This document shows, in pieces, positions 1 through 64,000 of a stretch of DNA of 64,000 nt. The position numbers and the translations under genes are program-made. The stretch is from an uncultured Clostridia bacterium. GTDB taxonomy: Bacteria > Bacillota > Clostridia > Christensenellales > Borkfalkiaceae. Where the stretch lies: assembly GCA_905235815.1 (NCBI GenBank), contig CAJOMT010000001.1:1-64000 (forward strand). The letters are read 5' to 3'. Positions within the stretch are counted from its first letter, which is position 1; every line of letters starts with the position of its first letter. The notes under the pieces are model-generated. The model had not been told where the DNA came from, made no database searches, and saw nothing but the letters and a program-made list of their open reading frames with translations.

Positions 1-621
1 GAAGTTGACGCCGCTTATGAGGCGCTTGAAAACGCTTTCAACGGCTTGGTAGAGTTCGGCGACAATACCGAACTTGTGGTGCTCATCGATGATTGTCAGG
101 TGTATGAAGAAGAAAATTACACTTCGGGCAGTTGGGCGGAATTTGCAGAGGCACTTGCCGATGCTCTCTCCGCAAGCGAACAAAAACTCGTTCAGGAAGA
201 ATACGACTCGGCGAGAGACGAGTTGTTATCGGCTGAAGAAGCTCTTGTATCTGTCGTCGAACTGAAAGCGGCTATCGCTTCTACCATAGACGAAGATGCG
301 TATACCGCCATCTCCGTACTCGTTTGGAAAGAGGCAAAGACCGAAGCACAACTTATTCTCGACAATCCTGACGCAACCGCCGAGGAAATAGCCGAGGCAG
401 TCGCAAAAATAGAGGCTGCAAAAGAGGCGCTCGTAGAGGTCGTTCCCGATGAAGGGGAAAGCGGTAGCGAGTCTGAAAGCGACTCCGAGTCTTATTCGGA
501 AGATAGCGAAAACAAACCTGCAGCTGCAGGCTGTATGAGCGCAATAGGCGGATTTGGTTACCTTGCAATTGCGGCAATATTCTCAACTTTGATATTTGTG
601 TTCAGAAGGAGAAGAGAATAA
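1..621 (+). CDS. C-terminal part of a cell-surface protein with FIVAR-like helical repeats and a C-terminal TM anchor (5' truncated by window edge)
   Basis: Frame 1 is open from base 1 (EVDAAYEALENAFNGL...). FIVAR-like repeats (AYTAISVLVWKEAKTEAQLILDNPDATAEEIAEAVAKIEAAKEAL), Ser/Glu-rich spacer, then AAAGCMSAIGGFGYLAIAAIFSTLIFVFRRRRE. Confidence 0.8.
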   Translation, partial: EVDAAYEALENAFNGLVEFGDNTELVVLIDDCQVYEEENYTSGSWAEFAEALADALSASEQKLVQEEYDSARDELLSAEEALVSVVELKAAIASTIDEDAYTAISVLVWKEAKTEAQLILDNPDATAEEIAEAVAKIEAAKEALVEVVPDEGESGSESESDSESYSEDSENKPAAAGCMSAIGGFGYLAIAAIFSTLIFVFRRRRE

Positions 622-725
622 CATAGCTGCGTAAATATATCGGCATTATCGTTGCCTCAGTTTTGTTTTTGCCTTTTCAACTATTGGATTACAGTAAAAG
701 TAGAAAATTATTTTGGAGAGTATAA

Positions 726-3700
726 ATGAAAAAATTTTTTAAGAAAAGTGTTGCAATTGCTGCTTTATCCGCATGTGTTTGTGCGTCTGCAATTGGATTT
801 ATTACTTTGCGAGATGCAGATAGTAAAATTGTACACGCAAAGGAGAATGATATCGTGGATGAGTTTTTAATTTCGAGTTGGCTGAATTATTATAGCACTG
901 ACGTAAAATCATATGAGGAACAGACTGAGGAATTGGCAAAATCCGGAATTAATTTTCAATGGCATACTGCATACGCCGCAGCCTGTCCTCCTGCAGGTAA
1001 CCTTGTCGTCCCTTCTTATGAAGAAATCGAAGAACTTTATTCCCGATACGGGATAAAATATCTTTATGATACTACAACAAAAAAATACGACGCGGCGTTG
1101 ATGGAAAAATTAGATAACTGCATCGGTTACTATATAAAAGACGAGCCTTCTGCCGCTCAATTTCAGATGACTAAAGAAAGCTATGACGATTATCTGAAAA
1201 AAGATCCGTCGAGGATGCCTTATGTAAATCTGTATCCGAATTATGCCGGCACGACGGCGCTCGGCGGCACCTTTTCCGATTATGTAAATAATTGGATTGA
1301 ACTTATCGGTTCGGAGAATATGGAATATCTCTATTACGATCATTATCCGTTTACTGCGACCGAAACGGTGCGTTCCACTTACTTTTCGGATATGGAAACG
1401 ATAAGGAAAGCGGCTTATGTAAACGGCAGAATAAAAACGGGCGGTTTTTCACAGACCGGCTGGTGGTCGGGAATGAGAAAACCAAACGAGGACGAATTGC
1501 GCTGGAATCTCAACACCTTTATTGCATACGGTTTCAAGAGCATTTCGCATTTCTGTTGGGTTGCGCCAAAGCAGGTGTCGCTACAAGACGGCGGCGAAGA
1601 TATGCGAGATCACATTATCGACCAGTATGGCAATAAAACCGAGATATACGACGCAATGGTGAACTATAACTGGCAGATTCGTCAACTCGGGCAGTTGCTT
1701 ATGGGTATAGACTGCGCTCACGCATATCACAGCGGGGCAAATACGCCGCAGGGTACGGAAGTTTTGCCCAAGAGTTTTTTCATTCAACCCGAAGATAAAA
1801 ATTCAGATTATATCATAAGCTTGTTCTATTCCAAAGACGACAGCGATAAGTATGTGATGATAATGAATAACTCTACGAGTCAAAAAAAGACGGGGAGTTT
1901 CACGATAGATCTCACTTGCGGCGTAAAATCGCTTACCGCATATTCAACTACTATCGATCCGAATAATCTTCCCGATCCCGAGAATTTGAAAAACACGTTA
2001 GGTGCGCTTCGTGAAGATACGATAGACGTATCGAGCGGCCGCATAGTCGGAGAATTTTTGCCGGGAGAGGTCAAGATATATAAAATAAACGGGGACAACG
2101 TCGTCATAAGCGAAGGCGTAACGACGCCGGAGATAGCGCTTAAAAGCGGTACTTATATAGGCGGTATAAAAGTCGCAGTTCGCTCCGCTCAACCCAATGT
2201 GAAAATGTATTACACTTTGGACGGAAGTTTCCCGCGTGTAGACGCAAACGGAAATCCGCTCGGCACGACTTCGCTTTACGAAGGTCCTATCGAAGTGGGT
2301 ACTAACGGCGAGTGGAAATATTACGGACTACGTGTTGCGGCAGTACTTAATGGCGAATATTCGCAACTTGCCGAAGCCGATTACTTTATATCGGACGGTA
2401 CCAGAAATGTAACTCTCGGCGCAGCGGTAGAGTTCTACGACAAACAATTTGAAAATCGTATTTCCGTAGATAACGAGAACAAGGAAAACGTGAGCGGAAG
2501 CGTCGTTACGGACGGGGCTCATGATCCGTATACTGAAGTGTTTACGAAAAAAGATGCCAACGGCAATAATACCATAAACGGTTGGGCGCTCGTCGATATA
2601 GGCGAAGTAACTACGGTAAACAAGATAATTACTTCGTTTTGGGGAGTTTGGGAGTTTGAAGACGTCATTATCCAGACTTCCGTAGACAAAAAAACGTGGA
2701 CTACCGTGTTCAATAACGATACCGACGGATCAATGTCGTCCGTCACGGGAGAAGTCGGCAAAGATGGTAAGTATGTTGATGAGATGTATTCCGGTCAAGT
2801 CTTTAATATAGAGCCGCGTAGCGTTCGCTATATAAGGGTGTATAACGTAGGCGTAGGCGGCGGCATATTATCCGGTAAAAGTATATGGCAAGAGATATCC
2901 GCTTTCAGTGAATTTGACGCTGGGGAACATGCCGAAATGCTGCTTACCGAAAATTCGGATATATCTTCGTGGAATAAACTCGGAAACTCCGATTGGACTT
3001 TACAAGGCGGCGTTTTATCCGTATCCGGAACGGGAGATTGGAACAGAGCGATTGTCTTTAACGAAAAGAAGTTTAAAAACTTTATCGTAGAAGGCACTTT
3101 TTCAATGACGGACGTAACGCCGGGACTTGTAGGCTTCGAACTCTATAAAACCACGCCTACGGGGCTACTTAACGGTAATAACGGTTATGTGGTATTCGTT
3201 CAGCACGACGGAAGAGTCGGCGCCTATGACGGCGTCAACGGCGGATCGTTTGAGTTTGGCGCAGCAAACGCATATGCGACCAATTTCACTCCTGACGAAT
3301 TTACTTTCCGAGTTACAAGCATAAACGATCTTATATGTATAACAATAAATGGCGAGCCTGCCTTTTCCGTGAGAAATCCGAGGGCAAATATGGATGCCGG
3401 ATATATAGCCATACACGCCGGAACCATAGGTATTTCAGTGCGAGACGTATGGGTAATGGGACTTGACGAAAGTAACAATATCTCTGCGATGAATTTCGAG
3501 GATTGCCTGTACGAGCAGACTGAAACGGTGGAAAGAGCGGTAAAAATCTATGAAGAAAAGAGCGTGGCAATTTCAGCGCTTCCGTCAGAAGTAACTTTTG
3601 TTACCGTTGGCAAAAAAGAAATTTCTGTACATGTATCAGATTGGGAATGCGACGACTACGTGAGAACGAGTGCGGGGTGGAATACCTTTACTGCCGTTAT

Positions 3701-4514
3701 AGACGAGAGTTCTTTAAACGGCGTCGCTAACATTTTCAACCTTACGGCTACCGCGAGGGTATGGGTTTCCGAGGGCTTTGACGGAACTACGTTGCAACGC
3801 TATATAAGCATAGTAGAATCTTTGGACCCCTACGATTTTACTCCCGAAAGTTGGAAGGAAGTCGAACAGAAATATCAAACTGCGTTGGAAATATTAAACG
3901 ATCCGTTTACTGTTCAGAATTCTGTAAACGTTGCGTCTTACCAACTGTATGACGCCATAAACGCTTTGGTTAACGTCAATCAGAATAAAGACGCTTTGAG
4001 TGAACTGATAAATTCTTGCACATACGAGAGGGCAAATTATACTTCGGTTTCATTTGAAAACTACGAGAGATATTTGCAGATTGCGAGAGAAGTCGAATCC
4101 GACAATCTTGCTACGCAGGCGGAAATAAACGAGGCGATGAAAAATCTGCGCAAGGCAGTTTTAAACTTGGTTCCCTTATACGATAAAACCATTTTGGCTG
4201 CCGAAGTGGCGAGGTTAAAGGCGATAGACGTTTCATTATATACCGCAGAGAGCGTTTCAAAACTTACGGCTGCTATCTCACAGGCTGAAAATGTCTTGGC
4301 GATGGATAGCGTTACGGTAGCCGTCGGAAAACTTGCCGAAGACGATCTTAAAGCGGCAGAAAACGGCTTAAAGCCCATAAATAGCGATTCTTCACAAGAT
4401 TCGTCCGCGAAAGACAATAAAAAGGGCTGCGGGGGTGCAGTCGGCGGAAATATTGCTTTAACTGTGATGGGAGCGGCTGCGATCATAGCATTAAAAAAAC
4501 GTAAAAAGGACTAA
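726..4514 (+). CDS. Large secreted/surface multidomain protein: signal peptide, TIM-barrel glycosidase-like N-terminus, chitobiase/hexosaminidase C-terminal-like domain, F5/8-type-C-like domain, FIVAR repeats, C-terminal GC-TM-KKRKK anchor
   Basis: 1262-aa ORF. N-terminal signal sequence MKKFFKKSVAIAALSACVCASAIG; KMYYTLDGSFP motif; INKIITSFWGVWEFEDVIIQTSVDKKTW...RYIRVYNVG discoidin-like; FIVAR repeats; C-terminus KKGCGGAVGGNIALTVMGAAAIIALKKRKKD. Confidence 0.75.
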   Translation: MKKFFKKSVAIAALSACVCASAIGFITLRDADSKIVHAKENDIVDEFLISSWLNYYSTDVKSYEEQTEELAKSGINFQWHTAYAAACPPAGNLVVPSYEEIEELYSRYGIKYLYDTTTKKYDAALMEKLDNCIGYYIKDEPSAAQFQMTKESYDDYLKKDPSRMPYVNLYPNYAGTTALGGTFSDYVNNWIELIGSENMEYLYYDHYPFTATETVRSTYFSDMETIRKAAYVNGRIKTGGFSQTGWWSGMRKPNEDELRWNLNTFIAYGFKSISHFCWVAPKQVSLQDGGEDMRDHIIDQYGNKTEIYDAMVNYNWQIRQLGQLLMGIDCAHAYHSGANTPQGTEVLPKSFFIQPEDKNSDYIISLFYSKDDSDKYVMIMNNSTSQKKTGSFTIDLTCGVKSLTAYSTTIDPNNLPDPENLKNTLGALREDTIDVSSGRIVGEFLPGEVKIYKINGDNVVISEGVTTPEIALKSGTYIGGIKVAVRSAQPNVKMYYTLDGSFPRVDANGNPLGTTSLYEGPIEVGTNGEWKYYGLRVAAVLNGEYSQLAEADYFISDGTRNVTLGAAVEFYDKQFENRISVDNENKENVSGSVVTDGAHDPYTEVFTKKDANGNNTINGWALVDIGEVTTVNKIITSFWGVWEFEDVIIQTSVDKKTWTTVFNNDTDGSMSSVTGEVGKDGKYVDEMYSGQVFNIEPRSVRYIRVYNVGVGGGILSGKSIWQEISAFSEFDAGEHAEMLLTENSDISSWNKLGNSDWTLQGGVLSVSGTGDWNRAIVFNEKKFKNFIVEGTFSMTDVTPGLVGFELYKTTPTGLLNGNNGYVVFVQHDGRVGAYDGVNGGSFEFGAANAYATNFTPDEFTFRVTSINDLICITINGEPAFSVRNPRANMDAGYIAIHAGTIGISVRDVWVMGLDESNNISAMNFEDCLYEQTETVERAVKIYEEKSVAISALPSEVTFVTVGKKEISVHVSDWECDDYVRTSAGWNTFTAVIDESSLNGVANIFNLTATARVWVSEGFDGTTLQRYISIVESLDPYDFTPESWKEVEQKYQTALEILNDPFTVQNSVNVASYQLYDAINALVNVNQNKDALSELINSCTYERANYTSVSFENYERYLQIAREVESDNLATQAEINEAMKNLRKAVLNLVPLYDKTILAAEVARLKAIDVSLYTAESVSKLTAAISQAENVLAMDSVTVAVGKLAEDDLKAAENGLKPINSDSSQDSSAKDNKKGCGGAVGGNIALTVMGAAAIIALKKRKKD

Positions 4515-4530
4515 AAATAATTTTTAATTA

Positions 4531-4575
4531 CAAAAATGCGTAGTGAAAAATTTAGTATTCAACTACGCATTTTTG
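4531..4575 (+). terminator. Intrinsic terminator / hairpin
   Basis: CAAAAATGCGTAGT...ACTACGCATTTTTG, 14-bp perfect stem directly after the surface protein gene. Confidence 0.7.
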
Positions 4576-4597
4576 TAAAAATCAAGGAATAGTAAAA

Positions 4598-6964
4598 ATG
4601 AAAGCGTCTGTTCAATTTAAAAACGGTAGCACCGTAATTAACGTCAACGGTAAATCATTAACTCCTATGGCGTTTACGCCCCACGCTTTTACAAGAGATC
4701 GTGAGTATTTACGTCAATTGGGAGAGGCAGGCATAGAAGTGTTTTTCTTGATCTGTGATTTGCCATGGTTAAACAGTCACGCCATTGAGCAACTCGAAGA
4801 AGACACAAAAATTTTAGTAGAATCCGTGCCCGAAGCAAAAATCTTTTTGCGTTTGGGTATGCATCCACCCGCTTCTTGGGTAGACGAACATCCGGACGAG
4901 CGCATGCAATACAATGACGGCGAGTGTATCGAATGTGACGTCGTCACCGAAAGTTATCAAGGCCGTTACAGCGGAATGTATGCATTATATTCCGATTTGT
5001 GGCGTAAAGACGCAGGCGAAGAACTTTTAAAATTTATGGAATACCTGCAAAAGTCGCCTTACGTGGAACATTATATAGGAATTTTCTTTGCCGGTGGAAA
5101 CACGTCCGAATGGTATCCTGCCACGAAGTTGACTATTCCCGCAGGGGAGTATGCAGGATACAATATGGACGCGGCTGTGGCTGCTGGGATTTTGCCCGAT
5201 TTAAAAGCCCGTGGGGAACGTTACGCGTATAATGCGCGTTCTGCCACGCAAATAGAACACGAGAATTATATTGGCGATACAAGTCCGGCTTTCGCAAGAG
5301 AATTTTCAAGGTATTTAACTGAAAAATATGGTACCGAACAAAATTTAAAGAAGCGCTGGAAAGATGATGACGCTTGTTTGTCGGAGCCGAAAATACCGGG
5401 TTTAAGCGAACGCTTTTTTACCACAATGGACGGGCAAGTGTTGACGAATATGGTTCTCGGCTTGCCTGCGCCGCAAAACGGCGACACAAACGTCGGTATG
5501 TTTTTAAATACTGATGAGTATCAAAACGTATCCGATTTTTATCGCGCTTTCCACTTGGGGGCTGCAAACTCTATAATTTATTTCGGGGAATTGTTAAAAA
5601 AGCATTATCCCCAGTACTTGACGGGCTCATTTTACGGGTATTTCGGTTCGTTGGATTATTTCAATATGCCGATGTGCGCCGGCGGACGGAAAATTCTGGA
5701 TTCCGGTGCGATAGATATTCTGGCTTGTCCAAACAATTATTTAGACAGACAGCCCGGCGGATATGCTTGTCAACGTGTTATGCAGGACTCTTTCCGTATA
5801 AGGGGACGTATGTTTTTCTCGGAAGACGATACGAGAACGCATTTAGACGGTACGCTATATCGTAATTCTATGCAAATGTTTGATAAGCAGGACTCTATCA
5901 ATGCTATGAAACGAGATTTCGGCAGGGATATTTGCGAAGATATTTACGGCTGGTGGTTTGATCAGGTAGAAGCGGGGCGGTATAAGGACGAGGCTTTGTA
6001 TGCGCTTATAAAACGTCAGCAAGCGATTGCTAAGGCGGCTTTTTCGGTTTCGAGAGTAAAGCATAATGAAATAGCTGTTTTATACGATGAAGAATCGGTG
6101 CATTGTGTGCCGCAGGACGTGAGTTTCCGTATCAACGAACTGTATAGAACGTTGGAATTGCCTCGTATCGGCGCACCCGTTGATTATTATTATCAAAAAG
6201 ACCTTGAACTTGCGGCAATGCCGAATTATAAACTGTATATCTTTATGAATTGTTTTTCGCTAAGTAACTCTGATCGTAAGGCAATTTATAAAAAAATCAA
6301 ACAAAGCGGAGCCACGGCATTGTTCTTGTATGCGCAAGGGTTTATCAATCCGGATAAAGATAAAAAATTGGACGTCGGAAATATCGAAGAATTAACCGGA
6401 ATAAAGATGACTCAGAAAAATGAGGCTGTTTTAACAAGTTTCCGCTTAAATTCCGACTATGCCGAGATTATCGGTTGCGACGATAGAAAACTGTACGGAA
6501 ATATTGATAGAATGCCAATGAACGGTTGCGGTTTGATTTATGCGGCGCAGCAACCTTACGCATATCCGTTCTTTCTTCCTGTCGACAATGATGCGGACGT
6601 ATTGGCTCGATTTGCGCAAAATGGCGAGCCGGCCCTTGTAATGAAGAATATTGACGGATTCACATCGATATTTTCAGGTACTTATTGGTTGTCGAGCGAT
6701 ATCGTTCGAGCGATAGCAAAGGAGGCGGGTTGCCATATTTATCAATCGCAAGGAGATTACATTTTTGCGAACGAGTCGTTTGTGACCATTCATGCGAAAG
6801 AACACGGCACAAAGACAATCGAATTCAAACAGCCCTGTTCGCCTTTTGAAGTGTACGAGGGCAAATTGTACGGCGAAAACGTAAAACATATAAGTTTTGA
6901 TATGAAAATAGGGGAAACGAAGATGTTTGCAATTTCTGACGCAGTTAAGGAGAAATTACAATGA
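4598..6964 (+). CDS. Putative cytoplasmic glycoside hydrolase (beta-galactosidase/GH42-like architecture)
   Basis: 788-aa ORF without signal peptide; TIM-barrel-like N-terminus (FTPHAFTRDREYLRQLGEAGIEVFFLICD), later Rossmann-like trimerisation-type region (ALFLYAQGFIN), small beta C-terminus. Overlaps murQ start by 4 nt. Confidence 0.6.
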   Translation: MKASVQFKNGSTVINVNGKSLTPMAFTPHAFTRDREYLRQLGEAGIEVFFLICDLPWLNSHAIEQLEEDTKILVESVPEAKIFLRLGMHPPASWVDEHPDERMQYNDGECIECDVVTESYQGRYSGMYALYSDLWRKDAGEELLKFMEYLQKSPYVEHYIGIFFAGGNTSEWYPATKLTIPAGEYAGYNMDAAVAAGILPDLKARGERYAYNARSATQIEHENYIGDTSPAFAREFSRYLTEKYGTEQNLKKRWKDDDACLSEPKIPGLSERFFTTMDGQVLTNMVLGLPAPQNGDTNVGMFLNTDEYQNVSDFYRAFHLGAANSIIYFGELLKKHYPQYLTGSFYGYFGSLDYFNMPMCAGGRKILDSGAIDILACPNNYLDRQPGGYACQRVMQDSFRIRGRMFFSEDDTRTHLDGTLYRNSMQMFDKQDSINAMKRDFGRDICEDIYGWWFDQVEAGRYKDEALYALIKRQQAIAKAAFSVSRVKHNEIAVLYDEESVHCVPQDVSFRINELYRTLELPRIGAPVDYYYQKDLELAAMPNYKLYIFMNCFSLSNSDRKAIYKKIKQSGATALFLYAQGFINPDKDKKLDVGNIEELTGIKMTQKNEAVLTSFRLNSDYAEIIGCDDRKLYGNIDRMPMNGCGLIYAAQQPYAYPFFLPVDNDADVLARFAQNGEPALVMKNIDGFTSIFSGTYWLSSDIVRAIAKEAGCHIYQSQGDYIFANESFVTIHAKEHGTKTIEFKQPCSPFEVYEGKLYGENVKHISFDMKIGETKMFAISDAVKEKLQ

Positions 6965-7860
6965 CGCAACGTATGACAGAACAAAATAATCGTCGCTCTG
7001 AAAATTTTTCGGAAAAATCGACGCTTGAAATGTTACAAATTATAAATGAAGAAGATAAAACTATTGCTTTAGCGGTCGAGAAGTCTCTTCCTGCGATTGC
7101 GAAAGCTGCCGATTTGGCGGTGACAAATCTTCGCAAGGGCGGTAGAATGTTTTACGTCGGAGCAGGCACGAGCGGCCGTTTGGGTATTGTAGACGCAGGC
7201 GAGTTGCCTTGTACCTTTGGCGTAGAACATGATACGGTGCAGGCAATTATTGCGGGAGGTCCGACAGCAGTATACGACGCCGCAATGGGAGACGAGGACG
7301 ATAAAGAATGCGGCGAGTCTGAAATGACTCAAAGAAACGTCGGAAGCTCAGACGTTATTGTAGGTATTACCGCAAGCGGCCGTACGCCTTACGTATTGGG
7401 CGCAATAGAAGCGGGGAAAAGACTTGGCGCGGTCACTATCGGAATCTGCAATAATTCAGACAGTCCGCTCGCGAAGGCAGCAGACGTCGCAATCGTTGCC
7501 GATACAGGACCTGAGGTTATCGAGGGTTCTACTCGTATGAAAGCCGGCACTTCTCAAAAGATGATTTTAAATATGCTGTCAACCGTCATTATGTCGCAAC
7601 TCGGCTATGTATATAAAAATTATATGGTAAGAATGGTACCTAATAATGAAAAATTATATGCAAGAGCCATACACATAACTTCAAAATGTACGGGAGAAGA
7701 TGAAAGCACTTGCGAAAAAGTGCTTAAAGAGAGTGGTTGGAAAATCGACGAGGCAATCGTAATGCTTGCGTGCGGAGTGGATAATCAGAACGCAAGTCGC
7801 TTGTTAGAGGAAAATCAACACGTAGTCGGCAAGGTATTAAAAGTTAACGGTGAAAAATAA
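6961..7860 (+). CDS. murQ: N-acetylmuramic acid 6-phosphate etherase
   Basis: SIS-domain motifs FYVGAGTSGRLGIVDAGELPCTFG and PEVIEGSTRMKAGTSQKMILNMLST; C-terminal UBA-like helix region. Confidence 0.95.
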   Translation: MTQRMTEQNNRRSENFSEKSTLEMLQIINEEDKTIALAVEKSLPAIAKAADLAVTNLRKGGRMFYVGAGTSGRLGIVDAGELPCTFGVEHDTVQAIIAGGPTAVYDAAMGDEDDKECGESEMTQRNVGSSDVIVGITASGRTPYVLGAIEAGKRLGAVTIGICNNSDSPLAKAADVAIVADTGPEVIEGSTRMKAGTSQKMILNMLSTVIMSQLGYVYKNYMVRMVPNNEKLYARAIHITSKCTGEDESTCEKVLKESGWKIDEAIVMLACGVDNQNASRLLEENQHVVGKVLKVNGEK

Positions 7861-8783
7861 TGATAAACTACGTAATCGGCATTGACGGCGGAGGCACTAA
7901 GGCGCATTTATGCGCGGCAGATCTCGACGGAAATTTATTATACGAAAGTTTCGGTGGGGGGACGAATTTATGTTCTTCCACGCAGGCACAGGTAAGAGAG
8001 GTTTTGTCTAACTTGATTGAATCGTGCAAACAAACGTTAGGCGGCGTTGCGCCTTTGGGTATTTGTATCGGTTCGGGCGGAATTGTAAATCAGGATTCCA
8101 TAGACCAAATGAAGGAAATCCTTTTAGAGGTCGGCGGTACGGAAAACGTTTTCGTGTTCCACGACGCATTTATAGCGTTAAAGGCGCATTTAGGCTCAGA
8201 TGCGGGGATCTCTATAACGGCAGGTACGGGAACTATTTGTCTTGCGCAAAATAGTAATGGAAGAACGATGAGAATTTCCGGATGGGGGCATCTCTTTTCC
8301 GACGAGGGCAGCGCTTATTACATTGCAAAAAAAGCGCTTGAAAAAATTTGCCAGGCGCACGATAAGAGAATTGCCGAGACTCGCTTAACAGCCGCTTTAA
8401 TACAAAAGGTCGGTGCGAGCGATTTCGATGATTTGATTGCAAAAATTTATATGGACTATCACGAAAAAGGACGATTTGCGTCGTTGGCGCGCGTGGTAGA
8501 CGAAGTTGCAAAAACAAACGATGTCGCCGCATGCGCAGTTTTGGAGGATTCGGCTGAACAGTTGTTTGATATTTGCCGTTTTGCGGCGGATAATCTATTT
8601 GAAAAGTCAGAGCGGTTCCGCATTGTTAAAAACGGCAGCGTATTAACGCAAAATGCTTTTGTAAGTCAGCATTTCGAAAGACTTATGAAGCAAGTTTACC
8701 CGAACTGTTCTTTAGAGGTTTGCGACAGAAAGGCCGTTTGGGGAGCGGTATATCATGCAATTAGTGCAGTAGGTGGCAAATAG
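7860..8783 (+). CDS. BadF/BadG/BcrA/BcrD-type ATPase family kinase (probable N-acetylglucosamine/N-acetylmuramate kinase)
   Basis: YVIGIDGGGTKAHLCAADLDG, ISITAGTGTICLAQ, ISGWGHLFSDEGSAYYIAKKAL motifs; start overlaps murQ stop (TAATG). Confidence 0.85.
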   Translation: MINYVIGIDGGGTKAHLCAADLDGNLLYESFGGGTNLCSSTQAQVREVLSNLIESCKQTLGGVAPLGICIGSGGIVNQDSIDQMKEILLEVGGTENVFVFHDAFIALKAHLGSDAGISITAGTGTICLAQNSNGRTMRISGWGHLFSDEGSAYYIAKKALEKICQAHDKRIAETRLTAALIQKVGASDFDDLIAKIYMDYHEKGRFASLARVVDEVAKTNDVAACAVLEDSAEQLFDICRFAADNLFEKSERFRIVKNGSVLTQNAFVSQHFERLMKQVYPNCSLEVCDRKAVWGAVYHAISAVGGK

Positions 8784-8922
8784 CGTTTTTATTAATGATT
8801 TGATTTATAAAGACGCCAAAAAATTCAAAAATGGAGATAAAGGGATTTTGCCGAGATACCTCGGCAAGATACTTTTGCTAACGCAAAAGATATACGAACG
8901 ACAAGCGTAACTAGTGCAAAGT

Positions 8923-8984
8923 TTTATCTCCACCATAACAAAAAAGGACGCTTTGGCGTCCTTTTTTGTTATGGTGGAGATAAA
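8923..8984. repeat. Perfect 62-bp palindrome (29-bp arms, 4-nt loop) with tRNA-Ala 3'-end sequence at its outer ends
   Basis: TTTATCTCCACCATAACAAAAAAGGACGC-TTTG-GCGTCCTTTTTTGTTATGGTGGAGATAAA; arms match exactly. Confidence 0.9.
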
Positions 8985-9196
8985 GGGACTCGCTCCGCTC
9001 GGCTTATACAATATGCTCATATTAACCGCTTGTCCTTCGCTTTCGCTCGGACATATTGCGGTTGTTTATGTTTCCGTTGCCTCGCTATCACGCCTGTGCA
9101 GCAAACGACCGTTTCATCGGTCGTTTGGTCGCAAAGTTCTATACCGGAAAAGAATACCCGTTTACTTTGCGACTTCCTGCCCGTTCGAGTCCCTTT
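8982..9196. repeat. ~215-bp hairpin-rich element bounded by 11-bp perfect terminal inverted repeats (AAAGGGACTCG / CGAGTCCCTTT) that match the tRNA-Ala T-arm
   Basis: TIRs at 8982-8992 and 9186-9196; internal inverted repeats 9024-9029/9058-9063, 9103-9111/9118-9126, 9128-9136/9165-9173. Confidence 0.6.
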
Positions 9197-9207
9197 TTGG
9201 GCATAAA

Positions 9208-9245
9208 AAATAACAGATAGGGTAAAAACACCCTATCTGTTATTT
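9208..9245 (-). terminator. Intrinsic terminator of the tRNA-Ala gene
   Basis: AAATAACAGATAGGGT-AAAAAC-ACCCTATCTGTTATTT, 16-bp stem directly 3' of the tRNA CCA on the minus strand. Confidence 0.8.
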
Positions 9246-9320
9246 GGTGGAGATAAAGGGACTCGAACCCTCGGCCTATGCGTTGCGAACGCATCGCTCT
9301 ACCAACTGAGCCATATCCCC
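9245..9320 (-). tRNA. tRNA-Ala (anticodon CGC), CCA encoded
   Basis: Reverse complement GGGGATATGGCTCAGTTGGTAGAGCGATGCGTTCGCAACGCATAGGCCGAGGGTTCGAGTCCCTTTATCTCCACCA folds as a cloverleaf; loop TTCGCAA gives anticodon CGC; acceptor stem has the G3:U70 alanine identity pair. Confidence 0.95.
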
Positions 9321-9389
9321 ATCGGCTTTTGTATTATATCACCTTTTTTTGTTTTTTGCAACGGTTTTTTATCCTTTTATAAAAAATTG

Positions 9390-10580
9390 TTAAATAAATT
9401 TCGTTTCATATTCGTTGTCTCTGCGTTCGGTTATATAATTGTAAACGTCCACAGCAAATGCGTCTTTTAAGAAACATTCTTTGGATATGCCTTTTAATGC
9501 GGCAACGTCGCTTTTTCTCGTTATAAGCGGTATACTCGAATACTTGCTCATATATGAAAGTATTTCAGGCTCGTTTTTATTTACGGCAAGGACTTTCAGG
9601 TATAATTTCCCGTTCAGACATTTCTTTACGAATGAGTTTTCTATGCCGAGAAAATTTGCAGTCAAAATTCTGTTTATACGAGTATAAGTATAGCGTTTCG
9701 TCTTTAATTTATCCTTTAATTCGTCCAAACTTCCGCTTGTTTTCGAGAGCGCTTTGATACGGTTTTCAAGCCCTTCGGTGCAATCTGTGATTTTGCGCAG
9801 ATCGGATTTTGTCGAGCGCAGAACCGAATAATAAATCAAATCGTCGATATTCGGAATTTTGCTCGGCATATCGTCGGAGACGAACTTCGGCACGAATTGT
9901 TTGGCTTTCTCTATATCTCCGTTTTTTAAAGCCGTTCTTATTGCGAGGGCGGAGGGGAGAGATTCGTCCGTTAAAGCGGTATCGTTGTATCCGTTTCCGC
10001 TGCGGATAATGGGATATAAATCTATATCCGAATTCGATTCTATCACCGCTTTGGCGTATTCTATTCCGAGTATGTTGTTTGGACTTTTAAGTAAATCGAA
10101 ATCGAGGTCGTCGATATCCATTTTAGAAAGGGCGTTTACTTTTGCCGTAATATACGAAACTCCCGTTTTCAATTCTTCCTTTAATGCCGCTTTAAATTCT
10201 TTCGTTTCGCTTAAAAGGGCAGAGGCGGTGGCGATGAGTTTATTTTTTTTAGCGCTTTCGGTGCCGAAACATAAAACTTTATCGCCTTTTATCGAGTTGA
10301 TGAGTTTTATTCCGCCTTTGGCGAATATTTCCGCAGGCGAAACGGCAAACGCCGTCGGTAGTTCAAAGACTATGTCTGCGCCCGCTTTTACCGCATGCGC
10401 CGCCCTCGTGTATTTGTCCATAACGGCTATTTCGCCGCGCTGGGTAAAATTACCGCTCAAAATAACGGCGGTTATATCCGGTTTTATTTCGTTTTTAATA
10501 ATTTCGATATGGCGGTAATGTCCGTTATGAAAGGGATTATACTCGCATATTGCAAAACAAATTTTCAAAATATTCTCCAC
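9390..10580 (-). CDS. tmcAL: tRNA(Met) cytidine acetate ligase (TmcAL/YlbM family)
   Basis: 396 aa; ICEYNPFHNGHYRHIE nucleotidyltransferase motif, ILSGNFTQRGE, DIVFELPTAFAVSPAEIFAKGGIKLIN. Confidence 0.9.
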   Translation of the reverse strand: MENILKICFAICEYNPFHNGHYRHIEIIKNEIKPDITAVILSGNFTQRGEIAVMDKYTRAAHAVKAGADIVFELPTAFAVSPAEIFAKGGIKLINSIKGDKVLCFGTESAKKNKLIATASALLSETKEFKAALKEELKTGVSYITAKVNALSKMDIDDLDFDLLKSPNNILGIEYAKAVIESNSDIDLYPIIRSGNGYNDTALTDESLPSALAIRTALKNGDIEKAKQFVPKFVSDDMPSKIPNIDDLIYYSVLRSTKSDLRKITDCTEGLENRIKALSKTSGSLDELKDKLKTKRYTYTRINRILTANFLGIENSFVKKCLNGKLYLKVLAVNKNEPEILSYMSKYSSIPLITRKSDVAALKGISKECFLKDAFAVDVYNYITERRDNEYETKFI

Positions 10581-10687
10581 TAAACGATTGATATTTGGAA
10601 ATTTTTGGTGTATAATATGTAAGGTTATTATTATTGTATACTAAAAAATGATTTTTATCAATTGTTTTTTTAAGTAAAGGAGAAAAA

Positions 10688-11689
10688 ATGTCAAAAGTAT
10701 TGGATAATATTAAAGAGAGAGCGGCGGCTCTCGGTAAAAACATCGTTTTGCCGGAAGGCGAAGACCCGAGAGTAGTCGAGGCGGCAGCGGTTGCTACGAA
10801 AGAGGGAATAGCAAAGATAACTCTCCTCGGCAACATTGACGAGATAAAGAAAGCTAATCCGAACGTCGATTTGAGCGGCGTGACCGTAATCGATCCGCTC
10901 ACTTACGAAAAGACGGAAGAATATGCGAATTTGTTATACGAACTCCGCAAGGAAAAGGGAATGACCGAAGAACTTGCCAAAGAAACCGTCAGAAAAGATT
11001 ATACTATGTACGGCGCATTGATGTTGAAGGTCGGCGACGTAGACGGAATGGTTTCGGGAGCATGTCATTCTACGGCTAACACTTTGCGCCCGGGACTTCA
11101 AGTCATAAAGACGGCAAAAGGCACTCCTATCGTTTCCGCATACTTTTTGATGATTGCGCCTGAGGGCGGAAATAAGTATTGCGAGGACGGTTGCTATATT
11201 TATGCCGATTCCGGTTTAAACCAGAACCCGACGGCGGAGCAACTTGCCTATATTGCCGAATCGTCGGCAAAGAGCGCTATTGCAATAGCGGGAATAGAAC
11301 CGAGAATAGCGTTTATTTCACACTCGACCAAGGGTTCGGCAAAGCATGCGGACGTCGATAAAGTAGTTGAGGCAGTCAACAAATTCCACGAAATCGCTCC
11401 GCAGTTTTTGGCTGACGGCGAACTTCAATTCGATGCGGCTATCGTACCGGAAGTCGGCAAGAGCAAAGCGCCGGGCTCGAAAGTTGCGGGACATGCAAAC
11501 GTCCTTATATTCCCCGACCTCGACGCCGGCAATTCTAACTATAAAAACACCGAAAGATTGGGCGGATTTCAGGCGATAGGACCTCTTTGTCAAGGTCTTG
11601 CAAAGCCGATAAACGATTTGTCGAGAGGCTGCCATATGGAAGATATAGTGGCGGCGGTGGCGATAACTGCGCTTCAAACCCAAATTTAA
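10688..11689 (+). CDS. pta: Phosphate acetyltransferase
   Basis: ALGKNIVLPEGEDPRVVEAA, MVSGACHSTANTLRPGLQVI, LIFPDLDAGNSNYKNTERLGG. Confidence 0.95.
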   Translation: MSKVLDNIKERAAALGKNIVLPEGEDPRVVEAAAVATKEGIAKITLLGNIDEIKKANPNVDLSGVTVIDPLTYEKTEEYANLLYELRKEKGMTEELAKETVRKDYTMYGALMLKVGDVDGMVSGACHSTANTLRPGLQVIKTAKGTPIVSAYFLMIAPEGGNKYCEDGCYIYADSGLNQNPTAEQLAYIAESSAKSAIAIAGIEPRIAFISHSTKGSAKHADVDKVVEAVNKFHEIAPQFLADGELQFDAAIVPEVGKSKAPGSKVAGHANVLIFPDLDAGNSNYKNTERLGGFQAIGPLCQGLAKPINDLSRGCHMEDIVAAVAITALQTQI

Positions 11690-11750
11690 ACAGTTATAGT
11701 TTACCGGATAAAAGGTATAAATGTGTAAAATATTTAATTGGAGATAAATT

Positions 11751-12947
11751 ATGAAAATTTTAGTTGTAAACGCCGGCAGTTCCTCGCTTAAATATCAACT
11801 TATCGATATGGAAACCGAAAGCGTAATAGCGAAAGGCGGTTGCGAAAAAATCGGTTTAGAGGGTTCTTTTTGCAAGCATAAGGCAAACGGCAAGGAAACG
11901 CAGATAAATGCGCCTATGCCGACGCATAAAGAAGCGATACAAATAGTTTTAGACGCACTCGTCGATAAGGAGTACGGCGCTATAAAATCTATGGATGAGA
12001 TAGACGCCGTAGGACATAGAATAGTCCATAGCGGCGAGATATTCAACGATTCCGTACTTTTAACGGACGAAAATATGAAGAAAATCGAAAGTTTGACCGA
12101 ACTTGCGCCCCTTCATCAACCGGCGAATATAATCGGCGTAAACGCTTGCAAGGCGATAATGCCGAACGTGCCGATGGTAGGCGTGTTCGATACGGCTTTC
12201 CATTCCACTATGCCTGAGAAGGCTTATATATTCGGAATACCCTACGAGGCTTATACCGATTATAAGGTAAGGCGTTACGGATTTCACGGCACGAGCCATA
12301 GATTTGTTTCAAACGAAGCGGCGAAATATCTCGGCAGAGAGAACGATCCGAACTTTAAAGTAATAACGATGCACCTCGGAAACGGTTCGTCGATATCTGC
12401 GATAAAGGGCGGTAAGAGTCTCGATACGTCGATGAGTTTCACTCCGCTCGGCGGCGTTCCTATGGGAACGAGGTCGGGAGATTTGGATCCGGCGATAGTA
12501 GAATATCTTGCAGGGAAATACAATATGACCGTTACCGAAACCATTACTTATCTTAATAAGAAATCGGGCGTAATGGGAATAAGCGGAGTATCTTCGGATT
12601 TCAGAAATTTAAGCGAGGCGGCTGAAAACGGTAACAAGCGTGCACGCCTTGCGCTCGACGTGTTCAATTACAGTTGTAAAAAATATTTGGGAGCATACGC
12701 TGCGGCGCTCGGCGGAGTAGACTGCGTGGTATTCACGGCGGGTATCGGCGAGCACGACGCAACGGTAAGACAAGCGATAGCCGAAGATATGGAATATATG
12801 GGAATTGAAATCGACAAAGAGAAAAATGCTCATATAACCGACGGAATATGCGATATCAGCGGCGCACATTCCAAGGTAAAAGTTTTGGTTATTCCGACCA
12901 ATGAAGAGCTTGTAATTGCGAGAGATACCGAAAGATTGGCAAAATAA
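11751..12947 (+). CDS. ackA: Acetate kinase
   Basis: MKILVVNAGSSSLKYQLID, VGHRIVHSGE, RRYGFHGTSHRFVS, FTAGIGEHDATVRQ. Confidence 0.97.
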   Translation: MKILVVNAGSSSLKYQLIDMETESVIAKGGCEKIGLEGSFCKHKANGKETQINAPMPTHKEAIQIVLDALVDKEYGAIKSMDEIDAVGHRIVHSGEIFNDSVLLTDENMKKIESLTELAPLHQPANIIGVNACKAIMPNVPMVGVFDTAFHSTMPEKAYIFGIPYEAYTDYKVRRYGFHGTSHRFVSNEAAKYLGRENDPNFKVITMHLGNGSSISAIKGGKSLDTSMSFTPLGGVPMGTRSGDLDPAIVEYLAGKYNMTVTETITYLNKKSGVMGISGVSSDFRNLSEAAENGNKRARLALDVFNYSCKKYLGAYAAALGGVDCVVFTAGIGEHDATVRQAIAEDMEYMGIEIDKEKNAHITDGICDISGAHSKVKVLVIPTNEELVIARDTERLAK

Positions 12948-12979
12948 TGCTTAAAATTTTTTAAAAGGCATAAAAAATA

Positions 12980-13008
12980 TTGACAATCTTCAAAATTTAA
13001 TATATAAT
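12980..13008 (+). promoter_or_regulatory. Sigma-A promoter for yceD-rpmF
   Basis: TTGACA-N17-TATAAT, both hexamers at consensus. Confidence 0.8.
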
Positions 13009-13021
13009 TGAAAGGCTTGAT

Positions 13022-13465
13022 ATGGTTATCGATATTAAAAAATTAAAGAGTAGCGGGAAAAGCGAATGTTCATTTCATTTCGAGTGCGAGTTGCAAAGCG
13101 ACGTGATAACGCTTCCCGACGCCGAATTTTCCAAACCCGTCTCAGTAACCGGACGTTTGACTTTGAGCGGAAAGACCGTAATAGTCGAGGGCGAAATCGA
13201 ATACGTTTTGTCTGCGCACTGTTCGAGGTGCTTGACCGAAACGGAGTATAGGGCGGTAGTTGAATTCGACGAAGAATATTCTGAAGACAAAGAAGATGTC
13301 GATGCGTATATCTATTCAAAAGGGTTAGTGGATCTGACCGAAATGGTAAGAGAAAAAGTAATTTTATCTATGCCGTATTCGGTGTATTGCAAGGAAGATT
13401 GCAAAGGTCTGTGTCCCGTGTGCGGGATAAATTTAAACGAAGCGCAATGCGATTGTAATAAGTAA
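13022..13465 (+). CDS. YceD/DUF177 family protein
   Basis: 147 aa with CSRC...CKEDCKGLCPVCGINLNEAQCDC pattern, directly upstream of rpmF as is typical. Confidence 0.85.
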   Translation: MVIDIKKLKSSGKSECSFHFECELQSDVITLPDAEFSKPVSVTGRLTLSGKTVIVEGEIEYVLSAHCSRCLTETEYRAVVEFDEEYSEDKEDVDAYIYSKGLVDLTEMVREKVILSMPYSVYCKEDCKGLCPVCGINLNEAQCDCNK

Positions 13466-13483
13466 AAAGGCAGGTGTAAACAA

Positions 13484-13681
13484 ATGGCAGTTCCAAAGCA
13501 TAAGGTTTCCAAACAGAGAGGGAACAAGAGATTTGCGAGTAATTATAAGGTAGCTACTCCGACGTTGGTGGAGTGTCCTCAATGTCACGAACTCAAAGTT
13601 CCGCATAAAGTCTGCGCTAAATGCGGATATTATGACGGCAAACTCGTAGTTGATAAGACTGAGAAAAAAGAGGCTGAATAA
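13484..13681 (+). CDS. rpmF: 50S ribosomal protein L32
   Basis: MAVPKHKVSKQRGNKRFA; CPQCHELKVPHKVCAKCGYYDGK zinc ribbon. Confidence 0.97.
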   Translation: MAVPKHKVSKQRGNKRFASNYKVATPTLVECPQCHELKVPHKVCAKCGYYDGKLVVDKTEKKEAE

Positions 13682-13696
13682 ACTAAAAAAATAAAA

Positions 13697-13729
13697 GAGG
13701 CGGATAGAAAATGCTATTCGCCTTATTTT
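13697..13729 (+). terminator. Intrinsic terminator after rpmF
   Basis: AGGCGGATAG/CTATTCGCCT stem followed by TATTTTC. Confidence 0.55.
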
Positions 13730-13741
13730 CGTTAATTTTAT

Positions 13742-14677
13742 ATGCATTTGAAAAAATATACTAAAAAAAGTCTGTTTGGAAGACTGCTTATATTTTTAGC
13801 GACTATCGTATGGGGTAGTTCTTTCGTCGTACTGAAAGATACGCTTGATAATATCGGCAACGGACATTTCACGTTTTTCATACTGGCGTGTCGTTTTTTG
13901 TTGGCGTCCGTTTGCTTTTTGCTAATTGCCTTAGGTCGGCTTAAAAATTTCAATAAAGATATAGTCGTAAAGGGTATTATATTAGGTGTGATACTGTCTT
14001 GTGCATACGGCTTGCAGACGGTCGGCTTGAAGTATACAACCGAATCCAAGAACGCATTTTTAACAGCAATTTATTGTGTATTAGTGCCGTTTTTGGTTTG
14101 GATTATACAGAAAAGGCGGCCGAAAGTTAAAAATTACGTTGCCGGAGTTCTATGTGTTGTCGGAATAGCGTTCGTTGGTATAATCGGCAATAGCGAAAGG
14201 GGCAGTGCCGAGGCGCTCGGCAATTTCCTATCGGTTATATGCGGTATATTTTACGCATTACAGATAATGTACAATACGCAGTTTTTAAAGGGTAACGATC
14301 CGATTTTATTGCTGATAGTAGAATGTTTTACTTGTGCCGTAATCTTTTCGCTGATATCCGGCTGCTTTGAATTTCCAATGCACCACTCTGAGTTTTCGCT
14401 TAGCGGCGAGGCAATATGGAAGATTTTATATTTGGGTATATTTGCGACGTGTTTTGCGCAATTTGCTCAACTTTACGGTCAGAAATTCGTTTCGCCGACG
14501 ACCACTTCGATTATACTTTCATTCGAGGCGGTATTCGGGACTTTGTTCGAGATAATATTCAGAGACGTCAATATGACGGTATATATGATAATAGGTTTTG
14601 TTCTGATTTTTACGGCGCTTATAATAAACGAAGTCGGATTGCCGAGTTTTAAGCGAAAAACAAATGATGGTGCGTAG
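13742..14677 (+). CDS. EamA/DMT family transporter
   Basis: 311 aa, ~10 TM; ATIVWGSSFVVLKD and a second EamA-like repeat (LYLGIFATCFAQFAQLYGQKFVSPTTTSIILSFEAVFGTLFE). Confidence 0.85.
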   Translation: MHLKKYTKKSLFGRLLIFLATIVWGSSFVVLKDTLDNIGNGHFTFFILACRFLLASVCFLLIALGRLKNFNKDIVVKGIILGVILSCAYGLQTVGLKYTTESKNAFLTAIYCVLVPFLVWIIQKRRPKVKNYVAGVLCVVGIAFVGIIGNSERGSAEALGNFLSVICGIFYALQIMYNTQFLKGNDPILLLIVECFTCAVIFSLISGCFEFPMHHSEFSLSGEAIWKILYLGIFATCFAQFAQLYGQKFVSPTTTSIILSFEAVFGTLFEIIFRDVNMTVYMIIGFVLIFTALIINEVGLPSFKRKTNDGA

Positions 14678-14698
14678 AATTTTTTTATCCGACTACTA

Positions 14699-14727
14699 TT
14701 GACAAATTCTTTTAATTGTGATAATAT
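14699..14727 (+). promoter_or_regulatory. Sigma-A promoter for the rubrerythrin gene
   Basis: TTGACA-N17-TAATAT. Confidence 0.65.
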
Positions 14728-14753
14728 AAAATAAAAAACGAGGAGATAAAATT

Positions 14754-15299
14754 ATGGCTAAATACGTTTGCCCGATATGCGGGTATGTTCACGAGGGTGA
14801 CGAGGCTCCGGAATTTTGTCCGGTATGTAAATGTCCTGGAGAGAAATTCACTGTACAGGCCGAAGAAATGACGTGGGCGGCAGAACACGTTGTAGGCATT
14901 GCAAAGGACGTTGACGAAGAAATCAAAGCAGGCCTTAGGATGAATTTCGAGGGCGAGTGCAGCGAAGTGGGAATGTACCTTGCAATGGCAAGAGTTGCAT
15001 ACAGAGAGGGCTATCCGGAAATCGGTCTTTATTATGAAAAGGCGGCATGGGAGGAGGCTGAACACGCAGCGAAATTTGCTGAAATGCTCGGCGAAGTAGT
15101 AACTCCGTGCACCAAAAAGAATTTGCAACTTCGCGTAGATGCGGAAAACGGCGCAACTTCCGGTAAAACCGAACTTGCAAAAAAGGCTAAGGCTTTGAAT
15201 TTAGATGCGATACACGATAGCGTTCACGAAATGGCAAGGGACGAAGCACGCCACGGAAAGGCGTTTAAAGGTTTACTTGACAGATATTTCGGCAAATAA
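14754..15299 (+). CDS. Reverse rubrerythrin (N-terminal rubredoxin domain, C-terminal ferritin-like domain)
   Basis: N-terminal [27 protein letters not shown], then [17 protein letters not shown]...[12 protein letters not shown]...DEARHGKAF. Confidence 0.92.
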
Positions 15300-15357
15300 A
15301 AAATAAAACGTAAGGAGCGCAAGAGAATTCTTGCGCTCTCATTACTTTAGGGGTAAT

Positions 15358-16698
15358 ATGGGTATGAAAAAAACTACTGCTATAATATTTAATATAGTCA
15401 TAGCATTGATATGTGCGGCTTCAATCGCCGGTTATTTTGTAATGCCGTTTTGGAAAGTCGAAGCGAAATTTACTATGACGGACGATTTGGCGGACTATAT
15501 AGAACAGGATATAATCGCTTCGATGAAAACGAGCGAAGACAATTCTGAAATAGACGTAAAACAAATGGCGACGGACGTAGTTGAATCTTTAAGAGAAGAA
15601 AGATTTTCTATTCGTTTATCTGCGGAGTTAAAGACTATTGACTTTTTGTATGCGCTTGCATACAGAGATACTGAATCGATAGAGAATACTGTTAATACGG
15701 TGGTTGATTCGTTTATCAGCAGCATATCCAACGAGATTGATGCGGCGCTGAAAACAGTCAGTAAATCTGCAGTAAAATCGGCTGCGAAAGTTACTGTGGC
15801 TCAAGTTCTGGAAGATTACAACGCCGAAGAAGTTTTGTCTGAGCTCGGCATAGACGACGAGTATTTGAACAACAGCATAGATAAAATTTACGATATATTG
15901 TCGAGCGACGATGCTACCGTAGAAAACGTTACCGATGCGATAATAGAGATATTCGATGAAGTTGTCGCTAATATAGAGGAAAGCGAGTACGCCGATAAAA
16001 TCGGAGAAATTACGGACGAAGACAGAGAGGAGATAAGGGAACAAGTAGAAAAAGCCCTTGCCGAGATTGCCGATGAGGACGGACGTATAGACATAGAAGG
16101 TCTGGTACTTAAATATATCGGTCTCTTAGACGAGACAGATGGCGGCTCTGGCGCTGAGACGGAATCCGAGCCGAACTCTGAGCCGTCTGCGCTCAGGTAT
16201 GTATTCGGTGCAAATACGGCGTTTGCAGATGAGGAAAACACGGGAAAGACCACGACGACAGATGAAGTTAAAGAAAGATTAAAGAATTCCATAATGAAAT
16301 CCTTGTCGTCGGGTAATAATGAAATTTTACTATACGTTATGATGGGAATAGGTATTTGGATTCTCATAACTTTACTCGTTTGGGTATATCTCATAATAAA
16401 AATTCTGGTAAAATCGTTTACCCAAAGACCGTGCATAAAATTGAAGGCAGCGATATGGTTTGGCTATTCGCCGTATGTATTACTCGTATTGTTCCCAACG
16501 ATTATATCGCTTATATTTACGAAATTTGACTTGTTTGGTTCCATATTGTCCATATTGACTGCCAAAGCGCTTACGTTCATCGGGGCGTTCAAATTGTCGT
16601 TCTTTTCGGGCGGAATAGTGTCGTTTATAGGTGCGATGGCGTTGATTGTGATATGGATATTCTATCGAGGGATCCGCAAGGGATTTAACAAAAAGTAA
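15358..16698 (+). CDS. Membrane protein of unknown function with a large acidic extracytoplasmic region
   Basis: Start set at MGMKK (AGGGGTAAT before ATG; the ORF-track start lies in a hairpin). N-terminal TM, ~290-aa acidic helical region, three to four C-terminal TMs. Confidence 0.75.
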   Translation: MGMKKTTAIIFNIVIALICAASIAGYFVMPFWKVEAKFTMTDDLADYIEQDIIASMKTSEDNSEIDVKQMATDVVESLREERFSIRLSAELKTIDFLYALAYRDTESIENTVNTVVDSFISSISNEIDAALKTVSKSAVKSAAKVTVAQVLEDYNAEEVLSELGIDDEYLNNSIDKIYDILSSDDATVENVTDAIIEIFDEVVANIEESEYADKIGEITDEDREEIREQVEKALAEIADEDGRIDIEGLVLKYIGLLDETDGGSGAETESEPNSEPSALRYVFGANTAFADEENTGKTTTTDEVKERLKNSIMKSLSSGNNEILLYVMMGIGIWILITLLVWVYLIIKILVKSFTQRPCIKLKAAIWFGYSPYVLLVLFPTIISLIFTKFDLFGSILSILTAKALTFIGAFKLSFFSGGIVSFIGAMALIVIWIFYRGIRKGFNKK

Positions 16699-16712
16699 TT
16701 TAATTGAATTTA

Positions 16713-16745
16713 TAAGGCATTATCTCAGTTGCGGATAATGCCTTA
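16713..16745 (+). terminator. Intrinsic terminator-like hairpin
   Basis: TAAGGCATTATC...GATAATGCCTTA. Confidence 0.55.
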
Positions 16746-16853
16746 CTTATTTTATATTTGAATAAATTATCGTATAAAATTGTTTGATAAAACCTTGCAA
16801 AATATCGGTAAAAGTGCTAAAATAATGGAAATGGAACTATCGGAGGTTGAAAA

Positions 16854-17552
16854 TTGAAAATTTATGCGATAAGCGATTTGCATATGTCTACGACTTCCGA
16901 TAAGCCGATGGATATTTTCGGTTTTACATGGCATAATTATCTTGAAAAAATACACGCCGATTGGGAAGAAAAGGTTACCGACGAGGACGTAGTGCTTATC
17001 GGCGGCGATATAAGTTGGGCAATGGACCTTAAAGACGCAATAACAGATATAAACACTCTCGTCGGATTAAAGGGCAAAAAGGTTATGGTGCGTGGCAACC
17101 ACGATTATTGGTGGAAAAGTATATCCCGAATAAGAGCGAGTTTACCCGAGACGTTTTACGCCCTTCAAAACGACAGCGTCAAGTTTGGAAATCGGATAAT
17201 TTGCGGATCGAGGGCATGGTGTACGGAAGGTTCTCCCGATTTCAAGGAGCAAGACCGAAAGATATATCTTCGTGAAGTGGAAAGATTGAGATTAGCGCTC
17301 GGGAGCGCCCAAAAAGCGCAAGAAGAGGGCGATGAAATATATTGTTTGATACATTATCCGCCGTTTAACGCCAAGCGTGAAAATTCGCTTTTCACCGAAT
17401 TGTTTGAAAGTTTCGGGGTAAAAAAGGTCATTTACGGTCATCTCCACGGCAAGGACAGCAGGACGGATCTTAAAATCGAAAAGAACGGAATAACTTATTA
17501 TTTGACTTCTTGCGATCAGACGGATAACAAATTGATATTGATAGACGGTTAA
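16854..17552 (+). CDS. Metallophosphoesterase
   Basis: YAISDLHM, LIGGDISWAMD, VRGNHDYWW, IHYPPF, YGHLHG motifs. Confidence 0.92.
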   Translation: MKIYAISDLHMSTTSDKPMDIFGFTWHNYLEKIHADWEEKVTDEDVVLIGGDISWAMDLKDAITDINTLVGLKGKKVMVRGNHDYWWKSISRIRASLPETFYALQNDSVKFGNRIICGSRAWCTEGSPDFKEQDRKIYLREVERLRLALGSAQKAQEEGDEIYCLIHYPPFNAKRENSLFTELFESFGVKKVIYGHLHGKDSRTDLKIEKNGITYYLTSCDQTDNKLILIDG

Positions 17553-17558
17553 AATATT

Positions 17559-18635
17559 ATGGGAAAATTTAAATCGACAGTTAAAAGAATAAGTACGCGT
17601 TGGTTTATCGACGCATTTTCCGGAATGGCACAAGGGCTTTTTTGTACTCTTATAGCCGGAACCATACTCGGCCAGATAGCGGGTTGGGTAGGCGATAATT
17701 TTATCGGGAATACGCTGAATTATATCGCTTCGCTTGCTAAAACTTTAATGGGAGCGGGCGTAGGAATCGGTATAGCGCATGCGTTAAAGTGTTCGAAACT
17801 AACTATGTTTTCCGCAGCGGTTGCAGGGCTTGCCGGCGCATTTTCGGATAAAATTCCGGCAGGAAGTTTTACTCTCGTTCTCGGCGCTCCGGGCAACCCG
17901 ATAGGCGCATACGTCGTTGCGCTTTTTTCAATAGAGATAGCCTCGCTTTATGCCGGAAAGACAAAACTCGATATATTACTCGTTCCGCTCGGAATGATGC
18001 TTTTAACGTTTATAGGTTTTTATTTGGCGTATCCGTTTATTTGGATAATAGGTCAGCTAGGCGTATTGATATCAAAGGCGACGACCATCACGCCGTTTTT
18101 AATGGGAATAGTAATTTCCGTAATAATGGGCGTACTGCTTACGATGCCGACGTCCTCTGCGGCGATATGGATATCGGTTGCGAGCGGTATAACGGACGAC
18201 GCAATGCTGATAGCGGGCGGAGCGGCGGTAGTCGGCTGTTCGTGCCACATGATAGGGTTTGCCGTGGCGTCGCTTAGAGAGAACGGCGTTTCGGGGCTTA
18301 TATCTCAGGGTATAGGAACGAGTATGTTGCAGATACCGAATATAATGAAAAAACCCGTAATAATGCTTCCCGAGATAATTTCGAGCGCAATTTTAGGCCC
18401 GATATCGACTTGTGTTTTCGGACTGAAATGTAACGCCGTAGGCGGCGGAATGGGCACGAGCGGACTCGTCGGAGTATTCGGGGTAATAGACTCCAATCCG
18501 GATATGAACGGTTGGATACTCGCTTTGGCGATAGCGCTTCTGATATTTATTTTACCGGCAGTTTTAAGTTTCGGTTTCTCTGAAATTTTCAGAAAAGCGG
18601 GTTGGATAAAATTCGGCGACCAAAAATTAGAATAA
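17559..18635 (+). CDS. PTS EIIC-like membrane protein (PTS_EIIC_2 type), no IIA/IIB nearby
   Basis: 358-aa polytopic protein; WFIDAFSGMAQGLFCTLIAGTI..., GAPGNPIGAYVVAL, MPTSSAAI, GGGMGTSGLVG. Confidence 0.75.
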   Translation: MGKFKSTVKRISTRWFIDAFSGMAQGLFCTLIAGTILGQIAGWVGDNFIGNTLNYIASLAKTLMGAGVGIGIAHALKCSKLTMFSAAVAGLAGAFSDKIPAGSFTLVLGAPGNPIGAYVVALFSIEIASLYAGKTKLDILLVPLGMMLLTFIGFYLAYPFIWIIGQLGVLISKATTITPFLMGIVISVIMGVLLTMPTSSAAIWISVASGITDDAMLIAGGAAVVGCSCHMIGFAVASLRENGVSGLISQGIGTSMLQIPNIMKKPVIMLPEIISSAILGPISTCVFGLKCNAVGGGMGTSGLVGVFGVIDSNPDMNGWILALAIALLIFILPAVLSFGFSEIFRKAGWIKFGDQKLE

Positions 18636-18674
18636 ACCGACAATTTACCTCATAAAATATATCGAGGTAAATAT

Positions 18675-18932
18675 ATGGAAAATTCAGCGCAAAATCTCAC
18701 GTTAGAGAACAGACGGTTATTGAAATTAAACGGCGTTTTGGACGTAGGCTCGTTCAACGAGTCGGAAGTGAAGTTAATGCTGCCCGAGGGCGTCAAATTG
18801 ACGGTAGTCGGCGAAAAAATGCAGATTATGGGGTTTGATAAGCGCACGGGCGAATGTGCGATATCGGGCAAAATAAACGCATTAAAGTATTCGGATAAAT
18901 CTTTACCCACAGCCAAGCGGTTCTTTAAATAA
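18675..18932 (+). CDS. yabP: Sporulation protein YabP
   Basis: 85 aa; LENRRLLKLNGVLDVGSFNESEVKL...G.L.V.G..L.I...; next to yabQ/divIC. Confidence 0.88.
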   Translation: MENSAQNLTLENRRLLKLNGVLDVGSFNESEVKLMLPEGVKLTVVGEKMQIMGFDKRTGECAISGKINALKYSDKSLPTAKRFFK

Positions 18933-19507
18933 TGTTCGTTACCGACAATCAGATTTTTTATTTTTGCGAGAGTTTGTTTATAGGTATAATCTGCGGTATA
19001 ATTTACGAACCGTTCGGTTTCTTTTCCGGAATTACGGGTAAGAGGGCGGTAGAGATAGCGACGGATATAATATTTTTTATTTTCGTATTTTTTGCGTATT
19101 TCTTTTTATCGGTTTTCTTTTCGTTTCCCAAGTTCAGATTTTATTTGTATGCGGGAACGATTATAGGTTTTATGCTTTGGCAACTTTCGGCGCATAAAAT
19201 CCTTGCAAAATGCTATAAACCGGTGTATAATAGAATATATCTTTTACGGAGGAAGATCAATGACGGAATCAAAAATGCGGCGGCTCGTATCGGCAGGAAC
19301 GGTAATGGCGGAAATACTGTTCGTAGTTCTCATAGCGTTTTTGGTGTACCAGTTAGTGGTAATGGGCGCAAAAAAGTCAAAAATAGAAAAATTGCAAACG
19401 GAAATCACAGAGTTACAAGAGGAAAAAAAGAACCTCGAAAACGAAATAGACCTCTGGCAGCAAGAATGGAAAATAGAGGAGAGGGCTCGCCAGATAAAAA
19501 ACAGTAA
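18932..19507 (+). CDS. yabQ: Spore cortex biosynthesis protein YabQ (membrane core plus long basic C-terminal tail)
   Basis: N-terminal ~110 aa polytopic YabQ-like; TAATG overlap with yabP. The last ~83 codons overlap divIC in a different frame. Confidence 0.75.
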   Translation: MFVTDNQIFYFCESLFIGIICGIIYEPFGFFSGITGKRAVEIATDIIFFIFVFFAYFFLSVFFSFPKFRFYLYAGTIIGFMLWQLSAHKILAKCYKPVYNRIYLLRRKINDGIKNAAARIGRNGNGGNTVRSSHSVFGVPVSGNGRKKVKNRKIANGNHRVTRGKKEPRKRNRPLAARMENRGEGSPDKKQ

Positions 19508-19511
19508 TTGA
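19260..19511 (+). CDS. divIC: Septum formation initiator / DivIC-FtsB family protein
   Basis: MTESKMRRL...TM...KIEKLQTEITELQEEKKNLENEIDLWQQEWKIEERARQIKN; RBS ACGGAGGAAG upstream; conserved yabP-yabQ-divIC order. Confidence 0.85.
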   Translation: MTESKMRRLVSAGTVMAEILFVVLIAFLVYQLVVMGAKKSKIEKLQTEITELQEEKKNLENEIDLWQQEWKIEERARQIKNSN

Positions 19512-19512
19512 T

Positions 19513-20400
19513 ATGAACGAAGAAAAATACGGCGTTTTAGACGTCGGTTCCAATTCCGTCCGAGCGCTTGTGTATTCGGACGGAAAAACTTTATATAGCG
19601 GACTTATAACTTCGAGGCTCGGCGAGGGGCTTGGCATAAGCGGAAAACTTTCCGCTGTCGCTATGATACGCACGGTAAATGCGATAGAGGAACTAAGCGC
19701 CAAGTGCGTAATAGCAGGGGCGGACAAGGTGTTTGCGTTTGCGACGGAGGCGGTCAGAAGCGCCGAAAACGGCGACGAATTCGTTTCTTTGGTAAAGGAG
19801 CGGACAGGTCTTGACGTCGAGGTTATAAGCGGCGACGAGGAGGGCGAACTCGGACTTTTGGGCGCGCTAAGCGGCAAAGACGGCGGGATAATAGATATAG
19901 GCGGTGCGTCCACCGAAATAACCGTTGCCAAGGGCGGAAAGATCGTTTATTCTCATTCAATGCCGCTGGGGGCAGTAAGGCTTACCGATTTATGCGGAGA
20001 GGACGAAAAGGCGCTTTACGAAAAAGTCAGCGTCGGCGTTTCAGGGTATGGCGAATTGCCTTGCGGAGTGGACTATTATTTTATAGGCGGAACCTCCTCT
20101 GCCGTATGTATGGTAGCGAAGAATATGAAAAAGTTCAGAAGCGAGTTCGTCGACGAAACCGTCTTGACTTACGATGATATTGCAGAGAGTTATTCAAAAA
20201 TCAAGAACGCCACTTTAAGCGAGAGGGTAAACGACTTGCATATCGACCCGAAGCGTGCGCAGATAATAGTCGGAGGGACGTATCTCATAAAATTTCTCTT
20301 TGAGCGATTCGGTTTTGAAAAGGTTACCGTCAAGGTAAATGACAATATGCTCGGATATCTGAGAAAAAAAGTATTCGGAGAGGGTTATGAAAAAAAATAA
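19513..20400 (+). CDS. Ppx/GppA-type phosphatase
   Basis: YGVLDVGSNSVRALVY, EAVRSAENG, GLLGALSGKDGGIIDIGGASTEI, PLGAVRLTD. Confidence 0.9.
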   Translation: MNEEKYGVLDVGSNSVRALVYSDGKTLYSGLITSRLGEGLGISGKLSAVAMIRTVNAIEELSAKCVIAGADKVFAFATEAVRSAENGDEFVSLVKERTGLDVEVISGDEEGELGLLGALSGKDGGIIDIGGASTEITVAKGGKIVYSHSMPLGAVRLTDLCGEDEKALYEKVSVGVSGYGELPCGVDYYFIGGTSSAVCMVAKNMKKFRSEFVDETVLTYDDIAESYSKIKNATLSERVNDLHIDPKRAQIIVGGTYLIKFLFERFGFEKVTVKVNDNMLGYLRKKVFGEGYEKK

Positions 20401-21412
20401 GATAGCAAAGATAATATGGCTATGCGTGATATACGTGCTTGCAGCCGTATATTCGGTCGTATTTTTCATATCTGTTTATAAAGGGCCTATATCTATCCCG
20501 ATAGGTATAGTCGGGGCGTTGTTGCTGTATATATTAAACGCCTTAATTCACGAGTGCGGACATTTGGCGGCTGCGAAGATTTACGGTTTTAAGCCGATAA
20601 AATTTTCCTTTTCGGTATTCAATTTCGACTTTACGCAAAAAAAAGTAAAATTTTATTTAAGAAGAAGCGACTATGCCGGCGAAACGGACGTGGTTCCCAC
20701 TAAAAGCGGAAACTACGTAAAGCGTTATACCGCAGTTTTAATCGGCGGTTTGGCAGGCGGATTTTTATCTTTCGTTTTATTTGCATTGCTGTTCTTTATT
20801 TTTGCGTTTAACGGATATATAGCGGCGCTTTTTGCGTCATTTCCGCTCGTTTTGGCGTCGTTTTTGATAAATATGATTCCAAGACTTTTGCCGAATAGCG
20901 ACGGGGCGTTTATAGTAGCGGTTACGGACGAAAAAAACAGGCGTAGTATAGATGCTTATTTTGAGATTTTGTATCTGTTAAACGATGGTAAAACGTTTGC
21001 CGAGATGCCGAGCGAATTGTTTTTTTCACGAGATATGGGCGACCTTATGTACCAAGAAGCCAAGTTGTGCGAACTTATGTTGGCGGAAGAAATCGGGGAT
21101 AGGGAAAAGATTTTATCTGCGGCAAACGACCTCTTTACCCTTGAATTCCGACTTGAAGACGTCGGTAGGGAACTTGTCTATGCCTATTCTGTTTTAGGCG
21201 ATAGGGAGAAAATAAACGCCTTACAAGCGGAGATAGCCTCGTGCGATAAGGCAAACGATTTGAGATCCAAGCGAGCATTGATAGCATACGCAAAACTTAG
21301 AGATGACGAAAAGTACGTCGAAGTCGCCATGCCTACGGCGCTTAAAGAGTGCAAAGAATGGTATTTAAAGGGCGAAGGGCGATTTAACGAAAAACTTATC
21401 GAAAAAATATAA
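20387..21412 (+). CDS. Site-2-protease-like (M50-type) membrane protein
   Basis: TM helix with ALIHECGHLAAAKIYGF (HExxH) and later NMIPRLLPNSDGAFI (NxxP...DG-like). Overlaps the ppx gene by 14 nt. Confidence 0.75.
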   Translation: MKKNKIAKIIWLCVIYVLAAVYSVVFFISVYKGPISIPIGIVGALLLYILNALIHECGHLAAAKIYGFKPIKFSFSVFNFDFTQKKVKFYLRRSDYAGETDVVPTKSGNYVKRYTAVLIGGLAGGFLSFVLFALLFFIFAFNGYIAALFASFPLVLASFLINMIPRLLPNSDGAFIVAVTDEKNRRSIDAYFEILYLLNDGKTFAEMPSELFFSRDMGDLMYQEAKLCELMLAEEIGDREKILSAANDLFTLEFRLEDVGRELVYAYSVLGDREKINALQAEIASCDKANDLRSKRALIAYAKLRDDEKYVEVAMPTALKECKEWYLKGEGRFNEKLIEKI

Positions 21413-21450
21413 AAAAATACCGCAAACAGGGCTGTTTGCGGTATTTTTTT
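21411..21450 (+). terminator. Intrinsic terminator
   Basis: AAAAAAATACCGCAAACAG-GG-CTGTTTGCGGTATTTTTTT, 19-bp arms. Confidence 0.85.
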
Positions 21451-21461
21451 GCGAAAAACGC

Positions 21462-21490
21462 TTTACTTATTTTAAATAATAAGTTATAAT
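21462..21490 (+). promoter_or_regulatory. Sigma-A promoter for gyrB-gyrA
   Basis: TTTACT-N17-TATAAT. Confidence 0.55.
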
Positions 21491-21492
21491 AA

Positions 21493-23433
<1,941 letters not shown>

Positions 23434-23450
23434 AAGGGGGTTGAGAAAAA

Positions 23451-26057
23451 ATGGCAAAGAAAGAATTCGAGCAAGCGCTTACCGATGAATTCCGCAAAAC
23501 GCTTGAGATGACTAAAATAATAGACATCGAAGTGGAAAAGGAATTAAAGCAAAGTTTTATCGACTATGCAATGTGCGTAAACCGTTCGAGGGCTATACCG
23601 GACGTAAGAGACGGACTCAAACCCGTTCACAGAAGAATACTTTATTCAATGAACGAACTCGGACTTACTCCGGACAAGCCTTATAAAAAGTGCGCAACGA
23701 TAGTCGGTGACGTACTCGGTAAATATCATCCGCACGGCGACTCATCGGTTTACGACGCACTTGTCAGATTAGCGCAAGACTTTTCGATAAATATGCCGCT
23801 CGTAGACGGGCACGGAAACTTCGGTTCAGTCGACGGCGATCCCGCAGCGGCGTATAGGTATACCGAAGCGAGAATGAGTAAAATGGCTCTCGAAATGCTT
23901 CGGGAGATAGATAAAGAAACGGTCGATTTTTATCCGAATTTCGACGATACGAGAATGCAGCCGGTAGTACTTCCGGCGAGATACCCGAACTTGCTCGTAA
24001 ACGGAGCGGACGGCATAGCGGTAGGTATGGCGACGAACATTCCTCCGCACAATCTCGGCGAAGTCATAGACGGAACGGTTGCGCTGCTGGATAACCCCGA
24101 TATCACCGATGACGAACTTATGAAGTATATCCCTGCGCCGGACTTCCCGACGGGCGGTATAATAATGGGCAGGAGCGGTATAAGGAACGCATACCGTACG
24201 GGCAGAGGCTCTATAATATTGAGAGCGAAGTGCGAAATAGAGGAATTCAATAACGGCACTCGTGAGAGAATAATAGTAACCGAACTTCCGTATCAGGTAA
24301 ATAAGCAAAAACTTATAGAGACGATTGCCGATTACGTAAAGAATAAGAAACTCGAAGGCATATCCAATATAAACGACGAGTCGGACAGACACGGTATGCG
24401 AGTCGTGATAGAAGTTAAAAAAGACGCAAACGCACAAGTGGTGTTGAATTCGCTTTATAAGCAGACCAACTTGCAAGTAAGCGACGGAATAATACTTCTC
24501 GCATTAGTCGGAACGGATCCGAAAGTTCTCACTCTCAAAGAGATATTGACTCATTACGTCGATCACCAGATAGACGTAATAGAAAGGCGAACGAGATACG
24601 ATTTATTAAAGACTATGGAGCGTGAGCACATAGTCAAGGGGCTTGTTATAGCGCTTGCGAACATAGACGAAGTCATAGCGATAATCAAGCGCAGTAAGGA
24701 TAAAGACGAGGCGAGCGAGCAGTTAAAGGCGGCGTTTTTACTCGACGACAAGCAAGCGAACGCAATACTCGAAATGCGCCTTCAAAGGCTTACTTCAATG
24801 GAAGTTGACAAACTTCAAGAGGAACTCCGCCAGTTAGAGGCGACCATTGCCGACCTTAACGATATTTTGGAGAAACCCGAAAGAGTAAGGGCGATTGTAA
24901 GGAATGATTTAGAGGAATTAAAGGGCAAATACCCGACTCCGAGAAAGACGGAAATTTCCACCGACTACGCCGATATAGGCGAGGCGGACTTGATCGAGAG
25001 AGAGGACGTCGTCGTATCGATGACGCACATGGGATATATCAAGCGTATGCCCACGAAAGATTGCAAGGCTCAGCGCAGAGGCGGCAAGGGCGTTACGGCG
25101 CATAAAGCGAAGGACGAAGATTTCGTCGAAAATATGTTCGTCTGTTCGACGCACGACGATTTGTTGTTCTTCAGTTCTCTCGGCAAAGTGTATACGATAA
25201 AATGTTTTGAAGTGCCCGAAGCGCAAAAGGTTGCGAGGGGCAGGGCAATAGTCAATCTGATACAAGTTGCCAACGGCGAGAGAATAACGGCGGTAATTCC
25301 CAGAAAAGAAATAATAGGCGACGAGCCGACAGATACCGAAAACATTGAAAGTACCGACGAATTTGAGGACAAAAAGTCTGAAAAGAAGAAATCCGAGGGC
25401 TATATAATAATGGCGACCCGCAACGGATTGATAAAGAAGACGGCGCTCTCCGAATTCGATTCCATAAGAAAGGGCGGAAAGATAGCGATAAGTCTTTTAG
25501 AGGGCGACGAACTCATATCCGTACAACTTACGGACGGCTCGCAAGAAGTGCTTATAGGTTCTCATTTCGGTAAATGTATAAGGTTCAGCGAAAACGACGT
25601 AAGGTGTATGGGCAGAGATACGCAAGGCGTGCGTTCTATGGACTTGGACGAGGGCGACTACGTAATCGATATGACCGTAATCAGACAAGGCGATACGATT
25701 ATAACCGTTACTTCCAACGGATACGGCAAGCGCAGCAGCATTGACGAATACAGACTTCAATCCCGTGCCGGCAAAGGTATAAAAGCGGGTACGTTTAACG
25801 AAAAGACGGGCTATCTCGTAGGCATTAAGCCGGTAAGCGAAGGGCAAGACGTAATGATGATATCCGATTCGGGAATAGCGATAAGGACGCAAGTCGACGA
25901 AATTTCGCTCATAAGCAGGGATACGCAAGGCGTAAAGGTTATGAGATTGGATAATGCAAATCTTGTATCTATCGCAATAGCGCCTCACGAGGACGAAGAA
26001 GAAATCTCAGAGGGTGACGAGGAAGCCGAAAACGCCGAAACTTCTACTGAAGAATAA
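23451..26057 (+). CDS. gyrA: DNA gyrase subunit A
   Basis: [52 protein letters not shown]; GyrA-box QRRGGKG present, separating it from ParC. Confidence 0.95.
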
Positions 26058-26065
26058 AAAAACAT

Positions 26066-26111
26066 AAAAATAAAATTCCGACTCAAATAATTGAGTCGGA
26101 ATTTTATTTTT
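26066..26111. terminator. Bidirectional intrinsic terminator between gyrA and the convergent pmbA-like gene
   Basis: AAAAATAAAATTCCGACTCAA-ATAA-TTGAGTCGGAATTTTATTTTT, 21-bp stem. Confidence 0.85.
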
Positions 26112-26166
26112 TAAAAAGTTTTTAAATAACAATATATTCATAAAATAGCAAATAAATTACAATAAA

Positions 26167-27444
26167 TTATAGTATATTCACGTCTTTTAAGAGCATAAGG
26201 TCCGGACCTTCGTATCCAACGAAAACGTCCTCGGTATCTGAAAGTTTTACCGTCTTTAACACGTCGCTGAGTTTAGCGCTCATAGTGATAGAAGTTATGG
26301 GCGTTTTGGTGTTTTTGTCGCAAAGATAAGCGAGTCTTATTTCTCCGCCTATATAGTCGTTGAATATATCGAGCTGAATACCCGATAAAGACACACATTC
26401 AATATAAGGTTCTTTATTCAATTCTTCCCTTTTTAAAGAGCCTTTTTCGAGTTTGGCGAGGCGAAGGTTTCCGCTCGGCTCATCGACTCCGAGGTATTGA
26501 CCGAAGCGGTATGTGCCGTAATAGTTTTTAACGATTCCGCCGTCAATTACTTTCACGTCTTTAAGCGAGGAGCCGTCCTCGTCGAAGAATGCGGAATTTT
26601 CGCTGCCAGCTATCATTGCTTTCATAGTGATAGTGAGTTTATCACCGTCGCCGTTTTGCTGAATGTCGTCGCCGATTTTAAAGGGGTTAGCGTGCGCATA
26701 GACGGCGCTGTAATTAAGCGACATTAAAAGTTCGAGCAAAACGCCGTAAATTTCCGAGTTTCTCAAAAGTACGTTGGTTTTGAGCGGAGTTTGCGGTTTG
26801 GTAGCCAAAGCCCTGTCTTTTACTTCTTTGATTTTTCTCGCAATTTCCGCCGTGAGTTTTTGCGGGTTAAATTCGGTAAAGCGGTAGTCCTCGTAGAGTT
26901 CCACCGAAAGTTTTTCGTCCGTAAACGTAGGAATCGCCTCGATCATAACTCTGGCGTTATTTTGCGTTTTATCGACGCCGTTACTGTTTAAAACGTGCGT
27001 TTTCTCTTTGTAAATGAATATTTCCACGGCGTTTAAAGAACAATTTTCTTCATTGTCTGCGGCGAATACCGCTTTGGCAATTTCGGCGCCGAGTGTTTTT
27101 TCGTCAAAATCGTACAAGTTAGAGGGTAGCGTTTCATCGAGCGTTCCGCAAGGCGGAAGTTCATAAGGGCGGTTGAATACGAGAGCGGCGCGGTTTATAG
27201 CGGCGTCGATTTTTCCGTTTGCCGACTTTTCGTCGTCGGACTGTAATATTTCAAAAGTGGAATCGCCCAAAAATTCACCGTGTTTAACGTAGACCGTAAC
27301 ACGTGTCGATGAGGTATCGGTACTTCTTACCGTTTCGAGTTTTTTATGCACGAAGAACAGTTCGTAAGAAGAAGTTGCCTTTTCGCTGACGCGATAAGCG
27401 CTTAAACGTTCGTTTTCCTTTAAAAGTTTAATAATATCTATCAT
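26167..27444 (-). CDS. pmbA: TldD/PmbA family protein, PmbA (TldE)-like partner
   Basis: 425 aa; lacks the HExxxH of the adjacent TldD; overlaps tldD by 4 nt. Confidence 0.85.
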   Translation of the reverse strand: MIDIIKLLKENERLSAYRVSEKATSSYELFFVHKKLETVRSTDTSSTRVTVYVKHGEFLGDSTFEILQSDDEKSANGKIDAAINRAALVFNRPYELPPCGTLDETLPSNLYDFDEKTLGAEIAKAVFAADNEENCSLNAVEIFIYKEKTHVLNSNGVDKTQNNARVMIEAIPTFTDEKLSVELYEDYRFTEFNPQKLTAEIARKIKEVKDRALATKPQTPLKTNVLLRNSEIYGVLLELLMSLNYSAVYAHANPFKIGDDIQQNGDGDKLTITMKAMIAGSENSAFFDEDGSSLKDVKVIDGGIVKNYYGTYRFGQYLGVDEPSGNLRLAKLEKGSLKREELNKEPYIECVSLSGIQLDIFNDYIGGEIRLAYLCDKNTKTPITSITMSAKLSDVLKTVKLSDTEDVFVGYEGPDLMLLKDVNIL

Positions 27445-28838
27445 CCGAGTTTCACCCTCACTTTAAGATTTGGTCCGCCGTCGGACACTCTTACCCATTC
27501 TTTATAGCCTTTGCCGCAGTAACCGGTGCCAAAGACTTCGAAGTTATCCGAGATCATAGAAATGGATTTAAGAAGGTCGGGAACGTATCCGCTCATTACT
27601 ACGGGCGAAACGTAATTGTCCGTAAGTTTTCCGTCAACGATTTCAATGCCGTATTCCGCCGTGCATTGTATTTGCCAGGTTTTCGGATCTTCCATACCGT
27701 TGTTGGTTTCAAAGAGCATATATCCGTGTTTTACGGATTTTATCATATCTTCGAGTTTGTCGTTTCCCTTTTCAAAGAAAGTATTAGTCATTCTCGAATA
27801 AGCTTTTCTCTTATAGCTTTCCCTTCTTCCGTTGCCGGTAGGCGCAGTTCCGAGTTGGTTAGCGGAGGCGAGGTCTGAAAGACCTGCGACCAAGATACCG
27901 TCTTTTATTATCTGCGTATCGTGTGCGAGTACGCCGTCGTCGTCGAAGAAGAAAGAAGCCGCGCTGTGCGTTGCCGCTGCGCCGTCGTGCATATTCGTAA
28001 TGGGCGAGGCGACGTATTTGCCGATATAGTTTTTGGCGAGCGCTCTGTCTTTGACGAACATATCCATTTCGACGCCGTGGCCGAACGCCTCGTGAGCGAT
28101 AAGTCCGGTTATCGAACTGTCCGTAATAACGTCATAAACGCCGGGAGTAATAGGCGACGCTTTTGCAAGGTGCGCCGCAAGGTCTACGACGTAATCTTTG
28201 CAGTTTCTCATTCCGTCGATGATATCTTTTAATTTGTCCGAGCCGAAAGATTTTCTGGCTTGCGACATTTTCCCGTCGAAGTAAAGCGCTATAACGAAAG
28301 CGTTAGCCCAGGAGTAATGCTGAGAAAGTTCTCTGTTAGCGGTTATGAAAAGTTTTGATACGGTATAGGGCGATATGGCAACGATAGCGTTTAAAACCTT
28401 ATCGCTTGCGCTCAGAACGTCTTTGGAAACTTCTTTGCAAACGCTCAGGAGTTCTTCGTCTGAATAATCGTCGAAGTCGGATTGTCTGACGAAATCTTTA
28501 ACGAGCGGTTCGTCGGAGAAATCCTTTATCCCTACCGTTTGTTTGACGAGCGACGGATCGACTTTTACCTTTTCGGTAATTTTTGCCGCAAGTTCGTTTA
28601 AATCTCCCGAAATATCGTTTAACGAATATTCGTAAAAAGCATTTTTGTCGTGCATTTTAATGACGAAACCGCATTCGCCTTCGTTTTCGCTGACCGAAGA
28701 TATGTTTTTATCTGCACGGTAAGCCAAAGCGTGCGTTTCGCTGCCGAGTATGCTTACGTAGCTAAAACTTTTTGAAAGGATATTTACGAGTTCTTTGCAG
28801 TTTTTTCTTCTGCTGTCTAAAAAACTTGAAAATTGCAT
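27441..28838 (-). CDS. tldD: Metallopeptidase TldD
   Basis: SITGLIAHEAFGHGVEMD (HExxxH), GTGYCGKGYKEWVRVSDGGPNL. Confidence 0.92.
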   Translation of the reverse strand: MQFSSFLDSRRKNCKELVNILSKSFSYVSILGSETHALAYRADKNISSVSENEGECGFVIKMHDKNAFYEYSLNDISGDLNELAAKITEKVKVDPSLVKQTVGIKDFSDEPLVKDFVRQSDFDDYSDEELLSVCKEVSKDVLSASDKVLNAIVAISPYTVSKLFITANRELSQHYSWANAFVIALYFDGKMSQARKSFGSDKLKDIIDGMRNCKDYVVDLAAHLAKASPITPGVYDVITDSSITGLIAHEAFGHGVEMDMFVKDRALAKNYIGKYVASPITNMHDGAAATHSAASFFFDDDGVLAHDTQIIKDGILVAGLSDLASANQLGTAPTGNGRRESYKRKAYSRMTNTFFEKGNDKLEDMIKSVKHGYMLFETNNGMEDPKTWQIQCTAEYGIEIVDGKLTDNYVSPVVMSGYVPDLLKSISMISDNFEVFGTGYCGKGYKEWVRVSDGGPNLKVRVKLG

Positions 28839-28866
28839 ACTTTATCTCCTTACATTTATTTAATTT

Positions 28867-28895
28867 ATTATAACAAAAACGGTATATTATGTCAA
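28867..28895 (-). promoter_or_regulatory. Sigma-A promoter for tldD-pmbA
   Basis: Minus strand TTGACA-N17-TATAAT. Confidence 0.75.
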
Positions 28896-29007
28896 TTAAA
28901 CTATGTAATATAATTAAAGTAGATGTCAATTTTATATGATTATTCTGCGAAAATTGTTTGAAAAAGAGATAAAAAATCGGCTAATAGCTTATTTTTAAAA
29001 AAAACAG

Positions 29008-29036
29008 TTGAAAAAATAATAAATTTGCTATATAAT
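29008..29036 (+). promoter_or_regulatory. Sigma-A promoter for lon-engB
   Basis: TTGAAA-N17-TATAAT. Confidence 0.7.
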
Positions 29037-29079
29037 AGTGATACTAAAAATGACACTTTCAAGTAATTCAAGGTGATTT

Positions 29080-31455
29080 ATGAACGATTATACTACTAAA
29101 AACGACGCAAATATAATTTCGGATTTGGAAAGCGGGTTTACACCCGAAGTGATAACCCTTCCGATGGTGGCGCTGAGAGGTAAAGTATTGCTTCCGAATA
29201 TCGCCACTTCGTTCGACGTAGGTAGGGTAAAATCTTTAAGCGCCATAAACGCCGCTGTCGATTCGTCCGATTCGCTTGTTTTCGTTGCGGCGCAAACGGA
29301 TTCAAAACTCGAAAACCCGACCGAAAAGGATATATATAATATAGGCGTAGTATGCCGCATAAAGCATATAACCCGTATGCCCGGCGAAAATATAAGGGTA
29401 AACGTTGAGGCGCTATACGTTGCGGAAATACTCGAATATTTAGACGAAAAGAAATATTTTATGGTAACCGTAAAAGAAATATTTATGGATTACGGCGATA
29501 AACTCGAAACCGAGAGTTATTTAAGGTTTGTAAAGGGCGAACTCACGTCTTTTTTAAACGGTGCGGGCACAAAACTCAACAAAGAGGTATTCGCTTCCGT
29601 TCTCTCTATGGAAGACGCCGACGTTTTCGTGAATACGGCTACTTATAATATTACTTTCAAAGAAGATGACAAACAGAAGATATTGTCTACTTTTTCCGTG
29701 AAAGAAAAACTGTATGCGTTTTACGGACTTTTGGTAAATGAAATAGAGATAGCCAAACTCGAAAAGGTAATTTCGGATAAAGTAAGAAAGAGCGTCGAAA
29801 AGAGCCAAAAGGAGTTCTACCTTAGAGAGCAACTGAAAGCGATTCATAACGAACTCGGCGACGACGAAGAAGAGGAAAAAAACGCATTAGAAGAAAGGAT
29901 CAAAAACAAAAAAATGCCTAAAGAAGTAGAAGAAAAGGCATTGAAAGAACTTTCGAGAATGGATAAAATGAACCCTTCCTCTCCCGATTATACTGTTTTA
30001 AGCACTTATATCGATTGGTTACTCGACTTGCCGTTTGAAGAGCATACCGAGGACAGGTCTGATCTTATAGAGGCTGAAAAGATACTCGACGAGGATCATT
30101 ACGGTCTTAAAAAAGTAAAAGAGAGGATAGTCGAATACCTTGCCGTCTTAAAACTTACGGGAAAGATAGGCGGTTCGATTTTATGTCTGTACGGTCCTCC
30201 GGGCGTCGGAAAAACGTCGATTGCGAAATCGATAGCGAGGGCGCTTGACAGAAAGTTCGTCAGAATGAGTTTAGGCGGCGTTAAAGACGAAGCGGAGATA
30301 AGAGGACACAGAAAGACGTATATCGGCGCAATGCCGGGCAGAATAATGTATGCGATGAAAGAGGCGGGTACGGTAAACCCCGTAATTCTGTTGGACGAAA
30401 TAGATAAAATTTCGGGAGATTTAAGGGGAGATCCTGCCAGCGCATTGCTCGAAGTATTAGATCCGGAACAAAATAATACTTTCAGAGACAGGTATCTCGA
30501 AATACCTTACGATTTGTCGAAAGTGTTGTTTATCACTACTGCGAACTCTCTCGAAACGATTCCTGCGCCATTGCTCGACAGAATGGAAGTCGTAGCGCTT
30601 GACGGGTATACGAGAAACGAGAAATTTGAGATAGCAAAGCGCTATTTAGTTCCGAAGCAGATAGAGAAAAACGGTCTTAACTCTAAGCGCATAGAATTTT
30701 CAGAAGATGCGATTTATCGACTTATAGACGGGTATACGAGAGAAGCGGGCGTCAGAAATCTCGAAAGAGAGATAGCGAGCGTATGTAGAAAAGCCGCCAC
30801 GATGTATGCCGAGGGCAAGAGAAGAAAGAAGATAAATATAGAGGGCAAGAATATAGAGGAGATGCTCGGCGGCGAGCGCTATTCGTATACCGACGAATTA
30901 AGGGAAGCGGAAGTCGGAGCGTGTACGGGGCTTGCCTGGACGGCAGTCGGCGGAACCACGCTTACGGTGGAAGTTGCGTTAAGTCAGGGCAAGGGCAATC
31001 TGCTCCTTACCGGACATTTGGGCGACGTAATGCAAGAGAGTGCGAAAATAGCACTGTCTTACGTCAAGATAAATGCGGAAAAGTATGGACTTAAAAAGGA
31101 AACTTTCGAGAACACGGACGTACACGTTCACGTACCCGAGGGCGCCACGCCGAAAGACGGGCCGAGCGCCGGCGTAACTTTGGCAACGGCTATATTGTCT
31201 GCGTTTACCGGTAAAAAGGTAAGGGGCGATATAGCGATGACGGGAGAATTGACGCTTCGAGGCAAGGTTTTGCCGATAGGCGGTTTAAAGGAAAAGAGTT
31301 TGGCGGCGTATCGTTTGGGAATAAGAACGGTTATAATGCCCGAAAAGAACAAAAAAGATTTAGAGGATATTCCGAGCAATATCGTACAGGAAATGAAGTT
31401 TATTCCGGTAAGCGATATTTCGCAAGTGTTTAAGAACGCAATTTTGGAAAAGTGA
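29080..31455 (+). CDS. lon: ATP-dependent protease Lon
   Basis: LYGPPGVGKTSIAKSIARAL, GGVKDEAEIRGHRKTYIGAMPGRI, PKDGPSAGVTLATAILSAFTGKKV. Confidence 0.97.
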   Translation: MNDYTTKNDANIISDLESGFTPEVITLPMVALRGKVLLPNIATSFDVGRVKSLSAINAAVDSSDSLVFVAAQTDSKLENPTEKDIYNIGVVCRIKHITRMPGENIRVNVEALYVAEILEYLDEKKYFMVTVKEIFMDYGDKLETESYLRFVKGELTSFLNGAGTKLNKEVFASVLSMEDADVFVNTATYNITFKEDDKQKILSTFSVKEKLYAFYGLLVNEIEIAKLEKVISDKVRKSVEKSQKEFYLREQLKAIHNELGDDEEEEKNALEERIKNKKMPKEVEEKALKELSRMDKMNPSSPDYTVLSTYIDWLLDLPFEEHTEDRSDLIEAEKILDEDHYGLKKVKERIVEYLAVLKLTGKIGGSILCLYGPPGVGKTSIAKSIARALDRKFVRMSLGGVKDEAEIRGHRKTYIGAMPGRIMYAMKEAGTVNPVILLDEIDKISGDLRGDPASALLEVLDPEQNNTFRDRYLEIPYDLSKVLFITTANSLETIPAPLLDRMEVVALDGYTRNEKFEIAKRYLVPKQIEKNGLNSKRIEFSEDAIYRLIDGYTREAGVRNLEREIASVCRKAATMYAEGKRRKKINIEGKNIEEMLGGERYSYTDELREAEVGACTGLAWTAVGGTTLTVEVALSQGKGNLLLTGHLGDVMQESAKIALSYVKINAEKYGLKKETFENTDVHVHVPEGATPKDGPSAGVTLATAILSAFTGKKVRGDIAMTGELTLRGKVLPIGGLKEKSLAAYRLGIRTVIMPEKNKKDLEDIPSNIVQEMKFIPVSDISQVFKNAILEK

Positions 31456-31461
31456 GGCTAT

Positions 31462-32067
31462 ATGCTCGTAAACGGTGCAAAATTTATAACGTCAGCGGCG
31501 GTTCCCGCCCAATTTATAAAGAGTGAAAAGCCGATAATTGCGGTTGTGGGAAAGTCCAACGTAGGTAAGAGTTCGTTTATAAACGCACTCGCAAATCAAA
31601 ATAAACTTGCCAAGACTTCGAACACTCCGGGGCGCACTCGGCTCATAAATTATTTCGACTTCGGCGAATTTATCATTGCCGATTTACCGGGGTACGGATA
31701 TGCCAAGGTCTCGAAAGAAGAAAAAGAGAGATGGGGCAAAGTAATGGATAAATTTTTCGCCGACAAGGCGAACGTCGATTACGTATTTTCTTTGCTCGAC
31801 ATACGTCACCCCCCGACAGCCGACGATCTGACTATGATAAATTATCTGCATAAGACCGCATATTCGTATGTCTTTATTGCTACGAAAGCCGACAAAATAT
31901 CGAAAATGCAAGTCGGAAACAGAGTGAAAGAAATAGCGGCTGTTTTCAAAGTTACTACGGATAAGATAACGGCGTTTTCGGCGGAAACCAAGCAAGGCAA
32001 AAAAGAAATCGAGGATAAGCTCGATATTATCATTCCGGCTATAAAACAGCAAAAAGCGTCTGAATAA
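31462..32067 (+). CDS. engB: Ribosome biogenesis GTPase YsxC/EngB
   Basis: VVGKSNVGKSSFINALAN, TSNTPGRTRLINYFDF, IADLPGYGYAKVSK, TKADK. Confidence 0.96.
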   Translation: MLVNGAKFITSAAVPAQFIKSEKPIIAVVGKSNVGKSSFINALANQNKLAKTSNTPGRTRLINYFDFGEFIIADLPGYGYAKVSKEEKERWGKVMDKFFADKANVDYVFSLLDIRHPPTADDLTMINYLHKTAYSYVFIATKADKISKMQVGNRVKEIAAVFKVTTDKITAFSAETKQGKKEIEDKLDIIIPAIKQQKASE

Positions 32068-32076
32068 TTAGAAACT

Positions 32077-32120
32077 AAAAAGGGAGATATTCCGACAAAA
32101 TTCGGAAATATCTCCCTTTT
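32077..32120. terminator. Bidirectional intrinsic terminator
   Basis: AAAAGGGAGATATTCCGA...TCGGAAATATCTCCCTTTT (one bulged base) between convergent genes. Confidence 0.75.
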
Positions 32121-32139
32121 AAAATTCAGAATTTTATTT

Positions 32140-33411
32140 TCATTTGTCTATCGTCAGCGTGTCGTATCCGTCCGAGTTAAATGAAAGCGAATAAAATGCG
32201 GTAAGACCTTTACGCATTTCGTCGTAATCGGCTGCGAAAACCGTTTCGACGGCGGAATGCATAGCGAGTTGCGCCAAACCGATATCTGCGCTTCGTATCG
32301 AAACTTGCGCGCTGCTTATTGCGCCGAGCGTGCCGCCGCAAGGAAGATCGGAACGCATATAGAAATCCTGATATTTTACGCCTGCGTCTTTAAACACTGT
32401 CTTAATTACGGCTGATGAAAAAGCGTCGGTAGTGTAATTTTGGTTGGCGTGGTGTTTAATGACTATTCCTTCGCCCATTTTAACTCTTTGCACGGGGTCT
32501 GAAAGTTCAGGGTGATTGGGGTGCACGGCGTGTGCGTTATCTGCGGAAATTATAAACGAATTTGCAAGAGCGGCGGAGAATTCTTCTTCGCTTTTTTTAA
32601 GGGATAAGGCAATGCGCTTTAACGTATCGAATAAAAACTTCGACGCCGCGCCTTGTTTCGTATGACTGCCGACTTCTTCATTGTCGGCGATATAAGCCAC
32701 GTTTATTGCTTTCGGCGAAGCGCTTATGATTGCCTCGACGGAGGAGAGGGCGCTCGTCAGATTATCGATTCTCGGAGCGCATAAGAGTTCGTCTTGAAGT
32801 CCGGCGCTAAACGGTGTTTCGGCCGAAACGATAAACAAATCGCAGTCGATTACTTCTTTACCGCAAGCGGCGGCGTTTATTTCGGAGCGTATATCTTCGC
32901 TGCCGATGACGCTTTCGATGGGCGACATATCGGTCTGTGCGTTCAGTTTGAAACCGTCGTTGGCGTTTCTGTTGAAATGTATGGCAAGCGACGGTAAAAC
33001 GAAAGTTTTCGAAGACGTAAACAGCACGTTTTTAAGCGTGTTGCCGTCTTTTACGATAATTCTGCCGGCAAGTTTAAGCGGCCTGTCGAACCAAGTGTAA
33101 AACAGACCTCCGCCATATCTTTCCACGTTGAATTTCTTATAATTGTCGGATTTAAGATCCGAGCCGAATTTTACCTTAAAACACGGCGAATCCGAGTGCG
33201 ACGCCACTATATTGAATCCGAAGTTTTTGCCCACGGTAAATGCGATTACCGACGAGCCGTCACGAACGGCAAAATATTTTCCGCCCTCGCTGATATTCCA
33301 GACTTCGTTTTCTTTAAGTTCCGAAAAGCCGTTTTCAAGTAGTATCTCCTTTACGTTATCACAAGCGTGATAAGCGGTATAAGAATTTTCCAAAAATTGC
33401 GTAAGTTTCAT
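32140..33411 (-). CDS. M18 family aminopeptidase
   Basis: FNIVASHSDSPCFKVK, DNEEVGSHTKQGAASKFL, ADNAHAVHPNHPELSDP. Confidence 0.93.
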   Translation of the reverse strand: MKLTQFLENSYTAYHACDNVKEILLENGFSELKENEVWNISEGGKYFAVRDGSSVIAFTVGKNFGFNIVASHSDSPCFKVKFGSDLKSDNYKKFNVERYGGGLFYTWFDRPLKLAGRIIVKDGNTLKNVLFTSSKTFVLPSLAIHFNRNANDGFKLNAQTDMSPIESVIGSEDIRSEINAAACGKEVIDCDLFIVSAETPFSAGLQDELLCAPRIDNLTSALSSVEAIISASPKAINVAYIADNEEVGSHTKQGAASKFLFDTLKRIALSLKKSEEEFSAALANSFIISADNAHAVHPNHPELSDPVQRVKMGEGIVIKHHANQNYTTDAFSSAVIKTVFKDAGVKYQDFYMRSDLPCGGTLGAISSAQVSIRSADIGLAQLAMHSAVETVFAADYDEMRKGLTAFYSLSFNSDGYDTLTIDK

Positions 33412-33507
33412 AATTCACCTCTTTGAAATTATATCTTAATCTCAAAAAAAAGTAAAGTGATTGCACAAAAAAATGCTCAGCTAAAATATAATACACGGGA
33501 AAGACTT

Positions 33508-34575
33508 ATGAGAGCGAAAAAAACGGTGGATTTAAACGCGATAAAGGCTAATTACGAGAACGTAAAGGCGCTTGCCGGCGGCAGGCGAGTTATGTGCGTT
33601 TTAAAAGCCGACGCATACGGACACGGCGCAGTAAGGGTTGCAGAGTTTCTGCGCTCCAAAGGCGGCTACGCCGTAGCGACAGTTGATGAGGCTATGGCTT
33701 TAAAAAATGCGGTTCCGAACGATACTGAAATTTTGATTTTGGGTAAAGTCGAAAAGTGTGATATTCCGGACTGCGTCAATAACGGCGTTTCGGTTACGGT
33801 AGATAATATTGCCGAGTTGACTTATTGCAATGAAATAGCGGAGCGTATGCACAAAGAGGCAAACGTGCATATTGCCGTAAATACGGGAATGAACAGGATA
33901 GGCGTAAAGTGGAGCGAGCCGCCGACGCTTATTAAAGCGGCGAGAACTCTCGGCTCCGTCAAATTGAAAGGGGTATACAGCCATATTTATTCAAGGGAAA
34001 GCGCTCTGTTGCAGAACAAAAGATTTAATAGTTATTTAAGCGGCGATAAAGAGAAAAACTATTTGACGCATCTCGCCGCAACGCAGACTTTATGCGATGA
34101 AAATATCGGGTGCGATATGGTAAGGGTTGGTATCGGGCTATACGGTTACGGGCTTAAAAACGCTTTTCCAGCGATGGGCGTAAAATGTCGTGTTTTGTCT
34201 GTTAATCGACTTATAGCGGGGGATATTGTCGGATATGACGGTCGATATATAGCAAAAAAAGAGGAGTTTTCGGCGACGCTTTCGATAGGGTATGCGGACG
34301 GGCTTATGAGGAGTTATACGGGCGGAGAAGTGATTATAGGCGGAAAAAAGAGAAAGATAATAGGCAACGTTTGTATGGATATGTGCTTTGCGCTGGTTGA
34401 CGAAAAGGTGCATGTTGGGGACGAAGCGGTAATAATAGGCGCAATGGGCGATAAGCAAATTACCGCCGAGGACGTTGCGCTTAAAACGAATACTATACCT
34501 TACGAAGTGCTTACGTCTTTTAAGCGAATGGAAACCGAGTATATAGCGGGCGGGCATTCCGTTTTTTTATCGTAG
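33508..34575 (+). CDS. alr: Alanine racemase
   Basis: VMCVLKADAYGHGAVRVAEFL, NTGMNRIG, VRVGIGLYGYG, SIGYADGLMR. Start moved from the GTG at 33457 to ATG 33508. Confidence 0.95.
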   Translation: MRAKKTVDLNAIKANYENVKALAGGRRVMCVLKADAYGHGAVRVAEFLRSKGGYAVATVDEAMALKNAVPNDTEILILGKVEKCDIPDCVNNGVSVTVDNIAELTYCNEIAERMHKEANVHIAVNTGMNRIGVKWSEPPTLIKAARTLGSVKLKGVYSHIYSRESALLQNKRFNSYLSGDKEKNYLTHLAATQTLCDENIGCDMVRVGIGLYGYGLKNAFPAMGVKCRVLSVNRLIAGDIVGYDGRYIAKKEEFSATLSIGYADGLMRSYTGGEVIIGGKKRKIIGNVCMDMCFALVDEKVHVGDEAVIIGAMGDKQITAEDVALKTNTIPYEVLTSFKRMETEYIAGGHSVFLS

Positions 34576-34587
34576 ATAAAAAATTGC

Positions 34588-34616
34588 TTGACAATTCTTG
34601 CGGTAATGTATAAAAT
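34588..34616 (+). promoter_or_regulatory. Sigma-A promoter for aspS
   Basis: TTGACA-N17-TAAAAT. Confidence 0.7.
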
Positions 34617-34647
34617 AGAGTATATAATTATTATTACGAGGTGCGTT

Positions 34648-36450
34648 ATGGCAGAATTTATGGGAGATTTAAGAAGGACGGATATGTGCGGCAATTTGCG
34701 CATAGGCGACGTCGGCAGAGAGGTCGTCGTAATGGGTTGGACGCAGAGGAGAAGAAACCTCGGCAGCCTTATATTCGTCGATTTAAGGGATAAAACCGGA
34801 ATAGTTCAGATAGTGTTCGACGATACGACTGAGAGCGCCGTATTTAAAAAGGCGCAATGCGTTCGTTCCGAATACGTTTTGGCTGTAAAGGGTAAAATAA
34901 GAGAAAGGGAGAGCAAGACGGACAAGATCCTTACCGGCGATATAGAAATTCTTGCCGACGAGATAAAAATTTTATCGGAGGCGGACGTTACGCCGTTCGA
35001 GATTTCCGACGACGTGAACGTCAACGAAACTTTAAGACTTAAATACAGATATTTGGATTTGAGGAGACCGTCGCTCCAAAAGAATCTCTTTATGAGAAAC
35101 GAGATAACGAAAGCGGCGAGAAAATTTTTCGACGAGAACGGTTTTGTGGAGATAGAAACTCCGATGCTCGGCAAGTCCACGCCTGAGGGGGCGAGGGATT
35201 ATCTCGTTCCGTCGAGGGTACACCCGGGTTGTTTTTATGCTCTTCCGCAATCTCCGCAACTCTATAAGCAACTGCTTATGATTTCGGGATTTGACAGATA
35301 CTATCAGATAACGAAGTGTTTCAGAGACGAAGATTTGAGGGCAAACCGTCAACCGGAATTTACGCAGATAGACGTGGAAATGAGTTTCGTCGAAAAGCCG
35401 GAAGACGTAATGTACCCGATCGAGGGCCTTATAAAGAACATTTTCAAGTCTACGATAGGACTTGACCTCGGCGACGGGCATTTCAGACAGATGACGTATA
35501 AAGAGGCAATGGAGAATTACGGTTCGGACAAGCCCGACACTCGTTTCGGACTTAAAATAGTAGATTTGTCCGACGTTTTCGCTCATTCGGAATTCAAGGT
35601 GTTCTCCGATGCGTTGGCGATAGAGATAGGACCTATTCGCGGCAGCGTGAGGGCGATAAACGCCAAGGGACTTGCGAATAAATTTTCGAGAAAAGAACTC
35701 GACGCCACGGTCGAATATGCCAAGACTTTGGGAGCGAAAGGGTTATGCTGGGCGACGTGGCAAGCGGGAGCGGAGCCGAAGTCGTCGTTTGCAAAATTTC
35801 TGACTGAAAAAGAGAGCGCCGAAATGGCGGCGAAAATGGGCTTTGAAGAAGGCGACGTTTTGTTTATCGCCGCAGATAAAGATTACGTGGTATTCAACAC
35901 TCTCGGCGGAATACGTTTAATGCTTGCGGAAAAATTCGGACTTGTAGACAAAAACGAGTACGATATATTGTGGATAACCGAATTCCCCATGTTCGAATGG
36001 TCGGAGGAGGAGAATAGATTTATGGCGACGCACCACCCGTTTACCGCACCTCTCGACGAGGATTTGGAAATAGTCGAGAGCGCACCGGACAAGGCGAGGG
36101 CAAAGGCTTACGACTTGGTAATAAACGGACAAGAATCGGGCGGCGGCTCTATTCGTATACATTCGAGAGAAATACAGCGTAAAATGTTCAAGATACTCGG
36201 ATTTTCGGAGAGCGACATTCAGGCAAAATTCGGATTTTTCGTAGACGCATTCAATTACGGAACTCCTCCGCACGGCGGACTTGCGTTCGGACTTGACAGA
36301 CTTACTATGTTGCTTACCAAAGACGAATCGATAAGGGACGTAATAGCGTTCCCGAAGGTTCAGACGGCGTCGTGTCTTATGAGCGAAGCGCCTTCGACGG
36401 TAGATGATAAACAGTTAAAGGAATTGTATATAAAAATAGACGAGGAATAA
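34648..36450 (+). CDS. aspS: Aspartyl-tRNA synthetase (bacterial type)
   Basis: VMGWTQRRRNLGSLIFVDLRDKTGIVQIVF, FDRYYQITKCFRDEDLRANRQPEFTQIDVEMSF, GLAFGLDRLTMLL. The ORF-track start at 34588 is inside the promoter. Confidence 0.96.
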   Translation: MAEFMGDLRRTDMCGNLRIGDVGREVVVMGWTQRRRNLGSLIFVDLRDKTGIVQIVFDDTTESAVFKKAQCVRSEYVLAVKGKIRERESKTDKILTGDIEILADEIKILSEADVTPFEISDDVNVNETLRLKYRYLDLRRPSLQKNLFMRNEITKAARKFFDENGFVEIETPMLGKSTPEGARDYLVPSRVHPGCFYALPQSPQLYKQLLMISGFDRYYQITKCFRDEDLRANRQPEFTQIDVEMSFVEKPEDVMYPIEGLIKNIFKSTIGLDLGDGHFRQMTYKEAMENYGSDKPDTRFGLKIVDLSDVFAHSEFKVFSDALAIEIGPIRGSVRAINAKGLANKFSRKELDATVEYAKTLGAKGLCWATWQAGAEPKSSFAKFLTEKESAEMAAKMGFEEGDVLFIAADKDYVVFNTLGGIRLMLAEKFGLVDKNEYDILWITEFPMFEWSEEENRFMATHHPFTAPLDEDLEIVESAPDKARAKAYDLVINGQESGGGSIRIHSREIQRKMFKILGFSESDIQAKFGFFVDAFNYGTPPHGGLAFGLDRLTMLLTKDESIRDVIAFPKVQTASCLMSEAPSTVDDKQLKELYIKIDEE

Positions 36451-36454
36451 AACG

Positions 36455-36877
36455 ATGCGAATAGAAGATTTTAAAAAAGTAAAGATAGATGCGATGAAAG
36501 CGCACGATAAAGATGCGGTTACCGCACTCAATACGGTTATAAACAAACTTATGCTTGCCGAAATCGAAAAGAGGGCGGCGGGAGCAGAGATGACTGATGC
36601 GGACGTAACTCAAATTCTTCAAAAGACTATAAACGAATTGACCGAAGAACGAGAGGGGTTCGTCAAGGCGAACAGAGCGGAAACGGTTGCGAGTTTAGAT
36701 AGGCAACTTGAAACGGTAAAGCAATATTTGCCCAAAATGCTCGACGACGAAGAAATAAAAGAGATAATTTTGTCTTTGCCCGACAAGTCCACGCCTTACG
36801 TTATGAAGTATTTTAAGGCGGAATATAACGGCAAGGTAGATATGAGAAGAGTGGGCGAAGTGCTTAAAACTCTGTAA
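36455..36877 (+). CDS. GatB/YqeY domain protein
   Basis: 140 aa; DAVTALNTVINKLMLAEIEKRA...LQKTINELTEEREGFVKANRAE...LETVKQYLPKMLDDEEI. Confidence 0.88.
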   Translation: MRIEDFKKVKIDAMKAHDKDAVTALNTVINKLMLAEIEKRAAGAEMTDADVTQILQKTINELTEEREGFVKANRAETVASLDRQLETVKQYLPKMLDDEEIKEIILSLPDKSTPYVMKYFKAEYNGKVDMRRVGEVLKTL

Positions 36878-36881
36878 TATT

Positions 36882-37172
36882 ATGGAAGATTTTGCGCAGA
36901 ATAATTACAGCGAGGCGCTTGTCGCCGAAATAACAGCGGAAAAAGCGGCTCGTAGATATGTTCGAGTTCCCTTGATTTTATCGCTGTTAGGGCTTATTTT
37001 CTCGGTAATTTACGGCGTGGGCGGAATATTATCGGTTATTTCGCTGATATTGGCGTCCGTCCGCCTAAAAAAACGAAAGTCTGAAGCGTTGAGATGGGCG
37101 GTCGTAATTTCTGGCGTAACTTTGGCGCTCTGCATTTTTTACGTTTTGGCTATTATAGCGGTAACGTTTTAG
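36882..37172 (+). CDS. Small membrane protein (DUF4190-like)
   Basis: 96 aa, two TM helices with SLLGLIFSVIYGVGGILSVISLILASVRLKKRK. Confidence 0.55.
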   Translation: MEDFAQNNYSEALVAEITAEKAARRYVRVPLILSLLGLIFSVIYGVGGILSVISLILASVRLKKRKSEALRWAVVISGVTLALCIFYVLAIIAVTF

Positions 37173-37190
37173 TCTGAAAATTTCTACATA

Positions 37191-37556
37191 ATGGACGGCG
37201 AATCTTTGGCGCTTTTGGAATTGCTTAAAAGAAGTTGCGGCAGAAGTTATAAACTTGTGCCTATCGGCGAAATTCCGGAAGCGCTCGATAATGTTACCGA
37301 AGATAAGATTAAAAAAGAACTCGATATTTTATCCGCAGAGGGGTATCTCGATATAAAGTACAGAGACGACTCCGTATTTTTATGTAAAGTAACTCCGCTC
37401 GGATTTATCGTTAAAGGCGAAGAACGGCTCGAAAGTGACGGAAGTGCTAAATGGCAAGTAAAACCAATACGAATATTCGTCGCTGCGTTTTTCGGTTCTC
37501 TGCTTTCGGGTGCAATTTTAATGGCGTTAGCGGCGGTGATGAGATATGCTCTCTAA
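37191..37556 (+). CDS. Hypothetical protein: winged-helix-like N-terminus plus C-terminal TM
   Basis: 121 aa; DKIKKELDILSAEGYLDIKYRDDSVFLCKVTPLGFIVKGEERL followed by one C-terminal TM. Confidence 0.7.
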   Translation: MDGESLALLELLKRSCGRSYKLVPIGEIPEALDNVTEDKIKKELDILSAEGYLDIKYRDDSVFLCKVTPLGFIVKGEERLESDGSAKWQVKPIRIFVAAFFGSLLSGAILMALAAVMRYAL

Positions 37557-37899
37557 ACGCGATTGCGCCGTATTAAAGGCGATATTAAGTTGTTGCAACG
37601 GAAGCGAAACTTGTCTTATCGAGGAGGAAAAGTTAAGACAAGATGCAAAATTGAGCCGCCTTAAAGATGAAAAATTTACTAAGACTATCGACTCACTCTC
37701 TGCCGAGGGGTACTACGATCTTATTCGATGCGAAAGGGGCGGAACGCCCATGCTTTGTATATCACCGAGGGCGAAGGCGAGGTATTTTAAAGACGAGCAA
37801 TATAGACAACTTAGGAGTATGCTGATTAAAGTTCTTTTTACGCTTGTCGGTTCATTGCTTGCGTTTGTCATCTCTAAGGTTTTATATAATATTTTTTAA
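37546..37899 (+). CDS. Hypothetical protein: winged-helix-like N-terminus plus C-terminal TM, paralogue-like to the preceding gene
   Basis: 117 aa; [40 protein letters not shown] then one TM; overlaps the upstream ORF by 11 nt. Confidence 0.7.
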
Positions 37900-37937
37900 A
37901 AAGTCGGCCTATAAGTCGATTATTTGCTATTTTTGAT

Positions 37938-39899
37938 ATGGAAGAAAGAAAGTTCAAAATACATTCCGAATACGTTCCGACGGGCGATCAACCCCGTGCG
38001 ATTGAGAGTTTGACCGAGGGGATAAACGACGGATTGCGTTCGCAAGTGTTAGTCGGTGTAACGGGCAGCGGTAAAACTTTTACGATGGCGAACGTGATAC
38101 AAAACGTTCAGCGTCCGACGCTGGTAATTGCGCACAACAAGACGTTGGCTGCTCAGTTATGCAACGAACTCAGAGAATTTTTTCCGGACAACAGAGTAGA
38201 GTATTTCGTTTCGTATTACGATTATTATCAACCCGAATCGTATATCCCGTCTACGGATACATATATTGAAAAGGACTTATCCATAAACGATGAAATCGAT
38301 AAGTTACGCCATAGCGCCACTTGTTCTTTGGCGGAGCGTCGAGACGTAATAGTCGTCGCATCGGTTTCTTGCATATACGGGCTGGGCGCACCGGAGGAAT
38401 ATTATGCGCTTGCCATATCTTTGAGAGAGGGTATGACCGTCGACAGAGACGAACTTATGCGCAAACTCGTTTCGAGACAGTACGAGAGAAAGGATATAGA
38501 TTTTTGCAGGTCGTCTTTCAGAGTGCGAGGCGACGTTTTGGAGATTTTCCCATCCTCAAACGATGAAATATATATAAGAGTCGAATTTTTCGGCGATGAA
38601 ATAGAAAAGATAAGCGAATGTGAATTCGTTACCGGCAAGGCCATAAACAGATTAAAACACGTTGCGATTTTTCCGGCAAGTCACTATGCGGTAGGCGACG
38701 AAAAGATGGAAAAGAGCCTCGGTGAGATAGAAAGGGATATGCGTGAAGAAGTCGAGGCGCTTAAAAAGCAGAATAAACTTCTCGAAGCGCAGAGGCTTTT
38801 GCAGAGAACGAGTTACGATATAGAAATGATGCGAGAGATAGGCTATTGTAGCGGCGTAGAGAATTACAGTCGTTATTTCGACGGCAGAAAGCCGGGCGAA
38901 CCGCCGTTTACTCTCCTCGATTATTTTCCGAAAGATTTTATAGTGTTTATCGACGAAAGTCATATGACCGTACCGCAGATAAGGGCTATGTATAACGGCG
39001 ACAGAGCGAGAAAGACCAATCTCGTGGAATACGGTTTCCGTTTAAAATCCGCTTTTGACAACAGACCTCTTACGTTTGACGAATTCGACAAGCGAATAGT
39101 ACAGCAAATTTTCATATCTGCAACCCCTGCGGAGTACGAAAAGAGCGTAGCGGATAATTTTGCCGAACAGATAATACGACCCACGGGACTTTTGGATCCG
39201 CTCGTTGAAGTGAGGCCCACTAAGGGGCAGATAGACGATTTACTCGCTGAAATATGCAGAATTACGGGCAGCGGCGGCAGAGTTTTGGTTACGACGCTGA
39301 CAAAGAGAATGGCGGAAAGTCTGACTGACTTTTTAAAAGAACATTCGGTAAAAGCTCGGTATATGCACAGCGACATAGACACTTTGGAGAGAATCGAGAT
39401 AATACAAGAACTGAGAAAGGGCGATATAGACGTATTAGTCGGCATCAACTTGTTAAGAGAGGGGTTGGACTTGCCCGAAGTAAAACTCGTTGCGATACTC
39501 GATGCGGATAAGGAAGGTTTTTTAAGGAGCGATACGGCTCTCGTTCAGACGATCGGCAGAACTGCACGAAACGCAGAGGGCAAGGTAATAATGTACGCCG
39601 ATACCGTAACTGACAGTATGCGCCGTGCGATAGACGAAACCGCCCGCAGGCGTAAACTACAAGACGAGTATAATAAGGAACACGGGATAATTCCTCAGAC
39701 GATAGTCAAGAAAGTAGTCAACACGATAGAAATAACTAAAAAAGTAGACAGAACGAAAGATATTAAAGTTCAGGATATACCCGATGAGATAGAAAAACTC
39801 AAGGCGCTTATGAAGATAGCGTCGCAGAACCTCGATTTCGAGAAGTGCATCGAGATACGCGACACTATTGCGAAACTTAAACTTAAAATGAGATCATGA
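37938..39899 (+). CDS. uvrB: UvrABC system protein B
   Basis: [80 protein letters not shown]. Confidence 0.97.
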
Positions 39900-40633
39900 A
39901 AAAATTTTTGATAAAATACAAATTCTCTTTTAATTTGTTTATCGGATACGCGAGCTTATTCGGCCCGCTCGCGGTAATGGTAAATTTGAATCAAATTTAC
40001 GAAATTTCCGACGGAGTGAACTTTGCGGTCGGCGTAGGTATAACAGTGTTTGGAATCGTTTGGTTGATATATTTTGTAATAAACCATTCTAAAATAACCA
40101 AACAACGAGAGAAAGATAAAATACGAAAAATAGAAAAAATCGTGCATAGCCAAAAAAGCGCAGTTCTCGTCAGAAAAAGAGCCTTTATCGGCAATTTTTC
40201 GTTTTTGTCCGGGTTATTGTCGTTTTATACTGCGTGGTTATTGTTTTTCCCTTTTTCGTATTTTAACTCAGCGGGATTTTGGATATTCCGCGGGTGTTCC
40301 GTCGTTCTGACGGCTTTTGGGGCGATATTCAGTTGGGTAATTCCGCGTAAAATGTTGATTTATAAAGGTGGCGTTCTGATAATCGACAACGGGGAAATAA
40401 ACAAAAGTATAAATCCCGACGAATTGAGCGGCTGGGAAAGAAGGTTCGAGAAACGCAAAGGCAGCAATACATTCGCATGGTCGTTATATTACGATTTGGC
40501 GTTAAATATAAACGGTGAAGAAATTATTTTAAAAAAAGCCGATTCGGAATACGATTTATGTTTCAAAAAAACAATTCAAACGATCAAAAATATGACGACC
40601 GATAAACCCGTTCAGACGGAGCGGGAAATATAA
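39896..40633 (+). CDS. Hypothetical membrane protein, 4-nt overlap with uvrB
   Basis: 245 aa; four TM-like segments and a soluble C-terminal beta-rich region; ATGA overlap with the uvrB stop. Confidence 0.75.
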
Positions 40634-40655
40634 ATAACGGACTTTTTAAAAAACT

Positions 40656-43475
40656 ATGAAAGAATTTATAACTGTAAGAGGCGCGAAAGAAAACAATTTA
40701 AAAAACGTAAGCATAGATATACCAAGGGATAAACTCGTCGTATTTACGGGACTTTCGGGGAGCGGCAAATCGACGCTTGCATTCGATACGATATTCGCCG
40801 AAGGCCAGAGAAAATATATGGAGAGTTTGTCGAGTTATGCGAGAATGTTTTTGGGGCAGATGGAGAAACCCGACGTCGAGAGCATTGAAGGACTATCTCC
40901 CGCCATATCGATAGACCAAAAGACTACCTCGAATAACCCACGTTCGACAGTTGGAACGGTAACGGAAATATACGATTATTTAAGGCTGTTATACGCAAGA
41001 GTGGGAACTCCGCATTGTCCTAAGTGCGGCAGAGTGATAGAAAAAATAACGGTGGACGACATTGCCGAGATCGTACTCGGAATGGAAACCGGTTCTAAAA
41101 TACTCGTAAACGCACCCGTAATAAGGGGCAGAAAGGGAGAGTATACCAAACAACTCGAAAGTTACAGAAAGAGCGGATTTGTAAGGGTGGAAATAGACGG
41201 TTCGGTCTACGACTTGTCGGAGGAGATAAAACTCGATAAAAATATCAAACATAATATATCCGTCGTCGTCGATAGGTTGATAGTAAAAGACGGTATAAGA
41301 AAACGTCTGACGGATAGTCTGGAAACGGCGCTCGGACTTGCCGAAGGGCTTGTGGAAATCGAAAAAGACGGCAAATCCACCGTTTATTCCACTAATTACG
41401 GCTGTCCGGATTGCGGAATTACGATAGCCGAACTCGAACCGAGGTTGTTTTCGTTTAACAATCCGTTCGGAGCGTGTCCGAAGTGCAAAGGTCTCGGCTT
41501 TACTTCGAAAGTCGATCCCGCTCTCGTCATCGGTAATCCGAACAGAACTCTCAGAGAAGGAGCGCTGACTGTAACGGGTTGGAATCTCGATAACGGCAAG
41601 ATGGCGGAGATGTATTTCAAGTCGCTTGCGAAGCATTACGGATTCAGTTTGGACGTGCCCGTAAAAGACTTGCCGAAAGACGTAATGAATATTTTACTTT
41701 ACGGAACGAACGGCGAAAAGATAAACGTAACTTACACTTCGAGGACGTTTAACGGCAGTTACAATACGGATTACGAGGGCGTAATACCCAATCTCGAAAG
41801 GCGTTACAGAGAAACTACGAGCGACTATACCAAGAGCGAAATAGAGAAGTATATGGTCAGTGCGCCGTGCGATGAGTGTAATGGCAAAAGATTAAAAGAC
41901 GAGGCGTTAGCAGTTACTGTCGGCGACAAGAACATAATAGATTTATGCGATATGTCGGTAGTAAAGATAAAGGAGTTCATTTCGGATCTTAAACTTACGC
42001 CTACGCAAGAGATAATATCCAAGGCGATATTAAAAGAGATAAACGCAAGGCTCACGTTTTTGGAGGACGTAGGGCTCGGGTATCTGACTTTATCGAGAAG
42101 TGCGGGAACGCTTTCGGGCGGCGAGGCGCAGAGAATAAGGCTTGCCACGCAGATAGGCAGCGGTCTTACGGGCGTTTTGTATATTTTGGACGAGCCGAGT
42201 ATAGGCTTGCACCAAAGGGATAACCAAAAACTTATAAACACGCTTTTAAAATTGCGTGATTTAGGCAATACGCTTATAGTCGTCGAACACGACGAGGACA
42301 CTATGCGTGCGGCGGACTTTATAGTCGATATAGGGCCGAAGGCAGGAGTAAACGGCGGCGAGGTCGTGGCTGCGGGTACGGTAGAAGATATCTGCAAGGC
42401 GAAAAATTCGATAACGGGCGATTATTTATCGGGGCGCCGTAAGATAGAAGTTCCCGCTTCGCGCGTAAAGCCCGACGGCAGATGGCTTACCGTTTACGGT
42501 GCAAAGCAGAACAATTTGAAAAATATTGACGTAAAATTTCCGGTCGGACTTATAACTGCGGTAACGGGCGTGTCGGGCAGCGGAAAGAGTTCGCTCGTAA
42601 ACGAAGTAATATTGCCGGTGTTATCCAACTCGTTAAACGGCGCAAAGATGCGGACGGGAAATTATAAGGATATAAGCGGAATAGAAAATTTTGATAAAGT
42701 TATAGCGATAGACCAGTCACCTATAGGCAGAACGCCGAGGAGCAATCCGGCAACTTACACGGGTGCATTTACGCATATAAGGGAAATTTTCGCTGCGTCT
42801 TTGGACGCAAAAGAGCGAGGATATAAGGCAGGCAGATTTTCGTTTAACGTTTCGGGCGGCAGATGCGAACGCTGTCAAGGCGACGGAATAATCAAGATAG
42901 AAATGCATTTTTTGCCGGACGTCTTCGTTCCTTGCGAAGCGTGTAAGGGCAAGCGCTATAATTATGAAACTCTCGAAGTCAAATATAAGGGCAAGAATAT
43001 ATCCGAAGTACTCGATATGACGGTGGACGAGGCGGTCGAATTTTTTGAGAACGTGCCGAGGATATACGGAAAGATAAAGACTTTGCAAGACGTGGGGCTG
43101 GGGTATATAAAACTCGGGCAATCCGCAACTACGCTATCTGGCGGCGAGGCGCAGAGGGTAAAACTCGCAACCGAACTTTCCAAGCGCTCGACGGGCAGAA
43201 CGCTATATATTTTGGACGAGCCTACTACGGGATTGCACTCTTACGACGTCGATAAATTGATAAGCATACTGATGAGGCTGAGAAATTCGGGGAATACCGT
43301 AATAGTTATAGAGCACAATTTAGACGTCATCAAAGTAGCGGATTATATAGTGGATTTAGGCAAAGAGGGCGGCGACGAAGGCGGAAACGTCATTGCGGTC
43401 GGCAGTCCTGAAGAAGTAGCTGAAAACAGCGAAAGTTACACGGGGAAATTCCTCAAAAAATTACTTGAGAGATGA
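40656..43475 (+). CDS. uvrA: UvrABC system protein A
   Basis: [40 protein letters not shown]; CxxC zinc motifs; two LSGGEAQR signatures. Confidence 0.97.
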
Positions 43476-43478
43476 AAT

Positions 43479-43982
43479 ATGATAAGAGATGAATATAATA
43501 AAAATCAGAGCAAATCGTCGAACTCGGCTGAAAGCAAAAAAAAGTCGTCCATAAGAGACGGCTTAGAAGAAACGGAGAAAATAAGCAAAAGGTCGGCTCG
43601 TAAAAAAGCGAGCATGGGCGAGAGGAATTATTATGCCTATCAAGTAAAGAGATTGCAAGACCTTTCGAGAGCGGTTTCATTTTCGAATAATTTTTCGCTC
43701 GTGATATTTTCCGTGTTATACGTGTTGATATTGGCAGTGTATATATTATTATTGCATAGCGAGACTCCTTACAGTACGGTAAGTTTTATAATATGGAGCA
43801 GTATATATGCGGCGTTCGTTATATGGTATTTAGTTTGGAGATTTGCACTGAAAGCCAAAGTTGCAAAAAAAGCGGAGTTTTACAGAAAGGAACTCGAACG
43901 TATGAGTTTTGAAAGTTTGAGTAAGATAAGCAAAGCGTATAATTTTTATTCTCAAAACGAAAATAGTTCAAACAATGAATGA
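43479..43982 (+). CDS. Hypothetical membrane protein directly downstream of uvrA
   Basis: 167 aa; basic/serine-rich N-terminus (KSSNSAESKKKSSIRDGLEETEKISKRSARKKAS), two TM helices; 3-nt gap from uvrA. Confidence 0.7.
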   Translation: MIRDEYNKNQSKSSNSAESKKKSSIRDGLEETEKISKRSARKKASMGERNYYAYQVKRLQDLSRAVSFSNNFSLVIFSVLYVLILAVYILLLHSETPYSTVSFIIWSSIYAAFVIWYLVWRFALKAKVAKKAEFYRKELERMSFESLSKISKAYNFYSQNENSSNNE

Positions 43983-43995
43983 TAAAATCAAGTAA

Positions 43996-44026
43996 AAGGG
44001 CTATCGCAAGCGGGGCGATAGCCCTT
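43996..44026. terminator. Bidirectional intrinsic terminator
   Basis: AAGGGCTATCGC-AAGCGGG-GCGATAGCCCTT between convergent genes. Confidence 0.75.
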
Positions 44027-44044
44027 GAATTTTATTTTAAAAGT

Positions 44045-44992
44045 TTAGCGACATTCGTCCGCTTTGCCTGCGCAACCCAAAACGTCCTCGAGTTTATGCT
44101 CGACGATTTTTTGTACGTTAGCCCTTGCGTCGCCCAGATATTGTCTTGGGTCGAAGTGATCGGGGTGCTCGACTAAATGCTGACGAATAGCGGCGGTGCA
44201 AGCCATTCTGAGGTCCGAATCGATATTTATCTTGCAAACAGCCATTTCAGCGGCTTTTCTGAGCATTTCTTCGGGGATACCGATAGCGTCCGGCATCTTG
44301 CCGCCGTAAGCGTTAACTGCTTTTACGAATTCTTGCGGAACGGACGACGCTCCGTGAAGAACTATCGGGAATCCGGGCAATCTTTTGCCGACTTCTTCTA
44401 AGATGTCGAATCTGAGTTGCGGTTTTTGACCGGGTTTAAATTTATATGCGCCGTGCGAAGTACCGATTGCGATAGCGAGCGAGTCGATGCCCGTTTTCGT
44501 TGCGAATTCGTATACTTCGTCGGGGTTGGTAAACATAGCGTCGTCGGCGGAAACGTTTACTGCGTCCTCGATGCCTGCGAGTTTACCGAGTTCGGCTTCG
44601 ACCGTTACGTTTCTGTCGTGAGCGTATGCAACGACTTCTTTGGTGATTTTGATATTTTCTTCGAAAGGATATTTCGATGCGTCGATCATAACCGAAGTGA
44701 AGCCGTTATCTATACAACTTTTGCACAGTTCGAAACTGTCGCCGTGGTCTAAGTGCAAAACTATCGGCAAATGCGAAGTTTCCTCTGCCGCCTCTACCAA
44801 ATGTTTAAGGTATACGGGGTTAGCGTACTTTCTTGCGCCGGACGAAACCTGTAAAATCAAAGGTGCGTTTTTTGCAACGCCGGCATTGACTATTCCTTGA
44901 ATTGTTTCCATGTTATTGACGTTGAAAGCGCCTATTGCGTAACCGCCCTTATAGGCCATTTCGAACATCTTTTTAGAATTAACTATCGGCAT
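44045..44992 (-). CDS. fba: Class II fructose-bisphosphate aldolase
   Basis: MPIVNSKKMFEMAYKGGYAIGAFNVNNMETIQGIV, VLHLDHGDSFELCKSCIDNGFTSVMIDAS, LAIAIGTSHGAYKF. Start moved to ATG 44992, which has a GGAGGG RBS. Confidence 0.95.
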   Translation of the reverse strand: MPIVNSKKMFEMAYKGGYAIGAFNVNNMETIQGIVNAGVAKNAPLILQVSSGARKYANPVYLKHLVEAAEETSHLPIVLHLDHGDSFELCKSCIDNGFTSVMIDASKYPFEENIKITKEVVAYAHDRNVTVEAELGKLAGIEDAVNVSADDAMFTNPDEVYEFATKTGIDSLAIAIGTSHGAYKFKPGQKPQLRFDILEEVGKRLPGFPIVLHGASSVPQEFVKAVNAYGGKMPDAIGIPEEMLRKAAEMAVCKINIDSDLRMACTAAIRQHLVEHPDHFDPRQYLGDARANVQKIVEHKLEDVLGCAGKADECR

Positions 44993-45060
44993 ATCAGCCC
45001 TCCATTTATTATTTACAAATACAGTATACACTTTTTTTTTGAAATTTGCAATAAAATAAG

Positions 45061-45089
45061 TTGACAAATATGTTAAATTTTGTTAACAT
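45061..45089 (+). promoter_or_regulatory. Sigma-A promoter for the TM1266/ABC transporter operon
   Basis: TTGACA-N17-TAACAT. Confidence 0.6.
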
Positions 45090-45116
45090 TAAATTACTGA
45101 ATCGATGAATGTTCGG

Positions 45117-45211
45117 AGAGTAAGTGCCATAGACGGATATTTACCTTTTATTTTAAATTTTTTAAAATAACGGCGAGATACCACTATAAATTTGCGATAG
45201 GCACATACTCT
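45117..45211 (+). promoter_or_regulatory. Structured 5' leader, candidate riboswitch-like cis element (class not recognised)
   Basis: Long-range stem AGAGTAAGTGCC (45117-45128) with GGCACATACTCT (45200-45211), one A.A mismatch, enclosing a 10-bp hairpin (45148-45157/45161-45170); ends just before the RBS. Confidence 0.4.
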
Positions 45212-45229
45212 TTTAAGGAGAAGTAAAAA

Positions 45230-45481
45230 ATGAGGATAGCAGTAATAGGAATTGTTATTGAAAAGGACAGGAGCGCAGCCGGAAAGGTGAACGAGATACT
45301 GTCCGAATACGGAGATTACATAATGGGAAGAATGGGAATACCCAGCCCCGAAAACGCAGTTTTCGTGATAAGCGTTATAGTAAAGGCTACCAACGAAACG
45401 ATTTCGGCACTTACCGGTAAACTCGGCAGAATTCCGTCCGTAAACGTCAAATCTGCCGTAACAAATAAAGAAATTATATAA
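45230..45481 (+). CDS. TM1266-type putative regulator of the iron-only hydrogenase system (ACT/NikR-C-like)
   Basis: 83 aa; GIVIEKDRSAAGKVNEILSEYGDYIMGRMGIP...VISVIVKATNETISALTGKLGRIPSVNVKSAV. Confidence 0.8.
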   Translation: MRIAVIGIVIEKDRSAAGKVNEILSEYGDYIMGRMGIPSPENAVFVISVIVKATNETISALTGKLGRIPSVNVKSAVTNKEII

Positions 45482-45493
45482 AAGAGGTACGTT

Positions 45494-46504
45494 ATGAAAA
45501 AATTTATTGCATTGATGTTATCATTCTCGGCTCTCTTAATGCTGTTTGCATGCGGCGCGGGAAATGAAAGCGGGTCCGACAAAAAAGAATTGAACGAAGT
45601 TACTTTAACTTTGGGCGTCGTAGACGGAGCGCCGTCTTTGGCGGTTACAAACGTTTTGGCGGATGGATTTACCTACGTCGACGGAAACACGGAGTATACG
45701 TTAGAAGTGGAACTTGTCGGCGGAGCGCCTGACATAAGAGCGGGACTTATAAACGGAAGTTACGATTTGGCGATAGCGCCTTTGAATTTGGCGGCGGCGA
45801 TATATAACGCAAAGCCCGAACTCGGCATAAAACTTGCTTCCGTAAATATATTCGGTTGTCTTTATATGATAGGCGATAACGCCATAGAAGATTTATCAAA
45901 GTTAAAGGGCAAGACCGTAATAAGCGTTGGCGCCGGCGGTACTCCGGACGTAGTACTCAGGAATTTGCTCGGCAAAAACGGTATCGGAATAAACGCCGAA
46001 GGCGAAAATGACGGCGAAAAGGTAACAATAACTTACGCCGACGATTCAACGGGCGTAGTACAAGCGCTCAGCAAAGGCGAGGCAGATTTTGCGATTTTGG
46101 GCGAGCCTGCCGTAACGACGCTTTCAAACAGACTCGGAAAATGCGTTGCGCTCGATATGCAAGCGGAATGGAAAAAGGCATACGGCGACGTAAATTTCGT
46201 GCAAGCCGGATTATTCGTTACGGGCAACGTTTCGAGTTCTTTGACAAAAGCGATCGTGTCAAAACTTTCTGAAAATGCCGATTACGTAAACGACAATATC
46301 GATAAGCTGACTGAAATTTTCACAAGCGCAAACAGCACTTTAAAGAGCACTGCGTTTTCGCAGGCCTTGATAGAAAGGTGTAATATAGGTTGCAGAGGGG
46401 CGTCAGAAGTAAAAGAGGACGTAGTGAGGTTTTTGACTGCGGTATACGAGTACAATGCGAGTCAGGTCGGAGGAAAGTTACCGTCTGATGAGTTTTATAT
46501 ATAA
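45494..46504 (+). CDS. ABC transporter substrate-binding lipoprotein (NMT1/SsuA-like)
   Basis: Lipobox LLMLFACG; type-2 periplasmic binding fold pattern; DLSKLKGKTVISVGAGGTPDVVLRNLL. Confidence 0.85.
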   Translation: MKKFIALMLSFSALLMLFACGAGNESGSDKKELNEVTLTLGVVDGAPSLAVTNVLADGFTYVDGNTEYTLEVELVGGAPDIRAGLINGSYDLAIAPLNLAAAIYNAKPELGIKLASVNIFGCLYMIGDNAIEDLSKLKGKTVISVGAGGTPDVVLRNLLGKNGIGINAEGENDGEKVTITYADDSTGVVQALSKGEADFAILGEPAVTTLSNRLGKCVALDMQAEWKKAYGDVNFVQAGLFVTGNVSSSLTKAIVSKLSENADYVNDNIDKLTEIFTSANSTLKSTAFSQALIERCNIGCRGASEVKEDVVRFLTAVYEYNASQVGGKLPSDEFYI

Positions 46505-47290
46505 ATGAAAGTATTAAAGAAGATAGGTCTGCCGCTGCTTGCCGCCGCAATAATTATAGCAATTTTGTATTTGGCGGCAAGTGCGATAGGCAGTGAATTG
46601 ATATTGCCGTCGCCGACAGTGATATTTAAAGAGTTTTTCGGATTATTAAAGACGAAAATTTTCTATCGCGAACTCGCAATGAATTTGTGGCGTTCGTTTT
46701 ATAGTTTTGCTTTGGCGTTTTTGCTTGCCGCATTTTTTGCTACGGTGATGAGTATGAGCGAGGTCGCCGAAAAACTTTTCAATCCTTTCATAATGGTTAT
46801 GAGGGCTATTCCGACGATATCGGTAATACTTTGGGTACTGATGATTTTTAAAAGCGACGCAAGTCCGGCGGCAATATCTTTCATCGTAATTTTCCCAATG
46901 CTTTATTCTGCGGTAATATCCACCGTAAAAGCGAGGGATAGAAAACTTGACGAGGTCGCAAAGGTTTACGGCATAAAAAAATCCGACGTAATATTCAAAA
47001 TGATTTTGCCGGACGTAGGGGAGAGGCTGATACCGCAGATAGCTTCCACTTTTGCGTTTAACGTCAAGTTGATTATAGCCGGCGAGGCGTTGTCTTATAC
47101 GAAACTCAGCCTCGGCAGGGAGATGAAGATTGCCAATGCCAATCTCGAAACGGCGAGGCTGTTGGCGCTCACTGTGGCGGTCGTACTTTTGAGCATAATT
47201 GCGGAATACGTTTTGATAGGAATATGGCAAATTTCAAAGAGGGCTGTTTATGGATATACTCGTAGAAAAATTGACAAAAATTTACGATAA
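46505..47290 (+). CDS. ABC transporter permease (BPD_transp_1, nitrate/sulfonate/taurine-type)
   Basis: 261 aa, ~6 TM, EAA-like loop DEVAKVYGIKKSDVIFKMILPDVGERLIPQI. Confidence 0.88.
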   Translation: MKVLKKIGLPLLAAAIIIAILYLAASAIGSELILPSPTVIFKEFFGLLKTKIFYRELAMNLWRSFYSFALAFLLAAFFATVMSMSEVAEKLFNPFIMVMRAIPTISVILWVLMIFKSDASPAAISFIVIFPMLYSAVISTVKARDRKLDEVAKVYGIKKSDVIFKMILPDVGERLIPQIASTFAFNVKLIIAGEALSYTKLSLGREMKIANANLETARLLALTVAVVLLSIIAEYVLIGIWQISKRAVYGYTRRKIDKNLR

Positions 47291-47939
47291 AAAAACCGTG
47301 CTCGATAATTTTTCGATTAAATTCGAAGAAGGCAAGGTGTCTGCGGTAATGGGCCGTTCGGGAGTCGGGAAAACGACGCTTTTAAACTGTATTGCCTCTC
47401 TTACGGATTACAGCGGAAATATCAGCGGAGTTGACGGCGTTTCGTATATTTTTCAAGAGGACAGACTTGTTCCGTACCTTAGCGTTTACGGCAATTTAGA
47501 GATGGTCTGTACCGATTATGACAGACATAAAAGTTCGCAAAAAATCAGAGAAATACTTGAAAAAGTGCAATTATTGGATAAGGCGACGTCATTGGCTTCG
47601 AACTTGTCCGGAGGAGAGAAAAAGAGGGTTGCGCTCGCTCGTGCTTTCTTATCCGAAAAAAGCGTTATGCTTTTAGACGAGCCTTTAAATTCTTTGGATA
47701 TAGGTTTAAAACTTCGCTTCAACGAATACTTTTTAAATCTGATAAAGGAAGATAAAAAGACTGCGGTATTCGTAACGCACGATATAGACGAGGCGCTCTA
47801 CGTTGCGGACTCGGTGTATGCGATAGATCGTAGCGGCGCCGTATACAGTCACAATTTTGCCGCCGACAAGTACGATAGAAAGATAACTTGTGAGGAGTGT
47901 TTGCAAGTAAAGGAAGAATTAATCAAATTTTTGGTATAA
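47250..47939 (+). CDS. ABC transporter ATP-binding protein
   Basis: Walker A GRSGVGKTTLL, LSGGEKKRVALARAFL signature, Walker B VMLLDEPLNSLD; overlaps the permease by 41 nt. Confidence 0.92.
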   Translation: MDILVEKLTKIYDKKTVLDNFSIKFEEGKVSAVMGRSGVGKTTLLNCIASLTDYSGNISGVDGVSYIFQEDRLVPYLSVYGNLEMVCTDYDRHKSSQKIREILEKVQLLDKATSLASNLSGGEKKRVALARAFLSEKSVMLLDEPLNSLDIGLKLRFNEYFLNLIKEDKKTAVFVTHDIDEALYVADSVYAIDRSGAVYSHNFAADKYDRKITCEECLQVKEELIKFLV

Positions 47940-48038
47940 AAATTTTATTTGGGTCAACAATAATTGTATACGCAGAGAACCCCGATATCGATTTATTACA
48001 TAAAATATAGTGGGGGCTTTGCATAGAGAGGACCTGAA

Positions 48039-48392
48039 ATGATTAAAAGAGGAGAACTTTACTATGCGGATCTCAGTCCTGTGGTCGGGAGCGAGCAGGG
48101 CGGGATAAGACCCGTACTCGTAGTGCAAAATAACGTTGGGAACAAATATAGTCCCACTGTGATAGCGGCGGCGGTAACCAGCAAAATGAATAAAGCGAGG
48201 TTGCCGACGCATATAGAACTAAATGCCGAGGAATACGGACTGAATAAAGATTCGGTCGTCCTGCTCGAGCAGATTCGCACGCTCGACAAGCGCAGACTAA
48301 AAGAGCGAATAGGCGAATTGCCGATTTCTACTATGAGGCTCGTGAACGACGCTCTTATGATAAGTCTCGGCTTTGCCGAAAAAACTGTATAA
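48039..48392 (+). CDS. mazF: MazF/PemK family endoribonuclease toxin
   Basis: [49 protein letters not shown]...[10 protein letters not shown]; no antitoxin ORF immediately upstream. Confidence 0.9.
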
Positions 48393-48435
48393 AAAATGCG
48401 GGCAAGATTCATTTAGCGAATCTTGCCCGCATTTT
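48393..48435 (+). terminator. Intrinsic terminator after mazF
   Basis: AAAATGCGGGCAAGATTC-ATTTAGC-GAATCTTGCCCGCATTTT, 18-bp stem. Confidence 0.85.
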
Positions 48436-48536
48436 AAATTATTCCGTAAAAATCATTGATTTATTTTAATATATCTGTTAAAATAAATATAGGTATTATA
48501 ATAATACATTCAGGTAATACGTTCAGAGGTGTTTTT

Positions 48537-49001
48537 ATGGACAAATGGGACAAGCGTTTTTCCGAAATGGCGCAGTTTGTGGCAGGCTGGTCGAGTTGTT
48601 ATCAGCCCAACAGACAAGTCGGAGCGGTAATAGTAAGAAACAAGCGCGTTTTGACTACGGGTTATAACGGAGCGCCGAGCGGAATACAAAGTTGTAAGGA
48701 TAGAGGCGAATGTCTGCGCAGGATAAACAATATTCCGAGCGGTACTCAACTCGAAATGTGCTATGCTGTGCATGCGGAGGAGAATGCGATAGCGCAAGCG
48801 GCAAAACTCGGAGTATCCGTCGAGGGCGCAACGCTATACTGTACACATCAACCTTGCATAATATGCTGTAAGATGATAATAAATTCAGGCATAAAACGGG
48901 TGGTTTATAAAGACGGCTATCCGAACGAATTTTCATTGAAATTATTTAACGAAGCGAAAGTTTCTGTCGAACAGATAAAAGACGATATGGAGGAAGTATG
49001 A
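48537..49001 (+). CDS. dCMP deaminase / ComEB-type cytidine deaminase
   Basis: TGYNGAPSG, CYAVHAEENAIAQAA, TLYCTHQPCIICCKMIINSGIKRVVY. Start moved to ATG 48537. Confidence 0.92.
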   Translation: MDKWDKRFSEMAQFVAGWSSCYQPNRQVGAVIVRNKRVLTTGYNGAPSGIQSCKDRGECLRRINNIPSGTQLEMCYAVHAEENAIAQAAKLGVSVEGATLYCTHQPCIICCKMIINSGIKRVVYKDGYPNEFSLKLFNEAKVSVEQIKDDMEEV

Positions 49002-49519
49002 ATACGAACCCGATAGTAACAATAGAAATGGAAAACGGCAAGAGTATATACGTTGAATTATATCCCGAAATTGCGCCGAACACGGTAAACAATTTTATAT
49101 CGCTTGTCGGCAGCGGATTTTACGACGGACTATGTTTCCATAGGGTAATATCCGGATTTATGATACAGGGCGGAGATCCCAAGGGGAACGGCACGGGCGG
49201 ACCGGGCTATACGATAAGAGGCGAGTTTACGAAGAACGGCTTTAAAAACGATTTACCCCATAAAAGAGGCGTTATATCGATGGCACGTTCAATGATGCCT
49301 AACAGCGCCGGATCGCAATTTTTCATAATGCACGCCGACGCGCCGCATTTAGACGGACAATACGCCGCATTCGGCAGAGTTATCGACGGAATGGACGTAG
49401 TAGACGAGATAGCTGAAACCAACGTCGATTACGACGATAAGCCGTTAAAGGCTCAGATTATGAAGAAGGTAACCGTAGATACGTGCGGAATAGAATACGA
49501 ACCACCGGAGAAGTATTAA
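48998..49519 (+). CDS. Cyclophilin-type peptidyl-prolyl cis-trans isomerase
   Basis: FHRVISGFMIQGGDPKGNGTGGPGYTIRGEF, ISMARSMMPNSAGSQFFIM. Confidence 0.95.
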   Translation: MNTNPIVTIEMENGKSIYVELYPEIAPNTVNNFISLVGSGFYDGLCFHRVISGFMIQGGDPKGNGTGGPGYTIRGEFTKNGFKNDLPHKRGVISMARSMMPNSAGSQFFIMHADAPHLDGQYAAFGRVIDGMDVVDEIAETNVDYDDKPLKAQIMKKVTVDTCGIEYEPPEKY

Positions 49520-49533
49520 GCATATAAATAATT

Positions 49534-50304
49534 ATGCTGATTGCGGATTTTCACAACGATATTTTAACTTCGAAAAACTTTTCAAAACTTCCTGAAAGTT
49601 ATAGCCAGAACAAGATAGTAACCGCCGTATATAACGACGGCAGACCGTTTGCAGACGCTCTGCGCCTTGCCGAAGTCGGCGAGCTGATTGCATTCGAGGA
49701 TTTGGGTTATAAGGACGTCGACGTGGATGCGGTGATAAGTAAGCGCCCGAAATACGTAGGAATTACGTGGAACGGCGAGAACAAGTTCGGCTACGGCTGT
49801 AATTTTACCGAAGGTTTAAAGGGCGAGGGCATATCGCTTATAAGAGCGTTAAATAAGGCAGGGATAGCGGTTGATACCGCGCATATCTCAAAAGGCGGAT
49901 TTAAAGACGTTATAGACAACGCCGAAAAAGTGGTAAATTCTCATACTTGTTTTAACGGTGTATATCGACATAAGAGAAATCTGGACGATTGGCAATTAGA
50001 TTTGTTAGTTCGTCGTGGCGCTATGGTCGGAGTTACGTTTTGCGGCTATTTTATGACGGATAGAAAGACGTGTGAAATTTCCGATTTAACTGCGGAAATA
50101 GATTATTTTGCGCAGCGTTACGGGATAAATAATCTGTGTTTGGGCACGGATTATTACGGGAGCGATTTTTTCCCGAGCGGACTTAATGATTATAATGATT
50201 TTTATCTTTTAGAGGAGAGCCTGATTCGGCTCGGCTATAAAAGAGAGGACGTTGAAAAAATATTTTACGGCAATTTAAACGAATTTTTGGAGAACGATCG
50301 ATGA
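49534..50304 (+). CDS. Membrane dipeptidase (M19)-like protein
   Basis: IADFHNDILT, GIAVDTAHISKGGFKDVID, VNSHT, LGTDYYG; short relative to typical M19. Confidence 0.75.
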   Translation: MLIADFHNDILTSKNFSKLPESYSQNKIVTAVYNDGRPFADALRLAEVGELIAFEDLGYKDVDVDAVISKRPKYVGITWNGENKFGYGCNFTEGLKGEGISLIRALNKAGIAVDTAHISKGGFKDVIDNAEKVVNSHTCFNGVYRHKRNLDDWQLDLLVRRGAMVGVTFCGYFMTDRKTCEISDLTAEIDYFAQRYGINNLCLGTDYYGSDFFPSGLNDYNDFYLLEESLIRLGYKREDVEKIFYGNLNEFLENDR

Positions 50305-51734
50305 ACGATGAAATTTACGAAAATCCGCTCGTAACGAGGTATTCGAGTGCGGAAATGGCGAAAAATTTTTCGGACGAAAAGCGCTTTAAACTTTTTCGTA
50401 AATTATGGGTTGCTTTAGCGGAGAGCGAAAAGGAACTCGGCTTGCCTATTTCGGACAAGCAGATAGAAGAATTGAAAGCGAACGAGGATAATCTGAATCC
50501 GGAAGTCGCCAAAGAATACGAAAAATCTTTGCGCCACGACGTAATGGCGCAAGTGTACGCATACGGAGAACAATGTCCGACTGCGAAGCCTATAATTCAT
50601 TTAGGTGCAACGAGTTGTTTCGTAACATGCAATTCCGAACTCATAATTATGAGCGACGCGCTCGATATAATCGAGAGAAAGCTCGTAAACGTAATAGATA
50701 AACTCAGCAAGTTTGCAATGCAATATAAAGGCGTTGCAACGCTCGGATATACTCATCTTCAACCTGCGCAGCTTACCACGGTCGGCAAGCGTGCGACTCT
50801 TTGGCTTAACGACCTCGTTATGGACTATGAATCTTTGCAAGCCCTTAAAGCCAAGTTTAAATTGCGTGGAGTAAAGGGTACAACCGGAACTCAGGCGAGT
50901 TTTTTGGATCTTTTCGGCGGCGACGATGAAAAAGTGAAAGAACTTGAAAGGAAAGTCGTAGAAAAGATGGGATATAAAAAGGTTTATCCGGTAACGGGGC
51001 AGACATATCCGAGGAAATATGATTATAGCGTATTATGCGTATTGTCCGAGATAGCGCAGAGCGCCTATAAATTTGCTAACGACATAAGAATACTTCAAAG
51101 TATGAAAGAAATAGAGGAGCCGTTTGAGAAAACGCAGATAGGCTCGTCGGCAATGGCGTATAAGAGGAATCCGATGCGCTCGGAAAGGATATGTTCTCTT
51201 GCGAGATACGTGTTATCTTTGCCGATAAATTCCGCTATTACCTCGTCCACGCAGTGGTTTGAAAGGACTTTGGACGATTCGGCGAACCGCAGAATAGTAA
51301 ATGCGCAAGCGTTTATGGCGGTGGACGGAATATTGAATTTGTATATGAACGTAGCCGAAAATCTCGTGGTATACGAAAAAGTCATAGAAAAGCACGTTGC
51401 GGCGGAACTTCCGTTTATGGCGACGGAGAACATAATGATGGAATGTGTAAAGGCAGGCGGCGACAGACAAGAACTGCACGAAAGGATAAGAGTTTTGTCT
51501 ATGGAGGCAGGGAGAAACGTCAAAGAACGAGGCGAAGAAAACAATTTGCTCGAACTTATAAGGCAAGATAAGGCGTTCGAGGCAGTATGGGATAGGCTTG
51601 ACGAGATAGTTGACTCCCGAAAATTTATCGGGCGAGCGGAGAAGCAAGTCGAGGAATACGTCGGCGAATATATAGAGCCGATATTAAAGTCAAATAAGTC
51701 GCTTTTAGGCGAAAAGGGTAAAGTGATGGTGTAG
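50301..51734 (+). CDS. purB: Adenylosuccinate lyase
   Basis: IHLGATSCFVTCNSELI, GYTHLQPAQLTTVGKRATLW, QIGSSAMAYKRNPMRSERICSLAR signature. Confidence 0.95.
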   Translation: MNDEIYENPLVTRYSSAEMAKNFSDEKRFKLFRKLWVALAESEKELGLPISDKQIEELKANEDNLNPEVAKEYEKSLRHDVMAQVYAYGEQCPTAKPIIHLGATSCFVTCNSELIIMSDALDIIERKLVNVIDKLSKFAMQYKGVATLGYTHLQPAQLTTVGKRATLWLNDLVMDYESLQALKAKFKLRGVKGTTGTQASFLDLFGGDDEKVKELERKVVEKMGYKKVYPVTGQTYPRKYDYSVLCVLSEIAQSAYKFANDIRILQSMKEIEEPFEKTQIGSSAMAYKRNPMRSERICSLARYVLSLPINSAITSSTQWFERTLDDSANRRIVNAQAFMAVDGILNLYMNVAENLVVYEKVIEKHVAAELPFMATENIMMECVKAGGDRQELHERIRVLSMEAGRNVKERGEENNLLELIRQDKAFEAVWDRLDEIVDSRKFIGRAEKQVEEYVGEYIEPILKSNKSLLGEKGKVMV

Positions 51735-51737
51735 AAT

Positions 51738-51920
51738 ATGCAGTATAAAGTTTATTGTCTTTTAAAGGCTCAAGAGAGCGGACAGCAAGATAAAATCGTG
51801 CGTGTGAAAGTGATTGCGGAATGTATTTCCGAGGCTTTGACTAAGGCAAAAGAGTTGTTTTCGAAAAAACTCAGAGAGCGCAAATTCAACGTCTTTATGT
51901 ACGAAACTTATGGTAAATAG
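51738..51920 (+). CDS. Small hypothetical protein (60 aa)
   Basis: MQYKVYCLLKAQESGQQDKIVRVKVIAECISEALTKAKELFSKKLRERKFNVFMYETYGK; 3-nt gap from purB, followed by an RBS and the next gene. Confidence 0.55.
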   Translation: MQYKVYCLLKAQESGQQDKIVRVKVIAECISEALTKAKELFSKKLRERKFNVFMYETYGK

Positions 51921-51936
51921 AAGGGAGGTAAGAAAA

Positions 51937-53541
51937 ATGGGTAAATTCGGCGCAATGCTCGACATGTCTCGAAATGCGGTAATGAAACCGCAAAAAGTAA
52001 AAGAATACATAAAAATTCTTAAATCTTTCGGTTATAATTCTATACAGTTATATACCGAAGACACGTACGAAATCGAGGGCGAACCGTATTTCGGTTATTT
52101 ACGTGGCAGATATTCGATTGCCGAACTCAAAGATATAGTTGATTATGCAGAGAGTTTGGATATGGAAGTTATACCTTGTATTCAGACGCTTGCGCATTTA
52201 AACCAGATGTTTAAATGGGGCGTATACCGAGAAATAAATGATTGCGAAGACATTTTGCTTATCGACGATGAAAGGACTTATGAGTTGATAGATAAAATGT
52301 TTTCGACGTTAAGAAAATGTTTTAAATCCGAGTATGTCCACATAGGTATGGACGAGGCGCACAACGTAGGCTTGGGTAAATTTCTCGACAAAAACGGATA
52401 TCAGAACCGATTTGAAATTTTAAACAGACATTTAGGACGGGTTATAGCCATTGCCGAAAAATACAATTTCAAGCCGTTTATGTGGTCGGATATGTATTTC
52501 CGTTTGGCAAATCACGGCGAATATTATCTTGAAAATCCCGAATTTCCGGAAGGGGCAAAGAGCAGCTTACCTCAAAACATAGCGCTTTGCTATTGGGATT
52601 ATTATCATGACGATGAAAATTTTTACGCCAAAATGATGCGTGCGCATAAAGCGACGGGCAAAGAGATATGGTTTGCCGGCGGAGTGAATACGTGGTACGG
52701 TTTTGCAAGCGGCAACACGCTGGCGCTCAAAAATATGATACCGGCAATGAATGCGGCGAAAAAAGAGGGAATAGAGAACATATTTATGACTTTATGGGGA
52801 GATAACGGCAAGGAGTGCTCTTATTTTTCCGCATTGCCGTCATTGTATGCTATTAAACGCGTGTATGACGGTGAAACTGATATGGATAAAATCAAGCGCG
52901 AATTTTCGGAAATTACGGGAGAGAGTTTTGATGCGCTTTTAGCGCTCGATTCCCCGAACTTCGTGTCCGGAAATGATAATTCTGCGAAGGGAATATGTAA
53001 ATACGCTTTGTATTCCGATCCGTTTTGCGGTTTTTTGGATACCTGTTTAACAGAAGGCGAGGGCGAAAAGTATAAAGATATAGCAAGGGAATTAAACGCT
53101 TATGCTTTGGAAAGTAAAAATTACGGCTATATTTTCGAAAGTTTAAGCGCATTATGCGAAACCTTGTCTATCAAGTACGATTTAGGACAAAGGACGAGAA
53201 CGGCTTATGCTTCCAAAGATAAAGAGGCGTTGAAAAATTTGCTGCCCGATTACGACCGTGCCGTAAATTTGACTGAAAAGTTCTATGAAAAATTCAGAAC
53301 GCTTTGGTATACCGAAAATAAGCCCAACGGGTTTGAGATTCAGGATATAAGACTTGGCGGACTGATACAGAGGCTTAAATCTTGTAAGATGGCTTTGCAA
53401 GATTATATTTCGGGTAAGTTGGAAACTCTTGCCGAATTGGACGAGCCGCTTTTGGACTATTACGGTAACGGAGAGAAATTCACGAAAAACCCTGTAATGT
53501 ACAATGGTTGGAGTTCAAACGTAAGTCCAAACAAAGTATAA
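51937..53541 (+). CDS. GH20-like beta-N-acetylhexosaminidase, no signal peptide
   Basis: SFGYNSIQLYTEDTYEI, VIPCIQTLAHLNQMFKW, YVHIGMDEAHNVGLG (Asp-Glu pair). Start moved to ATG 51937 after AGGGAGGT. Confidence 0.75.
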   Translation: MGKFGAMLDMSRNAVMKPQKVKEYIKILKSFGYNSIQLYTEDTYEIEGEPYFGYLRGRYSIAELKDIVDYAESLDMEVIPCIQTLAHLNQMFKWGVYREINDCEDILLIDDERTYELIDKMFSTLRKCFKSEYVHIGMDEAHNVGLGKFLDKNGYQNRFEILNRHLGRVIAIAEKYNFKPFMWSDMYFRLANHGEYYLENPEFPEGAKSSLPQNIALCYWDYYHDDENFYAKMMRAHKATGKEIWFAGGVNTWYGFASGNTLALKNMIPAMNAAKKEGIENIFMTLWGDNGKECSYFSALPSLYAIKRVYDGETDMDKIKREFSEITGESFDALLALDSPNFVSGNDNSAKGICKYALYSDPFCGFLDTCLTEGEGEKYKDIARELNAYALESKNYGYIFESLSALCETLSIKYDLGQRTRTAYASKDKEALKNLLPDYDRAVNLTEKFYEKFRTLWYTENKPNGFEIQDIRLGGLIQRLKSCKMALQDYISGKLETLAELDEPLLDYYGNGEKFTKNPVMYNGWSSNVSPNKV

Positions 53542-53555
53542 TTCACCAAACTATA

Positions 53556-53590
53556 AAAAAAGTTATAGTGCGTCGCACTATAACTTTTTT
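53556..53590. terminator. Bidirectional intrinsic terminator
   Basis: AAAAAAGTTATAGTGC-GTC-GCACTATAACTTTTTT between convergent genes. Confidence 0.85.
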
Positions 53591-53604
53591 ATTTCGGTTT
53601 TTAA

Positions 53605-54963
53605 TCAATAAATGCCTTCGGCTATCATTGCGTCGGCAACCTTCTTAAATCCTGCAAGGTTTGCGCCGACAACCAAATCGTAAGGTAAATCGTATTCAGT
53701 CAAAGCGTTTTCTATCTGCAAATAGATATTGTGCATAATATCTTTTAATTTACCGTCCACTTCTTCGGCGGTCCAGGTCAAGCGCTCGCTGTTTTGAGTC
53801 ATTTCGAGTCCCGAAGTCGCAACGCCGCCGGCGTTTGCCGCTTTGCTCGGACAGATGATAACGCCGTGTTCTTTTAAGTATTCCATCGCTTCGAGAGTCG
53901 TGGGCATATTTGACACTTCGTTGATGAATTTTACTTTGCATTCGACTATCTTTTTAGCGTCGTCGAGCGTTATTTCGTTCTGCGTAGCGCACGGCATATA
54001 AATATCCGCCTTAACGTTTCCCCAAGGCTTTTCGCCCTCATGGAACGGGAGACCGTATTTGTCGGCGTAATCTTTAATTTTGCCTGTCGTACTCGAACGC
54101 ATTTTAAGGAGATAGTCTATTTTTTCACCGCTAACGCCGTCCGGATCGTAGACGTAACCTTGCGAACCGGAGATAGAAACGACTTTGCCGCCGAGTTCGT
54201 TGATTTTAATGCAGGCGCCCCAAGTTACGTTTCCGTAGCCGGAGAGGGCAAAGGTCTTGCCTTTTATATCTTCGCCGAAGTGTTTCAAAACGTCCTCTAA
54301 AAAGTAAACTGCGCCAAAGCCGGTCGCTTCGGGACGGATAAGACTTCCGCCGAACGCCATTCCCTTGCCGGTCAAAACGCCGTTTTCGTATTGTCCTCTT
54401 ATTTTCTTATATTGTCCGAACAAATAGCCTATTTCTCTGCCGCCGACGCCGATATCTCCGGCGGGAACGTCGAGGTTGGGGCCGATATGCCGATATAGTT
54501 CATTCATAAAGCTTTGGCAGAATCTCATTATTTCCATATCGGTTTTTCTGGCGGGGTTAAAATCCGAGCCGCCTTTAGCGCCGCCCATAGGTAAACTCGT
54601 AAGACTGTTTTTAAAAGTCTGTTCAAAGCCCAAAAATTTCAAGATACTTTGGTTGACGGTCGGGTGAAACCTGAGTCCGCCTTTATACGGTCCGATAGCA
54701 TTGTTGAATTGAACTCTGTAACCTCGGTTGACTTGATAATTGCCGTTGGCGTCCTCCCAAACGACTCTGAAACTTATGATCCTATCCGGCTCAACCATTC
54801 TTTCGAGTATGCAATTTTTGCGAAGCAAAACCTCGTTTTTGTCGACTGCAGGCTCTAAGGAAGTCAAAACTTCGGTTACGGCTTGAACGAATTCGGGTTC
54901 GTTGGGATTTTTTTGTTTAACGGAATTTATAACTTCCGCAATGTATGAGTTTTTGATTTGCAT
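53605..54963 (-). CDS. gdhA: Glutamate dehydrogenase
   Basis: YKGGLRFHPTVNQSILKFLGFEQTFKNSLTSLPMGGAKGGSDFNP, DVPAGDIGVGGREIGYLFGQYK. Confidence 0.97.
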   Translation of the reverse strand: MQIKNSYIAEVINSVKQKNPNEPEFVQAVTEVLTSLEPAVDKNEVLLRKNCILERMVEPDRIISFRVVWEDANGNYQVNRGYRVQFNNAIGPYKGGLRFHPTVNQSILKFLGFEQTFKNSLTSLPMGGAKGGSDFNPARKTDMEIMRFCQSFMNELYRHIGPNLDVPAGDIGVGGREIGYLFGQYKKIRGQYENGVLTGKGMAFGGSLIRPEATGFGAVYFLEDVLKHFGEDIKGKTFALSGYGNVTWGACIKINELGGKVVSISGSQGYVYDPDGVSGEKIDYLLKMRSSTTGKIKDYADKYGLPFHEGEKPWGNVKADIYMPCATQNEITLDDAKKIVECKVKFINEVSNMPTTLEAMEYLKEHGVIICPSKAANAGGVATSGLEMTQNSERLTWTAEEVDGKLKDIMHNIYLQIENALTEYDLPYDLVVGANLAGFKKVADAMIAEGIY

Positions 54964-55101
54964 AAGGCACCTCTATAAAAGTTTAATTTTTTACGACAAA
55001 AAGTATTATACCACATAGATTTTTAAAAATCATCTGTTTTATTTATATTTGCCTTTCATAATTTCTTATGAAAGATAAAAGCAAATTTTATACCAAAAAG
55101 A

Positions 55102-55130
55102 TTGAAAATGTGGAGAATGTATAGTATAAT
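55102..55130 (+). promoter_or_regulatory. Sigma-A promoter for the S51 peptidase gene
   Basis: TTGAAA-N17-TATAAT. Confidence 0.65.
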
Positions 55131-55156
55131 AAAAATCAGAAATCGGAGAAAGATAA

Positions 55157-55879
55157 ATGGACAGATATATAATAGCGATCGGCGGCGGCGATTTACGGCA
55201 AAAAGAAACTCTTAAAATAGACGGAGCGATAGCCTCTCTTGCGAAAAAACGTGCGGGGGAAAAGCGAGCGTATGCTTTATTTATAGGGACTGCGAGCCAC
55301 GATTCAATGCCGTACTATAATACTTTCCATAAAACTTACACGGGCGAATTGGGTTTAAAGACCGACTGCGCATTGACCGTGTACGGAGAAATGGATTACG
55401 ATAAAATAAAGGGTAAATTCGAAAAGGCGGATATGATTTACGTCGGCGGCGGAGATACCTTATATATGATTGAAAAGTGGCGAGAGTCGGGAATATACGA
55501 TTTAATAATCGACGCATATAATCGCGGAGTAATAATAAGCGGATTGTCCGCAGGCGGTATATGCTGGTTTTCGGATATGTTTACCGATAGCGAAATGGTA
55601 GATAAAAGCGGCGCTTATTCATTTGCAAAAGGAATGGGCATAGTAAAAGGCTGCGCTTGTCCTCATTATAACGAAAGAAAAACAGACCTCATTTCTTGTG
55701 AAAACACGCTGAATAATTTACCGATTTTTGCAATTGAAAACAACTCGGCAATAGTTTTAAGAAACGAACTGCTCGTCGGCAGTTTAACTTGCGGCGGCAA
55801 CGCTTTTATTCTGAATAACGAAAACGGAACCGTTTCGGAAAACATTATAAAATCAATGGATTTATCTGAATTTTTTTAA
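55157..55879 (+). CDS. Peptidase S51 (peptidase E/dipeptidase E-like)
   Basis: YIAIGGGDLR, IYVGGGDTLYMIEKWRESG, VIISGLSAGGICWF (nucleophile Ser). Confidence 0.85.
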   Translation: MDRYIIAIGGGDLRQKETLKIDGAIASLAKKRAGEKRAYALFIGTASHDSMPYYNTFHKTYTGELGLKTDCALTVYGEMDYDKIKGKFEKADMIYVGGGDTLYMIEKWRESGIYDLIIDAYNRGVIISGLSAGGICWFSDMFTDSEMVDKSGAYSFAKGMGIVKGCACPHYNERKTDLISCENTLNNLPIFAIENNSAIVLRNELLVGSLTCGGNAFILNNENGTVSENIIKSMDLSEFF

Positions 55880-56032
55880 AGTTTTATGTAACACATAATA
55901 CCGTTTTTTATACAATATTCAATGAAATTGTGTAGCGCAATAATTTTACACTTTCACAAAAAATTCACAATACTGTTTTAAAACGGTAATGCTACTATTA
56001 TATAATGGTTTTAAATTTATGGAGGAAAAGCA

Positions 56033-56713
56033 ATGAATAAAATACTTATTGTCGATGACGAGGATAAAATACGAGAGGTGCTTGCAGAGTATGCGGAATT
56101 CGAGGGTTTCGCCTCCGAGCAAGCGGCTGACGGTATGGAAGCGGTCGCCAAATGCAAAAGCGAAGATTTCGATTTGATTTTAATGGATATAATGATGCCG
56201 AAACTCGACGGCTATTCTGCGGTAAAAGAAATAAAGAAGATAAAGGATATACCCGTTATAATGTTGTCGGCGAGGGGCGAAGAATACGATAAACTGTTCG
56301 GATTTGAAATCGGTGTCGACGACTATGTGGTTAAGCCGTTTTCTCCCAAAGAGGTAATGGCGAGAATAAATGCTGTTTTAAAGAGAAATAACGGTAATAA
56401 TAAGAGCGTCGGGCAAAATAGGGGAACGCTGAAATTTGACGGTTTAGAGATCGATATGCTCGGCAGAAACGTATACGTTGACGGACAAAAGGCGGAACTT
56501 ACACCGAAAGAATACGAACTGCTGTTCTATATGGTAAACAATATCGGAATAGCGCTTTCGAGGGAAAAATTGCTTGCAGACGTTTGGGGTTATGATTTTT
56601 ACGGAGACGACAGAACGGTCGATACCCATATAAAAATGCTTAGGAGCAACCTCAAACAATATAGAAAATACATAATAACGCTCAGGGGAATGGGATATAA
56701 ATTCGAGGTATGA
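56033..56713 (+). CDS. OmpR/PhoB-family response regulator
   Basis: ILIVDDEDKIREVL, LILMDIMMPKLDGY, VKPFSPKEV; winged helix YELLFYMVNN...DDRTVDTHIKMLRSNL. Confidence 0.95.
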   Translation: MNKILIVDDEDKIREVLAEYAEFEGFASEQAADGMEAVAKCKSEDFDLILMDIMMPKLDGYSAVKEIKKIKDIPVIMLSARGEEYDKLFGFEIGVDDYVVKPFSPKEVMARINAVLKRNNGNNKSVGQNRGTLKFDGLEIDMLGRNVYVDGQKAELTPKEYELLFYMVNNIGIALSREKLLADVWGYDFYGDDRTVDTHIKMLRSNLKQYRKYIITLRGMGYKFEV

Positions 56714-58122
56714 AGAAGGGTAATTTCGGAAAACTGAAATTTAATATGTGGTTTTATTTTCTGATATTTACGGTGCTGATAATCGGACTTATATGGGTTA
56801 TACAACTCGTATTTATGGAAAATTATTACAGTAACGTAAAGACTTCGGAAATGCGGAATTACGGAGAACTTATAGACGTTGCGATAAATAACGAATCGGA
56901 TATAGAAAAACCTGCAAGAGAGTGCAGAGATAGAGGAATTTACGTCTATATATACGGTATTGAAGCAGACGGTGAAGTATACGTTTTGTATAACTCGATA
57001 GAGGATTGCGACGACTTGCTTTTGTTGGACGCAACGCAGAACCTGCTTAGGGAAAACGCAGAAGATTATATAGGCGTATATAAGAGCGGAAACTACAAAA
57101 GACGAGGGGATTTATACTACGTTTCGAAAACGGATTATAAAGGCGAGAAAGCGTATTTGATACTCACTTGTTCGCATAACGGAATGGCGGACGTATTGAG
57201 CGTAATGCACATTTTGCTGGCAGTGATTACCGTAGTGGTGCTCGTGATAAGTTTTATTTTGGCGTGGTATTTTTCGAGTAAACTGTCTAAACCCATAGAC
57301 GAGATGTCTTTAACTGCGAAGAAATGGGCGGAAGGCGATAATACTGCGGTGTTCGAGGTCGGTAATTCTTATACTGAAATAACCGAACTTGCCGACGCTT
57401 TGAACTATGCGAAAGAGGAAGTATCGAGGTCGGGCGAATTGCAGAGGGATCTGCTTGCCAACGTATCTCACGATTTAAAGACTCCGCTTACGATGATAAA
57501 GGCGTACGCCGAAATGATAAAGGATATTTCGGGAGACAATAAGGAAAAGAGAGAAAAGCATACTCAAGTTATAATCGACGAAGCGGACAGGCTGACGATG
57601 CTCGTTAACGATATACTCAATCTTTCCAAACTTCAGTCGTCGGTAGACGATTTGACGATGACCGAAATAAATTTGTCCGAACTTACCGAGCGTGTTATCG
57701 GCAGGTTTTCGGATTACGTAGAGAACAAAGGTTATAAGATCGAAGCGGGGATAGCGCCGGATCTTATTACGATAGCGGACGAGAAGAAAGTGGAGCAAGT
57801 AATATATAATCTTCTCGGCAACTCGATAAATTATACGGGCGAAGATATGACGGTAAAAGTTTATCTGACGGCAGAGAACGATAAAATTCTGCTTGAAATA
57901 ATCGATTCCGGAAAGGGCATAAGCGAGGAGGCAATGGATACCATTTGGGAGAGGTATTACAGGTTTTCCGAGACGAATACGAGGCCGGTTAAAGGTACGG
58001 GACTTGGGCTATCGATAGTAAAGGCTATATTGGACAATCATAAACTTGAATACGGCGTAAGGAGCAAGAAGGATTGCGGCAGTAATTTTTACGTTAAATT
58101 CAATAGGGTAAGAAATGAATAA
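56710..58122 (+). CDS. Sensor histidine kinase (HAMP, HisKA, HATPase_c)
   Basis: Two TMs; LLANVSHDLKTPLTMIKAYAEMIKD H-box; YNLLGNSINYT N-box; DSGKGISEEA, GTGLGLSIVKAI. Confidence 0.95.
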   Translation: MKKGNFGKLKFNMWFYFLIFTVLIIGLIWVIQLVFMENYYSNVKTSEMRNYGELIDVAINNESDIEKPARECRDRGIYVYIYGIEADGEVYVLYNSIEDCDDLLLLDATQNLLRENAEDYIGVYKSGNYKRRGDLYYVSKTDYKGEKAYLILTCSHNGMADVLSVMHILLAVITVVVLVISFILAWYFSSKLSKPIDEMSLTAKKWAEGDNTAVFEVGNSYTEITELADALNYAKEEVSRSGELQRDLLANVSHDLKTPLTMIKAYAEMIKDISGDNKEKREKHTQVIIDEADRLTMLVNDILNLSKLQSSVDDLTMTEINLSELTERVIGRFSDYVENKGYKIEAGIAPDLITIADEKKVEQVIYNLLGNSINYTGEDMTVKVYLTAENDKILLEIIDSGKGISEEAMDTIWERYYRFSETNTRPVKGTGLGLSIVKAILDNHKLEYGVRSKKDCGSNFYVKFNRVRNE

Positions 58123-59125
58123 CGACTATTTAAGGGTGAATTCAAAAGAGGAACAAGAGGGCGTAACCGAGGGGAAGTATGCGGCGAAAGCAGAGGTAAA
58201 AAACGAAAATTCAAACGGCAATACGACTCTTTTTTCGCTTTTTAATTTCAAGAAGGCGCATAGTAAAGATACGACGACCAACTTTTCGGTAACGGCGAAA
58301 GTGTTTTTGCCGTTCGTCTTTGCCATAAGTGCGGCGATGTTTTTGCTTCTCGTGGCGTTTGTGGTAAAGGGCGTCGAACTGCTTATTATTGCTTCGCTTA
58401 TAACTGCGGTGATAATGCCGCTTTTGTTTATGTCGTTTTTTTACGAACTGAACAGTCAGAGGAACGTTTCGGCAGTCGACATATTATGCGGATTAGTTAT
58501 AGGTATTGCGTATTTCGTACTGATTGCGGAAATTTACGAGCATACTGTATCTTATCTGAACAATATCGAGAGATTTACCGAAATTATCTTTGCCGTTATA
58601 AGCGATCTCGGCTTGTTTTTGATAAGTCTGCTGTTTGTAAGGGTACCGAAAAAAGCGAACGTTTTCGGCTCGATGCTTTTGGTTATAAGCGTATTTTCGG
58701 GCTTCGTATTTGCGAGGACAGCGATAGTCGTTATCGACTCGCTTTTTACGAGCGCACAGATAGGAACGGATAATCCGTATCCCGTGCTTGCAATAATACG
58801 TTCGGGCGAATATTTCGATAAAGTTGTATCAGACTATGTGGTTGCGCTTATAAAATTCGGTATTTACGAGTCGTTTTTGTATTTTACGTGGGCGATAATA
58901 ATCGGCGGCGTAATCGTATTGAGAATGTCTCCGGTTAAAGTTATTTACAGAGATTCTTCTCTGTATTTGCTCATCGCCTTGCAGATATTGCTGAACATAC
59001 TTCTCGTCATCGGATCGTCGCTACTATTACTCAGTATAATACTGAACGTTGCGTGCGTAGTATTGTCGCTCATAGTATCCGTCAAGGTGCTAAACTATAT
59101 AATTTCAACTAACGTTACCAAATAA
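58115..59125 (+). CDS. Hypothetical polytopic membrane protein, overlaps the histidine kinase gene by 8 nt
   Basis: 336 aa; hydrophilic N-terminus then ~7-8 TM segments; no recognised family. Confidence 0.75.
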   Translation: MNNDYLRVNSKEEQEGVTEGKYAAKAEVKNENSNGNTTLFSLFNFKKAHSKDTTTNFSVTAKVFLPFVFAISAAMFLLLVAFVVKGVELLIIASLITAVIMPLLFMSFFYELNSQRNVSAVDILCGLVIGIAYFVLIAEIYEHTVSYLNNIERFTEIIFAVISDLGLFLISLLFVRVPKKANVFGSMLLVISVFSGFVFARTAIVVIDSLFTSAQIGTDNPYPVLAIIRSGEYFDKVVSDYVVALIKFGIYESFLYFTWAIIIGGVIVLRMSPVKVIYRDSSLYLLIALQILLNILLVIGSSLLLLSIILNVACVVLSLIVSVKVLNYIISTNVTK

Positions 59126-59141
59126 GTCAATAGGGGGGCTT

Positions 59142-59912
59142 ATGTATCCGTACGAATTGTTTTGGGGAATAGATTTATACGATATATTTATGGTGATCGG
59201 AATAATATCCGCTATCATCGTGTACGATAAGTATATAGAAAAACGCAATATTCCCGCAAAAGTCAGAGATTTTTATTTGATAATAGGCGTGGTGTCGATA
59301 GTTGTCGGCATATATAGCGCAGAACTTTTTCAATCGCTGTTCAATTACATTAAAACGGGCGTTTTCGTGTGGCAAGGTTTGACGTTTTACGGCGGAATAA
59401 TCGGCGGCGTAGCGACGTTTATTATTTGTCTGTTTGCGTTCGGAAAGATATTTTTCAAAGAAAAAGAACATTTGACAAATTTCAGGCACGTCTACGAAGT
59501 TGCGCCTTGCTGTATTACGATAGCGCACGCATTCGGACGTATAGGCTGTTTGATGGCAGGTTGCTGTTACGGTGCGAAAACAGACGGTTTTCCGGGAATA
59601 TATATGCCGCAAAACGGCGGATATTTCATACCTATACAGCTTTATGAATCGTTATTTTTGTTTGCGCTTTTCATCGTGCTTTCTTATCTTTACAAAAAGA
59701 ATAACAGTTATACGTTTATCGTATATTTGATTTCTTACGGCGCATGGCGTTTTGTGATAGAGTTTTTCAGGGCAGACGAGCGTGGCGCATTTATACCGGG
59801 GCTTACCCCTGCGCAAGCGATTTCGCTTTTGGCGATAGCGGTCGGTATCGGAATGGCGATATATAAAGCAGTCAAAGATAGCGGTAACAAATCGGCTGAA
59901 AAAAATTCATAA
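59142..59912 (+). CDS. Lgt-like prolipoprotein diacylglyceryl transferase family protein
   Basis: Polytopic; FYGGIIGGV, HAFGRIGCLMAGCCYGAKTD, PIQLYESLFLF, WRFVIEFFRADERG. Confidence 0.8.
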   Translation: MYPYELFWGIDLYDIFMVIGIISAIIVYDKYIEKRNIPAKVRDFYLIIGVVSIVVGIYSAELFQSLFNYIKTGVFVWQGLTFYGGIIGGVATFIICLFAFGKIFFKEKEHLTNFRHVYEVAPCCITIAHAFGRIGCLMAGCCYGAKTDGFPGIYMPQNGGYFIPIQLYESLFLFALFIVLSYLYKKNNSYTFIVYLISYGAWRFVIEFFRADERGAFIPGLTPAQAISLLAIAVGIGMAIYKAVKDSGNKSAEKNS

Positions 59913-59928
59913 AAAATCAAAAAATGAG

Positions 59929-59967
59929 AAACGCTCTCCGAAAGTATTTGCCTTTCGGGGAGCGTTT
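59929..59967. terminator. Bidirectional intrinsic terminator
   Basis: AAACGCTCTCCGAAAG...CTTTCGGGGAGCGTTT (one G.T) between convergent genes. Confidence 0.75.
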
Positions 59968-60845
59968 TAAAGTATACTGTTTTTATATTCTCTCGGCGTC
60001 ATCGTAGTTATTCGCTTAAACGTCTTAGTAAAGTGCGGCAGAGAGTCGAAGCATAAGAGGTTCGCTATTTCTGAGAAGTTCTTGTTTTCGCGAATAAGCG
60101 TTTTGCTCTCGTCGATTTTGAGTTCCAGATAATAATTTATAATGGTTTTGTCTGTTTTTTTCTTGAAAGTTTTGCATAGCGTTGTCTTGCCGTAGTGAAG
60201 CGATTCGGAAATTTCATCGAGGCTTAATTTTTTATAAAGACTATTCTGCAAAATATTGATTATTTCATCTTCGAGAGAGTCAGAAGTTTCAACTTTTGAT
60301 ATAAAGACCGCAGAAGACGATGGTTTAGCCGTTTCGTACCTGATTATTTTAATGAGCAGTTCTTCGAGATTGTTCTTTATAACCTGCGCCCCGCCTATAC
60401 TCGGGTTGTCTTTTAAGACAAGTTGGTTTAAATTCGGATCGAAATCGGGGATAACGAACGTATTTTTCGCCTCCGTCATAATTGACGAGAGCAGAAATCT
60501 CAATTCTTCCGGCAAGGCAAAATGCTTGTCTTTAAAGTAATTCATAGTTTTAGACTTGCACTCGAAACTTATTATAAAAATGTTTGCCGGGTTAACGTTG
60601 TCGCACTTGACGCTGTGCCCGACGCTCGGCGCCAAAAATATAATTTCTCCCTTTTTCAAGTTGTACACTTTATCGTTTACGGTTACGTAGACTTCGTTTT
60701 TATCGCAATAAATAATTTCCCAGAAATTGTGTTGTTCTTCGGGGAATTCATAGTTTTTGTCGAGTTTTTGATAATGTATGGTAACGATTTTCGAAATGTT
60801 TAACAGGCTCGAAATCTTATACATATAAAAAGATTTGTTTTCCAT
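59967..60845 (-). CDS. AraC-family transcriptional regulator with N-terminal cupin-like domain
   Basis: Cupin-like N-terminus (EFPEEQHNFWEIIYCDKNEVYVTVNDKVYNLKKGEIIFLAPSVGHSV); C-terminal LSLDEISESLHYGKTTLCKTFKKKT...FSEIANLLCFDSLPHFTKTFKRITTMTPREYK. Confidence 0.92.
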   Translation of the reverse strand: MENKSFYMYKISSLLNISKIVTIHYQKLDKNYEFPEEQHNFWEIIYCDKNEVYVTVNDKVYNLKKGEIIFLAPSVGHSVKCDNVNPANIFIISFECKSKTMNYFKDKHFALPEELRFLLSSIMTEAKNTFVIPDFDPNLNQLVLKDNPSIGGAQVIKNNLEELLIKIIRYETAKPSSSAVFISKVETSDSLEDEIINILQNSLYKKLSLDEISESLHYGKTTLCKTFKKKTDKTIINYYLELKIDESKTLIRENKNFSEIANLLCFDSLPHFTKTFKRITTMTPREYKNSIL

Positions 60846-60988
60846 AACGAAATCATTATATCAAATCTTCGGCTGTTTTGCAATATATTTTAAATATTTT
60901 TTTTCGGAAATATTATATAAATTTATTGAAATATTTTCTATTCGCAAAGTAATAATAAAGGTATATAATATAGTCGGAGGGACGACAA

Positions 60989-62347
60989 ATGATATTCAAA
61001 CCTGTGTTGGATAAAAATTTCAAGCCTATGGCGGTAGAGTTTAAAAATTTTATCGAAGAAGCAAAAAAAAGCGATAATCATCTGCTTGAAATATGCGTCG
61101 AGAGGAACGACGGATATAATTATATATTTTCTTTTCCGGTATTTTCAGGCAAGGCCGAACTTGACAGAAACATCAAGATGGCGGATAGGATAATAAAGAG
61201 CATATTGTGGGTTGTCGGAGGATATAAAATATATATTCGCGGCGACAAGGCCATTTATGATAACATAAAGAAAGCGTATTCTATGGGCGGTTCGAGAGAG
61301 TTCGACAAACTGTTTATGGAACGCGTTTACGAAAGCGAATTCGAAGTAATTTACTGCGATAAAGATTTTCCGAAAGAGAAGAAGTGCAATCTGTCTGTCG
61401 GCGGACATTTAGACGGTTGCAGAATAGGATTTGACGCCGGCGGCAGCGACAGAAAAGTCAGTGCGGTAATCGACGGAAAAGTCGTTTACAGTGAAGAAGT
61501 TGTTTGGTTTCCGAAGATAAATTCGGATCCCGAATACCATAGAAAAGAGATTTTAGCCGCAATGCGCCAAGCGGCGTCGAAGATGCCGAGGGTTGATGCG
61601 ATAGGCGTATCTAGCGCAGGCGTTTACGTAAACAATAAAATAATGGTAGCGTCTTTGTTTTTAAAGGTCAGCGACGAAGATTTCGAGAAGAAAGTCAAGA
61701 CTATGTACATTGATATAGCGAACGAAATGGGCGCACCGCTTGAAGTGGCGAACGACGGCGACGTAACGGCGCTTGCCGGCGCTATCGATTTAGGCGATAA
61801 CGAGGTTTTGGGAATCGCTATGGGAACCAGCGAGGCGGTAGGATATATCAATTCCGACGGCGGTCTTAACGGTTGGCTTTCTGAACTTGCGTTTGTTCCC
61901 GTAGATTTTGACGATTCGGCTATGGTGGACGAATGGAGCGGAGATTACGGCTGCGGAGTTAAGTACTTTTCGCAAGACGGCGTAATTAAACTTGCCGAAC
62001 TCGGCGGCTACAAATTCGAGGACGGTTTAAGCCCTGCGGAGAAACTCAAAGTCATTCAAAAACTTATGGCAGAGGGTTCGCCTTTGGCAAGGCAGATCTA
62101 CGAAGATATAGGCGTATATCTCGGTTATACGTTGCCGTTTTATGCGATGTTCTATGATATAAAACACGTCTTACTGCTCGGCAGAGTAACCAGCGGCGAG
62201 GGCGGCAATATCATAATGAATAAGGCTGCGGAAGTATTGAAAGAGGAATATCCCGAACTTAAATTCAAAATAGAAATGCCCGACGAGAATAACAGAAGGG
62301 TAGGTCAAAGTATAGCGGCTGCGTCGCTTGCCGCAAGCAGAAAATAA
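60989..62347 (+). CDS. ROK/ASKHA-type sugar kinase with ~145-aa N-terminal extension
   Basis: CRIGFDAGGSDRKVSAVIDG phosphate-1 loop, DAIGVSSAGVYVNN, LEVANDGDVTALAGA, LGIAMGTSEAVGYI; upstream of nagB-nagA. Confidence 0.75.
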   Translation: MIFKPVLDKNFKPMAVEFKNFIEEAKKSDNHLLEICVERNDGYNYIFSFPVFSGKAELDRNIKMADRIIKSILWVVGGYKIYIRGDKAIYDNIKKAYSMGGSREFDKLFMERVYESEFEVIYCDKDFPKEKKCNLSVGGHLDGCRIGFDAGGSDRKVSAVIDGKVVYSEEVVWFPKINSDPEYHRKEILAAMRQAASKMPRVDAIGVSSAGVYVNNKIMVASLFLKVSDEDFEKKVKTMYIDIANEMGAPLEVANDGDVTALAGAIDLGDNEVLGIAMGTSEAVGYINSDGGLNGWLSELAFVPVDFDDSAMVDEWSGDYGCGVKYFSQDGVIKLAELGGYKFEDGLSPAEKLKVIQKLMAEGSPLARQIYEDIGVYLGYTLPFYAMFYDIKHVLLLGRVTSGEGGNIIMNKAAEVLKEEYPELKFKIEMPDENNRRVGQSIAAASLAASRK

Positions 62348-62363
62348 AAAAGGAGAGAATAAA

Positions 62364-63089
62364 ATGAAGGTAATTATAGCTAAAGATTATGAAGAAATGA
62401 GCAAAAAGGCTTTTGAAGTAATGTCGGAAACGATAAAGAGCAATCCGCAAGCGGTAATAGGATTGGCTACGGGTTCTACTCCCATCGGACTTTATAAAAA
62501 TATGATAAAGGACCACGAGGAGAACGGTACGAGTTATAAACAAGTAAAGACCGTAAATTTGGACGAATATGCGGGACTTGATTATTCGAGCGACCAAAGT
62601 TACGTCTATTTTATGAGAGAAAACTTATTCGACCATATAGACATCGACCTCAAAAATACCAATATCGAAAACGGCAAGGCGGCGGACAGACAAGCGGAAT
62701 GCGATAGATACAATGCGCTTTTAGACAATATGCAACAAGATTTGCAAGTGCTCGGCATAGGTTCTAACGGACACATCGCTTTCAACGAGCCGGGAACTCC
62801 TTTCGGGAGCGTAACGCATATAGTAGACCTTACCGAAAGTACGATAAAGGACAATTCGAGAATGTTCAAGAGCATAGACGAAGTTCCCCGTCAAGCGTTT
62901 ACGATGGGACTTAAAAACATAATGAACGCAAAGAAGATACTCATTCTTGCAAACGGTGCGAATAAGGCCAAGGCTGTTTACGGACTCGTAAAAGGCGAAG
63001 TTACCGAAAGCCTTCCGGCGAGCATATTGCAACTTCACCCGAACTGCATACTTATAACGGACGAAGCGGCGGGAAGTTTACTTAAATGA
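62364..63089 (+). CDS. nagB: Glucosamine-6-phosphate deaminase
   Basis: VIGLATGSTPIGLYKNMI, VNLDEYAGLDYSSDQSYVYFM, LGIGSNGHIAFNEPGTPF. Start at ATG 62364 after AAAGGAGAG. Confidence 0.96.
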   Translation: MKVIIAKDYEEMSKKAFEVMSETIKSNPQAVIGLATGSTPIGLYKNMIKDHEENGTSYKQVKTVNLDEYAGLDYSSDQSYVYFMRENLFDHIDIDLKNTNIENGKAADRQAECDRYNALLDNMQQDLQVLGIGSNGHIAFNEPGTPFGSVTHIVDLTESTIKDNSRMFKSIDEVPRQAFTMGLKNIMNAKKILILANGANKAKAVYGLVKGEVTESLPASILQLHPNCILITDEAAGSLLK

Positions 63090-64000
63090 AAGGTTTTAAG
63101 GGCGTAAAAGCGTACGTTTACGGTAAAGGCGTTATTACTACGGATATAGGTATCGAGGACGGTAAAATCGCCTATATCGGAAACGGCGAAAAAGAAATAG
63201 AAAAAATTTGCGATATAGACGGCATTTTAGTTCCGGGATTTATCGACGAGCATATACACGGCGCAGGCGGCAGCGATGCGATGGACGCAACAAACGAGGC
63301 GCTTCAAACCATATCCGAGTATCTTGCTATGGAAGGAACGACGGGATTTTTGGCTACGACTATGACGCAGAGCAAGGAGAATATAAATAACGCTTTAAAG
63401 GCGGCTGCGAGCGCCATAAAAAATGGAAAATTCCGTGGCGCAGAAGTTTTGGGCGTGCATTTGGAAGGGCCGTTTATATCTCCTAAGCACGTAGGTGCGC
63501 AGCCTCTCGAATACGTTCTGAACCCGTCCGTTGCGGAGTTTGAAAAGTTTCAAAGAGCTGCGGAAGGGAACATAAAAATAGTTACATTGGCTCCCGAAGA
63601 AAACGGCGGCACAGAACTTACGGAGGCTCTCAAAAAACAAGGCGTCGTAGCGTCTATAGGACATACGGGCGCAACGTTTTCGGACGTAGAAAAGGCGGTC
63701 AGGAGCGGAGCGAGGAGCGTTACGCATACGTACAATGCGCAGACGGGACTTCATCACAGAGAGGCGGGAGTAGTCGGCGCGGCAATGCTGTTTAATGAAC
63801 TGAATTGCGAGATGATATGCGATGGTATACACGTGAGCATACCTGCAATAAAACTCGTAATAAAGAATAAACCGCACGATAAATTTACTCTTATAACCGA
63901 CGCAATGCGAGCGAAGGGAATGCCTGACGGCGTATCCGAACTCGGCGGACAGGAAGTATTCGTAAAGGGCGGCGAAGCGAGACTTAAAGACGGTACTTTG
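63086..64000 (+). CDS. nagA: N-acetylglucosamine-6-phosphate deacetylase (3' truncated by window edge)
   Basis: ATGA overlap with nagB; translation MKGFKGVKAYVYGKGVITTDIG...LVPGFIDEHIHGAGGSDAMDA...GVHLEGPFIS...SIGHTGATFSD...THTYNAQTGLHHREAGVVGAA...ITDAMRAKGMPDG. Absent from the ORF track because it has no stop in the window. Confidence 0.95.
   Translation, partial: MKGFKGVKAYVYGKGVITTDIGIEDGKIAYIGNGEKEIEKICDIDGILVPGFIDEHIHGAGGSDAMDATNEALQTISEYLAMEGTTGFLATTMTQSKENINNALKAAASAIKNGKFRGAEVLGVHLEGPFISPKHVGAQPLEYVLNPSVAEFEKFQRAAEGNIKIVTLAPEENGGTELTEALKKQGVVASIGHTGATFSDVEKAVRSGARSVTHTYNAQTGLHHREAGVVGAAMLFNELNCEMICDGIHVSIPAIKLVIKNKPHDKFTLITDAMRAKGMPDGVSELGGQEVFVKGGEARLKDGTL

Follow-up and report, generated by a model that had tools for sequence, protein, structure and literature searches.

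The region behind the tRNA-Ala(CGC) gene of this Clostridia genome probably represents a single unit from a dispersed family of small, structured, non-coding and non-autonomous mobile elements. One small non-coding element is found behind at least 24 tRNA and tmRNA species, and one of its ends agrees with the local gene in every case. The family of small folded non-coding DNA elements is apparently undescribed so far. Full-text searches of open-access papers turned up no description of such units, and the novelty is provisional, as the searches covered open-access papers only. Coordinates given without a locus name refer to the window, which is the whole stretch of 64,000 nt that was analysed.

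Organization of the unit behind tRNA-Ala(CGC)

The unit is read on the minus strand of the window, because the tRNA-Ala(CGC) gene runs from 9320 to 9245 on that strand. From 5' to 3', the tRNA gene is followed by a terminator hairpin, an antisense copy of the T-arm (9196-9183), a folded core that extends to CGGAG, a repeated tRNA 3' end that spans C56 to CCA (8992-8972), a second terminator, and older debris with a third, partial end. The tRNA gene (9245-9320; ARAGORN and Rfam RF00005, 72.3 bits) is the anchor of the unit, and the 3' part of its T-arm is GTTCGAGTCCCTTT. Right behind its CCA end lies a spacer (9208-9245) with a perfect 16-bp terminator-like hairpin, seen as an inverted repeat. 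The antisense copy of the local T-arm, here called G* (AAAGGGACTCGAAC, 9183-9196), forms an inverted repeat with the gene and corresponds to tRNA positions 53-66. The preliminary description of this DNA had correctly recorded these 14 nt as an inverted T-arm copy, and had missed that they are the diagnostic, tRNA-matched end of an element, a feature common to the 144 units compared in this study.

The core that follows, on the same strand, is made of three helices. Its closing helix pairs the 5' strand GGGCAG (9177-9182) with the 3' strand CTGCAC (9096-9101); this is helix 1 of alignment A2, 98% paired. Enclosed by it are hairpin 1 (9128-9173, GTCGCAAAGT / ACTTTGCGAC, with a variable loop; helix 2 of A2, 96% paired, 7/7 pairs compensatory) and hairpin 2 (9102-9127, CCAAACGACCG / CGGTCGTTTG; helix 3, 95% paired, 10/10 pairs compensatory). 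In several genomes (L028/L053, L030, L033, L052) AGTCGGCAACGTGACGTTGCATCC recurs instead of the variable loop of hairpin 1, resembling a nested palindromic insert or an alternative module. A conserved motif, GGCGTGATAGCGAGG, lies 3' of the closing helix (9080-9094; alignments A1 and A2). Between this motif and the 3' end of the core is a variable stretch (8998-9079), which by unit comparison is longer or bears cargo in other units. The core ends in CGGAG (8993-8997), which is joined directly to tRNA position C56, and the junction is alike in most tailed units.

The tail (8972-8992, CGAGTCCCTTTATCTCCACCA; minus strand) is a second copy of the tRNA-Ala 3' end with a 20/20 match, and the exact repetition there of 21 nt of the tRNA end (9245-9265), as first noticed, holds. 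The second terminator is a perfect 29-bp palindrome (8923-8984, arms 8923-8951 and 8956-8984), the arms of which extend into the tail and leave an inverted 13-nt tRNA end; the inverted 13-mer reported before at 8923-8935 is indeed present and is one end of this palindrome. The minus-strand segment 8832-8971 is either older debris or a second type of tRNA-end repeat, and it closes with a third, partial tRNA 3' end (AATCCCTTTATCTCCA); this shorter copy had been noted at 8832-8845 and spans 8829-8849. Is such a repetition expected by chance? Chance would give 0.03 occurrences of the 18-mer TGGAGATAAAGGGACTCG in the window when as many as 3 mismatches are allowed; 3 are present, a number that none of 100 shuffles reached.

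Repeats of this second kind, also bounded by tRNA ends, were seen besides 8832-8971 in L290 (after tRNA-Ala), at L054 16253-16080 and in L027, and they stand in tandem in G004. They have an antisense acceptor end directly behind the terminator, a different body, and a tail such as AAACGGCAGTATCCC or CTCGGCAAAATCCC plus acceptor. Antisense to the window unit there is an ORF of 99 codons (8914-9213, plus strand), and such ORFs recur on other units; they follow the tRNA antisense sequence, may be annotated as hypothetical proteins, and look spurious. The opposite-strand reading of the unit, in which GTTCGANTCCC resembles a T-loop, was considered and rejected, since the partner T-stem is missing there.

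Extent and placement of the family

A nucleotide search of 60 relatives for more copies found further units, mainly within the same genus. In the genome of the window itself, a related unit (77% identity) lies behind the tmRNA gene and another behind tRNA-Pro(CGG). Both are cut by contig ends, and in each the antisense stretch matches the T-arm of its own gene, with one mismatch at tRNA-Pro. A covariance model, R1, detected units in 10 of the 15 genomes of the genus, and a scan of the order with it gave units in 58 of 396 sampled genomes, which represent 22 of 143 genera and, in the numbering of the search tool, 11 families; the units often stand as tandem pairs or more. A broader model, R2, was used at class level, where units are found in the same order and in one family of another order, f52 in the same numbering (12 of 388 genomes, one match doubtful). 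The f52 units are compact, about 163 bp, and stand in tandem, with some spacers having no terminator hairpin. A weak class-level match in G577 was discarded, as it apparently lies inside coding sequence. Note that E-values of the covariance models are rough and that most genomes compared are fragmented assemblies. In the assembly of the window, contigs break inside units (ends of G000:C152 and G000:C153), and copy numbers from draft genomes are therefore underestimates.

Collections of phage, plasmid and viral contigs yielded no unit, and the only Rfam 15 match above gathering score is RF00005, which is the tRNA itself. A group I or group II intron was considered and dropped, reverse transcriptase being mostly absent and a permissive Rfam search giving only chance hairpin matches.

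Where do the units lie? Altogether 144 distinct units were parsed, and the 135 with at least 200 nt upstream could be tested for position. A tRNA or tmRNA gene on the same strand lies within 1.2 kb upstream in 117 of the 135; for the other 18 no tRNA is present within the available upstream stretch, and in no case was the only tRNA on the opposite strand. The GAAC at the end of G* is located at a median of 63.5 nt behind the tRNA (quartiles 58 and 68). Counting proximal units, with three tmRNA genes counted apart, 24 tRNA/tmRNA species are used, most commonly Leu and Ser, and also Gly, Pro, Glu, Arg, Ala, Asn, Lys, Gln, Val and tmRNA; Thr units occur in arrays, farther from the tRNA. Core and variable part together take about 75-230 bp, not counting the ends, and units often stand in tandem behind one tRNA. 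The earlier proposal of a family of small non-autonomous elements bounded by the tRNA 3' end is supported by the many loci, the like boundaries, the tandem copies and the presence or absence in relatives.

Ends that match the local tRNA

G* is an antisense copy of 11-14 nt of the T-arm of the host gene. It was located via GAAC, independently of the positions under test, and its agreement with the local T-arm was scored at the variable T-loop positions 57 and 59. All 83 proximal units (within 120 nt of the tRNA) agree at both. When the tRNAs of these 83 units were reassigned at random in 2000 shuffles, the mean agreement was 42 and 34, and the maxima were 57 and 47. For distal units farther along the arrays the agreement is 33/33, which gives 116/116 for all units together. 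Units at more than one kind of T-arm occur in 16 genomes, and at 57 and 59 every one of these units agrees with the T-arm of its own gene. Positions 64-65 also agree more often than chance predicts, from 66 on the agreement is no better than chance, and therefore the copied stretch is tRNA positions 53 to about 65.

The tail, at the opposite end, has C56 or R57 as its first position and mostly follows CGGAG directly; in 67 of 84 proximal units it is a copy of the local tRNA end, with 16 or more of the final 20 nt identical. A simple target-site duplication, of the 3' end together with the spacer, was considered for this arrangement. It fits tandem units, where 16 of 21 spacers are more than 0.8 identical, but at terminal units the spacer behind the tail often differs from the one before it (35 of 46 at 0.8 identity or less), so that only 11 of 46 agree and the explanation is not general. 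Behind tRNA-Pro(CGG) in G006 (L056 15765-16092), a longer partial tRNA copy reaches into the anticodon arm, and the crossover point there is not the T-loop.

A conserved folded core

The core begins after GAAC and ends in CGGAG. In alignment A2, which has 120 distinct units and was fitted to the covariance model, a procedure that favours the structure, 95.1% of cells are standard pairs compared with 66.7% after shuffling. The covariation score of the core is 0.438, against 0.117 when shuffled and at most 0.051 when slid, and changes on both sides are found at 23/23 core pairs. Double changes were present already at 15 of 23 pairs in the first alignment of 19 sequences, which was built without a model. 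Complete units also fold better than shuffles, with a median z of -3.97 (n=90) and z below -2 in 85 of 90. Which strand folds? Wobble cells on the tRNA-sense strand are G-T in 46 cases and A-C in 17, and because G-T exceeds A-C there, the evidence points to the tRNA-sense strand as the folding one, as RNA or as single-stranded DNA.

A fold of this kind might also belong to a functional RNA, that is, the unit would be transcribed and G* would pair with the T-arm of the tRNA or with the tail, controlling the tRNA or acting as an RNA decoy. The covariation, the wobble bias towards G-T on the tRNA-sense strand and the complementarity of G* to the tRNA would all suit such a role. However, the units usually lie behind the terminator of the tRNA, a promoter was not found at the window unit, most relatives live without units, and neither tandem copies nor cargo would be expected of a regulator. 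We regard this explanation as very unlikely.

Integrases and the search for a mobilising enzyme

Genes for tRNAs are classic landing sites of bacterial mobile DNA. Are the units then the scars of ordinary integration? In G014, the orthologous tRNA-Ala(CGC), with the same upstream gene, has no unit, and a 405-aa phage-type integrase gene is found instead. The tRNA-Ala(CGC) of G012 is likewise adjoined by a phage-type integrase, and G011 and G009 show neither unit nor integrase in the stretch seen. In G014 and G012 these 405-aa tyrosine integrase genes face the tRNA (L285:183-1400 on the plus strand and L287:1084-2301 on the minus strand, respectively), and they belong to an ordinary integrative element that competes for that tRNA. 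The comparison of this locus in relatives, which had been proposed at the outset, gave an ortholog that lacks the unit. Among the assemblies compared, no circular form and no empty/filled pair that is clean at base resolution was seen.

If the units were remnants of ordinary tRNA-targeting islands, a tyrosine or serine integrase would have crossed over in the T-loop, and the core would be conserved DNA flanking the att site. The tail is indeed a typical 3'-end duplication, and the integrases at tRNA-Ala(CGC) in G014 and G012 suit this scenario. So does a large serine recombinase gene that abuts a unit in G170 (L125 10438-12141), its 3' end running straight into the unit tail and terminator. 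At the Dehalococcoides ssrA islands, T-loop crossover, tandem islands and 3'-end repeats are known, and the crossover point of their CcrB-like serine recombinase DsiB resembles that of the units (PMC3146451). Those islands differ in being large, with an integrase of their own and a single target gene, and no antisense T-arm or covarying fold is known to have been described for them. Scars of this kind leave unexplained why all units have an antisense T-arm, always in the same position, why it is re-matched to each tRNA in 116/116 units, and why 24 tRNA/tmRNA species share one folded core. Integrases are not consistently present. The idea of integration or excision scars in the preliminary description accounts for the second tRNA 3' end and fails for the antisense T-arm and the conserved folded core; as a whole we think it unlikely.

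The preferred reading, a family of non-autonomous mobile elements, raises the question of which enzyme moves them. Among tyrosine and serine recombinases, reverse transcriptase, Y1 and IS110, none fits as mobiliser. Five unit-bearing genomes (G008, G091, G111, G125, G355) have only one PF00589 tyrosine recombinase, Xer-like and about 300-366 aa long, and similar ones occur in unit-free genomes. Serine recombinases are lacking in 7 of 20 unit-bearing genomes tested; reverse transcriptase (RVT_1) is present in only 2 of 20, and Y1 transposase (PF01797) in only 3 of 12 (also given as 3 of 16 genomes tested). The DEDD IS110 recombinase was found in 0 of 16 genomes, with control genomes positive. 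Clustering of 247 ORFs downstream of units showed no recurrent recombinase, there is no common integrase beside units, and a non-exhaustive look at the ORFs beside units noticed no Tns/TniQ or Cas effector genes. The search for an integrase belonging to the family, as had been suggested, therefore came out negative: no dedicated one accompanies the units. The helper may be a host Xer protein, an enzyme of another family, or a transient element.

Core lineages and cargo

Do the cores follow the tRNA or the genome? Cores at different tRNAs of a single genome have a median identity of 0.74. At one and the same tRNA, the median is 0.71 within a genus and 0.51 between families. Ends track the tRNA and cores track the lineage. 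Within a lineage, cores may move from tRNA to tRNA with their ends being adapted each time; alternatively, gene conversion rather than movement could have made the cores of a genome alike, by homogenising them. Both scenarios require a mechanism or selection that holds G* complementary to the T-arm and the tail.

Concerted evolution of resident elements would yield the same pattern of core identity. The units would then be old fixtures of their tRNA loci, with selection keeping G* complementary and gene conversion homogenising the cores, for which tandem copies and the common GAAC and CGGAG ends provide homology. Against this, the distribution is patchy in genus and order, the unit is absent at the orthologous tRNA-Ala of G014, and cores within genomes are about 25% diverged. 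We consider residence of this kind quite unlikely, and prefer mobile units.

Some arrays carry genes. A DpnII restriction operon lies between units at tRNA-Ser of G001, and at tRNA-Leu of G125 a head and a tail flank a Doc/Fic protein gene. Other defence genes enclosed by or adjoining arrays are those of a BpuJI-like restriction enzyme with C5 methylase (G282), a TIR protein (G296), HsdM (G045), HsdR (G105) and Fic (G004). Many other units have no cargo.

A possible mechanism and its meaning

How might such a unit move? The insertion point would be the T55-C56 step of the T-loop. Folding of the tRNA-sense strand, whether as RNA or as single-stranded DNA, would let G* pair with the 3' half of the T-arm or with its copy in the tail and would expose the junction T55|C56. 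An enzyme supplied in trans might recognise the folded, T-arm-matched site and recombine there, much as an integron integrase acts on a folded attC. The tRNA gene would stay whole because its 3' end is duplicated. New units would enter beside the tRNA, and repeated entry would build arrays that trap cargo. As a tentative proposal, for which we claim less than even confidence, the units may represent a new class of guide-matched mobile elements, in which a folded RNA or ssDNA has a short guide end that pairs with the tRNA T-arm, directs insertion into the T-loop and is rewritten for each new tRNA, so that one core could colonise many tRNA genes harmlessly and build arrays of defence genes.

Several known systems are partly similar. 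Like integron cassettes with their attC sites, the units form arrays at one anchor, a folded single strand with unpaired stretches, and an AAC/GTT at the junction, and they carry adaptive cargo; the units differ in that no IntI is shown for them and the anchor is a tRNA T-arm rather than attI. In attC the stem of inverted ends conserves complementarity and not sequence (PMC2727003), and the tRNA units are alike in this. The units do have an outer stem, an inner stem and terminal hairpins, whereas the core motif and the asymmetric loop are unlike the attC boxes (PMC2727003). Cargo of the units lies between core and tail, inside the outer stem, in contrast to attC where it lies outside, and the 3' loop of the units is long. 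The R''-L''-L'-R' layout of attC, with the gene outside the site, is not found in the units. The defining features of integron attC and of the Dehalococcoides ssrA islands fail or are not found in the units. Of the hallmarks of tRNA-targeting integrative elements, the duplicated 3' tRNA end at the far boundary is present in 67 of 84 proximal units; an own tyrosine or serine integrase beside the tRNA is not, genome searches being negative or unspecific. REPIN and MITE repeats are also small and palindromic, are thought to be moved in trans and have several copies per genome, whereas the units land at tRNA T-arms with re-matched ends. CRISPR-associated Tn7-like transposons of type V-K insert at a fixed distance beyond the matched site. 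They, too, have a short guide that corresponds to a tRNA gene, and the tRNA gene targeted varies (PMC11406308). The units differ from them in that they match only 11-14 nt, the tRNA end is duplicated, and Tns and Cas genes were not noticed beside them.

To our knowledge, every integrase or transposon described so far has a match to its site that is either fixed or encoded separately. If the units move, their mechanism would have to renew its own targeting sequence and to employ an unknown enzyme. If true, mobile DNA would here have a novel means of finding its landing site and of remaining matched to it, one that might serve as a tool for inserting DNA safely at tRNA genes. An apparent accumulation of defence genes behind tRNAs in these Clostridia might have its cause here, too.
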